Part shown: positions 1-57,944 of the stretch, piece after piece
Layout: each line of letters starts with the position of its first letter
Position numbering within the stretch: the first letter of the stretch is position 1
Source of the DNA: Xanthomonas sp. NCPPB 1128
Lineage (GTDB): Bacteria; Pseudomonadota; Gammaproteobacteria; Xanthomonadales; Xanthomonadaceae
Length of the DNA stretch: 57,944 bases
Direction: 5' to 3'
Assembly (NCBI RefSeq): GCF_001043115.1
Contig: NZ_LFME01000033.1
Span: 1-57,944, forward strand
The notes under the pieces: generated by a model
Database searches by the model: none
Told to the model about the DNA's origin: nothing
Seen by the model: only the letters and a program-made list of their open reading frames with translations
Position numbers and translations under genes: made by a program

Positions 1-10
1 ATGTTGCCAT

Positions 11-84
11 CCCGAATCCCGAATCCCGAATCCCGAATCCCGAATCCCGAATCCCGAATCCCGAATCCCGAATCCCGAATCCCG
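11..84. repeat. Heptanucleotide tandem repeat (CCCGAAT)x10
   Basis: Ten perfect head-to-tail copies of CCCGAAT are followed by a partial CCCG. Related but degenerate runs (CCCCAATCCCC, AATCCCGAATCC) recur at about 6138-6170 and 27568-27598, so this is a dispersed intergenic sequence type here. Copy number is probably variable by slippage. An open reading frame through it translates only to a low-complexity SRIPNPE repeat and is not a gene. Confidence 0.95.
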
Positions 85-125
85 GCCGCACCGCGGCCCA
101 GCCCTTTGCCGCACCGCACATTGCC

Positions 126-143
126 AATGACACCGGTTTACCA
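126..143 (+). promoter_or_regulatory. Putative LacI-family operator upstream of the hydratase-TRAP operon
   Basis: The 18-mer AATGACACCGGTTTACCA is identical to the one at 6189-6206 upstream of kduI. Its core, ACACCGGTTT, is close to the AAACCGGTTT-type palindrome bound by LacI-family repressors. A TATACA stretch just downstream could be a -10 element, which would place the site over the promoter. A LacI-family regulator is encoded in the same cluster (4070-5128). Pairing regulator and site is inference. Confidence 0.65.
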
Positions 144-211
144 TATACAACGGCGCAGCGCGCTGTCGATGCGCGGCGCAGCAATTCCGATCCCCCCCAT
201 TCCTTGCGGAG

Positions 212-1036
212 ATGCCCTTGAGCCTTCCTTCCGGCCCGTCGCAGACGCCACCGCCCGCGTTGGCCGACATCGCGGCCCGCTTCGTCCAGGCCCGCCGCCA
301 GGGCCGGGCGCTGCCTGATTTCCCCGGCGTCATCCCCGACGACCTGGAGACCGCCTACCGCGTGCAGGACCTGGCGATCGCGCAATGGCCGGACCGCGTG
401 GTCGGCTGGAAGGTCGGCTACATCGCCCCCGAGCGCCGCGACCATTCCGGGGACGAGCGCCTGTTGGGCCCGATCTTCGCCGCTGCGCTGTGGAATGCTA
501 CCGGTGGAACAGCGGACATCCCGGTGTTCGACGGCGGCTTCGGCGCGGTCGAGGCCGAGTACGTGCTGCGCCTGGACGCGGACGTGCCGGCCGACCAGCT
601 GCACTGGACCCCGGAGCAGGCCGCGCAGGTGCCGGCGACGCTGTTCGTCGGCGTCGAGGTGGCGAGCAGTCCGCTGGCCACGATCAACCAGCTGGGGCCG
701 CGCGTAGTGATCTCCGATTTCGGCAACAACAACGGCCTGCTGCTGGGGCCGCAGGTGCCCAACTGGACCACGCTGGACGAGACCGCACTGCGTGCCGAGA
801 CCTGGATCGAGGGCCGATGCGTGGGCACCGGCGGCGCCACGCTGCTGCCGGGCGGGCTGCGCGCGGCGTTCGCATTCGCGCTGGCGCGTTCGGCCAGGCG
901 CGGGCGGCCGCTGCGCCGCGGCGAGCTGATCGCTACCGGCAACGCTACCGGCATCCACGACATCGCCATCGGCCAGCAGGCGACGATCCGCTTCGACGGC
1001 TATGGCGAACTTCACTGCAGGGCGGTCGCGGCCTAG
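212..1036 (+). CDS. 2-keto-4-pentenoate hydratase / fumarylacetoacetate hydrolase family protein
   Basis: A 274-residue protein with the sequence character of the 2-oxopent-4-enoate hydratase branch of the FAH superfamily: VGWKVGY near residue 67, an EAEYVLRL segment with the expected acidic residues, and a C-terminal GATGIHDI-like block. These enzymes add water to, or cleave, small 2-oxo acids using a divalent metal. Here the gene leads a probable operon with a TRAP transporter, downstream of an operator shared with kduI, so a role on a uronate-derived keto acid is likelier than aromatic meta-cleavage. The substrate is unknown. GGAG sits directly against the ATG, an unusually short Shine-Dalgarno spacing, so the true start could lie slightly downstream. 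Confidence 0.85.
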   Translation: MPLSLPSGPSQTPPPALADIAARFVQARRQGRALPDFPGVIPDDLETAYRVQDLAIAQWPDRVVGWKVGYIAPERRDHSGDERLLGPIFAAALWNATGGTADIPVFDGGFGAVEAEYVLRLDADVPADQLHWTPEQAAQVPATLFVGVEVASSPLATINQLGPRVVISDFGNNNGLLLGPQVPNWTTLDETALRAETWIEGRCVGTGGATLLPGGLRAAFAFALARSARRGRPLRRGELIATGNATGIHDIAIGQQATIRFDGYGELHCRAVAA

Positions 1037-1070
1037 GCTGCGACGGCAATGACGCGCGGGAGGGCGCAGC

Positions 1071-2066
1071 ATGATCACTCGTAGACGATTCCTGGGTGCG
1101 GGACTCACCGCCGCGGCGGCGGCCGGCGTGCCGCTAGGCGCGCTGGCGCAGCGCGGCGACACCCGCCTGCTCACCGCCACCGACGTGCACGTGGCCGACT
1201 ATCCCACCGTGGAGGCGGTGCGCTGGTTCGGGCAGACCCTGGAGCAGAAGACCGGCGGCCGCCTGCGCCTGCGCCAGTACCACTCCGGCCAGCTCGGCCG
1301 CGAGTCCGAGGCGATCGACATGGCCCGCTTCGGCGCCATCGACATCACCCGGGTGTACTCCGGCGCGCTCAACAACACCTTCCCGCTGACCCAGGCGCTG
1401 TGCCTGCCGTACGTGTTCGACTCGGTGGCGCACCTGCGCCGGGCGATCGACGGTCACGTCGGCGACAGCATCCTGCGCAGCTTCGAGCAACGCGACCTGG
1501 TCGGGCTGGCGATCTACGACTCCGGCGCGCGCTGCTTCTACAACACCAAGCATCCGCTGCGGCAGCCCAAGGATCTGCACGGGCTCAAGCTGCGCGTGGC
1601 GTCCTCGGACATCTTCCTCAAGCTGATGCGCATGCTCGGCGCCAACCCGACGCCGATGTCGCTGGGCGAGACCTTCTCGGCGATGGAGACGCACATGATC
1701 GACGGCGCCGAGAACAACATGCGCAGTTTCCAGTCCAGCCGCCACTTCGAGGCCGCGCACTACTGGTCGCAGAGCGACCACTCCTACGCGCCGGACGTGC
1801 TGGTGATGTCCAGGCGCAGCTTCGAGACGCTGGCACCGGACGAGCGCACGCTGGTGCTGGAGACCGCGCGGCAATCGGTGACGGTGATGCGCCGGCTGTG
1901 GGACGCCTCCGAGGCGCAGGCGCGGCAGCAGGTGATCGACTACGGCGTGGCCATCAACGAGGTCGACATGCCCGCCTTCCGCAAGGCCGCCGCGCCGCTG
2001 CTGGCCGAATACCGGCAGCAGCCGGAGATCGAAGCCCTCTACCGCCGCATCCGCGATTTCGCCTGA
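1071..2066 (+). CDS. dctP: TRAP transporter substrate-binding protein (DctP family)
   Basis: Periplasmic solute-binding protein of 331 residues. It opens with a twin-arginine motif (TRRRFLG) and an Ala-rich hydrophobic stretch ending near ALAQ, a Tat-type signal peptide, consistent with export of a folded protein. The DctP fold follows, with the GRESEAIDM region and a FSAMETHMIDGAENN block that matches the family segment carrying the carboxylate-binding site. An AGGG Shine-Dalgarno lies 7 nt before the ATG. It is followed after 4 nt by dctQ and then dctM, a complete tripartite importer. The cluster suggests hexuronates or oligogalacturonate products as ligands (inference). Confidence 0.92.
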   Translation: MITRRRFLGAGLTAAAAAGVPLGALAQRGDTRLLTATDVHVADYPTVEAVRWFGQTLEQKTGGRLRLRQYHSGQLGRESEAIDMARFGAIDITRVYSGALNNTFPLTQALCLPYVFDSVAHLRRAIDGHVGDSILRSFEQRDLVGLAIYDSGARCFYNTKHPLRQPKDLHGLKLRVASSDIFLKLMRMLGANPTPMSLGETFSAMETHMIDGAENNMRSFQSSRHFEAAHYWSQSDHSYAPDVLVMSRRSFETLAPDERTLVLETARQSVTVMRRLWDASEAQARQQVIDYGVAINEVDMPAFRKAAAPLLAEYRQQPEIEALYRRIRDFA

Positions 2067-2070
2067 GCCC

Positions 2071-2595
2071 ATGCCGATGACCGACCACGACCCCGCCCTC
2101 CCGGTGCCGCCGCTGCAGCGGCTGCTGGACCGGATCGCCAACCTCGCCATCGGCACCGCTGCCGCCGCCCTGCTCGGGCTGGTGGTGGTGCAGGGCTGGC
2201 AGGTGTTCACCCGCTACGTGCTCAACGACTCGCCGAGCTGGACCGAGCCGGTGACGCTGCTGCTGCTGAGCACGGCGATGAGCCTGGGCGCCGCCGCCGG
2301 CGTGCACACCCGCCGCCACTTCGGCTTCTTCCTGCTGGCCGAGACGCTGCACGCCAATCTGCGCCGCGTCATCGACCTGCTGCGCCCGCTGCTGGTGGCC
2401 GCCATCGGCGCGGTGATCGCGTGGTGGGGTGCGGTGCTGCTGCTGGACGGGCTGGACATCAAGATGGCCGGCGCGCAGATGCCGCAGAGCATCAACTACC
2501 TGCCGCTGTCGATCGGCGGCGCGCTGATGAGCGTGTTCGCGCTGTACCAGGCCTGGCGGGTGCTGCGCCCGGGCACCACCATGGGGAGGAACTGA
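2071..2595 (+). CDS. dctQ: TRAP transporter small permease subunit (DctQ family)
   Basis: A 174-residue inner-membrane protein with four predicted hydrophobic segments and the DctQ signature FTRYVLNDSPSWTEP in the first third, in which aromatic, Asn and Trp-Thr-Glu positions are conserved. DctQ and DctM together form the sodium-coupled membrane complex that accepts ligand from DctP. The gene lies 4 nt after dctP and 2 nt before dctM, so the three are almost certainly co-transcribed and translationally coupled. A second in-frame ATG two codons in is an alternative start. Confidence 0.92.
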   Translation: MPMTDHDPALPVPPLQRLLDRIANLAIGTAAAALLGLVVVQGWQVFTRYVLNDSPSWTEPVTLLLLSTAMSLGAAAGVHTRRHFGFFLLAETLHANLRRVIDLLRPLLVAAIGAVIAWWGAVLLLDGLDIKMAGAQMPQSINYLPLSIGGALMSVFALYQAWRVLRPGTTMGRN

Positions 2596-2597
2596 GC

Positions 2598-3881
2598 ATG
2601 GCCATCGCCATCCTGTTGGGATTGTTCGTGGTGCTGCTGCTGATCGGCGTGCCGGTGGCGTATGCGCTGGGCGCGGCGGCGCTGGCCACGCTGCTGTATC
2701 TGGACCTGCCGGCGGTGGTGTTGGTGCAGCAGATCTCCGCCGGCAGCGGCTCGGCGTCACTGATCGCGATCCCGTTGTTCATCTTCGCCGGCGAACTGAT
2801 GCTGCGCGGCGGCATCTCCGATCGCCTGATCGCGCTGGCGTCCTCGCTGGTCGGGCGCATGCGCGGCGGCCTGGGCCAGGTCAGCGTGCTGTCCTCGCTG
2901 TTCTTCGGTGGCGTGTCCGGCTCGGCCATCGCCGACGTCTCGGCGGTCGGCGGCACCATGATTCCGCAGATGATCAACCGCGGCTACGACCGCGACTACG
3001 CGGTCAACGTCAGCATGACCGCGGCGCTGGTGGCGCTGCTGGTGCCGCCCTCGCACAACCTGATCCTGTTCTCGGCCGCGGCCGGCGGCGGCCTGTCGAT
3101 CGCCGACCTGTTCGCCGCCGGAATCGTGCCGGCGCTGCTGATGACCGCGGCGATGATGATCACCGGCTATGCGGTGGCGCGCTCGCGCGGCTATGGCACC
3201 GAGGCGTTCCCGGGCTGGCGCGCGGTGGCGTTGCGCCTGGTCGGCGCGCTGCCGGGCCTGGGCCTGGTCGCGCTGATCTTCGTCGGCATCCGCGCCGGCA
3301 TCTTCACCGCGGTGGAGAGCGCGGCGATCGCGGTGGTGTATGCGCTGCTGGTCACCGCGCTGCTGTACCGCCAGCTGCGCTGGGCCGAGTTCTTCGCCGC
3401 GGTGACGCATGCCGCGCGCACCACCGGGGTGATCCTGTTCGTGATCGCCACCGCGGCGGTGTTCGGCTGGTTGCTTGCCTACCTGCAGGTGCCGGCGGCG
3501 GCGGTGCACTTCCTGCAGTCCATCGCCCACAGCCAGCACACGGTGCTGCTGATGATCGTGGTGATGCTGCTGTTGCTGGGCATGTTCATGGATCTGGCGC
3601 CGAAGATCCTGATCTGCACGCCGATCTTCCTGCCGGTGGCCAAGGCCTACGGCATCGACCCGATCCATTTCGGTCTGGTGATGGTGCTGGCCGGCGGCAT
3701 CGGCCTGATCACCCCGCCGGTGGGCTCGGTCCTGTTCATCGGCACCTCGATCGGACAGATCACCGTCGCCCAGAGCATGCGCACCATCTGGCCGTTCTGG
3801 CTGGCGGCGCTGTGCGTGCTGCTGATCGTGGCGTTCTTCCCGGAACTGTCGCTGTGGCTGCCGCGCGCGCTGCGCGCCTGA
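2598..3881 (+). CDS. dctM: TRAP transporter large permease subunit (DctM family)
   Basis: A 427-residue polytopic membrane protein (about 12 hydrophobic segments). It has DctM hallmarks: IPLFIFAGELM near residue 55, FFGGVSGSAIADVSAVG near residue 100, LVPPSHNLI, and a C-terminal LITPPVGSVLF repeat of that motif. This is the ion-coupled transport subunit. The ATG at 2598 is preceded by GGGAGGAAC, a good Shine-Dalgarno, and lies 2 nt after the dctQ stop. The reading frame extends upstream into dctQ, but that part is only a frame shadow. Length is normal for the family. Confidence 0.94.
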   Translation: MAIAILLGLFVVLLLIGVPVAYALGAAALATLLYLDLPAVVLVQQISAGSGSASLIAIPLFIFAGELMLRGGISDRLIALASSLVGRMRGGLGQVSVLSSLFFGGVSGSAIADVSAVGGTMIPQMINRGYDRDYAVNVSMTAALVALLVPPSHNLILFSAAAGGGLSIADLFAAGIVPALLMTAAMMITGYAVARSRGYGTEAFPGWRAVALRLVGALPGLGLVALIFVGIRAGIFTAVESAAIAVVYALLVTALLYRQLRWAEFFAAVTHAARTTGVILFVIATAAVFGWLLAYLQVPAAAVHFLQSIAHSQHTVLLMIVVMLLLLGMFMDLAPKILICTPIFLPVAKAYGIDPIHFGLVMVLAGGIGLITPPVGSVLFIGTSIGQITVAQSMRTIWPFWLAALCVLLIVAFFPELSLWLPRALRA

Positions 3882-4069
3882 ACGAGCCCGCCGACGTGCG
3901 ACAGGCGGCGATCCGCGTGCCGTTCACGCCGATCGCCGCTGCCGGCGCAGGCCCTCGGGTCCCGGGTCCCGGGTCCCGGCATGGTGCGCTTACACCGCTT
4001 CCATGACCGTGCGCTGGAGCGAGCATGACACCCAGTAGAATCCCCTCTCTTTCGTCCGGTTTTCCGTCC

Positions 4070-5128
4070 ATGGCGCCGAACAAGCCCCGTCCCGCCGATG
4101 CTCCCGCTTCCGCCCACGGCAAGGCCGCGACGATCAACGACATCGCGCGCCTGTCCGGGGTGTCGAAGAAGACCGTATCGCGGATCATCAACAACTCGCC
4201 GCTGGTGCGCAAAGACACCCGCGAGAAGGTCGAGGCGCTGATGCGCGAGGTCGGCTATGCGCCGGACCCGCTGGCGCGCGGGCTGGCCTTCCGGCGCTCG
4301 TTCCTGATCGGCATGGTCTACGACAACCCCACCGCGCAGTACATCGTGGACATGCAGTACGGCGCGCTGGACGCGCTGCGCGGCTCCAGCTTCGAACTGG
4401 TGGTGCACCCCTGCGACAGCCGCAGCCCGGGCTACATCGAGGGCGTGCGCCGCTTCGTGCAGCAGCAGAAGCTGCACGGGGTGATCCTGGTGCCGCGCGC
4501 CTCCGAGGACCAGGCGCTGGCCGACATGCTCGCCGGCATCGGCGTGCGCTACACCCGCATCGCCTCGCTGCCGCTGGACGACACCTCGCAGATGGTGGTC
4601 ACCCACGACCGGGACGGTGCCGCCGAGGCCGCCGACTACCTGCTGTCGCTGGGCCACCGCGACATCGCCCTGATCACCGGTCCCAGCGCCTACCGCTCCG
4701 CGCACGAGCGCACCGCCGGCTTCATCGACGCACTGACCCGGCGCGGCATCGAATTGCCGCCGGCGCGCATCGTCGAGGCCGGCTACACCTTCGAATCGGG
4801 CGTGGCCGCGGCGGAAAAGCTGCTGCTGGGCAAGCAGCGGCCCAGCGCGATCTTCACCGGCAACGACGAAATGGCCGCCGGCGTGTACAAGGTCGCGCTG
4901 CGCGCCAACATCAACATCCCGCGGCAGCTGTCGATCATCGGCTATGACGACAGCCCGCTGGCCTCGCGGCTGTGGCCGTCGCTGACCTCGGTGCGCCGGC
5001 ATACCCGCGACACCGGCCGCACCGCCGCGGCCATGCTGATCCAGCCCGAGGGCACGCCGTCGCTGGCGGTGGCCAGCGTGCGACCGCACCTGATCGTGCG
5101 CGACTCCTGCCAGCCGCCGGAAGACTGA
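4070..5128 (+). CDS. LacI-family transcriptional regulator, probable uronate regulator
   Basis: DNA-binding repressor of 352 residues. The N-terminal LacI helix-turn-helix is clear (ATINDIARLSGVSKKTVSRI, residues 20-39), followed by a periplasmic-binding-protein-like effector domain (FTGNDEMAAGVYK, IIGYDDSPLAS). It follows dctM on the same strand and is the obvious candidate to bind the 18-bp operators at 126-143 and 6189-6206. An in-frame ATG at 4025 has a GGAG 9 nt upstream, but a -10-like TAGAAT lies at 4036-4041, between the two ATGs, favouring 4070. The effector is likely a uronate intermediate such as 2-keto-3-deoxygluconate (inference from context). Confidence 0.88.
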   Translation: MAPNKPRPADAPASAHGKAATINDIARLSGVSKKTVSRIINNSPLVRKDTREKVEALMREVGYAPDPLARGLAFRRSFLIGMVYDNPTAQYIVDMQYGALDALRGSSFELVVHPCDSRSPGYIEGVRRFVQQQKLHGVILVPRASEDQALADMLAGIGVRYTRIASLPLDDTSQMVVTHDRDGAAEAADYLLSLGHRDIALITGPSAYRSAHERTAGFIDALTRRGIELPPARIVEAGYTFESGVAAAEKLLLGKQRPSAIFTGNDEMAAGVYKVALRANINIPRQLSIIGYDDSPLASRLWPSLTSVRRHTRDTGRTAAAMLIQPEGTPSLAVASVRPHLIVRDSCQPPED

Positions 5129-5353
5129 GCGCGGCGGCGCGGCGGGCTACCGGCGCGCGCGCGACGCCGGAGCGCGTGGTGGCGAGCGGAGGTGTTGGCC
5201 TGCCAGGTGCTAGCGGAGACAGGCATGATCCGTGATTCGCGATCCGTCGCTGCGGGAGTGGATTCAGCGATCTGCGATACGGGTGCCAGGCGTATTGGAG
5301 TCAGCGGTCAAGCGGCCGCGACAAGCGAAGCTGAGAGCCGACTGACACCCTCC

Positions 5354-5433
5354 GTCGTCGGGACTGAAGTCCCTCCCACAGTGCACCCGGCGGGCTCGCC
5401 GCAAGCCCCTGTGGGAGCGGCTTCAGCCGCGAC
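5354..5433. repeat. REP-like inverted pair in the 5129-5720 intergenic region
   Basis: Two short hairpin-forming repeats, GTCGGGACTGAAGTCCCTCC and TGTGGGAGCGGCTTCAGCCG, stand in inverted arrangement about 30 bp apart. It is the same composite as one unit of the array at 26775-27500. The rest of the 592-bp gap between the LacI gene and the VOC gene holds nothing else I can support except a TACACT at about 5614 that could be a -10 element for the VOC gene. Confidence 0.85.
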
Positions 5434-5720
5434 GCGCACGAACGAAACTGCCGTGGCGAACGATCCCCAGGGGACCGGGAGCCGTTCCCAAGCAGCAGTG
5501 AAGCGCCCGCTGACCGCGGGGCGTGGGCGTTTCAACGCCATCCATGCGTCGCACCCACATTTCGGCCAGGGCACGTGTCCCGCCCCCCGCCTCCCCACCC
5601 GCTGCAAACGGTCTACACTGCCCGCCGACCGTGCGGACACCGCTCCGCCCATCGAAGGCCCGCCCCGTTCCGGCACCGTCCGGGCGGACCCACGCGGCCT
5701 TCCTGCGAGGAGCCTTCGCC

Positions 5721-6110
5721 ATGTCGTCCCCTGTGCCTGCCGCCACCGCGGTCCGTTTCGGCCGCCTGGCGCCGACCGTCCCCGTCGCCGACATCGCCCG
5801 CGCCGTCGCCTTCTACACAGAACGGCTGGGTTTCCGCAGCGTGTTCCAGAACGGCAGCCCGGTCGGTTTCGTGATCCTGAAGAAGGACGACGCCGAACTG
5901 CACCTGACCCTGCGCCCCGACCACCGCGGCAGCACCAGCAACGTCGCCCACCTGATGGTCGACGACGCCGCGGCCCTGTACGACAGCCTGCAGGCGCAGG
6001 GCGTCCGCATCATCAAGGCGATCCGCGATGCCGACGTCGGCCTGCGCTGCTTCGTCTTCGCCGACCCCGACGGCAACCGCATCGACGTCGGCCAGCCGCT
6101 GCCGCGCTGA
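5721..6110 (+). CDS. VOC (glyoxalase / bleomycin-resistance) superfamily protein
   Basis: A compact 129-residue protein with the paired beta-alpha-beta-beta-beta units of the vicinal oxygen chelate fold: VPVADIARAVAFYTERLGF at residues 16-34 opens the first unit, and FADPDGNRIDVGQP closes the second. AGGAG at 5708-5712 precedes the chosen ATG by 8 nt. The reading frame is open upstream to 5523 but lacks VOC similarity there. Members include metal-dependent lyases, isomerases and drug-binding proteins, so the function cannot be assigned. It sits between the two halves of the uronate cluster but outside the operator-controlled units, so a role there is unproven. Confidence 0.85.
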   Translation: MSSPVPAATAVRFGRLAPTVPVADIARAVAFYTERLGFRSVFQNGSPVGFVILKKDDAELHLTLRPDHRGSTSNVAHLMVDDAAALYDSLQAQGVRIIKAIRDADVGLRCFVFADPDGNRIDVGQPLPR

Positions 6111-6137
6111 GCCACTGCGCCGCCACGCGGCGCAGTG

Positions 6138-6170
6138 CCTTCCATCCCCAATCCCCACTCCCCAATCCCG
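6138..6170. repeat. Degenerate CCCNAAT repeat
   Basis: A short run of CCCCAATCCCCACTCCCCAATCCC between the VOC gene and the kduI operator. It is related to the heptamer array at 11-84 and to a similar run near 27568-27598. No gene or hairpin is associated with it. Confidence 0.6.
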
Positions 6171-6188
6171 GCCGTTCGTGCACTGCGG

Positions 6189-7123
<935 letters not shown>

Positions 7124-7179
7124 GCCGCCGTTACTCGCCCCTGTCCCTGCCATCCGCATCCCTTCTAGGAGCCCCCGCA

Positions 7180-7935
7180 ATGACCCATCCGTTCAGTCTC
7201 GAAGGCAAGGTCGCCCTGGTCACCGGCGCCAACACCGGCCTCGGCCAAGGCATCGCCGTGGCGCTGGCGCAGGCCGGCGCCGACATCGCCGCCGCCGGCA
7301 TCCAGGCGCCGACCGAGACCGAGGCCAAGGTCACCGCGCTGGGCCGCCGCTTCATCGCCATCGAAGCCAACCTGATCAGCATCGAGCCGGTGCAGCGCAT
7401 CCTCGACGAGACCCTGTCCGGGCTCGGCCGTCTCGACATCCTGGTCAACAACGCCGGGCTGATCCGTCGTGCCGATGCGGTGGACTTCAGCGAGCAGGAC
7501 TGGGACGACGTCATGAACGTCAACATCAAGTCCGCCTTCTTCATGTGCCAGGCCGCCGGCCGCCACTTCATCGCCCAGGGCAGCGGCAAGATCATCAACA
7601 TCGCCTCGATGCTGTCGTTCCAGGGCGGCATCCGCGTGCCCTCGTACACCGCCAGCAAGTCCGGCATCGCCGGCATCACCCGCCTGCTGGCCAACGAGTG
7701 GGGCGCCAAGGGCGTCAACATCAACGCCATCGCCCCGGGCTACATGGCCACCGACAACACCGCGCAGCTGCGCGCCGATGCCGCGCGCAACCAGGCGATC
7801 CTGGACCGCATCCCGGCCGGCCGCTGGGGCGTGCCGGAAGACCTAGGCGGCACCGCGGTGTTCCTGGCCAGCAGCGCCTCGGACTACGTCAACGGCACCG
7901 TGATCCCGGTCGACGGCGGCTGGCTCGCCCGCTAA
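7180..7935 (+). CDS. kduD: 2-dehydro-3-deoxy-D-gluconate 5-dehydrogenase
   Basis: A short-chain dehydrogenase/reductase of 251 residues that reduces 2,5-diketo-3-deoxygluconate to 2-keto-3-deoxygluconate with NAD(P)H, the step after KduI. Visible motifs are the Rossmann TGANTGLGQG near residue 17, NNAG near 90, the catalytic Ser in NIASM and the Tyr-x3-Lys in SYTASKSG. The C-terminal VNGTVIPVDGGWLAR is typical of KduD. AGGAG lies 8 nt before the ATG. It sits directly downstream of kduI and upstream of an RpiB-like gene, probably in one transcript. Confidence 0.95.
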   Translation: MTHPFSLEGKVALVTGANTGLGQGIAVALAQAGADIAAAGIQAPTETEAKVTALGRRFIAIEANLISIEPVQRILDETLSGLGRLDILVNNAGLIRRADAVDFSEQDWDDVMNVNIKSAFFMCQAAGRHFIAQGSGKIINIASMLSFQGGIRVPSYTASKSGIAGITRLLANEWGAKGVNINAIAPGYMATDNTAQLRADAARNQAILDRIPAGRWGVPEDLGGTAVFLASSASDYVNGTVIPVDGGWLAR

Positions 7936-7990
7936 CCCTCTTCCTTCTCCCTTCGGGAGAAGGTGCCCGTAAGGGCGGATGAGGGTGCGA
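7934..7990. repeat. CTTCTCCC-type palindromic intergenic repeat
   Basis: Perfect hairpin CCTTCTCCC-TTC-GGGAGAAGG at 7943-7963, followed by TGCCCGTAAGGGCGGATGAGGGT. It is the same family as the second hairpin of each unit in the array at 50101-50655. It lies between kduD and the isomerase gene and could modulate mRNA stability or termination within the operon. Confidence 0.85.
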
Positions 7991-8040
7991 CTACCGCCGA
8001 ATTATCCCAACCAAACACATCCCCCACCCAAAGGACCCCC

Positions 8041-8697
8041 ATGAAAATCGCCCTAATGAACGAGTTCAGCCAGGCCGCCAAGAACCCGGTGATCCTGCAG
8101 CAGCTCAACGACGTCGCCACCGCGCAGGGCCACAGCGTGTTCAACGTCGGCATGGACGGCGACGCCGACCACCGCCTGACCTACATCCACCTGGGCATCT
8201 GCGCCGGCCTGCTGCTCAATGCCGGCGCGGTGGACTTCGTGGTCGCCGGCTGCGGCACCGGCCAGGGCGCGATGATGTCGCTCAACGCGCACCCGGGCGT
8301 GTTCTGCGGCTACTGCATCGAGCCGACCGATGCCTACCTGTTCGCCCAGGTCAACAACGGCAACGCGCTGGCGCTGGCCTTCGCCAAGGGCTACGGCTGG
8401 GGCGCGGAGATCAACGTGCGCTACATCTTCGAGAAGGCCTTCAGCGGCGAGCGCGGCATGGGCTACCCGGCCGAGCGCCGCGAATCGCAGCAGGCCAACG
8501 CCGGCATCCTGACCCAGGTCAAGCAGGCCCTGGCCAAGTCCTACCTGGACGGCCTGCGCGCGCTGGATCCGGAGCTGGTCAAGCAGGCCGTGGGCGGCGC
8601 GCGCTTCCAGCAGTGCTTCTTCGACAACGCCAAGGACGCCGAGCTGCGCGCCTTCGTCGCCGGCGTGCTGGGCAAGGCCGACGCCGCCGCGGCCTGA
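8041..8697 (+). CDS. RpiB/LacA/LacB-family sugar-phosphate isomerase homologue
   Basis: A 218-residue protein whose first 150 residues follow the RpiB/LacAB fold: HLGICAGLLLNAG, the GCGTGQG loop holding the proton-relay Cys, and NNGNALALA matching the NDANVL region. RpiB itself is about 150 residues, so a C-terminal extension of about 70 residues distinguishes this group. It follows kduI-kduD and precedes a secreted pectin-related protein, so it is presumably an isomerase of a uronate or deoxyketohexose intermediate rather than ribose-5-phosphate isomerase. The substrate is inferred only from context. Confidence 0.82.
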   Translation: MKIALMNEFSQAAKNPVILQQLNDVATAQGHSVFNVGMDGDADHRLTYIHLGICAGLLLNAGAVDFVVAGCGTGQGAMMSLNAHPGVFCGYCIEPTDAYLFAQVNNGNALALAFAKGYGWGAEINVRYIFEKAFSGERGMGYPAERRESQQANAGILTQVKQALAKSYLDGLRALDPELVKQAVGGARFQQCFFDNAKDAELRAFVAGVLGKADAAAA

Positions 8698-8717
8698 TCG
8701 CAGGTGCGATGCTCGCG

Positions 8718-8752
8718 CCCCTCTCCCACGGGAGAGGGGTTGGGGTGAGGGC
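8718..8752. repeat. CCCCTCTCCC-type palindromic repeat
   Basis: CCCCTCTCCCACGGGAGAGGGG hairpin followed by TTGGGGTGAGGGC. This is one of at least nine copies of this family in the window (also near 10001, 14569, 14718, 15955, four in 50101-50655, and 57878). Confidence 0.9.
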
Positions 8753-8852
8753 CGAAGGATCGGCCGACGCCTACCGCGCTGCCCCCTGTCTGTCTGGCGT
8801 GATTGCGTCGACCGACGCGGGTGCCAGGCAGCCCCAGCGCAGCGGAGTGCCC

Positions 8853-9929
8853 ATGCGCCTGTTTCTGTCCGCATTGCTGTTGTTCGTCGCTGGCGTCGCC
8901 TGCGCCGAACCGCAGCGCATGTTCATCGTCGGCGATGCCGTTGCTGCCGAGGTCGGCCCCGCGCGCGCGCCACAGGCCGGCTGGGGCCAGGTCTTGCAGA
9001 GCTACCTGGATCCGAACGCGTGGCAGGTGCGCAATCACGCCGGGGACGAGCGCAGCGCGCGCCGCTTCACCGCCGAAGGTCCGCTCGACACGATCGCCAG
9101 CGAACTGCGTCGTGGCGACGTGGTGCTGATCCAGTTCGGCCACGATGACGTCAAACGCGAAGACTCCAGCCGCGATGACGACCTGCAGCAAACGGTTGCC
9201 CGCGCGCTGATGCATGCACGCGCCAAGGGCGCCACGCCCGTGTTGGTCACGCCGGTGGCGCGACCGTCGTTCATGGAGGGTGTGCCGCTGGATACCCCCG
9301 CGCAGGACATCCAGGCATTGCGACGGCTGGCGAGCACGCAGCAGGTCGCGCTGATCGACCTCGACGCCAGCAGCCGGGTCTGGCTGCGTGCGCTGGGCGA
9401 GCGGGGGGCGCGTCCTTACCTGTTCGTTCCCGAACAGGACCCTGCCGTTGTCAGCCGTTTCAGCATCGCCGGCGCAAACGCCCTGGCCTGCCTGGTGCTG
9501 CGCGATGTGGTGCAGGCGCTGCCCGCGTTGCGCCCGGCGCTGGTGCGCGATCTGGATTGCGACGTGGTGCGCCCCGCCCATGCATCGGCGCAATCGCAGG
9601 TGCTGCACGAAGACGCGCTGGCCCGGGACCAGCCCGGCCCGCATGGCGGCGCAGGGCCGACCACGGCCTATCCGTTCTTCGCCGATGTGCAGAACCTGCC
9701 ATTCGTGTTGCGCAAACGCGTGCTGCACAAGGGCGCCGGCATCGGCCTGCATCCGCAGCACAAGGACGAGATCTATTACATCGTCAGCGGCCGCGGCAGC
9801 TACGTGGTGGACGGAACCCAGTACGATGTGCGCGCTGGCCATGCCTTGCTGACCCGTGCCGGCAGCACCCATGCGTTGCAGCAGGTGGGCGATGAGCCGT
9901 TGGTGCTGTTGCTGGTGTATCCGCGCTGA
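8853..9929 (+). CDS. Secreted SGNH-hydrolase-like (rhamnogalacturonan acetylesterase-type) protein fused to a cupin, catalytic residues missing
   Basis: A 358-residue exported protein with a Sec signal peptide ending near VACA-EP. Residues about 22-240 follow the RhgT-type SGNH acetylesterase layout: a block-I equivalent FIVGDAVA and LIQFGHDD for the IQFGHND block. The block-I nucleophile Ser is Ala (GDA instead of GDS), and the late Asp-x-x-His pair is absent in DPAVVSRFS. Residues about 265-358 form a cupin with an intact metal site (GLHPQHKDE and a later GSTHAL). The first half may therefore bind rather than cleave acetylated pectin. GCGGAG precedes the ATG. It is the last gene of the kdu cluster. 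Confidence 0.72.
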   Translation: MRLFLSALLLFVAGVACAEPQRMFIVGDAVAAEVGPARAPQAGWGQVLQSYLDPNAWQVRNHAGDERSARRFTAEGPLDTIASELRRGDVVLIQFGHDDVKREDSSRDDDLQQTVARALMHARAKGATPVLVTPVARPSFMEGVPLDTPAQDIQALRRLASTQQVALIDLDASSRVWLRALGERGARPYLFVPEQDPAVVSRFSIAGANALACLVLRDVVQALPALRPALVRDLDCDVVRPAHASAQSQVLHEDALARDQPGPHGGAGPTTAYPFFADVQNLPFVLRKRVLHKGAGIGLHPQHKDEIYYIVSGRGSYVVDGTQYDVRAGHALLTRAGSTHALQQVGDEPLVLLLVYPR

Positions 9930-10000
9930 CGGCGTTGCCGCTCGGATCGCGGCATATCATCGGCACCTGGGTGGTGTTCGGCGCGCGCTTGGCGCACGTA

Positions 10001-10035
10001 CCCTCACCCCAACCCCTCTCCCGGCGGGAGAGGGG
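10001..10035. repeat. CCCCTCTCCC-type palindromic repeat
   Basis: CCCTCACCCCAACCCCTCTC followed by CCGGCGGGAGAGGGG, the inverse orientation of the copy at 8718. It lies between the cupin fusion gene and the small secreted protein gene. Confidence 0.9.
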
Positions 10036-10177
10036 CGTGCCTGCGCCGCCTGCATTGCGCAATCGGCATGCGCGCGATGCGATCTCAGGCGGTAGCCGAG
10101 TGCGGAGACCGGCGCGCGGGGCGAGCCTTGCGGACGCAGCCGCTTCGCATGCTGCGACATCCACTCGGGAGACTGCC

Positions 10178-10516
10178 ATGCACGCCAGCAAACGCCTTTC
10201 GTTCCTCGCCGCCGCCTGCCTGCTCTGCTGCGCCGCCCCGGCGCTGGCCAACAGCAACTGGGACCTCGAATTCGAATTCCAGAACGCCGGTGGCCGACCC
10301 ACCGTCGCGAACATGCGCACCTACATCCTCGGCTGCGTGCCGGCGCGTAGCGTCGTCGGCGTGCCGCTGCCAGCGGGTCCGCAGGGGCCGTTCAAGCTGA
10401 CCACGTCGCCGATCCGTGGCAGAGAGGTCAGCGACAGCGCCCTCTACAATTACTTGAACGGCTGCAACCTGAAACCGGCCAGCGTGACCGGTATCGCCGT
10501 CATGGGCGACGACTGA
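10178..10516 (+). CDS. Small secreted protein of unknown function
   Basis: A 112-residue protein with a clear Sec signal peptide (basic N-terminus, an Ala/Leu/Cys core, cleavage near ALA-NS at residue 25). The mature part is about 87 residues, with only two Cys, C53 (LGCVP) and C91 (NGCNL), which could form a disulphide. It contains no domain I recognise. CGGGAG precedes the ATG by 7 nt. It is convergent with phhA and separated from the kdu cluster by a palindromic repeat, so it is probably an independent unit. Confidence 0.6.
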   Translation: MHASKRLSFLAAACLLCCAAPALANSNWDLEFEFQNAGGRPTVANMRTYILGCVPARSVVGVPLPAGPQGPFKLTTSPIRGREVSDSALYNYLNGCNLKPASVTGIAVMGDD

Positions 10517-10533
10517 GCGCGCAGTGCGCCCAG

Positions 10534-10571
10534 GCGACGGTCGCGTGCGGGCAGGCCCGCCGCGACCGTTG
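10534..10571. terminator. Convergent hairpin between the small secreted protein gene and phhA
   Basis: GCGACGGTCGCG and CGCGACCGTT can pair into an 11-bp GC-rich stem around a loop that itself contains GCGGGC/GCCCGC. It lies between two converging genes, where a bidirectional terminator is expected. No U-tract follows on either strand, so intrinsic termination would be atypical. Confidence 0.4.
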
Positions 10572-10579
10572 TGCGCCTC

Positions 10580-11470
10580 TCAGACGTCGCCGCCGTCCGC
10601 CCAGCCTTCGCCGCTGCCGGCATGGAACACGCGGTCCTGCGCCTGCACCTGGCCGGCCGGCAGGTGCGCCTGGTCCGCCAATGCCGCATAGATCGGGGTG
10701 AAGTCCGGCGAGGTCGCCTGCATCAGCTGTTCGAAGCTGTCGATGACGAAGTAGGTCTTCTGGTAGGTGTCGATGCGGTAGCGGGTGCGCATGATCCGCT
10801 GCAGTTCGAAGCCGATACGGTTGGGCGCGTCCGACTCCAGCGAATACAGCGATTCGCCCTTGGAGGACACGATGCCGGCGCCGTAGATGCGCAGGCCGTC
10901 GGGGGTGTCGATCAGGCCGAACTCCACCGTGTACCAGTACAGCCGGGTCAGGTTCTGCAGCGCGTCCGGGCCGATCGCGTGCGCCTTCACCCCACCGCGG
11001 CCATAGGCCTGCATGTAGTCGGCGAACAGCGGGTTCATCAGCAGCGGCACGTGGCCGAACAGGTCGTGGAACAGGTCCGGCTCGGCGATGTAGTCGATCT
11101 GCTCGGGACGGCGGATCCACCAGGTCACCGGAAAACGGCGGTTGGCCAGGTGGTCGAAGAAGTCCAGTTCCGGCAGCAGCCCTTCCACGCCGACCAGGGT
11201 CCAGCCGGTAGTCGCCTGCAGCACCGCGTTGAGTGCGTCGAAGCGCGGGATCGCCTGCGGACTCATGCCCATCGCGTCCTGCGCCTGCAGGAACTCGTCG
11301 CAGGCGCGGCCGACCAGCAGCTCGCGCTGACGTGTGTACAGCGTGCCCCAGGTGGCGTGGTCGTCGGCGCTGTAGTTGTCCCATGGCTGGGTCACCACCG
11401 CGGTGGTGTAGACCGGCACGTAGCCCTTGTCGGTCTGCTGGTGTTCGACGCGGCGCGGTGCGGTGTCCAT
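10580..11470 (-). CDS. phhA: Phenylalanine 4-monooxygenase
   Basis: Bacterial-type (regulatory-domain-free) phenylalanine hydroxylase of 296 residues. It converts Phe to Tyr with tetrahydrobiopterin and O2 in the cytosol. The iron-binding 2-His-1-Glu set is visible: LFHDLFGHVPLL carries both His, and LYWYTVEFGL the Glu. VTWWIRRPEQIDYI and GAGIVSSKGE are also family signatures. The upstream start in the same frame (11959) lies in the opposing gene and is a shadow. It is divergent from an Lrp-type regulator across 126 bp, an arrangement common for phhA, so the regulator probably controls it. Confidence 0.97.
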   Translation of the reverse strand: MDTAPRRVEHQQTDKGYVPVYTTAVVTQPWDNYSADDHATWGTLYTRQRELLVGRACDEFLQAQDAMGMSPQAIPRFDALNAVLQATTGWTLVGVEGLLPELDFFDHLANRRFPVTWWIRRPEQIDYIAEPDLFHDLFGHVPLLMNPLFADYMQAYGRGGVKAHAIGPDALQNLTRLYWYTVEFGLIDTPDGLRIYGAGIVSSKGESLYSLESDAPNRIGFELQRIMRTRYRIDTYQKTYFVIDSFEQLMQATSPDFTPIYAALADQAHLPAGQVQAQDRVFHAGSGEGWADGGDV

Positions 11471-11596
11471 GGTCGAGGCTCCGGAAGGGAATGCCACGAT
11501 GGTAGGCGCGCGGGCGCGCAATGAGCTTGCGAAGTTGCAGGGATCTGCGCTGTGCGCGCAAGATTGTTGCGTAGAATCCATGTTGCAGAGCAATAA

Positions 11597-12076
11597 ATGA
11601 CTCAATCGCCCACGTTCGACCGCACCGACCTGCGCCTGCTCGCCCTGCTGCAGCGGCAGGGCCGCGCCAGCAATGCCGAGCTGGCGGCGCAGGTGAACCT
11701 GTCGCCCTCCGCCTGCCTGCGCCGGGTACAGCGGCTGGAGGCCGAAGGCGTGGTCGCCGGCTACGCGGCGCGGCTGGTGCCGGCGGCGATCGGCCTGGGC
11801 CTGCAGGCCTTCGTTCGCGTGCAGCTGGAGAAGCACGGCCAGAGCGGCATCGCCCATTTCGCCGACAGCGTGCAGGGCTGGGACGAAGTGGTCGCCTGCC
11901 ATGCGCTGACCGGCGACATGGACTACCTGCTGCACGTCTACGTCCGCGATCTGGCGCACTTCTCCGCGTTTCTGCTGGACAAGTTGCTCAATGCCGCCGG
12001 CGTCGCCGACGTTAATTCCAGCTTCGTGCTGCGCACCGTCAAGGACTTCGCCGGCCTGCCATTGCCGCGCGGCTAA
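11597..12076 (+). CDS. Lrp/AsnC-family transcriptional regulator
   Basis: A 159-residue regulator: an N-terminal winged HTH (DRTDLRLLALLQRQGRASN, then LSPSACLRRVQRLEAEGV) and a C-terminal RAM ligand domain (VVACHALTGDMDYLLHVYV, FVLRTVK). Such proteins sense amino acids and act on neighbouring catabolic genes. Divergence from phhA suggests aromatic amino acids as effector. A -10-like TAGAAT at 11572-11577 would give a leader of only about 12 nt before the ATG. Confidence 0.93.
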   Translation: MTQSPTFDRTDLRLLALLQRQGRASNAELAAQVNLSPSACLRRVQRLEAEGVVAGYAARLVPAAIGLGLQAFVRVQLEKHGQSGIAHFADSVQGWDEVVACHALTGDMDYLLHVYVRDLAHFSAFLLDKLLNAAGVADVNSSFVLRTVKDFAGLPLPRG

Positions 12077-12134
12077 TGGCCCGATGCTGATGTGCCGCCG
12101 CGTGTCGGTACATGGCAGCCCTTGTTAAGTTGTT

Positions 12135-12153
12135 GCTAACGATTTACATTTGC
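12135..12153 (+). promoter_or_regulatory. Putative Fur box upstream of the TonB-dependent receptor
   Basis: GCTAACGATTTACATTTGC matches 12 of 19 positions of the classical Fur consensus GATAATGATAATCATTATC by eye and is the only AT-rich stretch in the 232-bp gap between the Lrp gene and the receptor gene. Iron repression of a siderophore receptor is expected. The match is moderate. Confidence 0.45.
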
Positions 12154-12308
12154 GTTCTGCGACGGCCATCCACGGCCACAGCCCTCCGCCAGCCCTGCCG
12201 GGCCAGCCACGCCGGTTTTCCGCCGTGGAGCGCGGCTGCGCCTGTCCCTTTCCTGTCACCCGCGGCGCGACCGTGTCGCCCCGTGCCCAACCCTCGCGAG
12301 ATCGATCC

Positions 12309-14510
12309 ATGCTTTGCTCCGCTCCACGCCGCCTGCTGTCCCTCGCCGTGCTGTCCGCGCTCTCCACCGCCTCGGTACCGCTGCTCGCCGCCGAGGCCTC
12401 GGCCGCGGCCGACGCGCAGCCGACCACGCTGGACAAGGTCGAGGTCAGCGGCAGCCCCAGCCGTGCGCAGCCGTCCACCACCACCCGCTTGCCGCTGACG
12501 CTGCAGGAGACGCCGCAGTCGGTGAGCGTGCTGGGCCAGCAGCGGCTGGAAGAGGAATCGCTGTTCAGCATCAACGACGTCATGCGCAACGTCACCGGCG
12601 TCAACGTGTCCTTCTACGACACCCAGCGCCCGCTGTACTTCGCGCGCGGCTTCCAGATCACCGACTTCCAGGTCGACGGCCTGCCCACCTACAGCGGCTC
12701 CACCAACCAGGAATACGACATGGTCTTCTACGACCGCGTCGAAGTGATCCGCGGCGCCAATGGCCTGCTCAGCGGCGCCGGCATTCCCTCGGCCACGGTC
12801 AACCTGCTGCGCAAGCGCCCCGGCAAGACCTTCGATGCGGCGTTCGCGGCCTCGCTCGGTACCTGGGACTTCCGCCGCACCCAGGCCGACGTCACCGCGC
12901 CGCTGACCGCCGACGGCCGCTTCCGCAGCCGCTTCGTCGCCGCCTGGCAGGACCGCGGCTACTACTACGACCACTACACCGAGCAGAAGATGTCCGGCAT
13001 GGCCGTGCTGGAAGGCGACCTCACCGACAGCACCACGGTCACCGTCGGCTACCAACGCCAGGACAACGATCCGGTCGGCTCGACCTGGGGCACTGTGCCG
13101 TACTTCTTCGCCGACGGCAGCTTCGCCGACCTGCCCACCTCCACCAACCTGGCGCCGAAGTGGGCGCGCTGGCAGCGCAACACCCGCACCACCTTCGCCA
13201 ACCTGGAACAGCGCTTCGGCGAGAACTGGCTGCTGAAGGTCAACCTGGCGCGCACCGAGGGTGAGGTCGAGAACCTGCGCGTCTACGGCAGCGGCTATCC
13301 CAAGCGCGACGGCAGCGGCATCTATCTGCGCGCCGCCGCCGGGCAGGCCACCGACACCCGCGACGGCCTGGACGTGTACCTGTCCGGCAGCTTCCCGCTG
13401 TTCGGCCGCGACCACGACCTGGTCCTGGGCGGCAGTTGGCAGGACCTGCAGTCGAACACGCCGACCCTGGCGCTGCGCTATCCGGGCGACTGGACCACCT
13501 GCGGCCGCGAGCGCTGCTACTACATCCCCAACGTCTACGACTGGCACGGCGACGTGGGCCAGATCACCGCCGCCCGCACCGGCGCGCGGCGCGAGGCGCG
13601 CACCACCCAGCGGGGCGTGTACGCCTCCACCCGGCTGCGCCTGGCCGAACCGCTGTCGCTGATCGCCGGCGCGCGCCTGAGTTCCTGGCAGACCCGCACC
13701 CAGGCCTTCGCGGCCGATGGCAGCTACACCGGCACCAGCGGCCGCTACCGGGTCAGCGACGAGGTCACGCCCTACGTCGGCGTGGTCTACGACATCACCC
13801 CGGCCATCTCCACCTACGCCAGCTACACCGAGATCTTCAATCCGCAGAACTACAAGGACAAGGACAACAACCTGCTGGCGCCAGTGCAGGGGTCCAACCT
13901 GGAAGCGGGCGTCAAGGCACAGCTGGCCGACGGCCGCGGGCTGCTCAGCGCGGCGGTGTTCGAGGCCAAGCAGGACAACTACGCGGTGCGCGACATGACC
14001 CAGCCGGAGGCCTCGCTGCCCGACGGCAGCTCGGCCTACATCGGCGTCGACGGCACCAAGAGCCGCGGCTGGGAAGTGGAATACAACGGTGAACTGCGCC
14101 CGGGCTGGACGCTCAACGCCGGCTACACCCGCGCCAAGGTCACCCGCGCGCCCACCGACGCGATCTACGCCAACCTGCCGGAGGACTACCTGCAGCTGTC
14201 CACCCAGGTGCGCCTGCCCGGCGCCTGGCAGCGCCTGAGCCTGGGCGGCGGCGTGAGCTGGCAGAGCGCGGTACGCGGCTACAACATCCAGCGCCCGCTC
14301 GGCGACGGCAGCGCCGCCACGCGCCCGGTCACCGTGGTGCAGGATCCCTACGCGCTGGTGCACTTCAACGCCAACTACCAGCTCAGCACGCAGTGGACCG
14401 CGACCCTGGCGGTGACCAATGCGCTCAACAAGAAGTACTGGGCCAACCTGGACTACCAGAACTACGGCGAGCCGCGCTTCGTGAGTTTCACTCTGCGCTG
14501 GCGGTACTGA
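12309..14510 (+). CDS. TonB-dependent siderophore receptor (FhuE/FpvA-like)
   Basis: Outer-membrane receptor of 733 residues. A Sec signal ends near LLAAEA. The plug domain follows: LPLTLQETPQSVSVLGQQRL and VMRNVTGVNVSFYDTQRPLYFARGFQITDFQVDGLP-type ferric-siderophore receptor motifs, with VEVIRGANGLLSGAG. A 22-strand barrel ends with Phe-rich VSFTLRWRY. TLDKVEVSG near residue 41 is a likely TonB-box region. The frame is open upstream to 12150, but the signal peptide fixes the ATG at 12309. No siderophore synthesis or TonB gene is adjacent, so the ligand is unknown; it may be a xenosiderophore receptor. Confidence 0.93.
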   Translation: MLCSAPRRLLSLAVLSALSTASVPLLAAEASAAADAQPTTLDKVEVSGSPSRAQPSTTTRLPLTLQETPQSVSVLGQQRLEEESLFSINDVMRNVTGVNVSFYDTQRPLYFARGFQITDFQVDGLPTYSGSTNQEYDMVFYDRVEVIRGANGLLSGAGIPSATVNLLRKRPGKTFDAAFAASLGTWDFRRTQADVTAPLTADGRFRSRFVAAWQDRGYYYDHYTEQKMSGMAVLEGDLTDSTTVTVGYQRQDNDPVGSTWGTVPYFFADGSFADLPTSTNLAPKWARWQRNTRTTFANLEQRFGENWLLKVNLARTEGEVENLRVYGSGYPKRDGSGIYLRAAAGQATDTRDGLDVYLSGSFPLFGRDHDLVLGGSWQDLQSNTPTLALRYPGDWTTCGRERCYYIPNVYDWHGDVGQITAARTGARREARTTQRGVYASTRLRLAEPLSLIAGARLSSWQTRTQAFAADGSYTGTSGRYRVSDEVTPYVGVVYDITPAISTYASYTEIFNPQNYKDKDNNLLAPVQGSNLEAGVKAQLADGRGLLSAAVFEAKQDNYAVRDMTQPEASLPDGSSAYIGVDGTKSRGWEVEYNGELRPGWTLNAGYTRAKVTRAPTDAIYANLPEDYLQLSTQVRLPGAWQRLSLGGGVSWQSAVRGYNIQRPLGDGSAATRPVTVVQDPYALVHFNANYQLSTQWTATLAVTNALNKKYWANLDYQNYGEPRFVSFTLRWRY

Positions 14511-14568
14511 GCGGCGGTGTGGTGCCGGTGGGACTGCGTCGAGTAGGAACTTGCGCGAGCAGTCGGAC

Positions 14569-14753
14569 TCTCACCCCCAGCCCCTCTCCGGGGGGGGAGA
14601 GGGAAGCGGTAGGCGGAGTGGTTGCCTTGTCTGTTTCAGCCTGCGCAGGCGGTGCTGATTGGCAGCGGCGTAGTGCAGGCGGGGCTGCGTGTGCCGCGAG
14701 CGGTACTGGCGGTCGTACCCTCACCCCCGGCCCCTCTCCCGGGGGGAGAGGGG
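14569..14753. repeat. Two CCCCTCTCCC-type palindromes in the 14511-14761 gap
   Basis: One copy at 14569-14603 (CTCACCCCCAGCCCCTCTCC) and another at 14718-14753 (CCCTCACCCCCGGCCCCTCT), in the same orientation about 148 bp apart. They lie between the convergent receptor and patatin genes and may act as transcription barriers. Nothing else is visible in the gap. Confidence 0.85.
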
Positions 14754-14761
14754 AGCAAGCC

Positions 14762-15793
14762 TTAGTCCTTCTTGCAGGGATCGTCGCGGCGCAGCAGGCG
14801 GCCCAGCCGCGATTGCGGCTCGCACGGCGGCGGCGCCGGTTGCGCGGCCTTTGCCGCCGCGGCTGCGGCGGCCGCGCGTTGCTGCTGCAGTTGCGCCAGC
14901 TTGGCCTTGATCTGCGGCATCGCTGCCAGCGCGGCCTTCTCGCCTTCCAGGATCGCGGCGTTGCGTTGGGCGAAGTCGGCGGCGCCGATGTCGTTGACCT
15001 TGGGCCGGATCACGATGTCGGCGCGGCCGAGTTCCTGCTGCCCCAGGCGCTGGCCCATGATCGCGATCGACTGGTTGACGGTGCCGAGCATGCTGCCCGG
15101 GTTCTTGCCGCTGGCCTTGCTGGAAATGTCCACGGCGATGACGAAGTCGGCGCCGAGCTGGCGCGCGGCGTCCACCGGCACCGGGCTGACCACGCCGCCG
15201 TCGACGTAGTGGAACTTGCCGATGGTCACCGGTTCGAACACGCCGGGGATGCTGCTGGAGGCGCGTACCGCCTGGCCGGCGTTGCCGCGCACGAACACGG
15301 TGCGCTCGCCGTCCTCCAGTCGCGTGGCGACCGCGGCGAACGGCTTGGCCAGCTTCTCGATCGGCTTGCCCTTGAGCTGGGCGTTGACGTAGTCCTGCAG
15401 CGCCTGGCCCTGCACCAGGCCGCCGGAGAACAGGCGCATGTCGCGGATGCTGCTCTCGTCCAGCGCCACCGCCGCCTGCTGCATCTGGAACGCGTCCATG
15501 CCGCTGGCGTACAGCGCGCCGACCACGCTGCCGGCGCTGGTGCCGGACACCACCGTCGGTTCCAGGCCGTTGGCCTGCAGCATCTTGATCACGCCGATAT
15601 GGGCGAAGCCCTTGGCCGCGCCGCCGCCCAGGGCGATGCCGATGCGCAGCGGTTGGGCTGCCGGCGTGGGCACCGGTGCCGGTCCGCTCACTACCGGGGC
15701 CGGCGGCGCCGGCTTGGGCTCGCCACCGCAGGCGGCAAGCAGGCCGAACAGGGACAGGGACAGCAATAGGCGCGGGGAACGGAGCACGGTCAT
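14762..15793 (-). CDS. Patatin-like phospholipase family lipoprotein (RssA/YchK-type)
   Basis: A 343-residue predicted lipoprotein: signal peptide and lipobox LLAAC at residues 18-22, a Pro/Ala linker, then the patatin domain from about residue 50. It has the oxyanion loop GGGAAKGFAH, nucleophile elbow GTSAGS and catalytic Asp in YVDGGVVSPVP, a complete Ser-Asp dyad, so an active acyl hydrolase is expected in the periplasm. The C-terminal 60 residues are Ala/Gln-rich and end in a basic tail with two Cys. An upstream in-frame ATG (15847) would spoil the signal peptide. Confidence 0.9.
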   Translation of the reverse strand: MTVLRSPRLLLSLSLFGLLAACGGEPKPAPPAPVVSGPAPVPTPAAQPLRIGIALGGGAAKGFAHIGVIKMLQANGLEPTVVSGTSAGSVVGALYASGMDAFQMQQAAVALDESSIRDMRLFSGGLVQGQALQDYVNAQLKGKPIEKLAKPFAAVATRLEDGERTVFVRGNAGQAVRASSSIPGVFEPVTIGKFHYVDGGVVSPVPVDAARQLGADFVIAVDISSKASGKNPGSMLGTVNQSIAIMGQRLGQQELGRADIVIRPKVNDIGAADFAQRNAAILEGEKAALAAMPQIKAKLAQLQQQRAAAAAAAAKAAQPAPPPCEPQSRLGRLLRRDDPCKKD

Positions 15794-15954
15794 GGATGCG
15801 TCGCGGAAGGAAGAAGAAGGGAGGAGCCGGCGCGAGGATAGCCGCATCCTCCTGCACCGCCCACGACTGGAGGTCATGCTGTGGCGGCCTGGGGGCTGCA
15901 CCGGAGGTGTGGGGGCCTGTGCTCCTGTTACTGCGAGGCGCTTCGCGTGCCGTA

Positions 15955-15989
15955 CCCTCACCCCAACCCCTCTCCCGGGGGGAGAGGGG
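15955..15989. repeat. CCCCTCTCCC-type palindromic repeat
   Basis: CCCTCACCCCAACCCCTCTC plus CCGGGGGGAGAGGGG in the 212-bp gap between two minus-strand genes. It ends 16 bp from the stop of the AIM24 gene and may serve as its 3' hairpin. Confidence 0.9.
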
Positions 15990-16005
15990 CTTAAAGCGCG
16001 CTGCT

Positions 16006-17019
16006 TCAGAAGTTGTTGTCGCCGTCCAGGATCCGGCCGAAGCCGCCGAGCACCGAGCCTTCGCCGCGGTTCTGCCCGCCGCCCTGCGGAGCGGCGGCGA
16101 GCATGCGTCCGGCCAGGCGCGAGAACGGCAGCGACTGCAGCCAGACCTTGCCGGGGCCGGTGAGGGTGGCCAGGAACATGCCTTCGCCGCCGAAGAACAT
16201 GCTCTTGATGCCGCTGACCGGGCGCACGTCCATGTCCACCGAGGAATGGAACGCGACCACGCAGCCGGTGTCCACGTCCAGCCGCTCGCCGGCGGCCAGT
16301 TCGCGCTCGACCACGCAGCCGCCGGCGTGCACGAACACCCAGCCGTCGCCCTCGAGCTTCTGCATGATGAAACCTTCGCCGCCGAACAGGCCGGTCATGA
16401 TCTTGCGCTGGAAGTGGATGCCCAGCGACACCCCGCGCGCGCCGGCCAGGAAGCTGTCCTTCTGGCAGATCAGGCGGCCGCCGTGCTGGTCCAGCTTCAT
16501 CGCCAGCACCGTGCCGGGGTAGGGCGCGGCGAAGGCGACCTTGGCCTTGCCCTGGCCCTGGTGGGTGAACACCGTGGTGAACAGGCTCTCGCCGGTGACC
16601 AGGCGCTTGCCGGCCGACAGCAGCTTGCCCATCAGGCCGCTCTGGTTGCCGCCGGAGCCGTCGCCGAACACGGTGTCCATCTGCACCGCCGCGTCCTTGA
16701 ACATCAGCGCGCCGGCCTCGGCCACCGCGCTCTCGCCCGGGTCCAGCTCGATCTCCACGAACTGCATCTCGTGGCCGACGATGCGGAAGTCGATCTCGTC
16801 GGCGCGGCCGCCGGCGGCCGGCGGCGGCGGCAGGCCCGGCGGCAGGAACGCCGCGCCGCCCTGCAGGGCCGCGATCTGCGCCACCGGCAGCCAGCCGTTC
16901 TGGCCCTGGCTCCAGGCCAGCGCCGTGGGGTTGTTGCGGGCGAAGGTGACTGCATCGGCATCGTCGAACGGGCCGGAGCGGGTCTGTTCGCTGCCGGTCA
17001 GGAAGTACCACTGGGTCAT
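16006..17019 (-). CDS. GYF_2 domain plus TIGR00266/AIM24 family protein
   Basis: A 337-residue protein. Residues 1-48 form a GYF_2 (DUF4339-like) domain (WYFLTGSEQTRSGPFDDAD ... GWLPVAQI). A Pro/Gly linker (LPPGLPPPPAAGG) follows. From about residue 83 to the end lies a TIGR00266/AIM24-type beta-helix (GALMFKDAAVQM, GGEGFIMQKLEGDGWVFVHAGG, GGEGMFLATLTGPGKVWLQSLPFSRLA). AIM24-fold proteins are widespread and their bacterial role is poorly defined; the GYF domain suggests binding of proline-rich partners. No signal peptide. It has no operon partner apart from the separately spaced patatin gene. Confidence 0.88.
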   Translation of the reverse strand: MTQWYFLTGSEQTRSGPFDDADAVTFARNNPTALAWSQGQNGWLPVAQIAALQGGAAFLPPGLPPPPAAGGRADEIDFRIVGHEMQFVEIELDPGESAVAEAGALMFKDAAVQMDTVFGDGSGGNQSGLMGKLLSAGKRLVTGESLFTTVFTHQGQGKAKVAFAAPYPGTVLAMKLDQHGGRLICQKDSFLAGARGVSLGIHFQRKIMTGLFGGEGFIMQKLEGDGWVFVHAGGCVVERELAAGERLDVDTGCVVAFHSSVDMDVRPVSGIKSMFFGGEGMFLATLTGPGKVWLQSLPFSRLAGRMLAAAPQGGGQNRGEGSVLGGFGRILDGDNNF

Positions 17020-17310
17020 GGGTGCAGGTCCTTGGCGGGTAATGCCGGCGAGTCTAGCGGGCTGCCGCGACGGCCGACATCTGCCCAACGGCAGGGTCGC
17101 CACCGCCGCCACCGCCCGCCCGTGGCGGCGTCGCCGCCAGCGCTGGTCAGCGGGTTTTGCGGACCGTTCGTCGTAAAAACCATGACAGCGCTCAAGAACG
17201 CGGCGCGATCGCCGTTATCGGCTCACTGCCGTCACGGGTCGCATCCACCGGGAAGGGATGCGATCGGGCCGTCGTCCATCGCCAACCCGCCATGTACTTG
17301 GGAAAATTCA

Positions 17311-18480
17311 ATGAAATTCAAAGTTTTACTGTTGAGCGGTGCGCTCGCACTCGCGTCCGCCGGCAACCTCCAGGCCCAGGACGGCCCTGAGCTGTCCTTC
17401 AGCGGGTTCGGCACCCTGGGTCTGGTGCATTCCACCGAGGACCGTGCCGACTTCACGCCCGACCTGCAGACCACCGAAGGTGCCGGCGCCAGCCAGCGCA
17501 CCTCGCCGCGTCCGGATTCGCGCATCGCCGGGCAGGTCAACGCCACCTTTACCGACAAGTTCAGCGGCGTGCTGCAGGTCACCAGCGAATACGCCGAGCG
17601 CGCCTCGTATGCGCCCAAGGTCACCCTGGCCCACGTCAAGTACCAGTTCGCCCCGGATTTCGCGGTGCGTGTCGGCCGCATCACCGCGCCGCTGTACATG
17701 CTGTCCGAGTACCAGCGCGTCGGCTACGCCACGCCGTGGGTGCGTCCGCCGTACGAGGTCTACAACTACCTGATGGCGATGGACGGCGTGGAAGGCGTGT
17801 ACACGCGCAATGTCGGCCAGAGCGTGCTCAGCGTGCAGGGCTTCTACGGCCGCATCGATTCCAAGAAGGCCGAAGTGCACGCGATGCGTGGCCTGTCGCT
17901 GGTGCTGGACCAGGGCGCCTCCACCTACCGCGTGGCCTACATCAAGGGCAATGCCGACTACCGCAACGACGATCTGGACCGCCTGTTCGGTCTGTACCGC
18001 CGGATCAACCCGGCCCTGGCCGAGCGCCTGGACACCGTCGGCGTCGCCGGCAGCTTCGCCAGCGCCGGCTACAGCTACGATCCGGGCCCGTGGTTCGCGC
18101 GTGCCGAAGTCATCCGCGCCGACTACTCGCCTTCGCTCAACGGCAAGACCACCTCCGGCTACGTGAGCACCGGTGCGCGCTTCGGCGCGCTGACTCCGTC
18201 GCTGACCTACGCCAACGTCGACAAGAAGGCACCGGTGATCGCGCCGGGCGCCGATCCGCTGGGGCTGATGACCCGCGCCGTCGCGCTCGCCGAGAATGGC
18301 CGCCACAGCTACACCGCCTCGCTGCGCTGGGACGTGTACGAGAACGTGGCCTTCAAGTTCCAGGCCAGCCATATCGTCAACAACGCCGGCTCGTACGGCA
18401 GCCTCGGCAACATCCAGCCGGGTTTCCGTCCTGGCGGCAGCTACAACCTGCTGTCGGCCTCCTTCGATTTCGTGTTCTGA
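17311..18480 (+). CDS. Outer-membrane porin
   Basis: A 389-residue beta-barrel protein with a Sec signal peptide (MKFKVLLLSGALALASAG, cleavage near LQAQ-DG). It opens with ELSFSGFGTLGLVHS, alternates in amphipathic strands, and ends in SASFDFVF with the C-terminal Phe that BAM recognises. Similar proteins occur in Xanthomonas next to a small phosphate-binding-like protein and a chemoreceptor, as here (10 bp and then 19 bp spacing), so the three probably form one operon. Only one PHO-box half-site (ATGACAG, 17182-17188) is visible upstream, so phosphate control is not established. Confidence 0.85.
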   Translation: MKFKVLLLSGALALASAGNLQAQDGPELSFSGFGTLGLVHSTEDRADFTPDLQTTEGAGASQRTSPRPDSRIAGQVNATFTDKFSGVLQVTSEYAERASYAPKVTLAHVKYQFAPDFAVRVGRITAPLYMLSEYQRVGYATPWVRPPYEVYNYLMAMDGVEGVYTRNVGQSVLSVQGFYGRIDSKKAEVHAMRGLSLVLDQGASTYRVAYIKGNADYRNDDLDRLFGLYRRINPALAERLDTVGVAGSFASAGYSYDPGPWFARAEVIRADYSPSLNGKTTSGYVSTGARFGALTPSLTYANVDKKAPVIAPGADPLGLMTRAVALAENGRHSYTASLRWDVYENVAFKFQASHIVNNAGSYGSLGNIQPGFRPGGSYNLLSASFDFVF

Positions 18481-18490
18481 GGACGACGCC

Positions 18491-18913
18491 ATGAATGCTT
18501 ACAAGATTGCCGGCGCTGCGGCGCTGGCCCTGCTGTTCTCCACCGCCGCGCAGGCCGAAGTGGTGGTGGTGATGTCGTCCAAGAGCCCGGTGGACAGCCT
18601 GAGCAAGGATCAGGTGTCGCAGATCTTCCTGGCCAAGTCCAACAGCCTGCCGGGCGGCGCGCAGGCCACGCCGATCGACCAGGACGAGGGTGCCAAGGCG
18701 CGCGAGGAGTTCTACAAGAAGGTCACCGGCCGCGATGCCGCGCAGCTCAAGTCGTACTGGTCGCAGCTGATGTTCACCGGCAAGGCGCAGCGTCCCAAGC
18801 ACGTGGCCGGCGACGATGCGGTCAAGAAGGCGGTCGCCGCCTCGCCTGGCGCGATCGGCTACATCGATGCCGGCGCGCAGGATGCCAGCGTCAAGGTCGT
18901 CTTCAAGCCCTAA
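18491..18913 (+). CDS. Small PstS-like periplasmic phosphate-binding-family protein
   Basis: A 140-residue secreted protein: signal peptide to AQA-EV at residue 22, then a single PBP-like lobe ([30 protein letters not shown] ... [11 protein letters not shown]), the core seen in phosphate ABC transporter substrate-binding proteins. At less than half of PstS length it is unlikely to be a normal transporter component, and no Pst permease or ATPase genes are near. Placement between a porin and a chemoreceptor suggests a ligand-presenting sensor protein (inference). Confidence 0.82.
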
Positions 18914-18932
18914 CCGCCTCCGGAGAGCCTCC

Positions 18933-21110
18933 ATGATGAGACGTCTGCTTTCCCTGCCGTTGTTCTGGAAGATCCTGCTGCCGGCGGCGGTGTCGATCCT
19001 GTGCCTGCTCGGCTACATCGGCTTCAGCACCGTGGTGTTCCAGCGCAACAACGGGCATCTGGAGGCGATCCGCGACGTGCACTTCCCGGTGCTGGACACC
19101 ATGACGCGCAACGTCGCCGCGCTGGACAAGATCATCAATGGACTGAACGGCGCGGCGGCGGCCGGCGACATGGACATGCTCAACGCGACGCGTCCGATCG
19201 CCGCGCAGATCCATGCGTCCTACCTGAAGCTGCAGCAGACCGATCCGGGCAATGCACAGGAACTGGCGCGCCTGGGCAAGGAGTTCGATACGTACTACGC
19301 GCACGCGGCGGCGGTGGCCGCGGCGTTCGCGCAGCAGCGCGAACCCGATGCGGCGGAGATGGAGGCGATGGCGCCGTCGCTGGAGCGCTATCGCACGCAT
19401 CTCAACGCGATGCATCACAGCGCCGACGCGCGCTTCCGCGCCACGGTGCAGAACGCCGTGGACAGCTCGATCGCCGCCAGCGTCGGCGGCCTGATCGTGG
19501 GCGTGCTCGGTGCGGTCGCCTGCATCGTCTTCGGCTGGATCGTGGCGCGTGCCATCACCCGTCCGTTGCGGCGTGCCATCCGCACCGCGCATGCGGTGTC
19601 GCAGGGCAAGCTGGACAACCCCATCGCCATCGACAGCGGCGACGAGGTCGGCCAGTTGCTGCAGGCCATGGACAGCATGCAGCGGCAGTTGCGCCGCGTG
19701 ATCCAGGCGCAGACCGAGATGGGGGCGCGGCACGAGGCCGGCGTCACCAGCCATCGCATCGTCGCCAGCGAGTTCCCCGGCGAGTTCGGCAGCATGGTCC
19801 AGGCCGGCAACGCCCTGGTCGAAGGGCACATCGCGGTGACCCTGCGCGTGGTCGAGTTGATCAAGCGCTATGCGCGCGGCGACCTGTCGCAGGAACTGGA
19901 CGCATTGCCCGGCGAACGCGCGGTCATCACCGAGTCGCTCAACGACGTGCGCCGCAACCTGCTGCGGATCAACGGCGAGATCAAGCGGATGGCCGCGGCG
20001 GCGGCGGCCGGCGACTTCACCGCGCGCAGCGACGAGGCCGCCTTCGACTTCGACTTCCGGCAGATCCTGGTCGACCTCAACCAGTTGATGAGCACGGCCG
20101 ACCGCAACCTCAACGCCCTCTCCACGCTGTTGCAAGCGGTGGCCAGCGGCGACCTGACCGGGCGCATGCACGGCGAATTCGAAGGCGTGTTCGCACGGAT
20201 GCGCGACGATGCCAACGCCACCGTGGCGCGTTTGACCGAGATCGTCGGCCGCATCCAGCACTCTTCCGCCGCGATCGATGCGGCCGCTGCCGAGATCGCC
20301 GCCGGCAACGACGACCTGTCGCGGCGCACCGAGCAGCAGGCGGCGAGCCTGGAAGAAACCGCCGCATCGATGGAAGAGCTGACCTCCACGGTCAAGCAGA
20401 ACGCCGAGTACGCGCAGCAGGCCAACCGCCTGGCCGCCGGCGCCGCAGCGGTCGCCGTGCAGGGCGGCAACGTGGTCGGCCAGGTGGTGAACACGATGGA
20501 GGGCATCGCCTCCTCCTCCCGGCGCATCGGCGACATCATCGGCGTCATCGACGGCATCGCCTTCCAGACCAACATCCTTGCGCTCAACGCTGCGGTGGAA
20601 GCCGCGCGTGCCGGCGAACAGGGCCGCGGCTTCGCGGTGGTCGCCAGCGAGGTGCGCACCCTGGCCCAGCGCTCGGCCAATGCGGCCAAGGAGATCAAGG
20701 GCCTGATCGACGAGTCGGTGCAGCGCGTGGCCGACGGCTCGGCCCTGGTCGGCCAGGCCGGCAGCACCATGCAGGAGATCGTCGCTTCGGTGCAGCGCGT
20801 CACCGACATCATGGGCGAGATCTCGGCTGCCTCACGCGAGCAGTCGGCGGGCATCGAACAGGTCAACACCACCGTGGCGCAAATGGACCAGGCCACCCAG
20901 CAGAACGCGGCGCTGGTCGAAGAGGCCACGGCCTCGGCGCGCGCCATGGAAGAGGAAGCCGGGCAGCTGAGCCAGTCGGTCGCGCTGTTCCGCCTGGGCG
21001 CGCCGGCACCGCAACAGGCACCGAAGCCGGCGCCGGCGTTGCGGGTGGTGGACGCCACCGCGACGGCGGCGTCGCCGGCCGCGGCCGTGGAGGACGCGCT
21101 CGACGCGTGA
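18933..21110 (+). CDS. Methyl-accepting chemotaxis protein
   Basis: A 725-residue chemoreceptor. TM1 is at about 12-33 and a mostly helical, four-helix-bundle-like periplasmic domain at 34-180. TM2 lies at about 183-205, then HAMP ([23 protein letters not shown]) and at least one more HAMP-like repeat up to about 440. The cytoplasmic signalling domain has the conserved hairpin tip ([20 protein letters not shown]) near 537 and methylation-helix sequences on either side. No C-terminal CheR-binding pentapeptide. CGGAGAG precedes the ATG. It is the last gene of the porin-PBP operon, so its bundle may sense the small PBP-like protein with bound ligand. Confidence 0.95.
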
Positions 21111-21162
21111 GGTGACGGCAACCGCGCCCGTGGCCGCCTTGCGGCTGCGGGACGCGAGTGCG

Positions 21163-21993
21163 TTACAGCGCGCTGGCCGGGCGTACCTGCAGCACGGCGG
21201 CTTCCGCGGCGCAGTCGTTGGCCGGCGCTTGCCCGGCGGCGCGCGCGGCAGCGATCTCGCTACGTGCCGCGGCCAGGTCGGCGCGGAAGGCCGGGTCGTC
21301 GTGCAACCGCGCGACCGTGGCCGCACCCATGAAGCGGCCGGCCAGCACGTCGCTCTGCCAGTGCACGTTGCACACCAGCCGGCTCTCGCCGTAGTTGCGG
21401 CCGCGCGCGATCAGCGCATCAGCGCGCTCGGGCGCGATCTCGCTCAGGGTCAGCGCCCAGGCCCAGCCAATGGCGCTGTGTCCCGACGGATAGGAACCGC
21501 TCTGGCGCAGGTCGTCGAGGTCGCCCGGGGTGCACACCGCCTGCTGGTTGCGCAGGAACGGTCGCGCGCGCCGGTACTGGCGCTTGGCGGCCTTGGTGGC
21601 GGCGCTGGCGTCGATGCGGCTGCGCTCCAGCAGCGTGTACAGGTGCGGGGTGTGCTGTGCATCGATCGCCACGCCCAGCGCGCAGGCGAATTGGCCGGCG
21701 CCATTCGGGAAGCTCAGATCGGCATCGCGCGCGGCCTGTTGCCAGCGCGCGCTGCCGCGCAGGGCCAGTGCCTCGTGACTGACCCCCAGATCCAGCGCCT
21801 CGCCGGGCGACCCGGCCGCAGGTGGTGCCGGCAGCAGCTGCAGGCTGTCCGGGATCGCGGCGGCCGGCAGATAGCCCACCGCCTTGTCCGGCGCAGGCGA
21901 CGGCACACGCAGCGCGGGGCCGCTGCAGGCGGCCAGGGCGAGCGCCAGCACGGGGGCGGCGAGACGGACACGACAGGCGGGCGACACGGACAT
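21163..21993 (-). CDS. Class A non-specific acid phosphatase (PAP2 superfamily), lipoprotein-like
   Basis: A 276-residue secreted phosphatase. The N-terminus (VLALALAACSG) carries a lipobox-like AAC, so outer-membrane anchoring is possible. All PAP2 signature blocks are intact: KRQYRRARP (K-x6-RP), PSGHS, and SRLVCNVHWQSD (SR-x5-H-x3-D), giving the catalytic His pair. It would release phosphate from organic esters in the periplasm. It is convergent with the chemoreceptor operon; a functional link through phosphate is possible but unproven. Confidence 0.92.
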   Translation of the reverse strand: MSVSPACRVRLAAPVLALALAACSGPALRVPSPAPDKAVGYLPAAAIPDSLQLLPAPPAAGSPGEALDLGVSHEALALRGSARWQQAARDADLSFPNGAGQFACALGVAIDAQHTPHLYTLLERSRIDASAATKAAKRQYRRARPFLRNQQAVCTPGDLDDLRQSGSYPSGHSAIGWAWALTLSEIAPERADALIARGRNYGESRLVCNVHWQSDVLAGRFMGAATVARLHDDPAFRADLAAARSEIAAARAAGQAPANDCAAEAAVLQVRPASAL

Positions 21994-22085
21994 GCGAACT
22001 CGGACAGCGACGGCGGACCGGTCAGTGTACGGCGTGGCGCAGGGACAGGTCGCCCGAGGCGGCATGCCGCGGCGCGCGATTGCGC

Positions 22086-22152
22086 GTAGGAGCGGCTTCA
22101 GTCGCGACCGGCCTTCCCGGTAACGCCCGTCGCGGCTGAAGCCGCTCCTACG
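22086..22152. repeat. REP-like inverted pair
   Basis: GTAGGAGCGGCTTCAGTCGC and CGTCGCGGCTGAAGCCGCTC (then CTACG) in inverted orientation around a 20-bp spacer, between the acid phosphatase and rhomboid genes. The same composite occurs at 30452-30519, 37073-37145 and, inside recB, 54363-54426. Confidence 0.93.
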
Positions 22153-22190
22153 GATGCAGATTGGCGCATTCTGGAAGCACCCTTCCCGCC

Positions 22191-22973
22191 TCAGCCCCCG
22201 TCGCGCTCCTCGCGCGGCGGGAAGCGCAGCACCACCCCGCGCGGCGCCGGTGACGGTTGCCACAGCACCGGCACCTGGGTCGGCGGCGGCGGTTCCAGTT
22301 CGTCGTCGGCGACGAGGGCGTCGTCCATGTCCTCCTCGTCCTCCCAGCTGTAGCGCTTGCGTGGCGGCAGTGGATCGCGATGGCGCAGCAGCAGCGCCGC
22401 GACCACGCCGCCCACCGCACCGCCCAGGTGCGATTGCCAGGACACCCCGTCCTCGTGCGGCAGCACCGTCACCAGCATGCCGCCGTAGAACAGGAAGGCG
22501 ATCATGCTGGCGGCGATCGCGGCGCGGTCGCGCCGCAACAGCGCCAGCACGAACACCAGGAACAGCAGCCCGTGGGCGACGCCGCTGGCACCCAGGTGAT
22601 GACTGCCGGGATCGCCCAGCCACCAGGCGCCCAGGCCCGAGCCCAGCCACAGCAAGGGCAGCCCGGCCAGGGTGGCGCGCGGATACACGCTGCCGGCCAG
22701 GGTGCCCAGGATCAGCAGCGCACCGGCGTTGGCGCCCAGGTGCTCCGGCGAGCCGTGCAGCAGTGGCGCGGTCAGTACGCCGAGCAGGCCGGCGGCCGTG
22801 TGCGGCGCGACCGCCCAGGGTCGCCAGTCGAACAGGCCCTGGCTGGCGAACACCGCCACCAGCACCGCCACGAAGGCCAGGCTGGTATTGAACGCGCGCA
22901 GGATCCGTGCGCGATCGAAGCGGCCCTGCGCATCGGGTTCCGGCGTGGGCGAGGGAAGCGAAGAGGTGTCCAT
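22191..22973 (-). CDS. Rhomboid-family intramembrane serine protease
   Basis: A 260-residue polytopic protein with about six hydrophobic segments between residues 20 and 195. The catalytic dyad is recognisable: Ser in HHLGASGVAHG (GASG motif) and His in SWQSHLGGAVGG of the last helix. The usual HxxxN of TM2 appears as HGSPEHLGAN. A charged, acidic C-terminal tail of about 60 residues (SWEDEEDMDD ...) extends into the cytoplasm. The start chosen gives MDTSSLP; an upstream ATG at 23009 adds 12 unconserved residues. Substrates are unknown. Confidence 0.9.
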   Translation of the reverse strand: MDTSSLPSPTPEPDAQGRFDRARILRAFNTSLAFVAVLVAVFASQGLFDWRPWAVAPHTAAGLLGVLTAPLLHGSPEHLGANAGALLILGTLAGSVYPRATLAGLPLLWLGSGLGAWWLGDPGSHHLGASGVAHGLLFLVFVLALLRRDRAAIAASMIAFLFYGGMLVTVLPHEDGVSWQSHLGGAVGGVVAALLLRHRDPLPPRKRYSWEDEEDMDDALVADDELEPPPPTQVPVLWQPSPAPRGVVLRFPPREERDGG

Positions 22974-23076
22974 GCATCCCTGGATGGCGGCACCCGGCCT
23001 CCAAGGCAAGGCGCCGCCGATGGGAGGGACTGGCCGCGGCCGCGGGACAATCCGCGGCCGCGGTGCCCGCGCCGCG

Positions 23077-24030
23077 TCAGTGCGCCGGCTTGGCCGGGCG
23101 CAGCAGGCTCAGCACGATGGTCGCGCCGATCACCACCGCCACCGCCAGCAGCGACACCAGCACCGGGATCTTGTACAGGTCGATGATCAGCATCTTGGTG
23201 CCGATGAACACCAGCACGATCGCCAGGCCGTAGGGCAGCAGGTGGAAGCGGTCGGCCATGCCCGCCAGCAGGAAGAACATCGCGCGCAGGCCCAGCACCG
23301 CGAACACGTTGGAGGTCAGCACGATGAACGGGTCGGTGGTGATCGCGAAGATCGCCGGGATGCTGTCCACCGCGAAGATCACGTCGGTGATCGCGATCAG
23401 CATCAGCACCGCGAACAGCGGGGTGAACCAGCGCTTGCCTTCCTGGGTCACGCTCAGCGCGTTGCCGTGGTACTGCGGAGTCAGGCGCAGGTGCTTGCGC
23501 ATGAAGCGCAGCACCGGGTTGGCCTCCAGGTCGGGCTCCTTGCCCGCGGAGAACCACATCTTGATGCCGGTCAGCAGCAGGAACGCGCCGAACACGTACA
23601 GCAGCCAGTGGAACTTGGTCAGCAGCACCGAGCCGGCGAAGATCATCACCGCGCGCAGCACGATCGCGCCGAGCACGCCGATCACCAGCACGCGCTGGCG
23701 CTGCTCCTCCGGCACCGCGAAGTAGCTCATGATCATCAGGAACACGAAGATGTTGTCGACCGCCAGCGACTTCTCGACCAGGTAGCCGGTCAGGAATTCA
23801 AGGCCCAGGCGGTTGCCGGTGGCCACGTCGATGGTCTCGCGCAGGTACCACCACAGGCCCGCGTTGAACGCCAGCGCCAGCGCGATCCAGCCGATGCTCC
23901 ACCACAGCGCTTCCTTGAAGGTGACCTTGTGCGGACCGCCGTGGCGCATCAGCACCAGGTCCGCCAGCAGCGCCACGACCACCACGATCGCGAAACCGCC
24001 CCACAACCACACGTTGCCTATCGTTTCCAT
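23077..24030 (-). CDS. TerC-family integral membrane protein, probable manganese exporter
   Basis: A 317-residue protein with about nine hydrophobic segments and the TerC/Alx signatures SLAVDNIFVFLMI near residue 70 and AITDVIFAVDSIPAIFAIT near 200, whose acidic residues are thought to line the ion path. Family members (E. coli Alx, B. subtilis YceF/YkoY) act in Mn2+ export. The 5' region carries a yybP-ykoY element (24118-24230), which supports that role here. The frame extends upstream to 24129 but runs into the riboswitch, so the METIGN start is preferred. Confidence 0.93.
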   Translation of the reverse strand: METIGNVWLWGGFAIVVVVALLADLVLMRHGGPHKVTFKEALWWSIGWIALALAFNAGLWWYLRETIDVATGNRLGLEFLTGYLVEKSLAVDNIFVFLMIMSYFAVPEEQRQRVLVIGVLGAIVLRAVMIFAGSVLLTKFHWLLYVFGAFLLLTGIKMWFSAGKEPDLEANPVLRFMRKHLRLTPQYHGNALSVTQEGKRWFTPLFAVLMLIAITDVIFAVDSIPAIFAITTDPFIVLTSNVFAVLGLRAMFFLLAGMADRFHLLPYGLAIVLVFIGTKMLIIDLYKIPVLVSLLAVAVVIGATIVLSLLRPAKPAH

Positions 24031-24117
24031 TGGGAATTTTCCGTCAGTGAACAGGGAACCTCGGGGCCGCGGCGGCGGAGGCGTTCCGGACGGAGACGAC
24101 GGATGTCGTCCAGAGGG

Positions 24118-24230
24118 TGCCTTCGCCACTGCGGCGAAGGTCTCGCTCGCAGCCGATGGACCGGCTGCCGTTGCACCGGAGCCCGCGGGCTCGAATTGAC
24201 GGCGACAACGTCGGGAGCTACTCCCCTTCT
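24118..24230 (-). promoter_or_regulatory. yybP-ykoY manganese riboswitch in the terC leader
   Basis: Read on the minus strand, the leader contains AAGGGGAGTAGCTCCCGAC, then GTCGCCGTCAATTCG, then GAGCGAGACCTTCGCC, the ordered conserved blocks of the yybP-ykoY element. CCTTCGCC-GCAGT-GGCGAAGG (24120-24141) forms a hairpin overlapping the GAGACCTT block, consistent with a switch between ligand-bound and hairpin forms. In the established family Mn2+ binding turns on Mn exporters, matching the downstream terC gene. Confidence 0.88.
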
Positions 24231-24275
24231 GCGCGCATTCTTGCCGCTGCCGGCGGTGCCGTCAATCGGGGCGGC

Positions 24276-24281
24276 TACAAT
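24276..24281 (+). promoter_or_regulatory. -10 element suggesting a leaderless rlmI transcript
   Basis: TACAAT lies 7 nt before the ATG at 24289, so transcription would start at or next to that ATG. No Shine-Dalgarno precedes it and no convincing -35 is seen. The arrangement resembles those before rmuC (33867) and recC (50687). Confidence 0.45.
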
Positions 24282-24288
24282 GGCATTC

Positions 24289-25470
24289 ATGAATAGTCCC
24301 CTGCCCGTAGTCCGCCTCAAGAACGCCTGGCGCTCCAGCCATCCTTGGATCTTCCAGAAACTGGTCGAAAAACCCGCCGCCAAGCCCAAGCCGGGCGCAC
24401 TGGTGGACGTGGTCGGGGTGGACGGCGCGTGGGTCGGCCGCGGCTTCTACAACGGCCACTCGCGCATCGCCGTGCGCATCCTCGAGACCCATCCCGACAT
24501 CGCCGTCGACGAGTCCTGGTTCGCGCGCAAGATCGCCGAGGCGGTGTCGCTGCGCCGTGACGTGCTCAAGCTGGACGCGGTCAGCGACGCCTGGCGCGTG
24601 GTGCATGCCGAGGGCGACGGCCTGTCCGGCCTGGTGGTGGACCGCTACGGCGACCTGCTGGTGGTGGAGTTCTTCAGCGCCGGCATGTTCCGCCACCGCG
24701 AGTGGATCTATGCCGCGCTGCGCGCGCAGTTCCCCGGCGCGCGCTTCTACAGCTTCGCCGAGGAGCACGTGCAGAAGCAGGAGAGCTTCGACTACCGCCC
24801 GGTGTCCAGCAGCGGCGAGCGCCCCGAGCCGGCGATCATCAGCGAGTACGGCGTGCGCTTCCGTGCCGACCCGGCCGGCGCGCACAAGACCGGTTTCTTC
24901 GCCGACCAGCGCGAGAACCGGCAGTGGTTGAGCCAGCAGGTGGAGGGCAAGCGCGTGCTCGACCTGTGCTGCAACACCGGCGGCTTCGCGGTCTACGCCA
25001 AGGTCCGCGGCGCCACCGAGGTGGTCGGCGTGGACATCGACGAGGACGTGATCGAGATCGCCAAGGGCAACGCCCGCCTCAACGACGTGCGGCCCAAGTT
25101 CGTGCAGGCCGACATCTTCCCGTACCTGCGCGATGCCGCCGCCCGTGGCGACCAGTACGACGTGGTGATCCTGGACCCGGCGAAGATGACCCGCGACCGC
25201 GACCAGGTGATCCCGGCGCTGAAGAAGTACCTGGACATGAACAAGCTGGCGCTGGGCGTGGTCGCCCCGGGCGGGCTGTTCGCCACCTTCTCCTGCACCG
25301 GCCTGGTCGCCGAGCACGAGTTCCTGGACATGCTGCGCCGCGCCGCCTACTTCTCCGGCCGTACCATCCAGATCCTGAAGGTGGCCGGCGCCGGCGCCGA
25401 CCACCCGTTCATGGCCCACGTGCAGGAATCGCGCTACCTCAAGGCGGTGTTCTGCCGCGTGCTGGACTAG
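24289..25470 (+). CDS. rlmI: Class I SAM-dependent 23S rRNA (cytosine) methyltransferase, RlmI-like
   Basis: A 393-residue cytosolic enzyme with an N-terminal PUA-like domain (VRLKNAWRSSHPWIF, GRGFYNGHSRIAVRIL), a middle domain, and a Rossmann methyltransferase domain: VLDLCCNTGGFAVYA (SAM loop), VDIDEDVIEIAKGNARLN, DVVILDPAKM and a catalytic-type Cys in FATFSCTGLV. RlmI in E. coli makes m5C1962 in 23S rRNA; length (396 there) and architecture agree. An ATG three codons earlier (24280) overlaps the -10-like TACAAT and is therefore less likely as the start. It is divergent from terC. Confidence 0.9.
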   Translation: MNSPLPVVRLKNAWRSSHPWIFQKLVEKPAAKPKPGALVDVVGVDGAWVGRGFYNGHSRIAVRILETHPDIAVDESWFARKIAEAVSLRRDVLKLDAVSDAWRVVHAEGDGLSGLVVDRYGDLLVVEFFSAGMFRHREWIYAALRAQFPGARFYSFAEEHVQKQESFDYRPVSSSGERPEPAIISEYGVRFRADPAGAHKTGFFADQRENRQWLSQQVEGKRVLDLCCNTGGFAVYAKVRGATEVVGVDIDEDVIEIAKGNARLNDVRPKFVQADIFPYLRDAAARGDQYDVVILDPAKMTRDRDQVIPALKKYLDMNKLALGVVAPGGLFATFSCTGLVAEHEFLDMLRRAAYFSGRTIQILKVAGAGADHPFMAHVQESRYLKAVFCRVLD

Positions 25471-25557
25471 CGCGCCGCGCATGCGTAAGGCCGAGCGGCT
25501 GTTCCTGCGGGTCGCACCGGTTCTGGCGCGTGAGTCCCTGACGGCCGCACATGCCGC

Positions 25558-26715
25558 ATGAAGATCGTCATCGCCCCGGACGCGTTCAAGGAAAGCCTGT
25601 CCGCGGCGCAGGCGGCCGAACAAATCGCGGCCGGCTTCCGCAGCGTGTTCCCGGCCGCGGAGTACGCGCTGCTGCCGTTCGCCGACGGCGGCGAGGGCAC
25701 CGTGGATGCGCTGGTCGCCGGTGGCGGCGGGCGCCGGGTCGCGTGTACCGTGACCGGCCCGCTGGGCGCGCCGGTCGCCGCGCAGTTCGGCCTCAGCGAA
25801 GACGGCGGCACCGCGTTGATCGAGATGGCCGCGGCCAGCGGGCTGATGCTGGTGCCGCCATCGCAGCGCGATCCGCTCGCCGCCGGTACGCGCGGCGTCG
25901 GCGAACTGATCCTGGCCGCCCTGGATGCCGGCGCGCGCCGGCTGCTGATCGGCATCGGCGGCAGCGCCAGCAACGATGGCGGTGCCGGCATGGTGCAGGC
26001 GCTGGGCGTGCGCCTGCTGGACGCGCATGGCCACGACCTGGCTCCCGGCGGCGCCGCGCTGGGCGCGCTGGCGCGCATCGACCTGGCCGGGCTGGATCCG
26101 CGGCTGCGCGACTGCCCCATCGAGGTCGCCTGCGATGTCGACAACCCGCTGACCGGGCCGACCGGCGCCTCGGCGGTGTTCGGGCCGCAGAAGGGCGCCA
26201 CGCCGGCGATGGTCGCGCAGCTCGACGCCGGATTGCAGCACTACGCCGCCGCGATCGAACGCACGCTGGGCGTGGCGGTGGCGCAGTTGCCCGGGGCCGG
26301 CGCCGGCGGCGGCATCGGCGCGGCCCTGGTCGCCTTCCTCGGCGCGCGCCTGCGGCCGGGCGTGGAGATCGTCGCGCAGGCGCTGGGGTTGGAAGCGCAC
26401 CTGGCCGATGCTGACCTGCTGGTCACCGGCGAGGGCCGCCTGGATGGGCAGAGCGCGCAGGGCAAGGTCCCGGTCGGCCTGGCCCGCATCGCCCGGCGCC
26501 ATGGCGTGCCGGTGCTGGCCATCGCCGGCGGCCTCGGCGAGGGCGCGGTGGACCTGCAGGCGCAGGGGATCGACGCGCTGTTCGGCGCGGTGCAGCGGGT
26601 CTCCACCAGCGAAGCCGCGCTGGCCGACGCCGCCGCCGCCCTGCGCCAGGCGGCGCGCAACGTGGCCGCAGCGATCGCGCTGGGCCAGCGCCTGGGCGGC
26701 TCCCGGGCGCAATAG
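25558..26715 (+). CDS. Glycerate kinase (GarK/GlxK type)
   Basis: A 385-residue kinase of the glycerate kinase type-1 family, phosphorylating D-glycerate to 2- or 3-phosphoglycerate with ATP. Signatures are the start MKIVIAPDAFKESLSA, PFADGGEGTVDAL, GIGGSASNDGGAGM, VACDVDNPLTGP, GAGGGIGAAL and LVTGEGRLDGQSAQGK, which cover the two-domain fold in order. It is not close to the uronate cluster and has no operon partner; it is followed by the repeat array. Length is normal. Confidence 0.95.
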   Translation: MKIVIAPDAFKESLSAAQAAEQIAAGFRSVFPAAEYALLPFADGGEGTVDALVAGGGGRRVACTVTGPLGAPVAAQFGLSEDGGTALIEMAAASGLMLVPPSQRDPLAAGTRGVGELILAALDAGARRLLIGIGGSASNDGGAGMVQALGVRLLDAHGHDLAPGGAALGALARIDLAGLDPRLRDCPIEVACDVDNPLTGPTGASAVFGPQKGATPAMVAQLDAGLQHYAAAIERTLGVAVAQLPGAGAGGGIGAALVAFLGARLRPGVEIVAQALGLEAHLADADLLVTGEGRLDGQSAQGKVPVGLARIARRHGVPVLAIAGGLGEGAVDLQAQGIDALFGAVQRVSTSEAALADAAAALRQAARNVAAAIALGQRLGGSRAQ

Positions 26716-26774
26716 CGGCCCAGCCGTCGGCTCGGCTTGGCGGCGCGCTGCAAGCCGCGGCGTTGGCAATCCCG

Positions 26775-27500
26775 TGTGGGGGGACTTCAGTCCCGACCCG
26801 ATGACCGGTGGTTACCGCAGGGCCCCGCGAGGCCACTGCCCCACGCGTCGCGGCTGAAGCCGCTCCCACACGTGGGTATTCGCCAGCGGATGCGCCACGC
26901 GCAGCAAGTCTTGTGGGAGGGACTTCAGTCCCGACGCGATGACCGGTGGTTACCGCAGCGCCCCGCGAAGCCGCTGACTCACGCGTCGCGGCTGAAGCCG
27001 CTCCCACGCGTGGGCATCCCCAGCGAATACGGCACGTGCGGGCAAGCCCTGTGGGAGGGACTTCAGTCCCGACGCGACGACCGGTAGTTACCGCCGGGTC
27101 CCGAGAGGCCACTGCCCCACGCGTCGCGGCTGAAGCCGCTCCCACAAGTGGGTATTCGCCAGCGGATGCGCCACGCGCAGCAAGTCTGTGGGAGGGACTT
27201 CAGTCCCGACGCGATGACCGGTGGTTACCGCGGCGCCCCGCGAAGCCGCTGACCCACGCGTCGCCGCGAAGCCGCTCCCACGCGTGGGCATTCCCCAGCG
27301 AATACGGCACGTGCGGGCAAGCCCTGTGGGAGGGACTTCAGTCCCGACGCGACGACCGGTGGTTGCCGCAGGGCCCCGCGAGGCCGCTGCCCCACGCGTC
27401 GCGGTTGAAGCCGCTCCCACAAGTGGGTATTCGTCAGCGGATGCGCCACGCGCAGCAAGTCTTGTGGGAGGGACTTCAGTCCCGACGCGATGACCGTGGT
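26775..27500. repeat. Tandem REP array, 137-138 bp period, alternating A/B units
   Basis: Unit starts at 26775, 26912, 27050, 27187, 27325 and 27463 (last partial). Each unit opens with TGTGGGAGGGACTTCAGTCC and carries an inverted CGTCGCGGCTGAAGCCGCTC about 80 bp later. The tails alternate: one type has TTCGCCAGCGGATGCGCC, the other CCCAGCGAATACGGCACG, so the true repeat is an about 275-bp dimer. Several frames stay open through it and give repetitive VGGTSVPTR-type peptides, which are artefacts. It fills most of the 977-bp gap between glycerate kinase and the DUF2628 gene; the remainder is a CCCGAAT-like run at 27568-27598. Confidence 0.95.
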
Positions 27501-27632
27501 TGCCGCAAGCGGGGAGGGGAGACCGGTCCCGAAGCCAGGCCTGAGGTCGGCGCCAGCCCGCTGTGACCAATCCCGAATCCCCAATCCCAACTCCCCAGGC
27601 CAGCACCAAACTGGTGCGTCAGCCGCGCCCAT

Positions 27633-27675
27633 TTGGCGTGCGCTGGCCCATTCAGGTAAACTGAAAACGTTTACA
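27633..27675 (+). promoter_or_regulatory. Promoter with LacI-type operator upstream of the DUF2628 gene
   Basis: A -35-like TTGGCG (27633-27638) and -10-like TAAACT (27657-27662) are 18 bp apart. Directly following is TGAAAACGTTTACA (27662-27675), a perfect match to the pattern TGWNANCGNTNWCA of LacI/CcpA-type operators, centred on AACGTT. The ATG is 17 bp downstream. A repressor could bind over the transcription start; which one is unknown. Confidence 0.45.
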
Positions 27676-27692
27676 ACACGGATGCTTTCGCC

Positions 27693-28094
27693 ATGGAAAC
27701 CCCCAATCTCCCGCAACGCGCGCCGCTCAGCCCCAAGTGGCAGTTCCGCTTCGACTTCTTCGACCGCTACGGCGCCCCGTCCACGCCCGAGTACAAGGCC
27801 GCGTTCAAGGCGCTGCCGTTCATGGACCGGTTGAAGATCAACATGAACTTCTTCGCCCTGTTCTTCGGCTTCATCTACTTCTTCATCCTCGGCATGTGGC
27901 GCAAGGCGCTGGGGCTGATCGGCATCTCGCTGGCGGTGGGCATCGTCGCGGCGTTCCTGCCCGACGTGATTGGCCGCGGCCTGGGCATCGCCTACTCGCT
28001 GCTGGTCGGCATGGCCGCCAACTACGCCTACTACCTGGACCAGCGCAAGGGCAGCGTCAGCTGGAACCCGTTCGAAGGCGTGCGTTGGTGGTAA
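27693..28094 (+). CDS. DUF2628 family membrane protein
   Basis: A 133-residue protein. A hydrophilic N-terminus (residues 1-50) with WQFRFDFFDRYGAP leads into MNFFALFFGFIYFFILGMWRK and two to three further hydrophobic helices, ending YYLDQRKGSVSWNPFEGVRWW. This pattern fits DUF2628, small inner-membrane proteins of unknown function. It is preceded by a plausible promoter with a LacI-type operator and is convergent with the next gene. Confidence 0.82.
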   Translation: METPNLPQRAPLSPKWQFRFDFFDRYGAPSTPEYKAAFKALPFMDRLKINMNFFALFFGFIYFFILGMWRKALGLIGISLAVGIVAAFLPDVIGRGLGIAYSLLVGMAANYAYYLDQRKGSVSWNPFEGVRWW

Positions 28095-28139
28095 CGGCCG
28101 GGCGTGGCGGCGCGGCGCGGGTGCGCCACGCCGCCGCGC

Positions 28140-28868
28140 TCAGCGCTTGCGTTTCCAGAATTGCCAGGCCGGTACCGGCTTCGGCGTGACCACGGCGGCG
28201 GCCGGCGCCGGCGCCAACTGGCCTTGCACGCGGGCCAGCCGTTGCTGCGCATCGAACGCCAGCACGATGCGGGTATTGCCGCGGGTCGCCACGGTCTGCG
28301 CGGCCTCGCGCTGCAGCGCATAGCCCTGATCCCCCAGCAGGCCCTCGCCCATGGCGCGGTGGTCGAGCGTGAACTGCATCGGCAGTTCCCCGAGCAGGCG
28401 CAGTACGCGGGCGTCGTCGCAAGGTGCGAAGACCGCAGCTGGTACGTCATCGAGCAGGAAGAACAGCGCGCCGCCGTCGTACGGCGCACGGTAGTAGCAG
28501 CGCCCGCGCAGGGCGCCGGCGAGCAGGGCGATGTGATGGCCGCCATCCTCGCCCAGCGCCGAGGATGGCGCAGCCAGCTCGGCGATGCCTTCGCGCTCGC
28601 CATGCATGCGCAGCGCTTCCGCTTCGGTCAGCAGGGCCGGCGGCAGGTGGCTGGCGGTGTTGGCCCAGGCCCACAGCCAGCTGGCACTGGCCTCGGCGGC
28701 AGTGCCCAGCAGCTGCAGCGGAAACGACAGATCCTCGCCGAAGCGCACCCGGCCTTCGCCCAGGTCCACGCGCCAGTCGCGCTCGCCCAGCACGTCGGCC
28801 AGCGCCTGCTGGCGGGCGTAGGCGCTGCCGATGTGCCGTGCCAGGGCGGCCTGGAATTCCGGACTCAT
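28140..28868 (-). CDS. Conserved protein of unknown function (DUF6882-like)
   Basis: A 242-residue soluble protein without signal peptide. WLWAWAN near residue 66, FGEDLSFPLQLLG and GDQGYALQREAA recall DUF6882 proteins, but this is from memory of the pattern only. The C-terminus is Ala/Pro-rich and ends WQFWKRKR. It follows the permease gene by 8 bp on the same strand, so the two are probably co-transcribed. No catalytic motif is visible. Confidence 0.7.
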   Translation of the reverse strand: MSPEFQAALARHIGSAYARQQALADVLGERDWRVDLGEGRVRFGEDLSFPLQLLGTAAEASASWLWAWANTASHLPPALLTEAEALRMHGEREGIAELAAPSSALGEDGGHHIALLAGALRGRCYYRAPYDGGALFFLLDDVPAAVFAPCDDARVLRLLGELPMQFTLDHRAMGEGLLGDQGYALQREAAQTVATRGNTRIVLAFDAQQRLARVQGQLAPAPAAAVVTPKPVPAWQFWKRKR

Positions 28869-28876
28869 CGCGGCGT

Positions 28877-30310
28877 CTACGGCGCGCGCTGCAGCAGGCT
28901 GTTGCGGCGGCCGTACAGCAGGTAGGCGACCACACCCAGCGCGTTCCACAGCCCGAACCAGATCTGCGTGGTATGCGGCAGGCTCCAGAACAGGTACAGG
29001 CAGCCGCCGATCGCCAGCGGCCCGACCAGCCACGCCAGCGGCGTGCGGAAGGTGCGGACGCGGCCGGGTTCGCGGCGGCGCAGGACCAGCATGCAGGCGG
29101 CCACGGCGATGAAGGCGGCCAGGGTGCCGGCATTGGCCAGCGCGGCGATCTCGTCCAGCCGCGCCACGCCGGCCAGCGCCGCCACCAGCACCGCGGTGAA
29201 CAGGGTGGTGGCCACCGGCGTGCCGGTGCGCGCGTTGACCTTGGACAGCCCGCGCGGCAGCAGCCCGTCGCGCGACATCACGAAGAAGATCCGGCTCTGT
29301 CCGTACAGGAACGCCAGCAGCACGGTCGGCAGCGCGATCACCGCGACCACGCCGATCGCCGCCGCCGCCTTGCCGTGGCCGAGCTCGCGCAGGATCAGCG
29401 CCAGCGGCTCGGCGCTGGCGCCGAACACGTCGTAGCGCATCGCGCCGACCGCGGCCAGCGCGACCAGGATGTAGATCAGGGTGCAGCCGATCATCGAACC
29501 GACGATGCCGATCGCCAGGTCGCGCTTCGGGTTCTTGGTTTCCTCGGCAGCGGTGGAGATCGCATCGAAACCGTAGAAGGCGAAGAAGATGATCGCCGCC
29601 GCGGCCATCACCCCGTGCGCGACGCCATCGGCGCCGACCGTCTTGGGGAAGCCGTAGGGCATGAACGGGTGCAGGTTGGCGCTCTGGAACGCCGGCAGCG
29701 CCACCGCCACGAAGATGCCCAGGGCGATCAGCTTCAGCACCACCAGCACCGCGTTGAGCGTGGCGCTTTCCTTGGTGCCGGCCATCAGCAGGCCGGCCAC
29801 GGCGAAGGTGATCAGCACCGCCGGCAGGTTGACGATGCCGCCTGCGTGCGGCCCGGCGGTCAGCGCCGCCGGCAGGTTCAGGTCCATGCCGCTCTGCGCG
29901 CTGGCCCAGTGCAGGAAGCCGACGAAGTAGCCGGACCAGCCCACCGCCACCGTGCTGACCACCAGCGAGTACTCCAGGATCAGGCTCCAGCCCACCACCC
30001 AGGCGATCGCTTCGCCGAGCGCGACGTAGCTGTAGGTGTAGGCGCTGCCAGCGGCCGGCATCATCGTCGCCATCTCCGCGTAGGCCAGCGCGGCGCAGGC
30101 GCAGATCGCCCCGGCCACCGCGAACGACACCAGCACCGCCGGCCCGGCCAGTTGCGCGCCGACCCCGATCAGGGTGTAGATGCCGGTGCCGACGATCGCG
30201 CCGATGCCCAGCGCCACCAGATGCGGCCAGCTCAGCGAGGGCACCAGCCGGCGGCCGGCCTCGTGGACGGTGACCAGGTCGAGCGACTTGCGCCGGAACA
30301 GGAACGACAT
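28877..30310 (-). CDS. APC-superfamily amino acid permease (cationic amino acid transporter type)
   Basis: A 477-residue transporter with 12-13 hydrophobic segments. The APC signature GIGAIVGTGIYTLIG in TM1 and GWSLILEYSLVVSTVAVGWSGYF in TM3 are clear, with FYGFDAISTAAEETKNPKRDLAIGI in TM6 as in YhdG/CAT-like permeases. It imports an amino acid or polyamine across the inner membrane; the substrate cannot be read from sequence. RHGG-like spacer regions are normal. An REP pair lies upstream, between it and the response regulator gene. Confidence 0.92.
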   Translation of the reverse strand: MSFLFRRKSLDLVTVHEAGRRLVPSLSWPHLVALGIGAIVGTGIYTLIGVGAQLAGPAVLVSFAVAGAICACAALAYAEMATMMPAAGSAYTYSYVALGEAIAWVVGWSLILEYSLVVSTVAVGWSGYFVGFLHWASAQSGMDLNLPAALTAGPHAGGIVNLPAVLITFAVAGLLMAGTKESATLNAVLVVLKLIALGIFVAVALPAFQSANLHPFMPYGFPKTVGADGVAHGVMAAAAIIFFAFYGFDAISTAAEETKNPKRDLAIGIVGSMIGCTLIYILVALAAVGAMRYDVFGASAEPLALILRELGHGKAAAAIGVVAVIALPTVLLAFLYGQSRIFFVMSRDGLLPRGLSKVNARTGTPVATTLFTAVLVAALAGVARLDEIAALANAGTLAAFIAVAACMLVLRRREPGRVRTFRTPLAWLVGPLAIGGCLYLFWSLPHTTQIWFGLWNALGVVAYLLYGRRNSLLQRAP

Positions 30311-30451
30311 GCGGGCCTCGGGTGCGGGAGTGACAAGCCCGGCAGTGTCGCCGAACGCAGTGCAGCAAAGCTATGCCTGCGGCGTGGCACGGCGCTTGTG
30401 CGGGTCGATGCGAAGTACGCGTTCGGCTTTCTCACGCTGCGATTGCGCTGT

Positions 30452-30519
30452 CGTAGGAGCGGCTTCAACCGCGACGGGCTTTCCCGATGACGCCCGTCGC
30501 GGCTGCAGCCGCTCCTACG
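30452..30519. repeat. REP-like inverted pair
   Basis: CGTAGGAGCGGCTTCAACCG and CCGTCGCGGCTGCAGCCGCT in inverted orientation in the 270-bp gap upstream of the permease gene and downstream of the response regulator gene. It has the same family and layout as 22086-22152. Confidence 0.92.
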
Positions 30520-30580
30520 GAATACCGTTGCGTCAGGACGTGTTCCGCCGCCCGCGGCAAGCGTGGGTTCTCGCAACCGA

Positions 30581-31201
30581 CTACCGCCCCAGCCGCTCCG
30601 CCAGCCGCACCAGTTCGGCCAGCGAGCCGACCTCCAGCTTGCGCATCGCATTGCCGCGGCGCACCTTCACCGTGATCTCGCTGAGCTGCAGCCGCGCCGC
30701 CACCTGCTTGTTCAACAGGCCCTGCACCACCAGTTCCACCACCTCGCGTTCGCCGGCGCTCAGCCGCGCCCAGCGCGCCTGCAGTTCGGCCTGCGCCGCA
30801 TCGGCAGCGCGGCGGGCGCGGTCGCGGGCGGTGCCCTGGCCGATCGCATCGAGCAGGTCCTGATCGCGGAACGGCTTGGTCAGGAACTCGATCGCGCCGT
30901 TCTTCATGGCCTCCACGCTCATCGGAATATCGCCGTGGCCGGTGATGAAGATGGTCGGCAGCGCCAGTCCGGCCTCGTGCATGTTGCGGTGGAAGTCCAT
31001 GCCGCTCTGCCCGGGCATGCGGATGTCCAGCACCAGGCAGCTCGGCGCGTCGGCGCGCGGATGCGCCAGGAACTCGCGGGTCGAGGCGAAGGCGTGCACC
31101 TGCAGGTCCACCGAGGCGAACAGGTCCTCCAGCGCGGCGCGGATCGAGGCGTCGTCGTCGATCAGGTACACCACCGGGCGTGCGGTCGCGTCGGCGTTCA
31201 T
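30581..31201 (-). CDS. FixJ/NarL-type response regulator
   Basis: A 206-residue regulator. The receiver domain (residues 8-125) has the acidic pocket LIDDD, phospho-acceptor Asp in LVLDIRMPGQSG, Thr in FITGHGD and Lys in FLTKPF. A LuxR-type HTH follows (LSAGEREVVELVVQGLLNKQVAARLQLSEITVKV). The ATG overlaps the stop of the histidine kinase gene by 4 bp, so they are a cognate pair. Target genes are unknown; the upstream minus-strand mgtC is 45 bp before the kinase gene and may be in the same transcript. Confidence 0.94.
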   Translation of the reverse strand: MNADATARPVVYLIDDDASIRAALEDLFASVDLQVHAFASTREFLAHPRADAPSCLVLDIRMPGQSGMDFHRNMHEAGLALPTIFITGHGDIPMSVEAMKNGAIEFLTKPFRDQDLLDAIGQGTARDRARRAADAAQAELQARWARLSAGEREVVELVVQGLLNKQVAARLQLSEITVKVRRGNAMRKLEVGSLAELVRLAERLGR

Positions 31202-32268
31202 GGGTGGGCTCCGCTGGCGATGGGCAGGCACACGCAGAACACCGCACCGCGCGGCCGGCCGGGTTCGGCCCAGATGCGCCCGCCGCCGGCCTCGACGATG
31301 CTGCGGCTGATGCTCAGGCCGATGCCGATGCCGCCCTGCTTGGTGGTCCAGAACGCATCGAACAGGTGCGCCTGCGCCTGCGCGGAGAGGCCTTCGCCGC
31401 TGTCGGCCACGCTCAGCCGCACCGAACGCGCGTCCTCGCGCTCGGTGACGATGCGCAGCGTGCGTTGCGCCGGCGCCGTGGCCGCCATCGCCTCGATCGC
31501 GTTGAGCAACAGGTTGCCGATCACCTGCTGGATCTGCACCGGATCGGCCGACACCGGCGGCAGCAGCGCCGACAGCTCGGTGTGCACGCTGACCGCGCTG
31601 CGCTCCAGTTCGCCCTGCGACAGCGCCAGCACCTCGTTCACTGCGGCGTTGAGGTCGAAGGCGCGCTGCTGCGGCGCCTCGCTCCGGGTCAGGCTGCGCA
31701 CCCGTGCGATCACCTCGCCGGCGCGTTCGGCGTCGGCGAGGATGCGCGTCAGCGCCGCGCGCGCCTTGTCCAGGTTCGGCGGCTGCTGGTCGAGCCAGCG
31801 CTGGCAGGCGTTGCCGCTGGTGACGATGGCCGCCAGCGGCTGGTTGACCTCGTGCGCGATCGAGGCGGTCAGGCTGCCCAGGCTGCGCACCCGCGCCAGC
31901 CGCAGCAACTGCGCCTGCGCCGCGTGGGCGGCGGCCTTGGCGCGCTCCATGCGCACCGCGATGGACGCGGTCACCGCCACCACCACGATGCTGATCGCCG
32001 AGTTGATCACGCCGACCCGGTAGGCGCCGGAATGGGTCAAATGGAAACTGAGCACGACCAGCACCACGCAGATCCCGGCAAGCAGGCCCAGCCCGGGCGG
32101 GGCCAGCAAGCGCACTGCGCCGAGGATCGCCACGGTGTAGAACAGCGCCGCCGCCACCGCGTAGTCGGTGACCGTGTCGGCGACGAAGATGGCGCCCAGC
32201 ACCAGGCCCAGCAGGGCCAGGCCGAGCAGACGGCGGTGCGGCGGCAGCGGCTTGAACCAGGCGATCAT
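31198..32268 (-). CDS. Membrane sensor histidine kinase (FixL/DctB-like HisKA class)
   Basis: A 356-residue kinase. Four to five hydrophobic segments fill residues 13-105 with almost no periplasmic loop, so it probably senses a membrane or cytosolic signal. A short coiled linker leads to HisKA (SLTASIAHEVNQPLAAIV, the phosphorylatable His near 141), then the N box NLLLNAIEAM, G1 DSGEGLS and G2 GIGIGLSISRSIVEAGGG. It lacks PAS domains, unlike FixL. It is translationally coupled to the FixJ-type regulator and lies 45 bp downstream of mgtC. Confidence 0.94.
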   Translation of the reverse strand: MIAWFKPLPPHRRLLGLALLGLVLGAIFVADTVTDYAVAAALFYTVAILGAVRLLAPPGLGLLAGICVVLVVLSFHLTHSGAYRVGVINSAISIVVVAVTASIAVRMERAKAAAHAAQAQLLRLARVRSLGSLTASIAHEVNQPLAAIVTSGNACQRWLDQQPPNLDKARAALTRILADAERAGEVIARVRSLTRSEAPQQRAFDLNAAVNEVLALSQGELERSAVSVHTELSALLPPVSADPVQIQQVIGNLLLNAIEAMAATAPAQRTLRIVTEREDARSVRLSVADSGEGLSAQAQAHLFDAFWTTKQGGIGIGLSISRSIVEAGGGRIWAEPGRPRGAVFCVCLPIASGAHP

Positions 32269-32313
32269 CGGCGGCGGAGGATGAGGGAGGACGTAGGGCT
32301 GGACATGGCCGGC

Positions 32314-33042
32314 TCAGCCTTCGACGCCGGCGTTCCAGAACGCCTGTTGTACACCCGGCTCGCTCTCCAGGCGCTGCACCACCGCATCCAGTTCCTCGGC
32401 GCGCACCGCGGTGGCGTACAGGGTGGCGGCGATCTCCACGTCCTTCTGCCCGAACGGATGCTGCTCGACTTCGCGCGCCGGGTAATGCGCCTCCTCCAGC
32501 AGTTCGATCAGCCGCTCGCGCACGTCGCCATGCACCTCGCGCGCGCAGATCGCATAGAACATGTAGGTGGCTTCCAGCGAGGATTCCTTCAGCGGATGCC
32601 GGTTGATGCGGTTCACCATCGGCCGCAGCAGCGTGTTGCTGAGCAGCACGAACATGGCCGCCAGCACCGCCTCGGCGACCAGGCCGGCACCGGCGCAGGC
32701 GCCGACCGCCCCCGACCCCCACAGCGTGGCCGCGGTATTGAGCCCGGTGACGTTGGCGCCTTCCTTCATGATCGCGCCGGCGCCGAGGAAGCCGATGCCG
32801 GAGACCACGTAGGCCACCACCTGCACCGCGCCCTGGGTGCCGCCGTGGATTTCGAACAGGCGATCGCCGAGCGAGACGAAGATCGCCGCGCCGACCGCGA
32901 CCAGGGTGTTGGTGCGCAGCCCGGCGGTGCGCTGGCGCACCTGGCGCTCGAAGCCGATGATCGCGCCGAGCACGAAGGCGGCGGTGAGGCTCACCAGGGT
33001 GTCGAGCAGCGAGCCGAGATTGAACAGGCGCAGGGCTTCCAT
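32314..33042 (-). CDS. mgtC: MgtC/SapB family protein
   Basis: A 242-residue inner-membrane protein. The N-terminal MgtC domain has about five hydrophobic segments and hallmark sequences: ALGAIIGFERQ-like (VLGAIIGFERQVRQRTAGLRTNTLVA), VVSGIGFLGAGAIM and GLNTAATLW. A soluble ACT-like C-terminal domain follows. In pathogens MgtC supports growth at low Mg2+ and inhibits F-ATPase. The ATG lacks a good Shine-Dalgarno and overlaps, as TGATG, the stop of an 11-codon ORF (33042-33077), so translational coupling is possible. Upstream on the same strand are a small basic gene and an MDPDP leader ORF. Confidence 0.93.
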   Translation of the reverse strand: MEALRLFNLGSLLDTLVSLTAAFVLGAIIGFERQVRQRTAGLRTNTLVAVGAAIFVSLGDRLFEIHGGTQGAVQVVAYVVSGIGFLGAGAIMKEGANVTGLNTAATLWGSGAVGACAGAGLVAEAVLAAMFVLLSNTLLRPMVNRINRHPLKESSLEATYMFYAICAREVHGDVRERLIELLEEAHYPAREVEQHPFGQKDVEIAATLYATAVRAEELDAVVQRLESEPGVQQAFWNAGVEG

Positions 33043-33167
33043 CAGGGCGCGTTCCGGTAGGCGAGGGGAGCGATCATGGCGGCTTCGGGAAAGAAAATGA
33101 GCGGATGCGGGGTGCGCATGATGCCGGGGCAAGATGGCAGCCCGCATCGCGGCGGCAGGCGCGCGGC

Positions 33168-33494
33168 TCAGCGCACCCCGGGCCACCACGCCAGCGCGGC
33201 GTGCAACCAGTGCGCAGCCGGGGCGCTCGCCCCGGCCTCGTGCAGGCGCCGCTGCGCCGCATGCGGCAGGCGCGCACGGACCCGGATGCGGTCGGCGACC
33301 GGCAGCTGCGACAGCGCATCGGCCATCACCCGCGGCGACTGTGCGGACAGCGCCAGGGCGAAGGCACGCGGGCCGTGGGCGACGAGCAGATGCCGCAGCG
33401 CCTCGGTGCGGCGCATGGCGACCGCGGCGCGCAGCGCGCGCTGCAGGCCGCGCTGCAGACGGAAACGGCGGGAAAACAGCGAGAACGCGAACAT
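33168..33494 (-). CDS. Small highly basic protein of unknown function upstream of mgtC
   Basis: A 108-residue protein rich in Arg and Ala (FSRRFRLQRGLQRALRAAV near the start) with about ten His or Trp in the C-terminal third and no signal peptide or long hydrophobic helix. AAGGAGGT, the full anti-Shine-Dalgarno match and the strongest in the window, sits 4 nt before the ATG at 33494. An upstream in-frame start (33524) would hide it. The stop is 125 bp before mgtC on the same strand, and a 26-codon leader ORF lies 67 bp upstream. I do not recognise a family; an accessory to MgtC is a guess from position. Confidence 0.6.
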   Translation of the reverse strand: MFAFSLFSRRFRLQRGLQRALRAAVAMRRTEALRHLLVAHGPRAFALALSAQSPRVMADALSQLPVADRIRVRARLPHAAQRRLHEAGASAPAAHWLHAALAWWPGVR

Positions 33495-33561
33495 GACGAC
33501 CTCCTTGCGGCGCGTGGCCGGCAAGGACGTCGCGGCCTGCGGGCGGCGGGCGTCTTCCGGC

Positions 33562-33642
33562 TCAGCGCCAGGCAGCGACCAGGCGGGGGGATTGGCAGGG
33601 GAATGCGGCGCTGACGCCGCGTCGATGCGGATCGGGGTCCAT
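33562..33642 (-). CDS. Candidate regulatory leader peptide, MgtL-like (26 codons)
   Basis: A short ORF with an excellent Shine-Dalgarno (GGAGG, 5 nt before the ATG) encodes MDPDPHRRGVSAAF followed by 12 more residues ending in TGA at 33562. The first five residues alternate Asp and Pro; enterobacterial MgtL starts MDPEP, a sequence known to destabilise translating ribosomes at low Mg2+ and so control mgtA transcription. The ORF itself contains a GC stem (GCGGCG-n4-CGCCGC, 33605-33620). Downstream on the same strand are a small gene and mgtC. Function as a Mg2+ sensor is inference; the peptide is probably not a stable product. Confidence 0.55.
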   Translation of the reverse strand: MDPDPHRRGVSAAFPCQSPRLVAAWR

Positions 33643-33866
33643 GCTCGCCTCCGGTGTCAGGGGAACGGATCGCGCGATGCGCGACGGCCGGGCGCGGCCT
33701 GATGCCGCGGCGCCGCCCACTGGGCAAGCCAGGAGCGGATGCCGCAAAGCTTGGCATGGGGCACATAGGCACACCAGCCTGCATGAGGCCATGGCGGCGA
33801 TACCAAGGTATATCCCGGCCCCGTCCGCCTACCGGCGCTTGGCGCAGCGACTGAGACGCGGCCGGC

Positions 33867-33872
33867 TACACT
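33867..33872 (+). promoter_or_regulatory. -10 element suggesting a leaderless rmuC transcript
   Basis: TACACT lies 6 nt before the rmuC ATG inside GCCGGCTACACTGGCCGC. A TTGGCG at 33839-33844 is 22 bp upstream, longer than an ideal spacer, so the promoter is only provisional. No Shine-Dalgarno precedes the ATG. Confidence 0.42.
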
Positions 33873-33878
33873 GGCCGC

Positions 33879-35468
33879 ATGCAAAACGATGCCCATTTCC
33901 TGATCCTCGCCGGCCTGTTGTGCGCCGTCATCGTCCTGTTGCTGGCCGTGCTGCTGCGGCGAGGCAACCATGCCGCCCTGGAGTCGGCCCTGCGCGAAGA
34001 GCAGCGCAGCGGCCGCGGCGAACTGCGCGAGCAGCTCGACAGCCTGGCGCGCCAGCAGGATGCGCGCAGCGAAGGTTTCGCCCGCAACCTGGCGGATCTT
34101 TCCACCCGTACCGACCAGCGCCTGGACCTGCTGCGCGAGGCGCTGACCGAGGACGCGCGGCGCGGCCGGGTCGAGGCCGGCGCCGCGCAGCAGCGGATGG
34201 CCGAGTTGCTGAGCCAGCGCCTGGTCGAGATCCGCGGCCAGCTCGACGCCTTCGGCCAGCAGCAGGATGCGCGCATGGCCCAGTTCGGCCAGCAGCAGGC
34301 CGAGCTGATCGCGCGCATCGACACGCAACTGGGCGCGCTGCGCGAGGCCCTGCTCGAGGACACGCGCAAGGGCCGCCAGGAAGGTGCGGACGCGCAGCAG
34401 CGCTTCGCCGACACGCTCGGCCTGCGTCTGAGCGAACTGATCCAGCGCAACGAGCAGCGCCTGGGCGAGATGCGCGGCACCCTGGAAGAGCGGCTGAAGG
34501 AATTGCAGGCCGACAACGCGGCCAAGCTCGAGCAGATGCGCGGCACCGTCGACGAGAAGCTGCAGACCACCCTCAACACGCGCCTGGACGCCTCGTTCAA
34601 GCTGGTCTCCGAACGGCTCGAGCAGGTCCAGCGCGGCCTGGGCGAGATGCAGCAGTTGGCCACCGGCGTCGGCGACCTCAAGCGCGTGCTGAGCAACGTC
34701 AAGAACCGCGGCGGCTGGGGCGAGGTGCAGCTGGAGAACATCCTCGAGCAGACCCTGACCCAGGAGCAGTACGCGCGCGGCGTGCGGGTGCGCCCGGAAC
34801 GCAACGAGATGGTCGACTTCGCGGTGCGCCTGCCCGGCCGCGGCCACGAGGACACGCCGGTGTGGCTGCCGATCGACGCCAAGTTCCCGCGCGAGGACTA
34901 CGAGCGCCTGCTCGACGCGCAGGAGCAGGGCGATCCGGAGCTGGTGCAGGCGACGGGTGCACAACTGGAGCGTGCGATCCGGGTACAGGCCAAGTCGATC
35001 TGCGACAAGTACATCGCCCCGCCGCACACCACCGATTTCGCGGTGATGTTCCTGCCCACCGAAGGCCTGTATGCCGAGACCCTGCGCCGCCCGGGCCTGG
35101 CCGACCTGCTGCAGCGCGAACACCGCATCGTCGTCGCCGGCCCGACCACGATCACCGCCCTGCTCAACAGCCTGCAGATGGGCTTCCGCACCCTGGCCAT
35201 CGAGAAGCGCTCCAGCGAGGTGTGGGGCGTGCTGGCCGCGGTCAAGAGCGAGTTCGGCAAGTTCGCCGGCATCCTGGAAAAGGCCGAGAAGCAGATCAGC
35301 ACCGTCGGCAAGAGCCTGGGCGAGGCCAGCCGCAAGACCCGCACCATCGAACGCCGCCTGCGCGGCGTCGAGACCCTGGCCGACGCGCAGGCCGCGCCGT
35401 TGCTGGAACTGTCGCTGCCGCTGGATGATGCGGAGGCGGAAGAGGCGGCAGACGACGACCGGGAGTGA
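33879..35468 (+). CDS. rmuC: DNA recombination protein RmuC
   Basis: A 529-residue protein: a single N-terminal transmembrane helix (residues 8-26, ILAGLLCAVIVLLLAVLL), about 220 residues of coiled coil (repeated EQLDSLARQQDAR, LREALTEDARR, MRGTLEERLKELQ patterns), then the RmuC nuclease-like domain from about 270 (NRGGWGEVQLENIL, LPIDAKFPREDYERLL, FLPTEGLYAE, VVAGPTTITALLNSLQMGF). It limits DNA inversions at short repeats in E. coli, which is notable in a window so rich in palindromic repeats. The chosen ATG keeps the membrane anchor and follows a putative -10 by 6 nt. Confidence 0.95.
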   Translation: MQNDAHFLILAGLLCAVIVLLLAVLLRRGNHAALESALREEQRSGRGELREQLDSLARQQDARSEGFARNLADLSTRTDQRLDLLREALTEDARRGRVEAGAAQQRMAELLSQRLVEIRGQLDAFGQQQDARMAQFGQQQAELIARIDTQLGALREALLEDTRKGRQEGADAQQRFADTLGLRLSELIQRNEQRLGEMRGTLEERLKELQADNAAKLEQMRGTVDEKLQTTLNTRLDASFKLVSERLEQVQRGLGEMQQLATGVGDLKRVLSNVKNRGGWGEVQLENILEQTLTQEQYARGVRVRPERNEMVDFAVRLPGRGHEDTPVWLPIDAKFPREDYERLLDAQEQGDPELVQATGAQLERAIRVQAKSICDKYIAPPHTTDFAVMFLPTEGLYAETLRRPGLADLLQREHRIVVAGPTTITALLNSLQMGFRTLAIEKRSSEVWGVLAAVKSEFGKFAGILEKAEKQISTVGKSLGEASRKTRTIERRLRGVETLADAQAAPLLELSLPLDDAEAEEAADDDRE

Positions 35469-35840
35469 GGGCTTGCGGTGCCCGCGGCGGCGGTGCGGCG
35501 AGTTGGGATGGCAGGGCGCCGTGGCGGTTACGTCGACGAGAGATGGCATGCGATCAGCACGCGCCATGTTGGATGCAGCGCCGCGACCTAGACGGGCCAG
35601 CGCGGCCGCTTCTTACGCGCGCGCTGTGCAGATGGCGCAGCATGCGGGTGTCCTTGTCTTGCCTGCAGTGTTGATGCGATTCGACATCGCGGATGCGTTG
35701 TCGTCTCCAGGCCGCTCGCCTGCTCGCCTGCTCGCCCGCTGGCCGATACGCGCGCTTCTGATCACGACGAGAGACACATGTGTAGCGGCGGCTCTTGTTC
35801 CTTCTGCGGCAGTCGCGAGCAGGTTTTGCGGACGCGGCTG

Positions 35841-35863
35841 TCGCGGCTGAAGCCGCTCCTACG
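35841..35863. repeat. Single REP-like element in the 35469-36006 gap
   Basis: TCGCGGCTGAAGCCGCTCCT followed by ACG, an unpaired copy. The rest of this 538-bp gap shows no gene I can support. A Cys-rich open frame starting at 35778 translates straight through the REP and is treated as spurious. A TATGCT at about 35972 may be the -10 for the glutathione peroxidase gene. Confidence 0.88.
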
Positions 35864-36006
35864 GGATCACATGATCCGCAGCAAAAGCGGGTGTTACGTA
35901 CCTACACAGGCTAGCTGTCGGTGCGCTGAGTTACGCGGTCACGGCACTGCGCATGCTGCGCCGGCAGCGACTATGCTGGCGCTCCTTTCGATCGAGGTAG
36001 TGCCCC

Positions 36007-36549
36007 ATGTCCGAGTCGCTGACCGCCATCCCGCTGACCCGCATCGACGGCCAGCCGACCACCCTCGCCGCGTTCGACGGTAAGGTGCTGCTGATCGTCA
36101 ACGTCGCTTCCAAGTGCGGTCTCACCGCGCAGTACGCCGGCCTGGAAGCGCTGTACCGCGAGAAGCAGGCGGCCGGGCTGGAAGTGCTCGGTTTCCCGGC
36201 CAACGACTTCAAAGGCCAGGAGCCGGGCAGCGAGGCGGAGATCCAGCAGTTCTGCCAGCTCACCTACGACGTGACGTTCCCGATGTTCGCCAAGATCGCG
36301 GTCACCGGCGAGGATACGCATCCGCTGTACCGCGCACTGATCGCCGCGCAGCCGCAGACCGAGGGCGAGGGCCCGATGCGCGAGAAGCTGGCCGGCTACG
36401 GCATCGAGCCGAATCCGGCGCCGGGCGTGTTGTGGAACTTCGAGAAGTTCCTGGTCGGCCGCCACGGCCAGGTGCTGGGCCGCTTCGCCCCGGACGTCAC
36501 CGCCGAGGATCCGCGCCTGCGCGCGGCGATCGACGCGGCGTTGGGGTAA
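36007..36549 (+). CDS. Glutathione peroxidase family thiol peroxidase
   Basis: A 180-residue thioredoxin-fold peroxidase reducing hydroperoxides, in bacteria usually with thioredoxin as donor. The peroxidatic Cys is in NVASKCGLTAQY (residue about 38), the conserved Trp-Asn in LWNFEKFLVGRHG, and a candidate resolving Cys in QFCQLTYDVTFPMFAK. The second signature reads FPANDFKGQEPGS instead of FPCNQF-GQEPG, replacing the tetrad Gln by Asp and the Cys by Ala, a variant found in some bacterial members. No export signal. GAGGTAG precedes the ATG by 6 nt. Confidence 0.94.
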   Translation: MSESLTAIPLTRIDGQPTTLAAFDGKVLLIVNVASKCGLTAQYAGLEALYREKQAAGLEVLGFPANDFKGQEPGSEAEIQQFCQLTYDVTFPMFAKIAVTGEDTHPLYRALIAAQPQTEGEGPMREKLAGYGIEPNPAPGVLWNFEKFLVGRHGQVLGRFAPDVTAEDPRLRAAIDAALG

Positions 36550-36672
36550 TGGCGCGCTGTGCTCGCGGCCATCTGGCGGTGCTTGGACGAGTTGAAGCTG
36601 CTGTTGTGCCTTCTAGATAGCTGGTGACCGAGCGGGAGAGGTCATCGATGTCCTTGTTGTCTGGCGTCGCTT

Positions 36673-36696
36673 GTCGCGGCTGAAGCCGCTCCTACG
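36673..36696. repeat. Single REP-like element
   Basis: GTCGCGGCTGAAGCCGCTCC followed by TACG, near the start of the 1057-bp non-coding stretch from 36550 to 37606, which otherwise holds the inverted element, an REP pair, a CAACAG tract and the mlaA terminator. Confidence 0.88.
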
Positions 36697-36727
36697 TAAG
36701 GCGTGCAGCCTCGAAGCCGATGTCGCT

Positions 36728-37047
36728 GCCGTTGCCGCTGCCTTGGCTGTTGCTTTGGCTGTTGCTTGGCTTTGGCTTTGGCTGTTGCCCTGGCTTTTGA
36801 TTTACCGGGTTCCCTTCCGAAGCGGCGGCCAGCACGGGGAAAAACCCGAAGGGCGGCGTACATGGATGTACGCCGTCCGCGGCAGGGGCAGGATGCCCCT
36901 TCCGCGGATCCCCGTGATGGACGCGAACCCGGAGCGCGCAGCGCGGAGGGCGCGAAGGCAGGGCGTGCTTTCTTTTGGTTCCTTTTCTTTGCACGAGCAA
37001 AGAAAAGGAACTAGCCCGCAAGGGCGAAAGCTGTTGCTGTTGCTTGA
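36728..37047 (+). repeat. Non-coding composite repeat element, copy 1
   Basis: About 320 bp with, in order: a GTTGCT/GGCTTTG-rich tract, TTTACCGGGTTCCC, GCGAACCCGGAGCGCGCAGC followed by GCGGAGGGCG, the long hairpin GTTCCTTTTCTTTGC-ACGA-GCAAAGAAAAGGAAC, and AAGGGCGAAAGCTGTTGCTG. The same blocks occur in the same order, inverted, in 37178-37436. No protein-coding signal is convincing. This looks like a mobile or amplified non-autonomous element. Confidence 0.75.
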
Positions 37048-37072
37048 GATTTGAGTGTCGGACGAGAAGCAC

Positions 37073-37145
37073 TGTAGGAGCGGCTTTAGCCGCGACACGC
37101 TTTGCATGCCACGTCACAGTGGTCGCGGCTGAAGCCGCTCCTACA
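37073..37145. repeat. REP-like inverted pair between the two element copies
   Basis: TGTAGGAGCGGCTTTAGCCG and GGTCGCGGCTGAAGCCGCTC (then CTACA) in inverted orientation around a 26-bp spacer. It sits almost midway between the two inverted copies of the composite element. Confidence 0.92.
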
Positions 37146-37177
37146 ATCTAGCCACCGCCACCGCCACCGCCACCGCC

Positions 37178-37436
<259 letters not shown>

Positions 37437-37554
37437 GCCTGCTGCATGCTGGCCGGCATCGGCCGAAAACACTTGGCGCCAAGCTGCAAACCGAGCGGTC
37501 ATTCCCGCCCACATCGCGCTGCACCCACAGACGATGGCAGCAAAAGTTTCAGAC

Positions 37555-37582
37555 ACAAAAAACCCGGCCGAAGCCGGGCTTT
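37555..37582 (-). terminator. Rho-independent terminator of the mla operon
   Basis: On the minus strand AAAAGCCCGGCTTCGGCCGG followed by GTTTTTTGTG: an 8-bp GC stem with a TTCG tetraloop and a six-T run, 25 bp after the mlaA stop. It is the clearest intrinsic terminator in the window and marks the end of mlaFEDCBA. Confidence 0.92.
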
Positions 37583-37606
37583 TCGTAGGCGCGTGGTCCG
37601 CCGAAC

Positions 37607-38695
37607 TCAGCGACCGCCGCGCCACTCCGGGACCGGCATCGCGTCCACCGGCACCGTCGGGTTGGTTTCTTCCTCGCGCAGATAGGCCGGCAGGTCGTCG
37701 TCCTGGCGCTTGTGCCCGCGCATGTCGCTCTCGATCTGATAGTTGCGGCGCTGCAACCAGGCATCGCGGGTCAACTGGTACTCGTCCGGCGCCTGGTCGC
37801 GCAAGCTGTCCAGCGACAGCAGCTGCGCCCGCGTGTCGACCAGCTGCAGGCCCTGCAGGCCGATGCGTACCCGGTCTTCCTCGATCTGCTGCAGCGGCGA
37901 TAGCGGCGCGTCGCCGACCAGGCCGAACGTATCGCGCACCGTGCGCGGTCCGAACAGCGGCAGCTCCAGGTAGCGCGAGCGGCGCCAGCCCCATACGCCC
38001 AGGGTTTGGCCGAAGTCCTCGCTGCGTCGCGGCAGGTTGGCGTCGGTGGCCGGGTCGAAAATGCCGCCGATGCCCAGCGTGCTATTGATCAGGAACCGGC
38101 TCAGGGTCTGCCCCGCCTGCAGCGGACGGCCCTGCAGCAACTGGTTGACCATGGTCAGCGGCGAACTGAGATTGTCGAAGAAGTTGGTCACACCCAACCG
38201 CACCGGCCGCGGCACCACGTTGACGTAGGCACGCGCCAGCGGTCGCGCCACGGCGCGGTCGACCACGTTGTTGAAGGCATGCACCTTGCGGTTGTACTTC
38301 TCCCACGGGTCGTAGCTCTGCGGTGCCTGCACGCCCTCCGGCAGGGTCGGATCGGCCACCGGGTTGTACGGATCGCCGCCGTACAGCGCGGCGTAGTCGT
38401 CCTCGGCCGAGGTCGGTGCGCCGTTGGCGCCGGCCGCGCCCGTGGCGCTTGCCGGAGGCGGTGCCGCAGCCGCAGCCGCGCTGGCCGGCGCCGGCGAGGC
38501 GCTGGCGTCCATGCCGGTTGCGGCGTCTGCCGTCGGCATGGCGTTCGCATCGGCGGTGGCGGCGCTGTCGCTGGGGGCCGGTGCGGTCTGTGCCGCCGGT
38601 GGCGGAGGCGGTGGCGGCGTGCGCTTGGGCGCGCCGGCGCAGGCGCCGAGCGCGGCCGCCAGGGTCAGGGAGGTGAGGATACGCAGCACGTTCAT
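37607..38695 (-). CDS. mlaA: MlaA (VacJ) family outer-membrane lipoprotein
   Basis: A 362-residue lipoprotein that removes misplaced phospholipids from the outer leaflet of the outer membrane and passes them to MlaC. The lipobox is LGAC (Cys at about 19). An unusually long low-complexity Pro/Ala/Ser linker (residues 20-100, including seven consecutive Pro) precedes the MlaA domain: DPWEKYNRKVHAFNNVVDRAVARPLARAY, NFFDNLSSPLTMVNQLLQG, LGIGGIFDPA, GVWGWRRSRYLELPLFGPRTVRD. A charged C-terminal tail follows. It is the last gene of mlaFEDCBA, 3 nt after mlaB. E. coli MlaA is about 250 residues; the extra length is mostly the linker and tail. Confidence 0.95.
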   Translation of the reverse strand: MNVLRILTSLTLAAALGACAGAPKRTPPPPPPPAAQTAPAPSDSAATADANAMPTADAATGMDASASPAPASAAAAAAPPPASATGAAGANGAPTSAEDDYAALYGGDPYNPVADPTLPEGVQAPQSYDPWEKYNRKVHAFNNVVDRAVARPLARAYVNVVPRPVRLGVTNFFDNLSSPLTMVNQLLQGRPLQAGQTLSRFLINSTLGIGGIFDPATDANLPRRSEDFGQTLGVWGWRRSRYLELPLFGPRTVRDTFGLVGDAPLSPLQQIEEDRVRIGLQGLQLVDTRAQLLSLDSLRDQAPDEYQLTRDAWLQRRNYQIESDMRGHKRQDDDLPAYLREEETNPTVPVDAMPVPEWRGGR

Positions 38696-38698
38696 GTG

Positions 38699-39004
38699 TC
38701 AGCTCGCCGCAGGGGGAGAGTGGAAGTCCAGGGTCGAGGCCAGCCGGTAGGCGGCACTCAGATCGGTCAGGCCAGCCGGGGCGCCATGGATGGCGACCTC
38801 GGCTTGGCCCTGGGCGCGCAGGCGTGCGGCGAGTTCGGCGAGCAGCGCCAGACCGGCGCTGTCCACCCGCGACACCGCCTTCAGGTCCAGCGCGCGTGCG
38901 CCCGGCAGCGCGCGCAGCGCTGCCGGCCACAGCGCGGTGGCCGCGGCACGGTCGAGCACGCCGCTCAGCGCGAGCGTGTCGCCGTCGCGGCGCACCTGCG
39001 GCAT
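38699..39004 (-). CDS. mlaB: STAS-domain protein MlaB
   Basis: A 101-residue cytosolic STAS protein that stabilises the MlaF ATPase. Its central DLKAVSRVDSAGLALLAELAARL matches the STAS helix with the Asp-Ser-Ala-Gly core. The ATG at 39004 lies one base beyond the mlaC stop (TGATATG); an in-frame GTG at 39016 would overlap mlaC and is an alternative start. Position between mlaC and mlaA is standard for this operon. Confidence 0.9.
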   Translation of the reverse strand: MPQVRRDGDTLALSGVLDRAAATALWPAALRALPGARALDLKAVSRVDSAGLALLAELAARLRAQGQAEVAIHGAPAGLTDLSAAYRLASTLDFHSPPAAS

Positions 39005-39005
39005 A

Positions 39006-39671
39006 TCACTTGCCACTGTTGCCCGCCGGTGCCGCCTGCAGCGTGCCGTTGCGCAGCTCGGCCGCGACCTCGGCGATCGACTTGTTACGCAGCGGGGTGT
39101 CGAACTGGTTGCGGAAGGTCTGCACGTACGACACGCCCTCGACCATCACGTCGAAGATCTTCCAGCCGGCGCCGGTGTTGCGCAGCAGGTAGTCCACCGG
39201 CACCGGGTCGCCGCCGCTGCGCAGCAGTTCGGTGGAGACCTTGACGCCACGGCCGCCCGGCAGCGGGGTTTCCGACTTCACCCGCACCTGCGGCTTGCCT
39301 TCGAAAGTCAGCAGCGAGGTGCCGTAGCGCTGCATCAGGTTGTCGGCCATCGCGTCGCCGAACAGTTTGACGTCGGCGTCGGAAGCGCCGCGGCCGTGCA
39401 CGCCCAGCACCAGGCGGGCGGCGTAGTCGCGGTCGAAGGTCTTGTTCATCTCGCTGTCGATGAACTGGCGCAGCGCGGTGGGGTTGTTCTTGAACTCGCT
39501 GCGGCGCTGTTCCAGCGTGGTCAGGATGCGCGTGCTGTTCTCCAGCACCACCTTGCTGGCCGAACCGGCCTGGGCGGCGGCGGCCGGCGCGGCGGCCTGG
39601 GCCAGCGCGGCGGAAGGCGCGGCCTCGGCCAGCGCGGCGGCGAGAGCGGCGGAAAGCAGTTTGATCGTCAT
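39006..39671 (-). CDS. mlaC: Periplasmic phospholipid-binding protein MlaC (Ttg2D family)
   Basis: A 221-residue exported protein. The signal peptide ends near ALAQ, then an Ala-rich stretch, then the MlaC fold: TLEQRRSEFKNNPTALRQFIDSE, FDRDYAARLVLG, GWKIFDVMVEGVSYVQTFRNQF, the last being the best-conserved block. It shuttles phospholipid between MlaA and the inner-membrane MlaFEDB complex. The start overlaps the mlaD stop by 4 bp (ATGA). Confidence 0.94.
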   Translation of the reverse strand: MTIKLLSAALAAALAEAAPSAALAQAAAPAAAAQAGSASKVVLENSTRILTTLEQRRSEFKNNPTALRQFIDSEMNKTFDRDYAARLVLGVHGRGASDADVKLFGDAMADNLMQRYGTSLLTFEGKPQVRVKSETPLPGGRGVKVSTELLRSGGDPVPVDYLLRNTGAGWKIFDVMVEGVSYVQTFRNQFDTPLRNKSIAEVAAELRNGTLQAAPAGNSGK

Positions 39672-40207
39672 GGCTTGGGTTCCGTTGCGGGCGTGGTGGG
39701 GTCGGCAGAGGGTGCGGCAGCGGGTGTTGCGTTCTTGTCGCCGCCGGCGCTGCCGCCGCCGAACATGTACTTGCCGACCAGCTGGATCAGGTCCACCGCC
39801 GGCTGGGTGAAGGCGATTTCCTGGCCCGGCTTGAGCGTATCCGGGTCGCCGCCGGGCTGCAGGCCGACGTAGCTTTCGCCCAGCAGGCCGCTGGTCAGGA
39901 TCGCCGCCGAGGTATCGGCCGGCAGGTCCTTGTACTTTTCGTCGATGGACAGGGTGACCACCGAGTCGAACTTGGTCGGGTCCAGGTCGATCTTGGCGAC
40001 CTGGCCGATGATGACGCCGCCGATCTTCACCGGCGCCTGCGCACGCAGCTGGCCGATCTGCGAGAAGCGTGCGATCAGGTCGTAGCGGTGGCCGCCGAAG
40101 CCCCACTGGCGGTTGGTGGAAGCCAACGCCAGTACCAGCAGCGAGGCCAGGCCCAGCAGCAGGAAGGCGCCGACGGCGAACTCGAGACGGGGACCACGGA
40201 GAGCCAT
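39668..40207 (-). CDS. mlaD: MCE-domain lipid-transport protein MlaD
   Basis: A 179-residue protein with one N-terminal transmembrane helix (residues 11-30), then a single MCE domain: YDLIARFSQIGQLRAQAPVKIGGVIIGQV, and GLLGESYVGLQPGG. The family forms a hexameric ring in the periplasm and joins MlaC to MlaE. The C-terminal 35 residues are Pro/Ala/Thr-rich. It is translationally coupled to mlaC; a 103-bp gap separates it from mlaE upstream. Confidence 0.95.
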   Translation of the reverse strand: MALRGPRLEFAVGAFLLLGLASLLVLALASTNRQWGFGGHRYDLIARFSQIGQLRAQAPVKIGGVIIGQVAKIDLDPTKFDSVVTLSIDEKYKDLPADTSAAILTSGLLGESYVGLQPGGDPDTLKPGQEIAFTQPAVDLIQLVGKYMFGGGSAGGDKNATPAAAPSADPTTPATEPKP

Positions 40208-40310
40208 AACGTGTCTACCTTGTTGATTCAGCGTGGCCGCGGCGCCAGTGCCGCGACCGGGATGTTGCCGCGGGGCCTGCCGTCGCCGGCCGGCCCCGCG
40301 TTGGCGCCGC

Positions 40311-41060
40311 TCAGCGGAACAGCAGCGCCGACATGACGAAATTGAACATCAGCACCAGCAGCGAGGCATTGACCACGGCGCGGGTGGTGGCCACCGAGGT
40401 GCCCTCGATGGTCGGCTCGGCGTGGAAGCCGACATAGGCCGCCACCAGCGCCGCCGTGCCGCCGAACACCGCCGACTTCAGCATCGCCACGCCGAAGTCG
40501 TCCCAGAAATCCACGCTGCTCGACAGCGCCGACCAGAACGTGCCGCGGTCCAGGCCAAGCGCACCCACCGCCTCGAAGTAGCTGGCGCTGATCGCCAGCG
40601 AGCAGAAGATGCCGGTCAGCAGCGGCACGGTCAGCACCGCCGCCCAGAAGCGCGGCGCCACCGCCTTGGCCACCGGGTCGATCGCCATCAGCTCCAGCGC
40701 CTTGATCTGGTCGGTGGCGCGCATCAGGCCCAGCTCGGCGGCGATGGAGCTGCCGGCGCGGCCGATGAACAGCAGCGCGGTCAGCACCGGCGCCAGCTCG
40801 CGGTACAGCGACAGCCCAAGCAGGGTCGACAACGCATCGGAGGCGCCGTAGGTCTGCAGCGTGCGGTAGCCCTGCAGGGTCAGCACCAGGCCGACGAAGG
40901 CGCCGCCGACGGCGATGATCGGCAGCGAGCGCGCGCCGACCTTGTAGATCTCGCGGATCAGCTCGGCCAGCAGGTCGCGGGTCGGCAGCGAGCCGCGCAG
41001 CACGGTCAGGAAGAACAGCCCGGCGCGGCCCAGGGAACGGATCGGGGCGACGATGGCCAT
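40311..41060 (-). CDS. mlaE: Phospholipid ABC transporter permease MlaE
   Basis: A 249-residue inner-membrane permease with five to six hydrophobic segments and the MlaE signatures ELIREIYKVGARSLPIIAVGGAFVGLVLTLQ, GRAGSSIAAELGLMRATDQIKALELM and PLLTGIFCSLAI. With MlaF, MlaD and MlaB it forms the lipid transporter. The start overlaps the mlaF stop (TGATG), indicating tight coupling. Confidence 0.96.
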   Translation of the reverse strand: MAIVAPIRSLGRAGLFFLTVLRGSLPTRDLLAELIREIYKVGARSLPIIAVGGAFVGLVLTLQGYRTLQTYGASDALSTLLGLSLYRELAPVLTALLFIGRAGSSIAAELGLMRATDQIKALELMAIDPVAKAVAPRFWAAVLTVPLLTGIFCSLAISASYFEAVGALGLDRGTFWSALSSSVDFWDDFGVAMLKSAVFGGTAALVAAYVGFHAEPTIEGTSVATTRAVVNASLLVLMFNFVMSALLFR

Positions 41061-41851
41061 CAGGCGGCGCTCCGCGCGCGCTGCGGCGCATCGAACGGGA
41101 TCGGGCCATCGGGCCGGCCGTGCAGGAACTGCTGCAGCAGCGGATCGGCGCTGGCCTGCAGGTCCTGCGGGGTGCCGGCGAAGACCACGCCGCCGTTGGC
41201 GATGGCCACGGCCTGGTCACAGATCGGCAGAGTCTCGTGGACGTGATGGCTGACGATGATGCTGGTCAGGCCCAGGGTGTGGTTGAGGCGCTGGATCAGG
41301 CTCATGATCACGCCGGAGGCGATCGGGTCCAGCCCGGTCAGGGGTTCGTCGTAGATCATCAGCGGCGGATCCAGCGCCAGCGCGCGTGCCAGCGCCACGC
41401 GCCGCGCCATGCCGCCGGACAGCTCGCGCGGCCAGGCGTCGGCGGCGGCCAGCAGGCCCACGGCGTGCAGCTTCAATGCGACCAGCCGCTGCAGCACCGG
41501 CTCGGGCAGACGGGTGTGGGCGCGCAATGGCAGTGCCACGTTCTCGGCCACGCTCAGATCGGTGAGCAGGCCATTGCCCTGCAGCAGCACGCCGATGCTC
41601 TTGCGCGTCTCGCGCAACGCACGGCTGCCACGCGGCAGTGGCTTGCCGAACACCTGCAGCGTGCCCGCCGCCGGCACCAGTTCGCCGGTCAATGCCGCCA
41701 ACAGCGTGGACTTGCCGCTGCCGGAGGGGCCCAGCACGGCGGTGATGCTGCCGCGCGGCACGCTCAGCGACACGTCACGCAGGATCGCCCGCCCGCCGCG
41801 GTCGATGCGCACGCCCGACAACTGCACCAGATTGGATTCGGAAGACGCCAT
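41060..41851 (-). CDS. mlaF: Phospholipid ABC transporter ATP-binding protein MlaF
   Basis: A 263-residue ABC ATPase: Walker A GPSGSGKST near residue 42, Q-loop region IGVLLQGNGLLTDLSVAENV, signature LSGGMARRVALARAL, Walker B LMIYDEPLTGLDP and the H-loop IIVSHHVHE. It is the first gene of mlaFEDCBA and so defines the operon promoter, which must lie in 41852-42178. It is divergent from the DUF6916-like gene. Confidence 0.96.
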   Translation of the reverse strand: MASSESNLVQLSGVRIDRGGRAILRDVSLSVPRGSITAVLGPSGSGKSTLLAALTGELVPAAGTLQVFGKPLPRGSRALRETRKSIGVLLQGNGLLTDLSVAENVALPLRAHTRLPEPVLQRLVALKLHAVGLLAAADAWPRELSGGMARRVALARALALDPPLMIYDEPLTGLDPIASGVIMSLIQRLNHTLGLTSIIVSHHVHETLPICDQAVAIANGGVVFAGTPQDLQASADPLLQQFLHGRPDGPIPFDAPQRARSAA

Positions 41852-41889
41852 TGCGGCCTTTAACGAAAATACAACATAGGATCGATCCG

Positions 41890-41911
41890 TTCGGCTGAAC
41901 TTAACCGAACT
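41890..41911. promoter_or_regulatory. Inverted repeat in the mlaF divergent intergenic region
   Basis: GTTCGG-n10-CCGAAC stands 39 bp upstream of mlaF, near a TATGTT that could be a -10 on the minus strand. It is a candidate operator for the mla operon or its divergent neighbour. The rest of the 327-bp gap shows no gene or repeat. Confidence 0.3.
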
Positions 41912-42178
41912 GGCCCGTGCAGTATTGTGGCACCGCGCGGCTCGGTGTGCGCGCCCGCTTCGCCCTGTTCATGCAACAGCGTGTCATACGGCCGCGCATT
42001 GGCTCGTCGGCGACGGGTACCGCGCACCTCTGGTCGCCATCGCACCGGCGTCGCACAGCCGCACTTGCGTGTGACCCACGTCGGTGTGGACAAATGTCCG
42101 TACAGCGCTTGTGCGCTTCGCGACGGCACGCGACGATGCCGCCATGGCGACCGTGCCGAACCACACCTGGAGTCAAGG

Positions 42179-42466
42179 ATGGAGCTGTTGAGCTTGGAAC
42201 ACTTCGCCGGAAGCGTGAACGAGACGTTCTCGGCGCAGTTGAACGAAGGCGAGGTCGCGTTCGTGCTGGTCGAAGCGCGGCCGCTGCCGACGCCGCCCGC
42301 GGCGCGGCGCGCGCCATTTTCGCTGCTGTTCCGCAACGGCTCGGCGTTTCTGTTTCCGCAGCAGACCTACCAGATGCGCCATCCGCGCCTGGGCGAGATC
42401 GGGATCTTCCTGGTGCCGGTCGCGCGCGAACGCGACGGCTTCCTGTATCAGGCCGTGTTCAACTGA
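42179..42466 (+). CDS. DUF6916-like small protein of the tail-collar locus
   Basis: A 95-residue soluble protein starting MELLSLEHFAGSVNETFSAQ, with an FSLLFRNGSAFLFPQQTYQM core and a GIFLVPVARERDGFLYQAVFN end. This pattern fits the DUF6916 group, which I recall as commonly encoded beside tail-collar (MdpB-type) proteins, as here. The ATG at 42179 is preceded by GTCAAGG; the frame is open upstream to 41927 without similarity. It overlaps the convergent GNAT gene by 8 bp. Function unknown. Confidence 0.78.
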   Translation: MELLSLEHFAGSVNETFSAQLNEGEVAFVLVEARPLPTPPAARRAPFSLLFRNGSAFLFPQQTYQMRHPRLGEIGIFLVPVARERDGFLYQAVFN

Positions 42467-43031
42467 CCGAGCCGCTTGTCCACGTGCCGTGGCCATCCCA
42501 GCGCATGGCCAGATGTGTCTGGCCGGCCTCGCCGGCGACGAAGCCCAGCCGCGCATAAAGCCGCTGCGCCGCGGGGTTGGCGTGCAGCACATGCAGTGTC
42601 AGTGCGCGCCCGTCCGCACTCGCGAGCGCCTGTGCATGCGCGATCAGCGCGCCGCCGATGCCTTGGCCACGGCAGTCCGGCAGCAGGCTGATATCGACCA
42701 GGACGTGCGGATCCGCGCTGCGGTCCAGATACAGCCGACCCAGCCGCGCGCGTGCGTCTTCCACGATCAGGAAGTCGGCGCCGGGAAAATGTTGCAGATA
42801 CTGCGCATGCTGCAAGGCGAACTGCTGGTCGAGGAAGGCGCGCTTGGCCGGTTCCGGCCAGGGCACCGCGGCCAACTCGTCGCGGCGCGTGCTGGCGTAC
42901 AGCGCGCGCAGCCAGTCCAGGTCCTCTGCCTGCGCAGGACGCAGGACGATGCCGCGCGCGCCCAGTGCGGGCGGCGCGGCGAGCCCGGCGTCCCGCTGCG
43001 GAAAGCCAGGCGACGCGGCGATCGACATCAC
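42459..43031 (-). CDS. GNAT-family N-acetyltransferase
   Basis: A 190-residue acetyltransferase: IVLRPAQAEDLDWLRALYASTRRDEL at the start of the fold, LLPDCRGQGIGGALIAHAQ as the acetyl-CoA-binding Q/RxxGxG/A motif, and HVLHANPAAQRLYARLGFV as the C-terminal motif. It starts 7 bp after the stop of the first tail-collar gene on the same strand, so it is probably co-transcribed with the three collar genes and could modify one of their products or a shared partner (inference). Confidence 0.9.
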   Translation of the reverse strand: MMSIAASPGFPQRDAGLAAPPALGARGIVLRPAQAEDLDWLRALYASTRRDELAAVPWPEPAKRAFLDQQFALQHAQYLQHFPGADFLIVEDARARLGRLYLDRSADPHVLVDISLLPDCRGQGIGGALIAHAQALASADGRALTLHVLHANPAAQRLYARLGFVAGEAGQTHLAMRWDGHGTWTSGSVS

Positions 43032-43038
43032 ACCGGTC

Positions 43039-43575
43039 TCAGTTGAAGACCGGATAGTCGCCCTGCAGCGCGATGCAGAAGTTCACCGCCAGATACGGCT
43101 GCCGGTTCTCGTGCGCCTGGCCGGTGCCGGTAGGCATCAACATGGTCGGGGAGAACTGCTTGTCCGGCGCGACCGCCAGGAATGGCCGCTCGTTGTTGAC
43201 GTTCAACGACGACAGGGCCGCGCCGCTGACGGGCGTGCCGGTCTTCTTGGTTGGGTCGGCCTGCGAGTAAGCGTTGACGCCGTGTTGGTGCAGCGGGATC
43301 TGTGAACTCTGCAGGCTCACCGAGGCGGAGCCGACGTTGCTGCCCAGCGTATGCGGAGACAGGCCCGGTCCCTGGCCCTGCTGGCAGCCGGCGCGCGCGC
43401 AGAAGTTCGGCAACTGGAACGTGCTGCTGCCGTTGCCGCCATAGGCAACTCCCAGCAGCGAGAACAGGGTGGTGTTCTGCGCGATTGGCAGTACGGCGCC
43501 ATTGCACAGGGCCCAGCCATACGGGTTGTAGTCGAAGCCGAACAGCTGGATTTCGCCGATGTAGGGTTCGGTCAT
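43039..43575 (-). CDS. Tail-collar domain protein (microcystin-dependent/MdpB-like), paralogue 1
   Basis: A 178-residue protein with the phage tail-collar pattern: EPYIGEIQLFGFDYNPYGWALCNGAVLPI (residues 3-31), then YGGNGSSTFQLPNFCARAG, a Gln/His-containing loop and the end NFCIALQGDYPVFN. The final NFCIAL-G-(F/Y)P motif is shared with the two neighbours, with which it is only moderately similar elsewhere. It lacks the long fibre shaft of phage tail fibres. No signal peptide. Free-standing members are widespread and functionally undefined. Confidence 0.88.
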   Translation of the reverse strand: MTEPYIGEIQLFGFDYNPYGWALCNGAVLPIAQNTTLFSLLGVAYGGNGSSTFQLPNFCARAGCQQGQGPGLSPHTLGSNVGSASVSLQSSQIPLHQHGVNAYSQADPTKKTGTPVSGAALSSLNVNNERPFLAVAPDKQFSPTMLMPTGTGQAHENRQPYLAVNFCIALQGDYPVFN

Positions 43576-43634
43576 GAGCGGGTTCCTCCGATGGAACGGA
43601 TGCGTGCCGCAGCCGGGTCGGCGCGGCGCATGGA

Positions 43635-44162
43635 TCAGGCCTGCTGCGGGAAGATGCCGGTGGTGGCGATGCAGTACTGCACCGTCAACGTCGGCATGAC
43701 GTTGTTGTGTGGCTGGCTGCCGCCGGCGTACGAGGTGCTCTGCCCGGACATCGTCACCATGGTGGCGCCGGTGACGTCGCTGGCGTAGAACGCGGCACCG
43801 TTGACCGCGGCGGGCACCAAGCCGGCGGGCGCCGGTGCGGTCGCCGCGGCGGTGGTGGCCTGGGCAGTATGCGTGTGCGCCGGCATCTGCAGGTCGACCA
43901 ACGTCACCGTCTCGGTACCGGCGCGCTGGCCGAGGACGTAGTTGTTCAAGCCCGGTCCCTGGCCCTGGTGGATCGGCAGGCGCCCGCGCAGGTCCGGCAC
44001 GCCGAAGGTGCTGGTGCCGTTGCCGCCGTACGTGGTGCCGAGCAGCAGGTACAGCGGCTCGTATTCGGAGATCTGCAGCAGCGAGCCATCGCAGGCCTGC
44101 CAGCCCTGGGGAGTGCGGCCGAAGCCGAACATGCGGATTTCGCCGATGAATGGAGTGCCCAT
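43635..44162 (-). CDS. Tail-collar domain protein, paralogue 2
   Basis: A 175-residue protein: TPFIGEIRMFGFGRTPQGWQACDGSLLQI, YGGNGTSTFGVPDLRGRLPIHQGQGPG (the canonical GTPDLRGR-type collar block), LPAHTHTA, and the end QYCIATTGIFPQQA. An Ala-rich stretch (ATTAAATAPAPAG) lies in the loop. It is the middle of three tandem paralogues with 59- and 67-bp spacers. Confidence 0.88.
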   Translation of the reverse strand: MGTPFIGEIRMFGFGRTPQGWQACDGSLLQISEYEPLYLLLGTTYGGNGTSTFGVPDLRGRLPIHQGQGPGLNNYVLGQRAGTETVTLVDLQMPAHTHTAQATTAAATAPAPAGLVPAAVNGAAFYASDVTGATMVTMSGQSTSYAGGSQPHNNVMPTLTVQYCIATTGIFPQQA

Positions 44163-44229
44163 ATGGTCCTTCCTGGTCGATGAAGCGCCGCGCGCAGACA
44201 GCGCGCCCTGCGCCCGAGTGCGGAGACGC

Positions 44230-44781
44230 CTAGTTGCGCGAAGGGAAGATGCCGGACAGCGCGATGCAGAAATTCAGCGTGGTGTACGGCTGCAGGTTCG
44301 GATGCGCCTGGCCGCCGCCGCTGTTGGCGATGGTGGACTGCGCCAGCGGCACCATCGTGCCGGGCGCGGCATACAGCGCATGCGGTGTGCCTGGCCCCGG
44401 GTTGACGACGTTGTTCGCGAACAGGCGTCCGGTCGGCACACGGTTGTCGCCGTTGGCGCTGCTGCAATCCATGATGTGCAGATGCGCGGGCAGGTTGTCG
44501 CCCACCAGCGTCACCGTCTCCGCGCCGGCGGCCTGCCCCAGCGGCACCGCGGGTGGTTGCCACGCGGGGTCGACCGACGGCCCATAGCCCATGGGCGTAC
44601 GCCCACGCATGTCCGGCAAGCCGAACGTGGTCTTGCCGTCGCCGCCGTAGCGCGTGCTGAGCAGACTGAACAAGGCCTGGTTCTGATTGATCGGCAGCAA
44701 TTGCCCGTTGCATTGCGCAAAATACTTCGGCGCAAACGCGAAACCGGTCAGCATGATCTGACCGATGAAGAACTCGCTCAT
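44230..44781 (-). CDS. Tail-collar domain protein, paralogue 3
   Basis: A 183-residue protein, the first of the three in transcription order: EFFIGQIMLTGFAFAPKYFAQCNGQLLPI, YGGDGKTTFGLPDMRGRTPMGYGPS, LPAHLHIMDCSS, and the end NFCIALSGIFPSRN. Three paralogues in a row with the same ends and divergent loops suggest a duplicated family whose loops diversify, possibly adhesin or fibre tips. GGGGGGAGAT precedes the start on the minus strand. Confidence 0.88.
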   Translation of the reverse strand: MSEFFIGQIMLTGFAFAPKYFAQCNGQLLPINQNQALFSLLSTRYGGDGKTTFGLPDMRGRTPMGYGPSVDPAWQPPAVPLGQAAGAETVTLVGDNLPAHLHIMDCSSANGDNRVPTGRLFANNVVNPGPGTPHALYAAPGTMVPLAQSTIANSGGGQAHPNLQPYTTLNFCIALSGIFPSRN

Positions 44782-45047
44782 GCGGATCTCCCCCCCGGAG
44801 TTGGTGGCGACCGACCTCGTGTCGGGCGCCGCATTACTTAATCACGACTTGCGCGACATGCAAGCGACGATTTTGCTGAACCAGACAGACGTGACGCATT
44901 TGTTGCTTTACGTGACGTCCGACTTGTTGTTCCAATAGCCGCGCAACGCGCGTGGCCGATGCTTGTCGGGCCGATGTTCCGCGAAGTCCGAGGCACCAGG
45001 ATGGCTGCCAGCGCCCATGGGGTGGCGCGATTTAGGGGAATCGAAAT
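44782..45047. other. Divergent promoter region of the collar genes and the autotransporter
   Basis: A 266-bp gap, AT-richer than its surroundings, with GTGACGCATTTG and CGTGACGTCCGAC direct-repeat-like motifs around 44889-44930. No ORF, REP or recognised operator is seen. It must hold the promoters for both directions, making joint control of the collar genes and the autotransporter possible. Confidence 0.5.
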
Positions 45048-48000
45048 ATGTCTACGAAATACACCGCGTCGAGCGGCGTGCGCTTGACGCTGCGTTGGCT
45101 GATGGCGCTGTTGTTGCTGGCGGTGTCGCAGGTCTGTCTGGCCGCCGGACCGTTCTGTACGACGCCGCAGACCGCGACCATCAACTCGGGCCAGTCGGTG
45201 ACGTTCGACGTCAGCAATTGCGACAATCCCGTCGACAACTTTGGCATGAGCGACGGTTCGCAACCCTCGCACGGCAGCGCTGTCCTCACCGGTCAGCTCG
45301 ATAGCGCCGGCACTCAACGGGTGACCTATACCAACAACGGGGACGGCGCGACCTCGGATACGTTCTATCTGCTCGACAGCGAGACTCCTGCCAACCAGAT
45401 CGTCTTCAACATCACCATCAACCCCACGCGGCAAGCCAGCATCGCGGTCTCGCCGTCCAGTGCCAACGAGGACAGCGGCACGGCCTTCGTCTACACGGTG
45501 ACGCTGAGTCAGACCAACAGTTCGCCGACCACGGTGAACCTGACCCGCAGCGGGACCGCCACCAGCGGGACCGACTATACCGGCGCGGTCAGCAGCGTCG
45601 TGGTGCCGGCCAACGCGTCCTCGGCCAGCTTCAGCATCACCCCCGTCGCCGACACGACGGTGGAACCCGATGAGACGGCGATCTTCAGCGTCGCCGGCGG
45701 CACCGGCTATTCCGTCGGCAGCCCGTCCAGCGCCACGGCCACCATCGTCAACGACGATTTCCCGGTCGCCAGCATCACGGTCTCGCCAGCCAGCGTGACC
45801 GAGGATGGCGCCCCCAACCTGGTCTACACCGTCGCGCTGAGCCAGCCTTCGCCGTCGGCGCTCTCGATCGGTTTCAACGTGGGCGGTACCGCCACAAACG
45901 GCACCGACTACGCCACGATCAATTCGCCCTTGGTGATCGCGGCCGGCCAGACCAGCGGCACCATCACCGTCAACCCAACGCCGGACACGACCGTCGAACC
46001 CGACGAGACCGTGGTGATCAGCCTCAATGCGGGCAGCGGCTATACGGTCGGTTCGCCGAACAGCGCCACCGGTACCATCCTCAACGATGACCAGCCGGCG
46101 TTGTCGATCAACGACGTGCCGGTGAATGAAGGCGATTCCGGCACCACCAGCGCGACCTTCACCGTGTCGCTCAGCCAGCCGGCCGCCAGCGGCGGGGTCA
46201 GCTTCAACATCGGCACGGCCGACAATACGGCAACCGCGGGCACCGACTACATCGCCGCCAGCGTGACCGGGATGACCATCCCGGCCGGCAGCAGCAGCGC
46301 CACCTTCACCGTGCAGGTCGTCGGCGACACGCTCAACGAACCCAACGAAACCTTCTTCGTCAACGTCACCAGCGTCAGCGGCGCCACGGTCACCCGCGGG
46401 CAGGGAGTGGGCACCATCGTCAACGACGATGCCGTGCCGGCGCTGTCGGTCGGCGACGTCAGCGTCGCCGAGGGCAACAGCGGTACCACCACGGCGACGT
46501 TCACCGTCAGCCTCAGCGCCGCCAGCGGCCAGACCGTCACCGTCAACTACGCGACCGCCGATGGCACCGCCACCGCCGGCAGCGACTATGTCGCCCGCTC
46601 CGGTACGCTGACCTTCGCCCCCGGCACCACCTCGCAGGGCGTGGCGGTCACCATCAATGGCGACACCACCGTCGAACCGGACGAAACCTTCAGCCTCAAC
46701 CTGTCCGGGGCCAGCAATGCCACCATCGCCCGTGCCAGCGCAACCGGCACCATCCTCAACGACGATGCGGTGGTGACGGTCTCGCCGGCGTCACTGCCCG
46801 CCGCCACCGCAGGCAGCGCCTACAGCCAGACCCTGCTCGCCAGTGGCGGCACTGCGCCGTACAGCTTTGCCATCATCAGCGGCGCGCTGCCGGCCGGGTT
46901 GACCTTGAGCAGCACCGGCGTGCTGTCCGGCACACCGACTGCCAGCGGCAGCTTCAACTTCACCGTGTCCGCCACCGACAGCGGCACGCCCACCAGCGGC
47001 AGCCGCGCCTACACCCTGACCGTGGCCGCACCGACGCTGACCCTGCCGGCGACGACATTGTCCAACGGCACCGCCGGGCAGCCCTACAGCGCGGCGATCA
47101 CCCAGGCCAGCGGCGGTATTGCGCCGTATACCTACACGGTCAGTGCCGGCGCCTTGCCGGCCGGCGTCACCGTCAACAGTGCCAGCGGCGCGCTCACTGG
47201 TACCCCGACCGTGGCCGGCAACTTCAGCTTCACCCTGACCGCCACCGACAGCACCTCCGGGACCGCGGGACAGGCGGCGCGCAGCTATACCCTGGCGATC
47301 GTTTCGCCGACCTTGACGGTGGCTCCGTCCGCACTGCCGTCCGGGACCGCGGGTACCGCCTACAGCCAGACGCTGAGCACCAGCGGCGGCACGGCGCCCT
47401 ACACCTACGCGCTCAGCTCCGGTGCCCTGCCTGCGGGCCTGAGCCTGAGCAGCGCCGGTGTCCTATCCGGCACCCCGACCGTGGCCGGCAGCTTCAGCTT
47501 CGTCGTCGGCGTCACCGATGCCGGTGGCTTCGGCGGCTCGCATGCCTATGCCCTGTCCATCGTTGCGCCCGCGCTGACCATCACGCCGTCGACCCTGCCC
47601 GCGGCGGCGATCGGCGCCAGCTACAGCCAGGCGCTGAGCACCAGCGGCGGCACTGCGCCGTACAGCTATGTGCTCAATGCCGGCGCCTTGCCGAGCGGGA
47701 TGAGCCTGAGTGCCGGCGGTGTGCTGTCCGGCACGCCGACCACGGCTGGCAATTTCGCGTTCACCGTGCGCGTCACCGACGCTAACGCCTTCACTGCGGC
47801 GCAGGCGTTCACCCTGACGGTCGCGTCGCCGACGCTCACCCTGGCCCCGCCGGCACTGCCGGCCGGTACCGCGGGCAGCGCCTACAGCCAAGCACTCAGC
47901 GCCACCGGCGGGACAGCGCCCTATAGCTACAGCATTGCCACCGGCGCACTGCCGGCCGGATTGAGCCTGAGCGCCGCTGGCGTGCTGTCCGGTACCCCGA

Positions 48001-50093
48001 CCCAGGCGGGCAGCTTCGCCTTCACCGCCACCGTCACCGACAGCACCGCCGGGGTTCCCGGCCAAGCCAGCCGCAGCTATACGTTGAGCATTGCCGCGCC
48101 GACCCTGATCGTGGGTCAGCCGACCTTGCCGGCCGGCACCGCGGGCACGGCGTACACCCAGACCCTGAGCGTCAGCGGCGGCGCTGCGCCGTACAGCTAC
48201 AGCGTGGTCAGCGGCGCGCTGCCGACCGGGCTGAGCCTGACCCCGGCGGGCGTGCTGTCCGGCACGCCGAGCGCTGCTGGCAGTTTCGCCTTCAGCCTCA
48301 AGGTGAGCGACGCCAACGGCTTCTCGGTCACGCAGGCCTACACCCTGACCATCGCCTCGGCGGTACCGGCACCGGTGGCGGCGAACGACACCGGCGCCAC
48401 GCTGGTGGATACCCCGCTGACCCTGGAGGTGACCGGCAACGACACCGGCAGCATCGACAGCATCGCCATCGCCACCGCTCCGAGCCATGGCACCGCGACG
48501 GTCGAAGGCCGGCGCCTGGTGTACACGCCGGCGGCCGGTTACGTGGGTGTGGACAGCGTGGCCTACACCGCCGTCGGCGCGGGCGGCAGCTCGGCGCCGG
48601 CGACCGTCACCATCACCGTCAACGCCCGCCCCATCGCGGTGTCGGCGACAGTGCCGGCGGTGACCGGACAGGCGCAGACCGTGGACGTCACCCGTAACGC
48701 CACCGGCGGTCCGTTCGTGGCCGCTGCCGTGGTCGCGGTGCTGCCGGCCAACGCCGGCACCGCCACGATCACCCGGGCCGCCGCCAAGGCCGCTGGTGTG
48801 CCGACGGCGGCCGCGGACGACGGTCCGGGTTTCGTGCTGACCTTCGTGCCGAACCCGGCCTTCTCCGGCAACGCCACGGTGCGCTTCACCCTGTCCAACG
48901 CGTATGCGACCTCGGCCGCGGCGGACATCGTGTTCGTGATCGCGCCGCGCCCGGATCCGACTCAGGATGCGCAAGTGCGTGGTTTGATCGACGCGCAGGC
49001 CGAATCGACCCGGCGCTTCGCCAAGGCGCAGATCGACAACTTCCAGCGCCGCCTGGAAGCGACCCACCGTGGCGCACGCGGCTTCGACAACGGGATGAGC
49101 TTCCAGGCCACCTCGCACTGCCGCCAGCGCGACCGCACACTGCAGAGCGATCGCAACCTCGACGCGCAAGCGTGCGATCCGGCCAATCGCGACCTGCGTG
49201 ACGGCGCCATGGACGGCTGCGCCGATACCGCGTCGGCAGCGCAGCGCGACACCGCGGCAGGCGACCTCGGTCTGTGGGTGGGCGGTGCGATCCGCTCCGG
49301 CAGCCTGGACAAGCAGTCGCAGCGCGCCGGCGTGGATTTCCAGACCGATGGCCTGAGCCTGGGTGCCGATTACCGCGTCTCCTCGGCCTTCGCGCTCGGG
49401 GCGGGCGTGGGTTGGGGCCGCGACGACAGCGATGTCGGCCGCGACGGCAGTCGCAGCAAGTCCACGGCGTACACGCTGGCGCTGTATGCCAGCTATCACC
49501 CGGGTCAGACCCTGTTCTTCGACACCTTGGTCGGCTATCAGCTGCTGTCCTACGACCTGCGCCGCTACGTCACCGACAACGGCGCGCTGGCCGAAGGCGA
49601 CCGCAGCGGCCACCAGTGGATCGCGTCGCTGTCGGCCGGTGCCGACCTGCAGCGCGGCGATTGGCAGATCACCCCGTATGCGCGGGTGGACGCCGCGCGC
49701 GCCACGCTCGATGCCTACAGCGAAGCGGCGATGGCGCCGTATGCGCTGCGCTACGAAGACATGGACGTGGCCACCACCACCGGCAACCTCGGTCTGCGCC
49801 TGGAATGGCGCCGGCAGATGTCCTGGGGACGGCTGACGCCGCAGTTCCGGCTCGAGTACCAGCACGACTTCCAGGGCCGTGGCGACGCCACGCTGGGGTA
49901 TGCCGACATCGTCGGCGGCACCCTGTACCGCACCGGGCAGACGGTGTACGACCGCAACCGGCTGATGCTGGGCGTGGGCGTGGTGTTCAGCACCGACCAG
50001 GGCCTGTCCACGCGCGTGGAGTATCGCGGCGTCACCGACGGTGACAGCGGCAGCGACCAGACCTGGATGTTCAACGTCGAGAAGAAGTACTGA
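45048..50093 (+). CDS. Large autotransporter with Calx-beta and Ig-like (He_PIG) passenger
   Basis: A 1681-residue type V secreted protein. The signal peptide ends near CLA-AG (residue 33). Passenger: an N-terminal unit with two Cys (about 34-130), four Calx-beta domains (about 131-240, 242-348, 351-461, 464-572, each closing with a NDD calcium motif), six He_PIG repeats of about 88 residues (576-1104, each with a GTPT or GTPS close), a cadherin-like domain (VAANDTGATLVDTPL, about 1106-1195), one further beta-rich domain, and a helical linker with three Cys. An autotransporter barrel fills about 1406-1681 and ends NVEKKY. AGGGGAA precedes the ATG. A surface adhesin is likely. Confidence 0.9.
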   Translation: MSTKYTASSGVRLTLRWLMALLLLAVSQVCLAAGPFCTTPQTATINSGQSVTFDVSNCDNPVDNFGMSDGSQPSHGSAVLTGQLDSAGTQRVTYTNNGDGATSDTFYLLDSETPANQIVFNITINPTRQASIAVSPSSANEDSGTAFVYTVTLSQTNSSPTTVNLTRSGTATSGTDYTGAVSSVVVPANASSASFSITPVADTTVEPDETAIFSVAGGTGYSVGSPSSATATIVNDDFPVASITVSPASVTEDGAPNLVYTVALSQPSPSALSIGFNVGGTATNGTDYATINSPLVIAAGQTSGTITVNPTPDTTVEPDETVVISLNAGSGYTVGSPNSATGTILNDDQPALSINDVPVNEGDSGTTSATFTVSLSQPAASGGVSFNIGTADNTATAGTDYIAASVTGMTIPAGSSSATFTVQVVGDTLNEPNETFFVNVTSVSGATVTRGQGVGTIVNDDAVPALSVGDVSVAEGNSGTTTATFTVSLSAASGQTVTVNYATADGTATAGSDYVARSGTLTFAPGTTSQGVAVTINGDTTVEPDETFSLNLSGASNATIARASATGTILNDDAVVTVSPASLPAATAGSAYSQTLLASGGTAPYSFAIISGALPAGLTLSSTGVLSGTPTASGSFNFTVSATDSGTPTSGSRAYTLTVAAPTLTLPATTLSNGTAGQPYSAAITQASGGIAPYTYTVSAGALPAGVTVNSASGALTGTPTVAGNFSFTLTATDSTSGTAGQAARSYTLAIVSPTLTVAPSALPSGTAGTAYSQTLSTSGGTAPYTYALSSGALPAGLSLSSAGVLSGTPTVAGSFSFVVGVTDAGGFGGSHAYALSIVAPALTITPSTLPAAAIGASYSQALSTSGGTAPYSYVLNAGALPSGMSLSAGGVLSGTPTTAGNFAFTVRVTDANAFTAAQAFTLTVASPTLTLAPPALPAGTAGSAYSQALSATGGTAPYSYSIATGALPAGLSLSAAGVLSGTPTQAGSFAFTATVTDSTAGVPGQASRSYTLSIAAPTLIVGQPTLPAGTAGTAYTQTLSVSGGAAPYSYSVVSGALPTGLSLTPAGVLSGTPSAAGSFAFSLKVSDANGFSVTQAYTLTIASAVPAPVAANDTGATLVDTPLTLEVTGNDTGSIDSIAIATAPSHGTATVEGRRLVYTPAAGYVGVDSVAYTAVGAGGSSAPATVTITVNARPIAVSATVPAVTGQAQTVDVTRNATGGPFVAAAVVAVLPANAGTATITRAAAKAAGVPTAAADDGPGFVLTFVPNPAFSGNATVRFTLSNAYATSAAADIVFVIAPRPDPTQDAQVRGLIDAQAESTRRFAKAQIDNFQRRLEATHRGARGFDNGMSFQATSHCRQRDRTLQSDRNLDAQACDPANRDLRDGAMDGCADTASAAQRDTAAGDLGLWVGGAIRSGSLDKQSQRAGVDFQTDGLSLGADYRVSSAFALGAGVGWGRDDSDVGRDGSRSKSTAYTLALYASYHPGQTLFFDTLVGYQLLSYDLRRYVTDNGALAEGDRSGHQWIASLSAGADLQRGDWQITPYARVDAARATLDAYSEAAMAPYALRYEDMDVATTTGNLGLRLEWRRQMSWGRLTPQFRLEYQHDFQGRGDATLGYADIVGGTLYRTGQTVYDRNRLMLGVGVVFSTDQGLSTRVEYRGVTDGDSGSDQTWMFNVEKKY
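46774..48358 (+). repeat. Six tandem He_PIG-coding repeats
   Basis: Six in-frame repeats of about 260-270 bp inside the autotransporter gene, each encoding TLxVxPxxLPAGTAG-x-YSQ, SGGTAPYSY, GALPAGLSLS-x-GVLSGTP and a TLTxASP end. DNA identity between copies is high enough to allow slippage or recombination, so repeat number may vary between strains. Confidence 0.9.
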
Positions 50094-50100
50094 CGCTTTA

Positions 50101-50655
50101 AGCCCCTCTCCCACCGGGAGAGGGGTTGGGGTGAGGGTCTGGCGCGAAGCGTCTCGCGATGGTTGGGCGCACGAGGCTGTGCTCATACCCTCATCCGCCC
50201 CTGCGGGGCACCTTCTCCCGATTGGAGAAGAGAGCGGCTAGCCCCTCTCCCGCCGGGAGAGGGGTTGGGGTGAGGGTCCGGCGCGAAGCGTCTCGCGATG
50301 TTCGGGTGCGCGAGACTGCGCCCGGACCTCATCCGGCCCTTCGGGCCACCTTCTCTCGATGGGAGAAGGGAACAGCTAGCCCCTCTCCCACCGGGAGAGG
50401 GGTTGGGGTGAGGGTCTGGCGCGAAGCTTCTCGCGATGGTTGGGCGCACGAGGCTGTGCCCATACCCTCATCCGCCCCTGCGGGGCACCTTCTCCCGGTG
50501 GGAGAAGGAGACGGCTAGCCCCTCTCCCACCGGAAGAGGGGTTGGGGTAAGGGTGCGGCGCGAAGCGACTCGCGCAGTTTTGGGTGCACGAGGCTGTGCC
50601 CGTACCCTCATCCGCCCTGCGGGGCACCTTCTCCCGATGGGAGAAGGGAAGAGCC
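50101..50655. repeat. Tandem palindromic array, four copies of a 138-139 bp unit
   Basis: Units start at 50101, 50240, 50378 and 50517. Each has AGCCCCTCTCCCACCGGGAG, TTGGGGTGAGGGT, GGCGCGAAGCGTCTCGCG, GCACGAGGCTGTG and CACCTTCTCCCGATGGGAGA, that is, both palindrome families (CCCCTCTCCC and CTTCTCCC) alternate. The array fills nearly all of the 607-bp gap between the autotransporter and recC genes. The upstream extension of the recC frame (50584-50700) lies within it and is not coding. Confidence 0.95.
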
Positions 50656-50686
50656 TCGCGCAAAGGCGCCGCACCCGCGCATCCGG

Positions 50687-50692
50687 CACAAT
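50687..50692 (+). promoter_or_regulatory. -10 element suggesting a leaderless recCB transcript
   Basis: CACAAT within CCGGCACAATGCCC ends 8 nt before the recC ATG. There is no Shine-Dalgarno at the start and the region upstream is the repeat array. It has the same geometry as at rlmI and rmuC. No clear -35 is seen. Confidence 0.38.
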
Positions 50693-50700
50693 GCCCGCAC

Positions 50701-53700
50701 ATGCCTGCCCCATCCGCGCCCGATTTCCGGCTGTATCCGTCCAACGCGCTGGATACCCTGGCCGCCCTGCTCGCCGAAGAACTGCGCCGGCCGCCGCCGG
50801 AGCAGCCCTTGCTGGCGCCGGAGGTGGTGCTGATCCCGCAGGTGGCGATGCGGCGCTGGCTGCAGTCGACCCTGGCCGCGGTGCACGGGGTGGCGGCGAA
50901 CCTGGAATTCCTCACCCCCGGCGAGTTCGTCGCGCGCGCGCTGGAGCGCAATCTCGGCGCGGCCGCCGACGACCTGGACATGGCGACCATGCACTGGCGC
51001 CTGTATGCCGCGCTGCAGGGCGACCTGGGCAACGATGCCGCGCTGGCGCCGCTGGCCGGCTATCTGGCCGACGGCGATGCGCTCAAGCCGTGGAGCCTGG
51101 CCGGCGAGCTGAGCAACGTGTTCGAGAAGTACCAGGCCTGGCGCCGCGACTGGCTGCTGCGCTGGGAAGGCGGCGCCGACCCGGACGATCCGCAGGCGCG
51201 GCTGTGGCGGCGCATCGCCAGTGGTCGCGCCTACCGCGCGCGGCGCATCGGCCAATACCTGGACCGCTACGCACGCCCGGACGGGCCATTGCCGCAGGGC
51301 CTGCCGCGGCGCCTGTTCGCCTTCGCCGTGCTCAACATCTCCCCGGACGTGCTGCGCGTGCTGGCCACGCAGGCGCGCGCCGGCACGCTGCACTTCTACC
51401 TGCCGACGCCGGCGCAGGGCTACTGGGGCGATCTGCAGACGCTGTGGCAGCGCCGCCGCGAGGGCGGGGCGGTGGACCTGTTCGCCGAACAGGTGCAGGA
51501 GAATCCGCTGCTGCAGGCCTGGGGCGCGGCCGGGCGCGACTTCATGGCGCTGATCGGCGACTACGAGGTGGTGCACCCGCTGGCCGAGATCGCGGTCTAT
51601 GCCGATCCGCTGGAGTCGGGTCGGCGTGCGCTGGCCGATGGAGGCCTCGGCGACAGCCTGCTGCGGCGCATGCAGAGCGACCTGTTCCATCGCCGCGCGC
51701 CGGCCAGGCCGGCACCGCTGGCCGCGGTGGATCCACACGATCCCAGCCTGCAGGTGCACGCCTGCCACACCCGCCTGCGCGAACTGCAGGTGCTGCACGA
51801 CCAGGTGCGCGCGCTGCTGGACGATCCGCGCTTCGAGCCACCGCTGCAGCCGCGCGAGATCGCGGTGCTGTCGCCGGACATCGACCCCTACGTGCCGTAT
51901 CTGGACGCTGTGTTCGGCGGCCACGCCGGCGACGACGCCTTGCCGTATGCGCTGGCCGACGCCAGCCCGCTGGCCAGCGAGCCGCTGGCCGAGGTGTTCC
52001 TGGCGCTGCTCGGCCTGCCGATCGCGCGCTTCGGCCTGCACGAGATCCTGGACCTGATCGCCAGCGCGCCGATCGCCGAGGCCGCCGGCCTGGACGAGGC
52101 CGGGCTGGAACGCCTGCGCAGCTGGCTGCACGCCGCCGGCGCGCGCTGGGGCCTGGACGCGGCGCACCGGCAGCGCCACCAGGCGCCGGCCGACGACGCC
52201 TATACCTGGCGCTTCGCCCTGGACCGGCTGCTGCTCGGCCACGCCAGCGGCGCCGAGGACGACATCGATGGCGTCGCGCCGTGGCCGCAACTGGAAGGCA
52301 GCGCGCTGGCCGCGCTGGACACGCTGCTGCGCCTGCTACGCGTGCTCGACCGCCACCAGGCGGCGCTGGCCGAGCCGATGCCGCCGGCGCAGTGGCGCGA
52401 AGTGCTGCTGGGCCTGCTCGAGGCGCTGCTGCCGCAGAGTCCGTCGGCGCCGCGCCAGCAGCGCGCGCTGGAGCGGCTTCGTGCGCTGATCGACCAGTTC
52501 GCGCGCGACGCCGCCCGTGCCGACTACGCCGACGCGGTGCCGGCCGAGGTGGTGCGCGCGCACTTCGCCGCGGTGCTGGGCGAATCGGACACGCGCGCGC
52601 CGCTGCTCACCGGCGGCATCAGCTTCGGCCGCATGGTGCCGATGCGGCTGCTGCCGTTCCGGGTGATCTGCCTGCTGGGCATGAACGACGGCGATTTCCC
52701 GCGCCGCGATCCGGCCGCCGGGCTCAACCGCCTCACCGCCGACCTGGGCACCACGCGCCGCCGCCACGGCGACCGTTCCACCCGCGAGGACGACCGCTTC
52801 CTGTTCCTGCAGCTGTTCGCCTCGGCGCAGGATGTGTTCTACCTGAGCTACCTGGGCGCCGACGCACGCGACGGCAGCGTGCGCGAACCCTCGCCGCTGG
52901 TCGGCGAACTGCTGGCTTGCGCCGCGCAGTACCACGCCGACCCGGCCGCGGCCGCGGCGCTGGTGGTGCGGCATCCGCTGCAGCCGTTCGCCGCGGCCGC
53001 GTTCGGCGCCACCGGTGCCGAGGACGCCGATCCACGCCGTTTCAGCTACCGCCGGCAGTGGCGACCGGCGGTGGACAGCCTGGTCGGGCAGCGGCAGCCG
53101 CTGGCACCGTGGATCGACGATCTGCCGGCCTCTACCGACGACGCGCTGCCTTCGCAGCTGTCGATCGACGATCTGCGCCGCCTGCTGGTCGATCCGGCCG
53201 GGCAGTTCCTGCGCCAGCGTCTGGGCCTGCGCCTGCCCGATCCGGCGCAGGCCGACAGCGACCTGGAACCGCTGCTGGCCCCCAGCCGTGGGCTCGACCA
53301 GTACGGCTTGCAGCAGCAGGTGTTCGACGCGGTGCTGCGCGAGGACACCGACGCCCTGTACGAACGCCTGCGCGCCCGCGCGCTGCTGCCCTCCGGGCCG
53401 CTGGGCCGGCGCCAGCTCGACGAGCGCGTACGCCAGTTGCGCCCCTACGCCGAGGCGTTCCGGCAGTGGCGCGGCAGCGACAACGCACCGCTGGCGCCGC
53501 GGCTGCAGGTGGACCTCGACGGCACCGCGCTGCACGGCCGCCTGCCGGGCTGGTACGCGCCCGGCGTGGCGCGCGTGCAGGTGGGCGCGCTGAGCGGGCG
53601 CAGCGCGATCCGCCACGGGCTGGAATGGCTGCTGCTGCGTGCCGCCGGCGAACAGGTGCCCTACGTGCGCTTCTTCGACCACGACGACAGCCTCGGCCCG

Positions 53701-54108
53701 CATCCGATGGACCGTGAACCGCTGGCCGCCGCCCAGGCGCAGCAGGCGCTGGGCGAACTGCTGCAGCTGTATCGCCACGGCCGCCAGGCGCCGCTGGCAT
53801 TCGCGCCGTACAGCAGCTGGAAGTACTACCAGGCCGTGCGCGCCGGCGATCTGGACAAGGCAATCAAGGACGCCGCCGCGCAATGGCAGGCCAGCTTCGG
53901 CTGGAGCGAGGCGGACAGCCCGGAACTGCGCCTGGTTGGCCGCGGCCGCGACCCGTTCGCCGATGCGCAGCGCTTCGCCGACTTCGCCGCCACCAGCCAG
54001 CGCGTGTTCGGCTTGCTCGAACAGGGCGACGCCGGCCCCGCGCTCGATCCCGAACGGCTTAGCGAGAGCTGGCAGCGCTGGCGCGGCACGCAGGAGGACG
54101 CCGAATGA
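50701..54108 (+). CDS. recC: Exodeoxyribonuclease V subunit gamma
   Basis: RecC of 1135 residues (E. coli 1122), the subunit of RecBCD that splits the duplex and recognises Chi. Evidence: the start FRLYPSNALDTLAALLAEEL, LIPQVAMRRWLQ near residue 58, LEFLTPGEFVARAL, the long helicase-like core (REIAVLSPDIDPYVPYLDAVFG; GGISFGRMVPMRLLPFRVICLLGMNDGDFPRRD), and the C-terminal domain ending RWRGTQEDAE. The MPAPSAPDF start is chosen since upstream frame lies in the repeat array. recB overlaps its stop by 4 bp (ATGA), so the complex is translated in a coupled manner. Confidence 0.95.
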   Translation: MPAPSAPDFRLYPSNALDTLAALLAEELRRPPPEQPLLAPEVVLIPQVAMRRWLQSTLAAVHGVAANLEFLTPGEFVARALERNLGAAADDLDMATMHWRLYAALQGDLGNDAALAPLAGYLADGDALKPWSLAGELSNVFEKYQAWRRDWLLRWEGGADPDDPQARLWRRIASGRAYRARRIGQYLDRYARPDGPLPQGLPRRLFAFAVLNISPDVLRVLATQARAGTLHFYLPTPAQGYWGDLQTLWQRRREGGAVDLFAEQVQENPLLQAWGAAGRDFMALIGDYEVVHPLAEIAVYADPLESGRRALADGGLGDSLLRRMQSDLFHRRAPARPAPLAAVDPHDPSLQVHACHTRLRELQVLHDQVRALLDDPRFEPPLQPREIAVLSPDIDPYVPYLDAVFGGHAGDDALPYALADASPLASEPLAEVFLALLGLPIARFGLHEILDLIASAPIAEAAGLDEAGLERLRSWLHAAGARWGLDAAHRQRHQAPADDAYTWRFALDRLLLGHASGAEDDIDGVAPWPQLEGSALAALDTLLRLLRVLDRHQAALAEPMPPAQWREVLLGLLEALLPQSPSAPRQQRALERLRALIDQFARDAARADYADAVPAEVVRAHFAAVLGESDTRAPLLTGGISFGRMVPMRLLPFRVICLLGMNDGDFPRRDPAAGLNRLTADLGTTRRRHGDRSTREDDRFLFLQLFASAQDVFYLSYLGADARDGSVREPSPLVGELLACAAQYHADPAAAAALVVRHPLQPFAAAAFGATGAEDADPRRFSYRRQWRPAVDSLVGQRQPLAPWIDDLPASTDDALPSQLSIDDLRRLLVDPAGQFLRQRLGLRLPDPAQADSDLEPLLAPSRGLDQYGLQQQVFDAVLREDTDALYERLRARALLPSGPLGRRQLDERVRQLRPYAEAFRQWRGSDNAPLAPRLQVDLDGTALHGRLPGWYAPGVARVQVGALSGRSAIRHGLEWLLLRAAGEQVPYVRFFDHDDSLGPHPMDREPLAAAQAQQALGELLQLYRHGRQAPLAFAPYSSWKYYQAVRAGDLDKAIKDAAAQWQASFGWSEADSPELRLVGRGRDPFADAQRFADFAATSQRVFGLLEQGDAGPALDPERLSESWQRWRGTQEDAE

Positions 54109-57100
54109 GCGCCATGCCCGACCGCGACCCCTACCTGCAGCTCCCGCTGCACGGCGTGCGCCTGATCGAGGCCAGCGCCGGTACCGGCAAGACCTTCACC
54201 CTGGCCACCTTGTTCACCCGCCTGGTGGTCGAACGCGGCCTGCGCCTGGGTCAACTCCTCGCCGTCACCTTCACCGAGGCCGCCACCCAGGAACTGCGCC
54301 GCCGCATCCGCGAGCGCCTGGCGCTTGCTGCGACGCTGGTGCCGGACGCCGATGGAAGCTCCGTAGGAGCGGCTTCAGCCGCGACAGACATCGCAGAAGA
54401 CCCGTCGCGGCTAAAGCCGCTCCTACAACAAGACCCACCCGACGTCGCCCTCACTCGCGCCATCCTCGCCGCGCATCTGGCCACCGGCACCGAAACCCCA
54501 ACCGCCCTGCGCCGCCGCCTGCAGCAGGCCGCCGAGGACATCGACCTCGCCGCCATCTTCACCATCCACGGCTTCTGCGCGCGCGTGCTGCGCGAGCATG
54601 CGCTGGAAAGCGGCCAGGCCTTCGCCGCACCGCAACTGCTCACCGACGACCGCGAACTGCTGCGCGACGTCGCCGCCGACCTGTGGCGGCAACGCGCCGC
54701 CGATCCGGCGATGGCCGAGGATCTGGTGGCGCTGTGGCCGGGCGGGCCGGACGGCATGGCCATCGACCTGCGCGAACTGGTGCGGCATCCGACCCTGCTG
54801 CCGGCCGCGCCGGTCTTCGCCGCCGAGGACGGCGCCGTGTTGCAGCAGGCCGCGCAGCGCGCCGGTGTGGCCCTGGCCGAGGCGTTCCGCACCCACGGCA
54901 CCGCCTGTTTCGAAGCGATCGCCACGGCGATCGAGGCCGGCGTGCTGAGCAAGGTCAGCTACAAGCCCGACTGGCTGACCGCGCTGTGGCACTGGCTGGA
55001 TGCCTTCGCCGCGGCGCCGGCGGCGGACGTGCCGCCGCATCCGAAGCTGGTCAAGCTCACCGGCGCCGAACTGGCGGCCGGCACCAACAAGAAGCACGCC
55101 GAGCGCACCCCGGCCTCGTCGCTGAGCCACGCCATCGATGGCTATCTCGCTGCGTTGGCGCAGCTGGCGCAGTGGCGTACGCGACGTCGCATGTGTCTCT
55201 TGCACGCGCTGCGCGCCGACGCGGCGGAGCGGCTGGCCTATCTCAAGCGCCAGCGCCGCGTGCAGACCTACGACGACCTGGTCGAGGGCGTGGCGCGCGC
55301 GCTGGAAGGTCCGCATGGCGAGGCCCTGGCGCAGCGGCTGCGCGCGCAGTACGCGGTGGCCCTGGTCGACGAGTTCCAGGACACCGACGATCGCCAGTGG
55401 ACGATCTTCCGCAAGGTGTTCGCCCCGGCGACGGCCGATGCCAACGTGGCGCAGGACGATGCGGCGCTCGCGCCATCGCTGTCGGCACCGGACGACACGC
55501 GGCCACTGCTGGCCCTGATCGGCGACCCCAAGCAGGCCATCTACGGCTTCCGCGGCGGCGACGTGCGCACCTACCTGGCCGCCGCCGCGGACGCCGAACG
55601 CGCGCCGCCGCTGGCGCACAACTTCCGCTCGCGCCCGGCACTGCTGGCGGCGATCGACGCGCTGTACGCGCAGGCCGGCTACACCGAGGCCTTCCTCACC
55701 GACGGTATCGCCTTCCACCCGGTGCAGCCGGGCAGCAAGCGCGTCGATGCCGACCTGCAACGCGGTGGCGCGCCGGCCCCGGCGCTGACCGTGTGGCGTG
55801 CACCGGAACCGCCGCCGCCGGCCACCGCCAAGGCGCCGGGCAAGCCCAAGCCGTGGAGCGCCGGTCGCGCCCGCGAGTTGTGCACCGCCGCCTGCGTGGC
55901 GGCGATCCGCGGCTGGCTGGCCGAGGCCCGCGACGGCCGCGCCAGCTTGCTCGGCCGCCCCGTGCAGGCCGGTGACATCGCGGTGCTGGTGCGCAGCCAT
56001 GGCGAAGCCACGCGCATCCAGCAGGCGCTGGCCGCCGCCGGCATTCCCGCGGTCGCCGCCGGCCGCCGCAGCCTGTTCGCCACCGACGAGGCGCTGGAAC
56101 TGCTGGCGCTGCTGCAGGCGCTGCTCGACCCCGGCGACGACGGCCGCCTGCGCGCGGCGCTGGCCACCGTGCTGATCGGCGAGGACGCCGCGGCCATCGC
56201 CGCACTCGACCACGACGGCGAACGCCACCGCCGCTGGCAGCAACAGGCGCTGGATTGGCGCGAACGCTGGCAGCGCGGCGGCCCGCTGGCCCTGATCGGC
56301 GACCTCGGCGCCGCACACGGGCAGCGCCTGCTGGCGCTGGTCGACGGCGAGCGCCGCCTCACCAACTACCTGCAGCTGGCCGAACTGCTGCAGGAAGCCG
56401 ACACCCGCGCACTCGGCCCGCATGGCCTGGTCGACTGGCTGGCGCGGCGCATCGCCAATGCCGACGACAGCGACGAAACGCAGCAGTTGCGCCTGGAATC
56501 GGACGCGCGCCGCGTGCAGATCGTCACCCTGCACAAGAGCAAGGGCCTGGAATATCCGCTGGTGTTCCTGCCGTACGCCGGCATCGGCCGCAGCGAGCGC
56601 AGCCCCGGGCGCCACTGCGTGGTGCCGGCGCCGCAGGGCGGGCGCCAACTGCAGTGGAACACCGGCCGCAGCGGCGGCGAGGCCGACCCGGCCTGGGAGA
56701 CGGCCGAAGCCGCGTGGAAACAGGAACAGCGCGCCGAGGACGCGCGCCTGCTCTACGTCGGCCTGACCCGCGCCGAACATGCGCTGTGGATCGCCACTGG
56801 TGCGTTCTTCAAGCACGACGCGACCGCGCTGGAACCTATGCTGCGCGACCTCGACGCCTTGCAGGCCGCCGCCGCTCCCGGCGCGGTCGCCCTCGACAGC
56901 ACGCCGCCGCCCGCACAACTGCCGCGGCTGCCGCCCGAGCCGGCGCCGCCGGTGCCGCCGGCGCGCGTGCCGCAGCGGCGGGTGCTGCCGGAGTGGTGGG
57001 TGTACAGCTTCACCCAACTGGCCAACGCCGACGCCGGCAGCGACCCGATGGCCAGCGCCACCGTGCCCAGCAGCGGCGGCAGCGACGAACCCGCTGCCAG

Positions 57101-57941
57101 CGAGACGGTCAGCGCCGCGGTGGAGGTGGACATGGTCGATCGCCGCTTCGTCGGCAACCGCTTCGGCGTGGCCATGCACGACGTGTTCGAGCGCTGCGAC
57201 TTCGCCGCCTGGCGCGCCTGGCGCCCAGGCCAGCCGGCACCGGCCGGGCAAGCCACCGCCATCGTCGAAGCGCTGCAGCGCGGCGGCTATGCCGAGGACG
57301 AACTGGAAGACGGCACCGCCATGCTCACCGCCCTGGTCGGCAACACCCTCACCGTGGCGCTGCCGGAAGGCACCTGCCTGGCCGCGGTGCCGGAGGAGCA
57401 GCGGCGCAACGAAATGGAATTCCACTTCGCCATGCGTCCGACCCGGGTCGATGCGCTGCTGGCGCTGCTGCACCGCTTCGGCGTGGCTGGCGAGCGCCAG
57501 GCGTTCGGCGCGCGGCAGCGCCTGGAGGGGCTGATGACCGGCCTGATCGACCTCACCTACCACCATGACGGCCGCTGGTACGTGCTCGACTACAAGTCCA
57601 ACCGCCTGCCGGCCTACGACCCCGATGCGCTGGCGCGGGCGATGGCGCACAGCGAATACACCTTGCAGGCGCTGATCTACACCGTGGCGCTGCACCGCTG
57701 GCTGCGCTTCCGCCTGGGCGACGGCTACGACTACGCTCGCGACTTCGGCGGCGTGCGCTACCTGTTCTGCCGCGGCCTGGACGCCGCACGCGACCCATCG
57801 CCAGGCGTGCACGCCTGGCGTTTCGACCCGCAACTGATCGAAGGCGTCGACACCTTGTTCGCGGGCGCCCCGCTCGAGCCCCTCTCCCCCCGGGAGAGGG
57901 GTTGGGGTGAGGGTACGTCCGCCCACGGAGCCACCCCGTGA
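54105..57941 (+). CDS. recB: Exodeoxyribonuclease V subunit beta
   Basis: RecB of 1278 residues (E. coli 1180): UvrD-like 3'-5' helicase plus nuclease. Walker A EASAGTGKTFTL is at about 22-33, helicase motifs are VDEFQDTDDRQWTIFRKVF, LIGDPKQAIYGFRGGDVRTYL and VQIVTLHKSKGLEYPLVFLP, and the C-terminal RecB nuclease motif is GLIDLTYHHDGRWYVLDYKSNRL at about 1146-1168 with the catalytic Asp and Lys. Two oddities: residues about 87-109 are encoded by an REP pair, and the last about 20 residues come from a CCCCTCTCCC repeat, which also supplies the reading frame to the stop. A GTG overlapping the stop (GTGA, 57938) is the probable recD start. Confidence 0.95.
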   Translation: MSAMPDRDPYLQLPLHGVRLIEASAGTGKTFTLATLFTRLVVERGLRLGQLLAVTFTEAATQELRRRIRERLALAATLVPDADGSSVGAASAATDIAEDPSRLKPLLQQDPPDVALTRAILAAHLATGTETPTALRRRLQQAAEDIDLAAIFTIHGFCARVLREHALESGQAFAAPQLLTDDRELLRDVAADLWRQRAADPAMAEDLVALWPGGPDGMAIDLRELVRHPTLLPAAPVFAAEDGAVLQQAAQRAGVALAEAFRTHGTACFEAIATAIEAGVLSKVSYKPDWLTALWHWLDAFAAAPAADVPPHPKLVKLTGAELAAGTNKKHAERTPASSLSHAIDGYLAALAQLAQWRTRRRMCLLHALRADAAERLAYLKRQRRVQTYDDLVEGVARALEGPHGEALAQRLRAQYAVALVDEFQDTDDRQWTIFRKVFAPATADANVAQDDAALAPSLSAPDDTRPLLALIGDPKQAIYGFRGGDVRTYLAAAADAERAPPLAHNFRSRPALLAAIDALYAQAGYTEAFLTDGIAFHPVQPGSKRVDADLQRGGAPAPALTVWRAPEPPPPATAKAPGKPKPWSAGRARELCTAACVAAIRGWLAEARDGRASLLGRPVQAGDIAVLVRSHGEATRIQQALAAAGIPAVAAGRRSLFATDEALELLALLQALLDPGDDGRLRAALATVLIGEDAAAIAALDHDGERHRRWQQQALDWRERWQRGGPLALIGDLGAAHGQRLLALVDGERRLTNYLQLAELLQEADTRALGPHGLVDWLARRIANADDSDETQQLRLESDARRVQIVTLHKSKGLEYPLVFLPYAGIGRSERSPGRHCVVPAPQGGRQLQWNTGRSGGEADPAWETAEAAWKQEQRAEDARLLYVGLTRAEHALWIATGAFFKHDATALEPMLRDLDALQAAAAPGAVALDSTPPPAQLPRLPPEPAPPVPPARVPQRRVLPEWWVYSFTQLANADAGSDPMASATVPSSGGSDEPAASETVSAAVEVDMVDRRFVGNRFGVAMHDVFERCDFAAWRAWRPGQPAPAGQATAIVEALQRGGYAEDELEDGTAMLTALVGNTLTVALPEGTCLAAVPEEQRRNEMEFHFAMRPTRVDALLALLHRFGVAGERQAFGARQRLEGLMTGLIDLTYHHDGRWYVLDYKSNRLPAYDPDALARAMAHSEYTLQALIYTVALHRWLRFRLGDGYDYARDFGGVRYLFCRGLDAARDPSPGVHAWRFDPQLIEGVDTLFAGAPLEPLSPRERGWGEGTSAHGATP
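54363..54426. repeat. REP pair inside the recB coding sequence
   Basis: GTAGGAGCGGCTTCAGCCGC and CGTCGCGGCTAAAGCCGCTC (then CTAC) in inverted orientation around a 17-bp spacer, identical in layout to the intergenic pairs at 22086 and 37073. It is read in frame as VGAASAATDIAEDPSRLKPL and interrupts RecB about 85 residues from its start without a stop codon. Confidence 0.93.
57878..57914. repeat. CCCCTCTCCC palindrome at the recB 3' end
   Basis: CCCCTCTCCCCCCGGGAGAG followed by GGGTTGGGGTGAGGGT, the same family as at 8718. It is translated as PLSPRERGWGEG near the C-terminus of RecB, then a short tail reaches the stop at 57939-57941. Confidence 0.93.
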
Positions 57942-57944
57942 GCC

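What the first reader, a model, noticed from the sequence alone, without database searches (positions are those of the whole stretch)
33168..33642. MgtL-like MDPDP leader ORF upstream of mgtC: candidate Mg2+-sensing attenuator outside the enterobacteria
A 26-codon minus-strand ORF with a strong Shine-Dalgarno starts MDPDP. E. coli MgtL starts MDPEP, and alternating acidic/Pro residues at the N-terminus are known to destabilise ribosomes when Mg2+ is low, changing transcription of the downstream Mg2+ gene. Here the leader is followed by a small gene and then MgtC, a Mg2+-stress protein. That an Asp-Pro leader sits upstream of an Mg2+ gene family is unlikely to be accidental, yet nothing comparable is in my knowledge for Xanthomonadaceae.
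Basis: partly seen in the sequence, partly recalled or inferred. Interest (0 to 1): 0.8.

Follow-up and report, generated by a model that had tools for sequence, protein, structure and literature searches.

The report
Magnesium-sensing leader peptide before mgtC
A tiny upstream gene whose product begins Met-Asp-Pro-Asp-Pro, a pattern whose close cousin in E. coli makes ribosomes fall off when magnesium is scarce, has been kept by selection in front of magnesium genes of Xanthomonas and its relatives, and so probably acts as their built-in magnesium sensor.

Summary
In detail: a 26-codon minus-strand ORF, MDPDPHRRGVSAAFPCQSPRLVAAWR, lies at 33642-33562. Searches with the next gene's protein reached 20 genomes in at least three genera: 19 have an MDPDP leader, one MNPDP. 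All four D/P codons vary synonymously, while the tail drifts and shifts frame. A pattern scan also found MDPDP/MDPEP leaders before another gene set: one leads to mgtE, one to an MgtE_N ORF, one runs off its contig. The usual operon is leader, small helical protein, (mgtA), mgtC, histidine kinase, response regulator. The small protein's predicted fold is closest to the MgtE N domain. New here: in 30 of 30 loci a hairpin pairs at least part of the second gene's Shine-Dalgarno and ends at its AUG; a palindrome TATACC-NN-GGTATA lies upstream in all 27 small-protein-type loci. I read it as a nascent-chain Mg2+ sensor that works like enterobacterial MgtL but on a different output; it is not filed as an MgtL member. 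Mg2+ response, ribosome drop-off and the sign of regulation are untested; a leader-tail/hairpin switch is only suggestive.

The parts
33799..33812 (-). Palindrome TATACCTTGGTATC, likely promoter operator of the operon
   Evidence: Best match within 600 nt upstream has 0-2 mismatches and starts 119-280 nt before the leader ATG in 27 of 27 small-protein-type loci; the only site in the window, 0 expected. Binding by the operon's own response regulator is inference.
33648..33652 (-). Shine-Dalgarno GGAGG of the leader ORF
   Evidence: GGAG ends 6-7 nt before the ATG in 30 of 30 loci (6 of the 30 were first found with a pattern that contains GGAG)
33562..33642 (-). Leader ORF MDPDPHRRGVSAAFPCQSPRLVAAWR (26 codons)
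   Evidence: across genera conserved mainly at its N-terminus
33628..33642 (-). MDPDP codons, proposed ribosome-destabilising motif
   Evidence: 27 small-type loci: aa 3-5 invariant, aa 2 D in 26 (N in L010), synonymous variants at all four codons
33496..33533 (-). Hairpin that pairs most of the SD of the small gene and ends 1 nt before its ATG
   Evidence: L001: z -2.48, 4/200 shuffles; shuffling only the stretch before the SD z -3.37, 1/300; 3' end within 2 nt of the AUG in 30 of 30 loci
33500..33506 (-). Shine-Dalgarno AAGGAGG of the small gene, inside the hairpin
33168..33494 (-). Small gene, 108 aa, all-helical, MgtE N-domain-like predicted fold
33042..33077 (-). 11-codon ORF MIAPLAYRNAP whose stop overlaps the mgtC start (TGATG)
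   Evidence: An ORF starting at -35 with this overlap in 12 of 14 same-genus loci; in five of the 12 it is the 3' end of the small gene itself; two loci were not matched by the script
32314..33042 (-). mgtC
   Evidence: Pfam PF02308 3.5e-34 and MgtC_SapB_C 5.6e-13
31198..32268 (-). Histidine kinase of the operon
   Evidence: Pfam HisKA and HATPase_c; conserved downstream of mgtC in the same-genus, g16 and g29 loci examined
30581..31201 (-). Response regulator, receiver plus LuxR-type (GerE) domain
   Evidence: Pfam; next to the kinase in the one same-genus, one g16 and one g29 locus long enough to show it

Best explanation
The ORF is a nascent-chain magnesium sensor. Ribosomes that translate Asp-Pro-Asp-Pro right after the start tend to fall apart when Mg2+ is low (intrinsic ribosome destabilisation, as known for MgtL) and run on to the leader's stop when Mg2+ is ample. 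Whether the leader's last codons are occupied decides the state of the hairpin that hides the SD of the next gene (a small MgtE_N-like protein), and with it the expression of that gene and, through translational coupling and polarity, of mgtC or mgtA downstream. Shown here: selection on the MDPDP residues, linkage to Mg2+ genes, the hairpin. Inferred: the drop-off, its Mg2+ dependence, and the coupling. My best guess for the sign is ON at low Mg2+ (about 0.55): the bare leader tail would pair with the hairpin's 5' arm and free the SD.
For: Peptide-level selection: 19 of 20 genomes found with the second protein's profile have MDPDP, one MNPDP. Across 27 loci codons 2-5 vary as GAC/GAT, CCC/CCT, GAC/GAT, CCG/CCT with a single amino-acid change, while the tail drifts, changes length (26-36 aa) and shifts frame. 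Link to Mg2+: of 20 same-genus genomes (own included) the 14 with this mgtC (E at most 1e-139) are the 14 that carry the leader; the other six show neither, but for one distant MgtC homologue in G019. In a 149-genome family sample all 10 genomes with mgtC at E at most 6e-94 carry it (leaders). The leader heads operons with mgtA in g16 and g29 and, found by pattern alone, an operon with mgtE (TIGR00400 1.3e-35 for its first 200 aa); among 8 genomes of that genus only this one has this mgtE and the pattern. Hairpin: 3' end within 2 nt of the AUG in 30 of 30 loci; mean z -2.56 over 25 of the 30 loci, 20 of 25 in the lowest 5% of shuffles. By analogy: E. coli MgtL drop-off at EPDP at low Mg2+ (PMC11282234, passages).
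Against: No measurement of Mg2+ response exists here. Static folding leaves the SD mostly closed whether the leader is bare or covered (unpaired probability at most 0.38 in both states in 25 of 27 loci). A leader-to-5'-arm alternative helix is not significant over the whole leader (z above -1.4 in 28 of 30 loci) and only mildly negative for the 60 nt before the hairpin (z +0.4 to -3.2 in 21 loci). Shuffled sequences also pair the SD often (mean 1.4-2.9 of 4 positions), so it is the hairpin's stability, not SD pairing as such, that exceeds chance. In the window's own group the leader stop lies 21-29 nt from the hairpin rather than about 5. One relative has MNPDP. Two of seven mgtA genomes lack the leader. 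A terminating ribosome that opened the hairpin would give the opposite sign.
Confidence: 0.66

Rival explanations
1. Same sensor, opposite sign: a ribosome that finishes the leader stops next to the hairpin base, melts it and switches the small gene ON at ample Mg2+; drop-off at low Mg2+ turns it OFF. The small MgtE_N-like protein would then be a brake made when Mg2+ suffices.
For: The leader stop is 5-6 nt from the hairpin base in S. mori, both g16 loci, five of nine g29 loci (0-4 nt in the other four), G027 and G295, and overlaps it in the 36-aa group; no significant competing helix over the whole leader.
Against: The distance is 21-29 nt in the window's own group, too far for contact; in enterobacteria full uORF translation represses mgtA and corA (PMC11552253, passages).
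Confidence: 0.28
2. The leader is a translated microprotein with its own function that happens to start MDPDP.
For: SD and start conserved in 30 of 30 loci.
Against: Beyond MDPDP only residue 8 (R in 26 of 27) stands out among residues 6-12; the tail changes frame and length even between close relatives such as L052, L093 and L094.
Confidence: 0.05
3. The leader is a plain coupling uORF or a start-proximal nucleotide element, without Mg2+ sensing.
For: Hairpin and close spacing fit ordinary translational coupling.
Against: Synonymous variation at all four D/P codons with one amino-acid change in 27 loci; recurrence before different Mg2+ genes.
Confidence: 0.12
4. Chance: short GC-rich ORFs starting MDPDP are common.
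For: 21 of 44 distinct pattern sites in the three samples are not at a recognised Mg2+ operon; in the class sample 12 sites against 10 for the reversed control.
Against: 17 of 24 family sites lie at one homologous position; small-protein genomes with and without a site 17/1, the rest 6/223 (Fisher 2e-20; genomes are related, so this overstates).
Confidence: 0.01

Closest known systems
MgtL leader of mgtA (Escherichia, Salmonella)
   Same: Short ORF whose N-terminus alternates acidic residues and proline, upstream of a Mg2+ gene; in E. coli the motif is EPDP with Glu2 and Asp4 (PMC11282234, passages).
   Different: Leader 26-36 aa with an unrelated tail; first target is a small MgtE_N-like gene; start-abutting hairpin, where MgtL works on a Rho-dependent terminator; heads operons with mgtC, mgtA or mgtE; small-type operons end in a two-component system.
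corL leader of corA (Salmonella, E. coli)
   Same: uORF in front of a Mg2+ transporter gene; efficient uORF translation represses it (PMC11552253, passages).
   Different: According to the same passages corL has fewer acidic and proline residues.
Translational attenuators of the ermC/cat kind (recalled)
   Same: Leader ORF followed by a hairpin that hides the SD of the next gene.
   Different: Those use antibiotic-induced stalling; here the proposed signal is Mg2+-dependent drop-off.
CruR copper uORF of Bordetella
   Same: A nascent chain senses a metal and controls the metal-uptake genes that follow (PMC9426467, passages).
   Different: A DUF2946 protein of about 145 aa with CXXC and RAPP stalling, Rho-dependent, 162-bp intergenic distance (same passages).
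MgtE intracellular N domain (PF03448)
   Same: Predicted fold of the 108-aa protein is closest to MgtE cytosolic domains.
   Different: Stand-alone, no CBS or membrane part; sequence below the Pfam cut-off.

Membership tests
MgtL leader peptide | N-terminal alternating acidic/Pro residues | tested here: met
   MDPDP in 26 of 27 small-type loci, MNPDP in one
MgtL leader peptide | Lies directly upstream of mgtA | tested here: not met
   Window: small gene then mgtC; in g16/g29 the small gene lies between leader and mgtA
MgtL leader peptide | Leader RNA matches a curated RNA family (that one covers the mgtA leader is recalled) | tested here: not met
   cmscan of 30000-37000 against 4227 Rfam families, no match up to E 1
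MgtL leader peptide | Ribosome drop-off at low Mg2+ | not testable with these tools
   Needs cell-free translation
MgtL leader peptide | Rho-dependent termination in the leader | not tested
   No rut-site analysis was run; only an intrinsic-terminator scan of 33000-34000, none found
Translational attenuator with SD-hiding hairpin | Hairpin that pairs the SD of the downstream gene | tested here: met
   2 to 5 of 5 SD positions paired in 30 of 30 loci; stability above shuffles in 20 of 25
Translational attenuator with SD-hiding hairpin | Competing helix released by leader translation state | tested here: inconclusive
MgtE_N domain (small gene) | Pfam PF03448 gathering score 25.9 | tested here: not met
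   Best 17.1 bits, E 0.0081 for the S. mori protein; 2 of 13 members of A1 at E 0.065 or worse, window protein no hit
MgtE_N domain (small gene) | MgtE_N-like helical fold | tested here: inconclusive
MgtC family | PF02308 over cut-off | tested here: met
   118.2 bits against 31.4

The most novel reading that the evidence does not exclude
A family of nascent-chain Mg2+ sensors outside the enterobacteria: MDPDP/MDPEP leaders are attached to different Mg2+ genes (mgtC, mgtA, mgtE and MgtE_N-like proteins) across the order of Xanthomonas, and read out through a hairpin that closes on the next start codon rather than through a transcription terminator. It arose independently of MgtL or is much older than it.
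Probability: 0.5. Interest if true: 0.86.

Novelty: new variant of a known kind. Interest (0 to 1): 0.76.

Why it matters
If true, ribosome destabilisation by acidic/proline nascent chains is a recurrent, perhaps ancient, way for bacteria to measure usable Mg2+, rather than an enterobacterial oddity. It would give a natural comparative set (30 leaders with free tails, one D2N variant) in which the motif, the hairpin and the output can be separated, and would assign regulation and a likely Mg2+ role to an uncharacterised small protein and two-component system.

Tried and rejected
Chance ORF: rejected. Known RNA family at the locus: no Rfam match up to E 1. Sigma-70 promoter and intrinsic terminator scans of 33000-34000: nothing found. 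Static switch test (SD accessibility with the leader bare or covered): no consistent change. Leader:5'-arm duplex: not significant over the whole leader except L053/L054; mildly negative for the 60 nt before the hairpin. A second hairpin over about codons 6-18: inconsistent (z +1.2 to -3.7 in 17 loci), dropped. Small protein against one MgtE by profile comparison: hhalign probability 5.5, E 0.007, not usable alone. PDB sequence search: one unrelated hit at E 7.1. Class-wide pattern scan: 10 further sites, none with a Mg2+ gene recognised by eye in the stretch held; at sites where the pattern starts a long ORF (L089, L091, L095, L101) the genes behind it were not listed. Leader-like ORFs before nine more distant mgtC copies: none within the 1.5 kb looked at. 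That look is short-sighted: it also found none in L179 and L180, whose known leader lies further off behind mgtA; but the genome-wide pattern has no site in the six genomes that hold only such copies, and only the small-gene site in the other three. The protein that follows the leader in the mgtE-type loci has relatives in 34 of 299 order genomes; of 30 such loci scanned, two have the leader. Upstream of mgtA in G123 and G021 no leader was found.

Full report
Observation. On the minus strand an ORF of 26 codons, MDPDPHRRGVSAAFPCQSPRLVAAWR, runs from 33642 to 33562 with GGAG ending 6 nt before its ATG. It is followed by a 108-aa ORF (33494-33168) and mgtC (33042-32314; Pfam MgtC 3.5e-34), then a histidine kinase and a response regulator with a LuxR-type domain. 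rmuC lies divergently upstream (Pfam 4.2e-74).

Conservation. A DNA search of 20 same-genus genomes, own included, gave 14 loci that cover the leader: 13 read MDPDP and one MNPDP (L010); the rest of the peptide drifts, from 26 to 36 aa, with a different frame at its end. That query contained the leader. The stronger test uses the second protein: its profile A1 (built from 13 of those loci) found 18 of 247 family genomes, eight of them in two other genera (g16, g29), and six named contigs. Four of the six have the contig lengths of genomes already seen; Xanthomonas maliensis and Stenotrophomonas mori are new (whether S. mori belongs to g16 or g29 is not known, hence 'at least three genera'). 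All 20 genomes have the leader upstream of the small gene, 26-36 aa long; 19 MDPDP, G007 MNPDP.

Codons. Over 27 small-protein-type loci (14 same-genus, X. maliensis, S. mori, two g16, nine g29; three of them, L092-L094, came from the pattern scan) codon 2 is GAC 23, GAT 3, AAC 1; codon 3 CCC 25, CCT 2; codon 4 GAC 20, GAT 7; codon 5 CCG 16, CCT 11. Every codon varies silently; one amino acid changes once. Of residues 6-12, residue 8 is R in 26 of 27 and the others vary. In g29, one-base indels change the leader's end in L093 and L094. This reads as selection on the peptide's N-terminus, not on a nucleotide motif or a folded microprotein.

Pattern scan. GGAG-N4-10-ATGGANCCNGANCC hit 24 sites in 23 of 247 family genomes: 17 are this leader; one (L067, G027) precedes a signal-peptide-like protein of unknown family and then mgtE (TIGR00400 1.3e-35; Pfam MgtE_N 2.3e-23) and an mgtC-like ORF; six have no Mg2+ gene that I recognised. 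The reversed control gave 11 sites. In 299 order genomes ten sites were new: three more g29 leaders; L086 (G257, MDPEP, then a relative of the same unknown protein and an ORF with MgtE_N, 2.1e-7); L085 (G295; the same protein follows and the contig ends); and five without a recognised Mg2+ gene. In 369 class genomes there were 12 sites, ten new, none at a recognised Mg2+ gene, and the reversed control gave 10, so outside the order the pattern is background. In all, 23 of 44 distinct sites are at such operons, counting L085, whose further genes are cut off. Genes were judged by eye from ORF translations except where a family search is cited.

Linkage to Mg2+ genes. Of 20 same-genus genomes, the 14 with this mgtC (E at most 1e-139) are the 14 with the leader; the other six have no leader by DNA similarity, only one of them has an MgtC homologue, a distant one (G019, 6e-12), and the pattern scan covered three of the six (G015, G016, G019) without a site at such an operon. 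In G013 (contig of Xanthomonas sp. GPE 39) and G001 (contig of X. albilineans) an RND pump gene set sits between the small gene and mgtC, all on one strand (CusA/CzcA family). S. mori has the same pump type after the small gene. Among 149 family genomes, all 10 with mgtC at E at most 6e-94 carry the leader. Nine more distant mgtC copies have none (the local look reached only 1.5 kb). mgtA over the TIGR01524 cut-off is in 7 of 149; five (g16, g29) have the leader, G123 and G021 do not. In g29 (G139) the order is leader, small gene, mgtA, mgtC, kinase, regulator. Among 8 genomes of G027's genus only G027 has this mgtE and only G027 has the pattern.

The hairpin. Between the leader stop and the next gene each of 30 loci folds a hairpin that pairs 2 to 5 of 5 SD positions and ends within 2 nt of the AUG. 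The sequences differ between genera, the shape is alike. Keeping SD-to-AUG and shuffling only the stretch before it, in 25 of the 30 loci (five same-genus near-copies left out), 20 fall in the lowest 5% of 300 shuffles, mean z -2.56; L015, L052 and L054 are just outside, L021 and L067 are not significant. Shuffles also pair the SD often (mean 1.4-2.9 of 4), so it is stability that exceeds chance. For the mgtE-type loci: L119 z -3.00, L086 z -2.07 with its start moved by me to a later ATG, L067 -0.64; with whole-stretch shuffles and the first ATG L086 is -1.16 and L067 -0.48. Leader stop to hairpin base is 5-6 nt in S. mori, g16, five of nine g29, G027 and G295, 0-4 nt in the other g29 loci, overlapping in the 36-aa group, 21-29 nt in the window's group and X. 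maliensis, 14 nt in L086. In the 36-aa group the small gene's own stop overlaps the mgtC start; in seven others an 11-codon ORF does (TGATG; 12 of 14 loci in all). So control of the small gene could pass to mgtC.

The upstream box. TATACC-NN-GGTATA with 0-2 mismatches starts 119-280 nt before the leader in 27 of 27 small-type loci and is absent (5 or more mismatches) from the three mgtE-type loci; it is unique in the window. It is a likely operator, so a transcript plausibly starts upstream of the leader.

Mechanism and sign. By analogy with MgtL (low Mg2+ favours drop-off at EPDP, which closes a Rho terminator and turns mgtA on; PMC11282234, passages; PMC11552253, passages) the MDPDP leader should abort at low Mg2+. 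In the 21 loci tested, the best partner of the hairpin's 5' arm within the 60 nt before it ends between 17 nt before and 20 nt after the leader's stop, where a ribosome finishing the leader would cover it wholly or partly; but the complementarity is only mildly better than shuffles (z +0.4 to -3.2), not significant over the whole leader, and static folding shows no switch. I therefore hold 'ON at low Mg2+' at about 0.55 and the opposite coupling sign as the main rival.

Known or new. Searches for MgtL with Xanthomonas (3 papers), mgtC with Xanthomonas and magnesium (6), with leader peptide (0), with X. albilineans (0), for MgtL or intrinsic ribosome destabilisation (30 of 91 listed), and for Mg2+ leader ORFs more widely (15 of 681 and 12 of 30 listed) showed, by titles and abstract beginnings and the passages read in three papers, no report of such a leader in this group; a search for a stand-alone MgtE N domain gave 0. 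The library holds only open-licence papers. The 2017 paper on intrinsic ribosome destabilisation is not held and is cited through others.

Noticed in passing
L083 and L084 (two same-genus genomes), around 1509: Another SD-led ORF MDPDPGL... of 30 aa at the same place in two species, with a glycosyltransferase-like gene on the opposite strand and no Mg2+ gene recognised.
   Followed up: partly
L067:1671-2396, L086:1642-2376, L119, L106: Unknown secreted-looking protein (ARPLITDDA motif) directly upstream of mgtE, of an MgtE_N ORF or of mgtA; no Pfam family over its cut-off for the two scanned.
   Followed up: partly
L177, L178: In the X. albilineans group a three-gene RND pump set lies between the small gene and mgtC on the same strand.
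   Followed up: yes
L135:3131-3448: mgtC-like ORF in G027 that joins the beginning and end of MgtC without the middle.
   Followed up: no
L156, L157, L190-L192: Second mgtC copies, 54-55% identical to the window's, in some leader-bearing genomes; no such leader found before them.
   Followed up: yes
L010 (G007): Natural Asp2-to-Asn variant (MNPDP) of the leader beside a close relative (L011) with MDPDP; a ready comparison pair.
   Followed up: no
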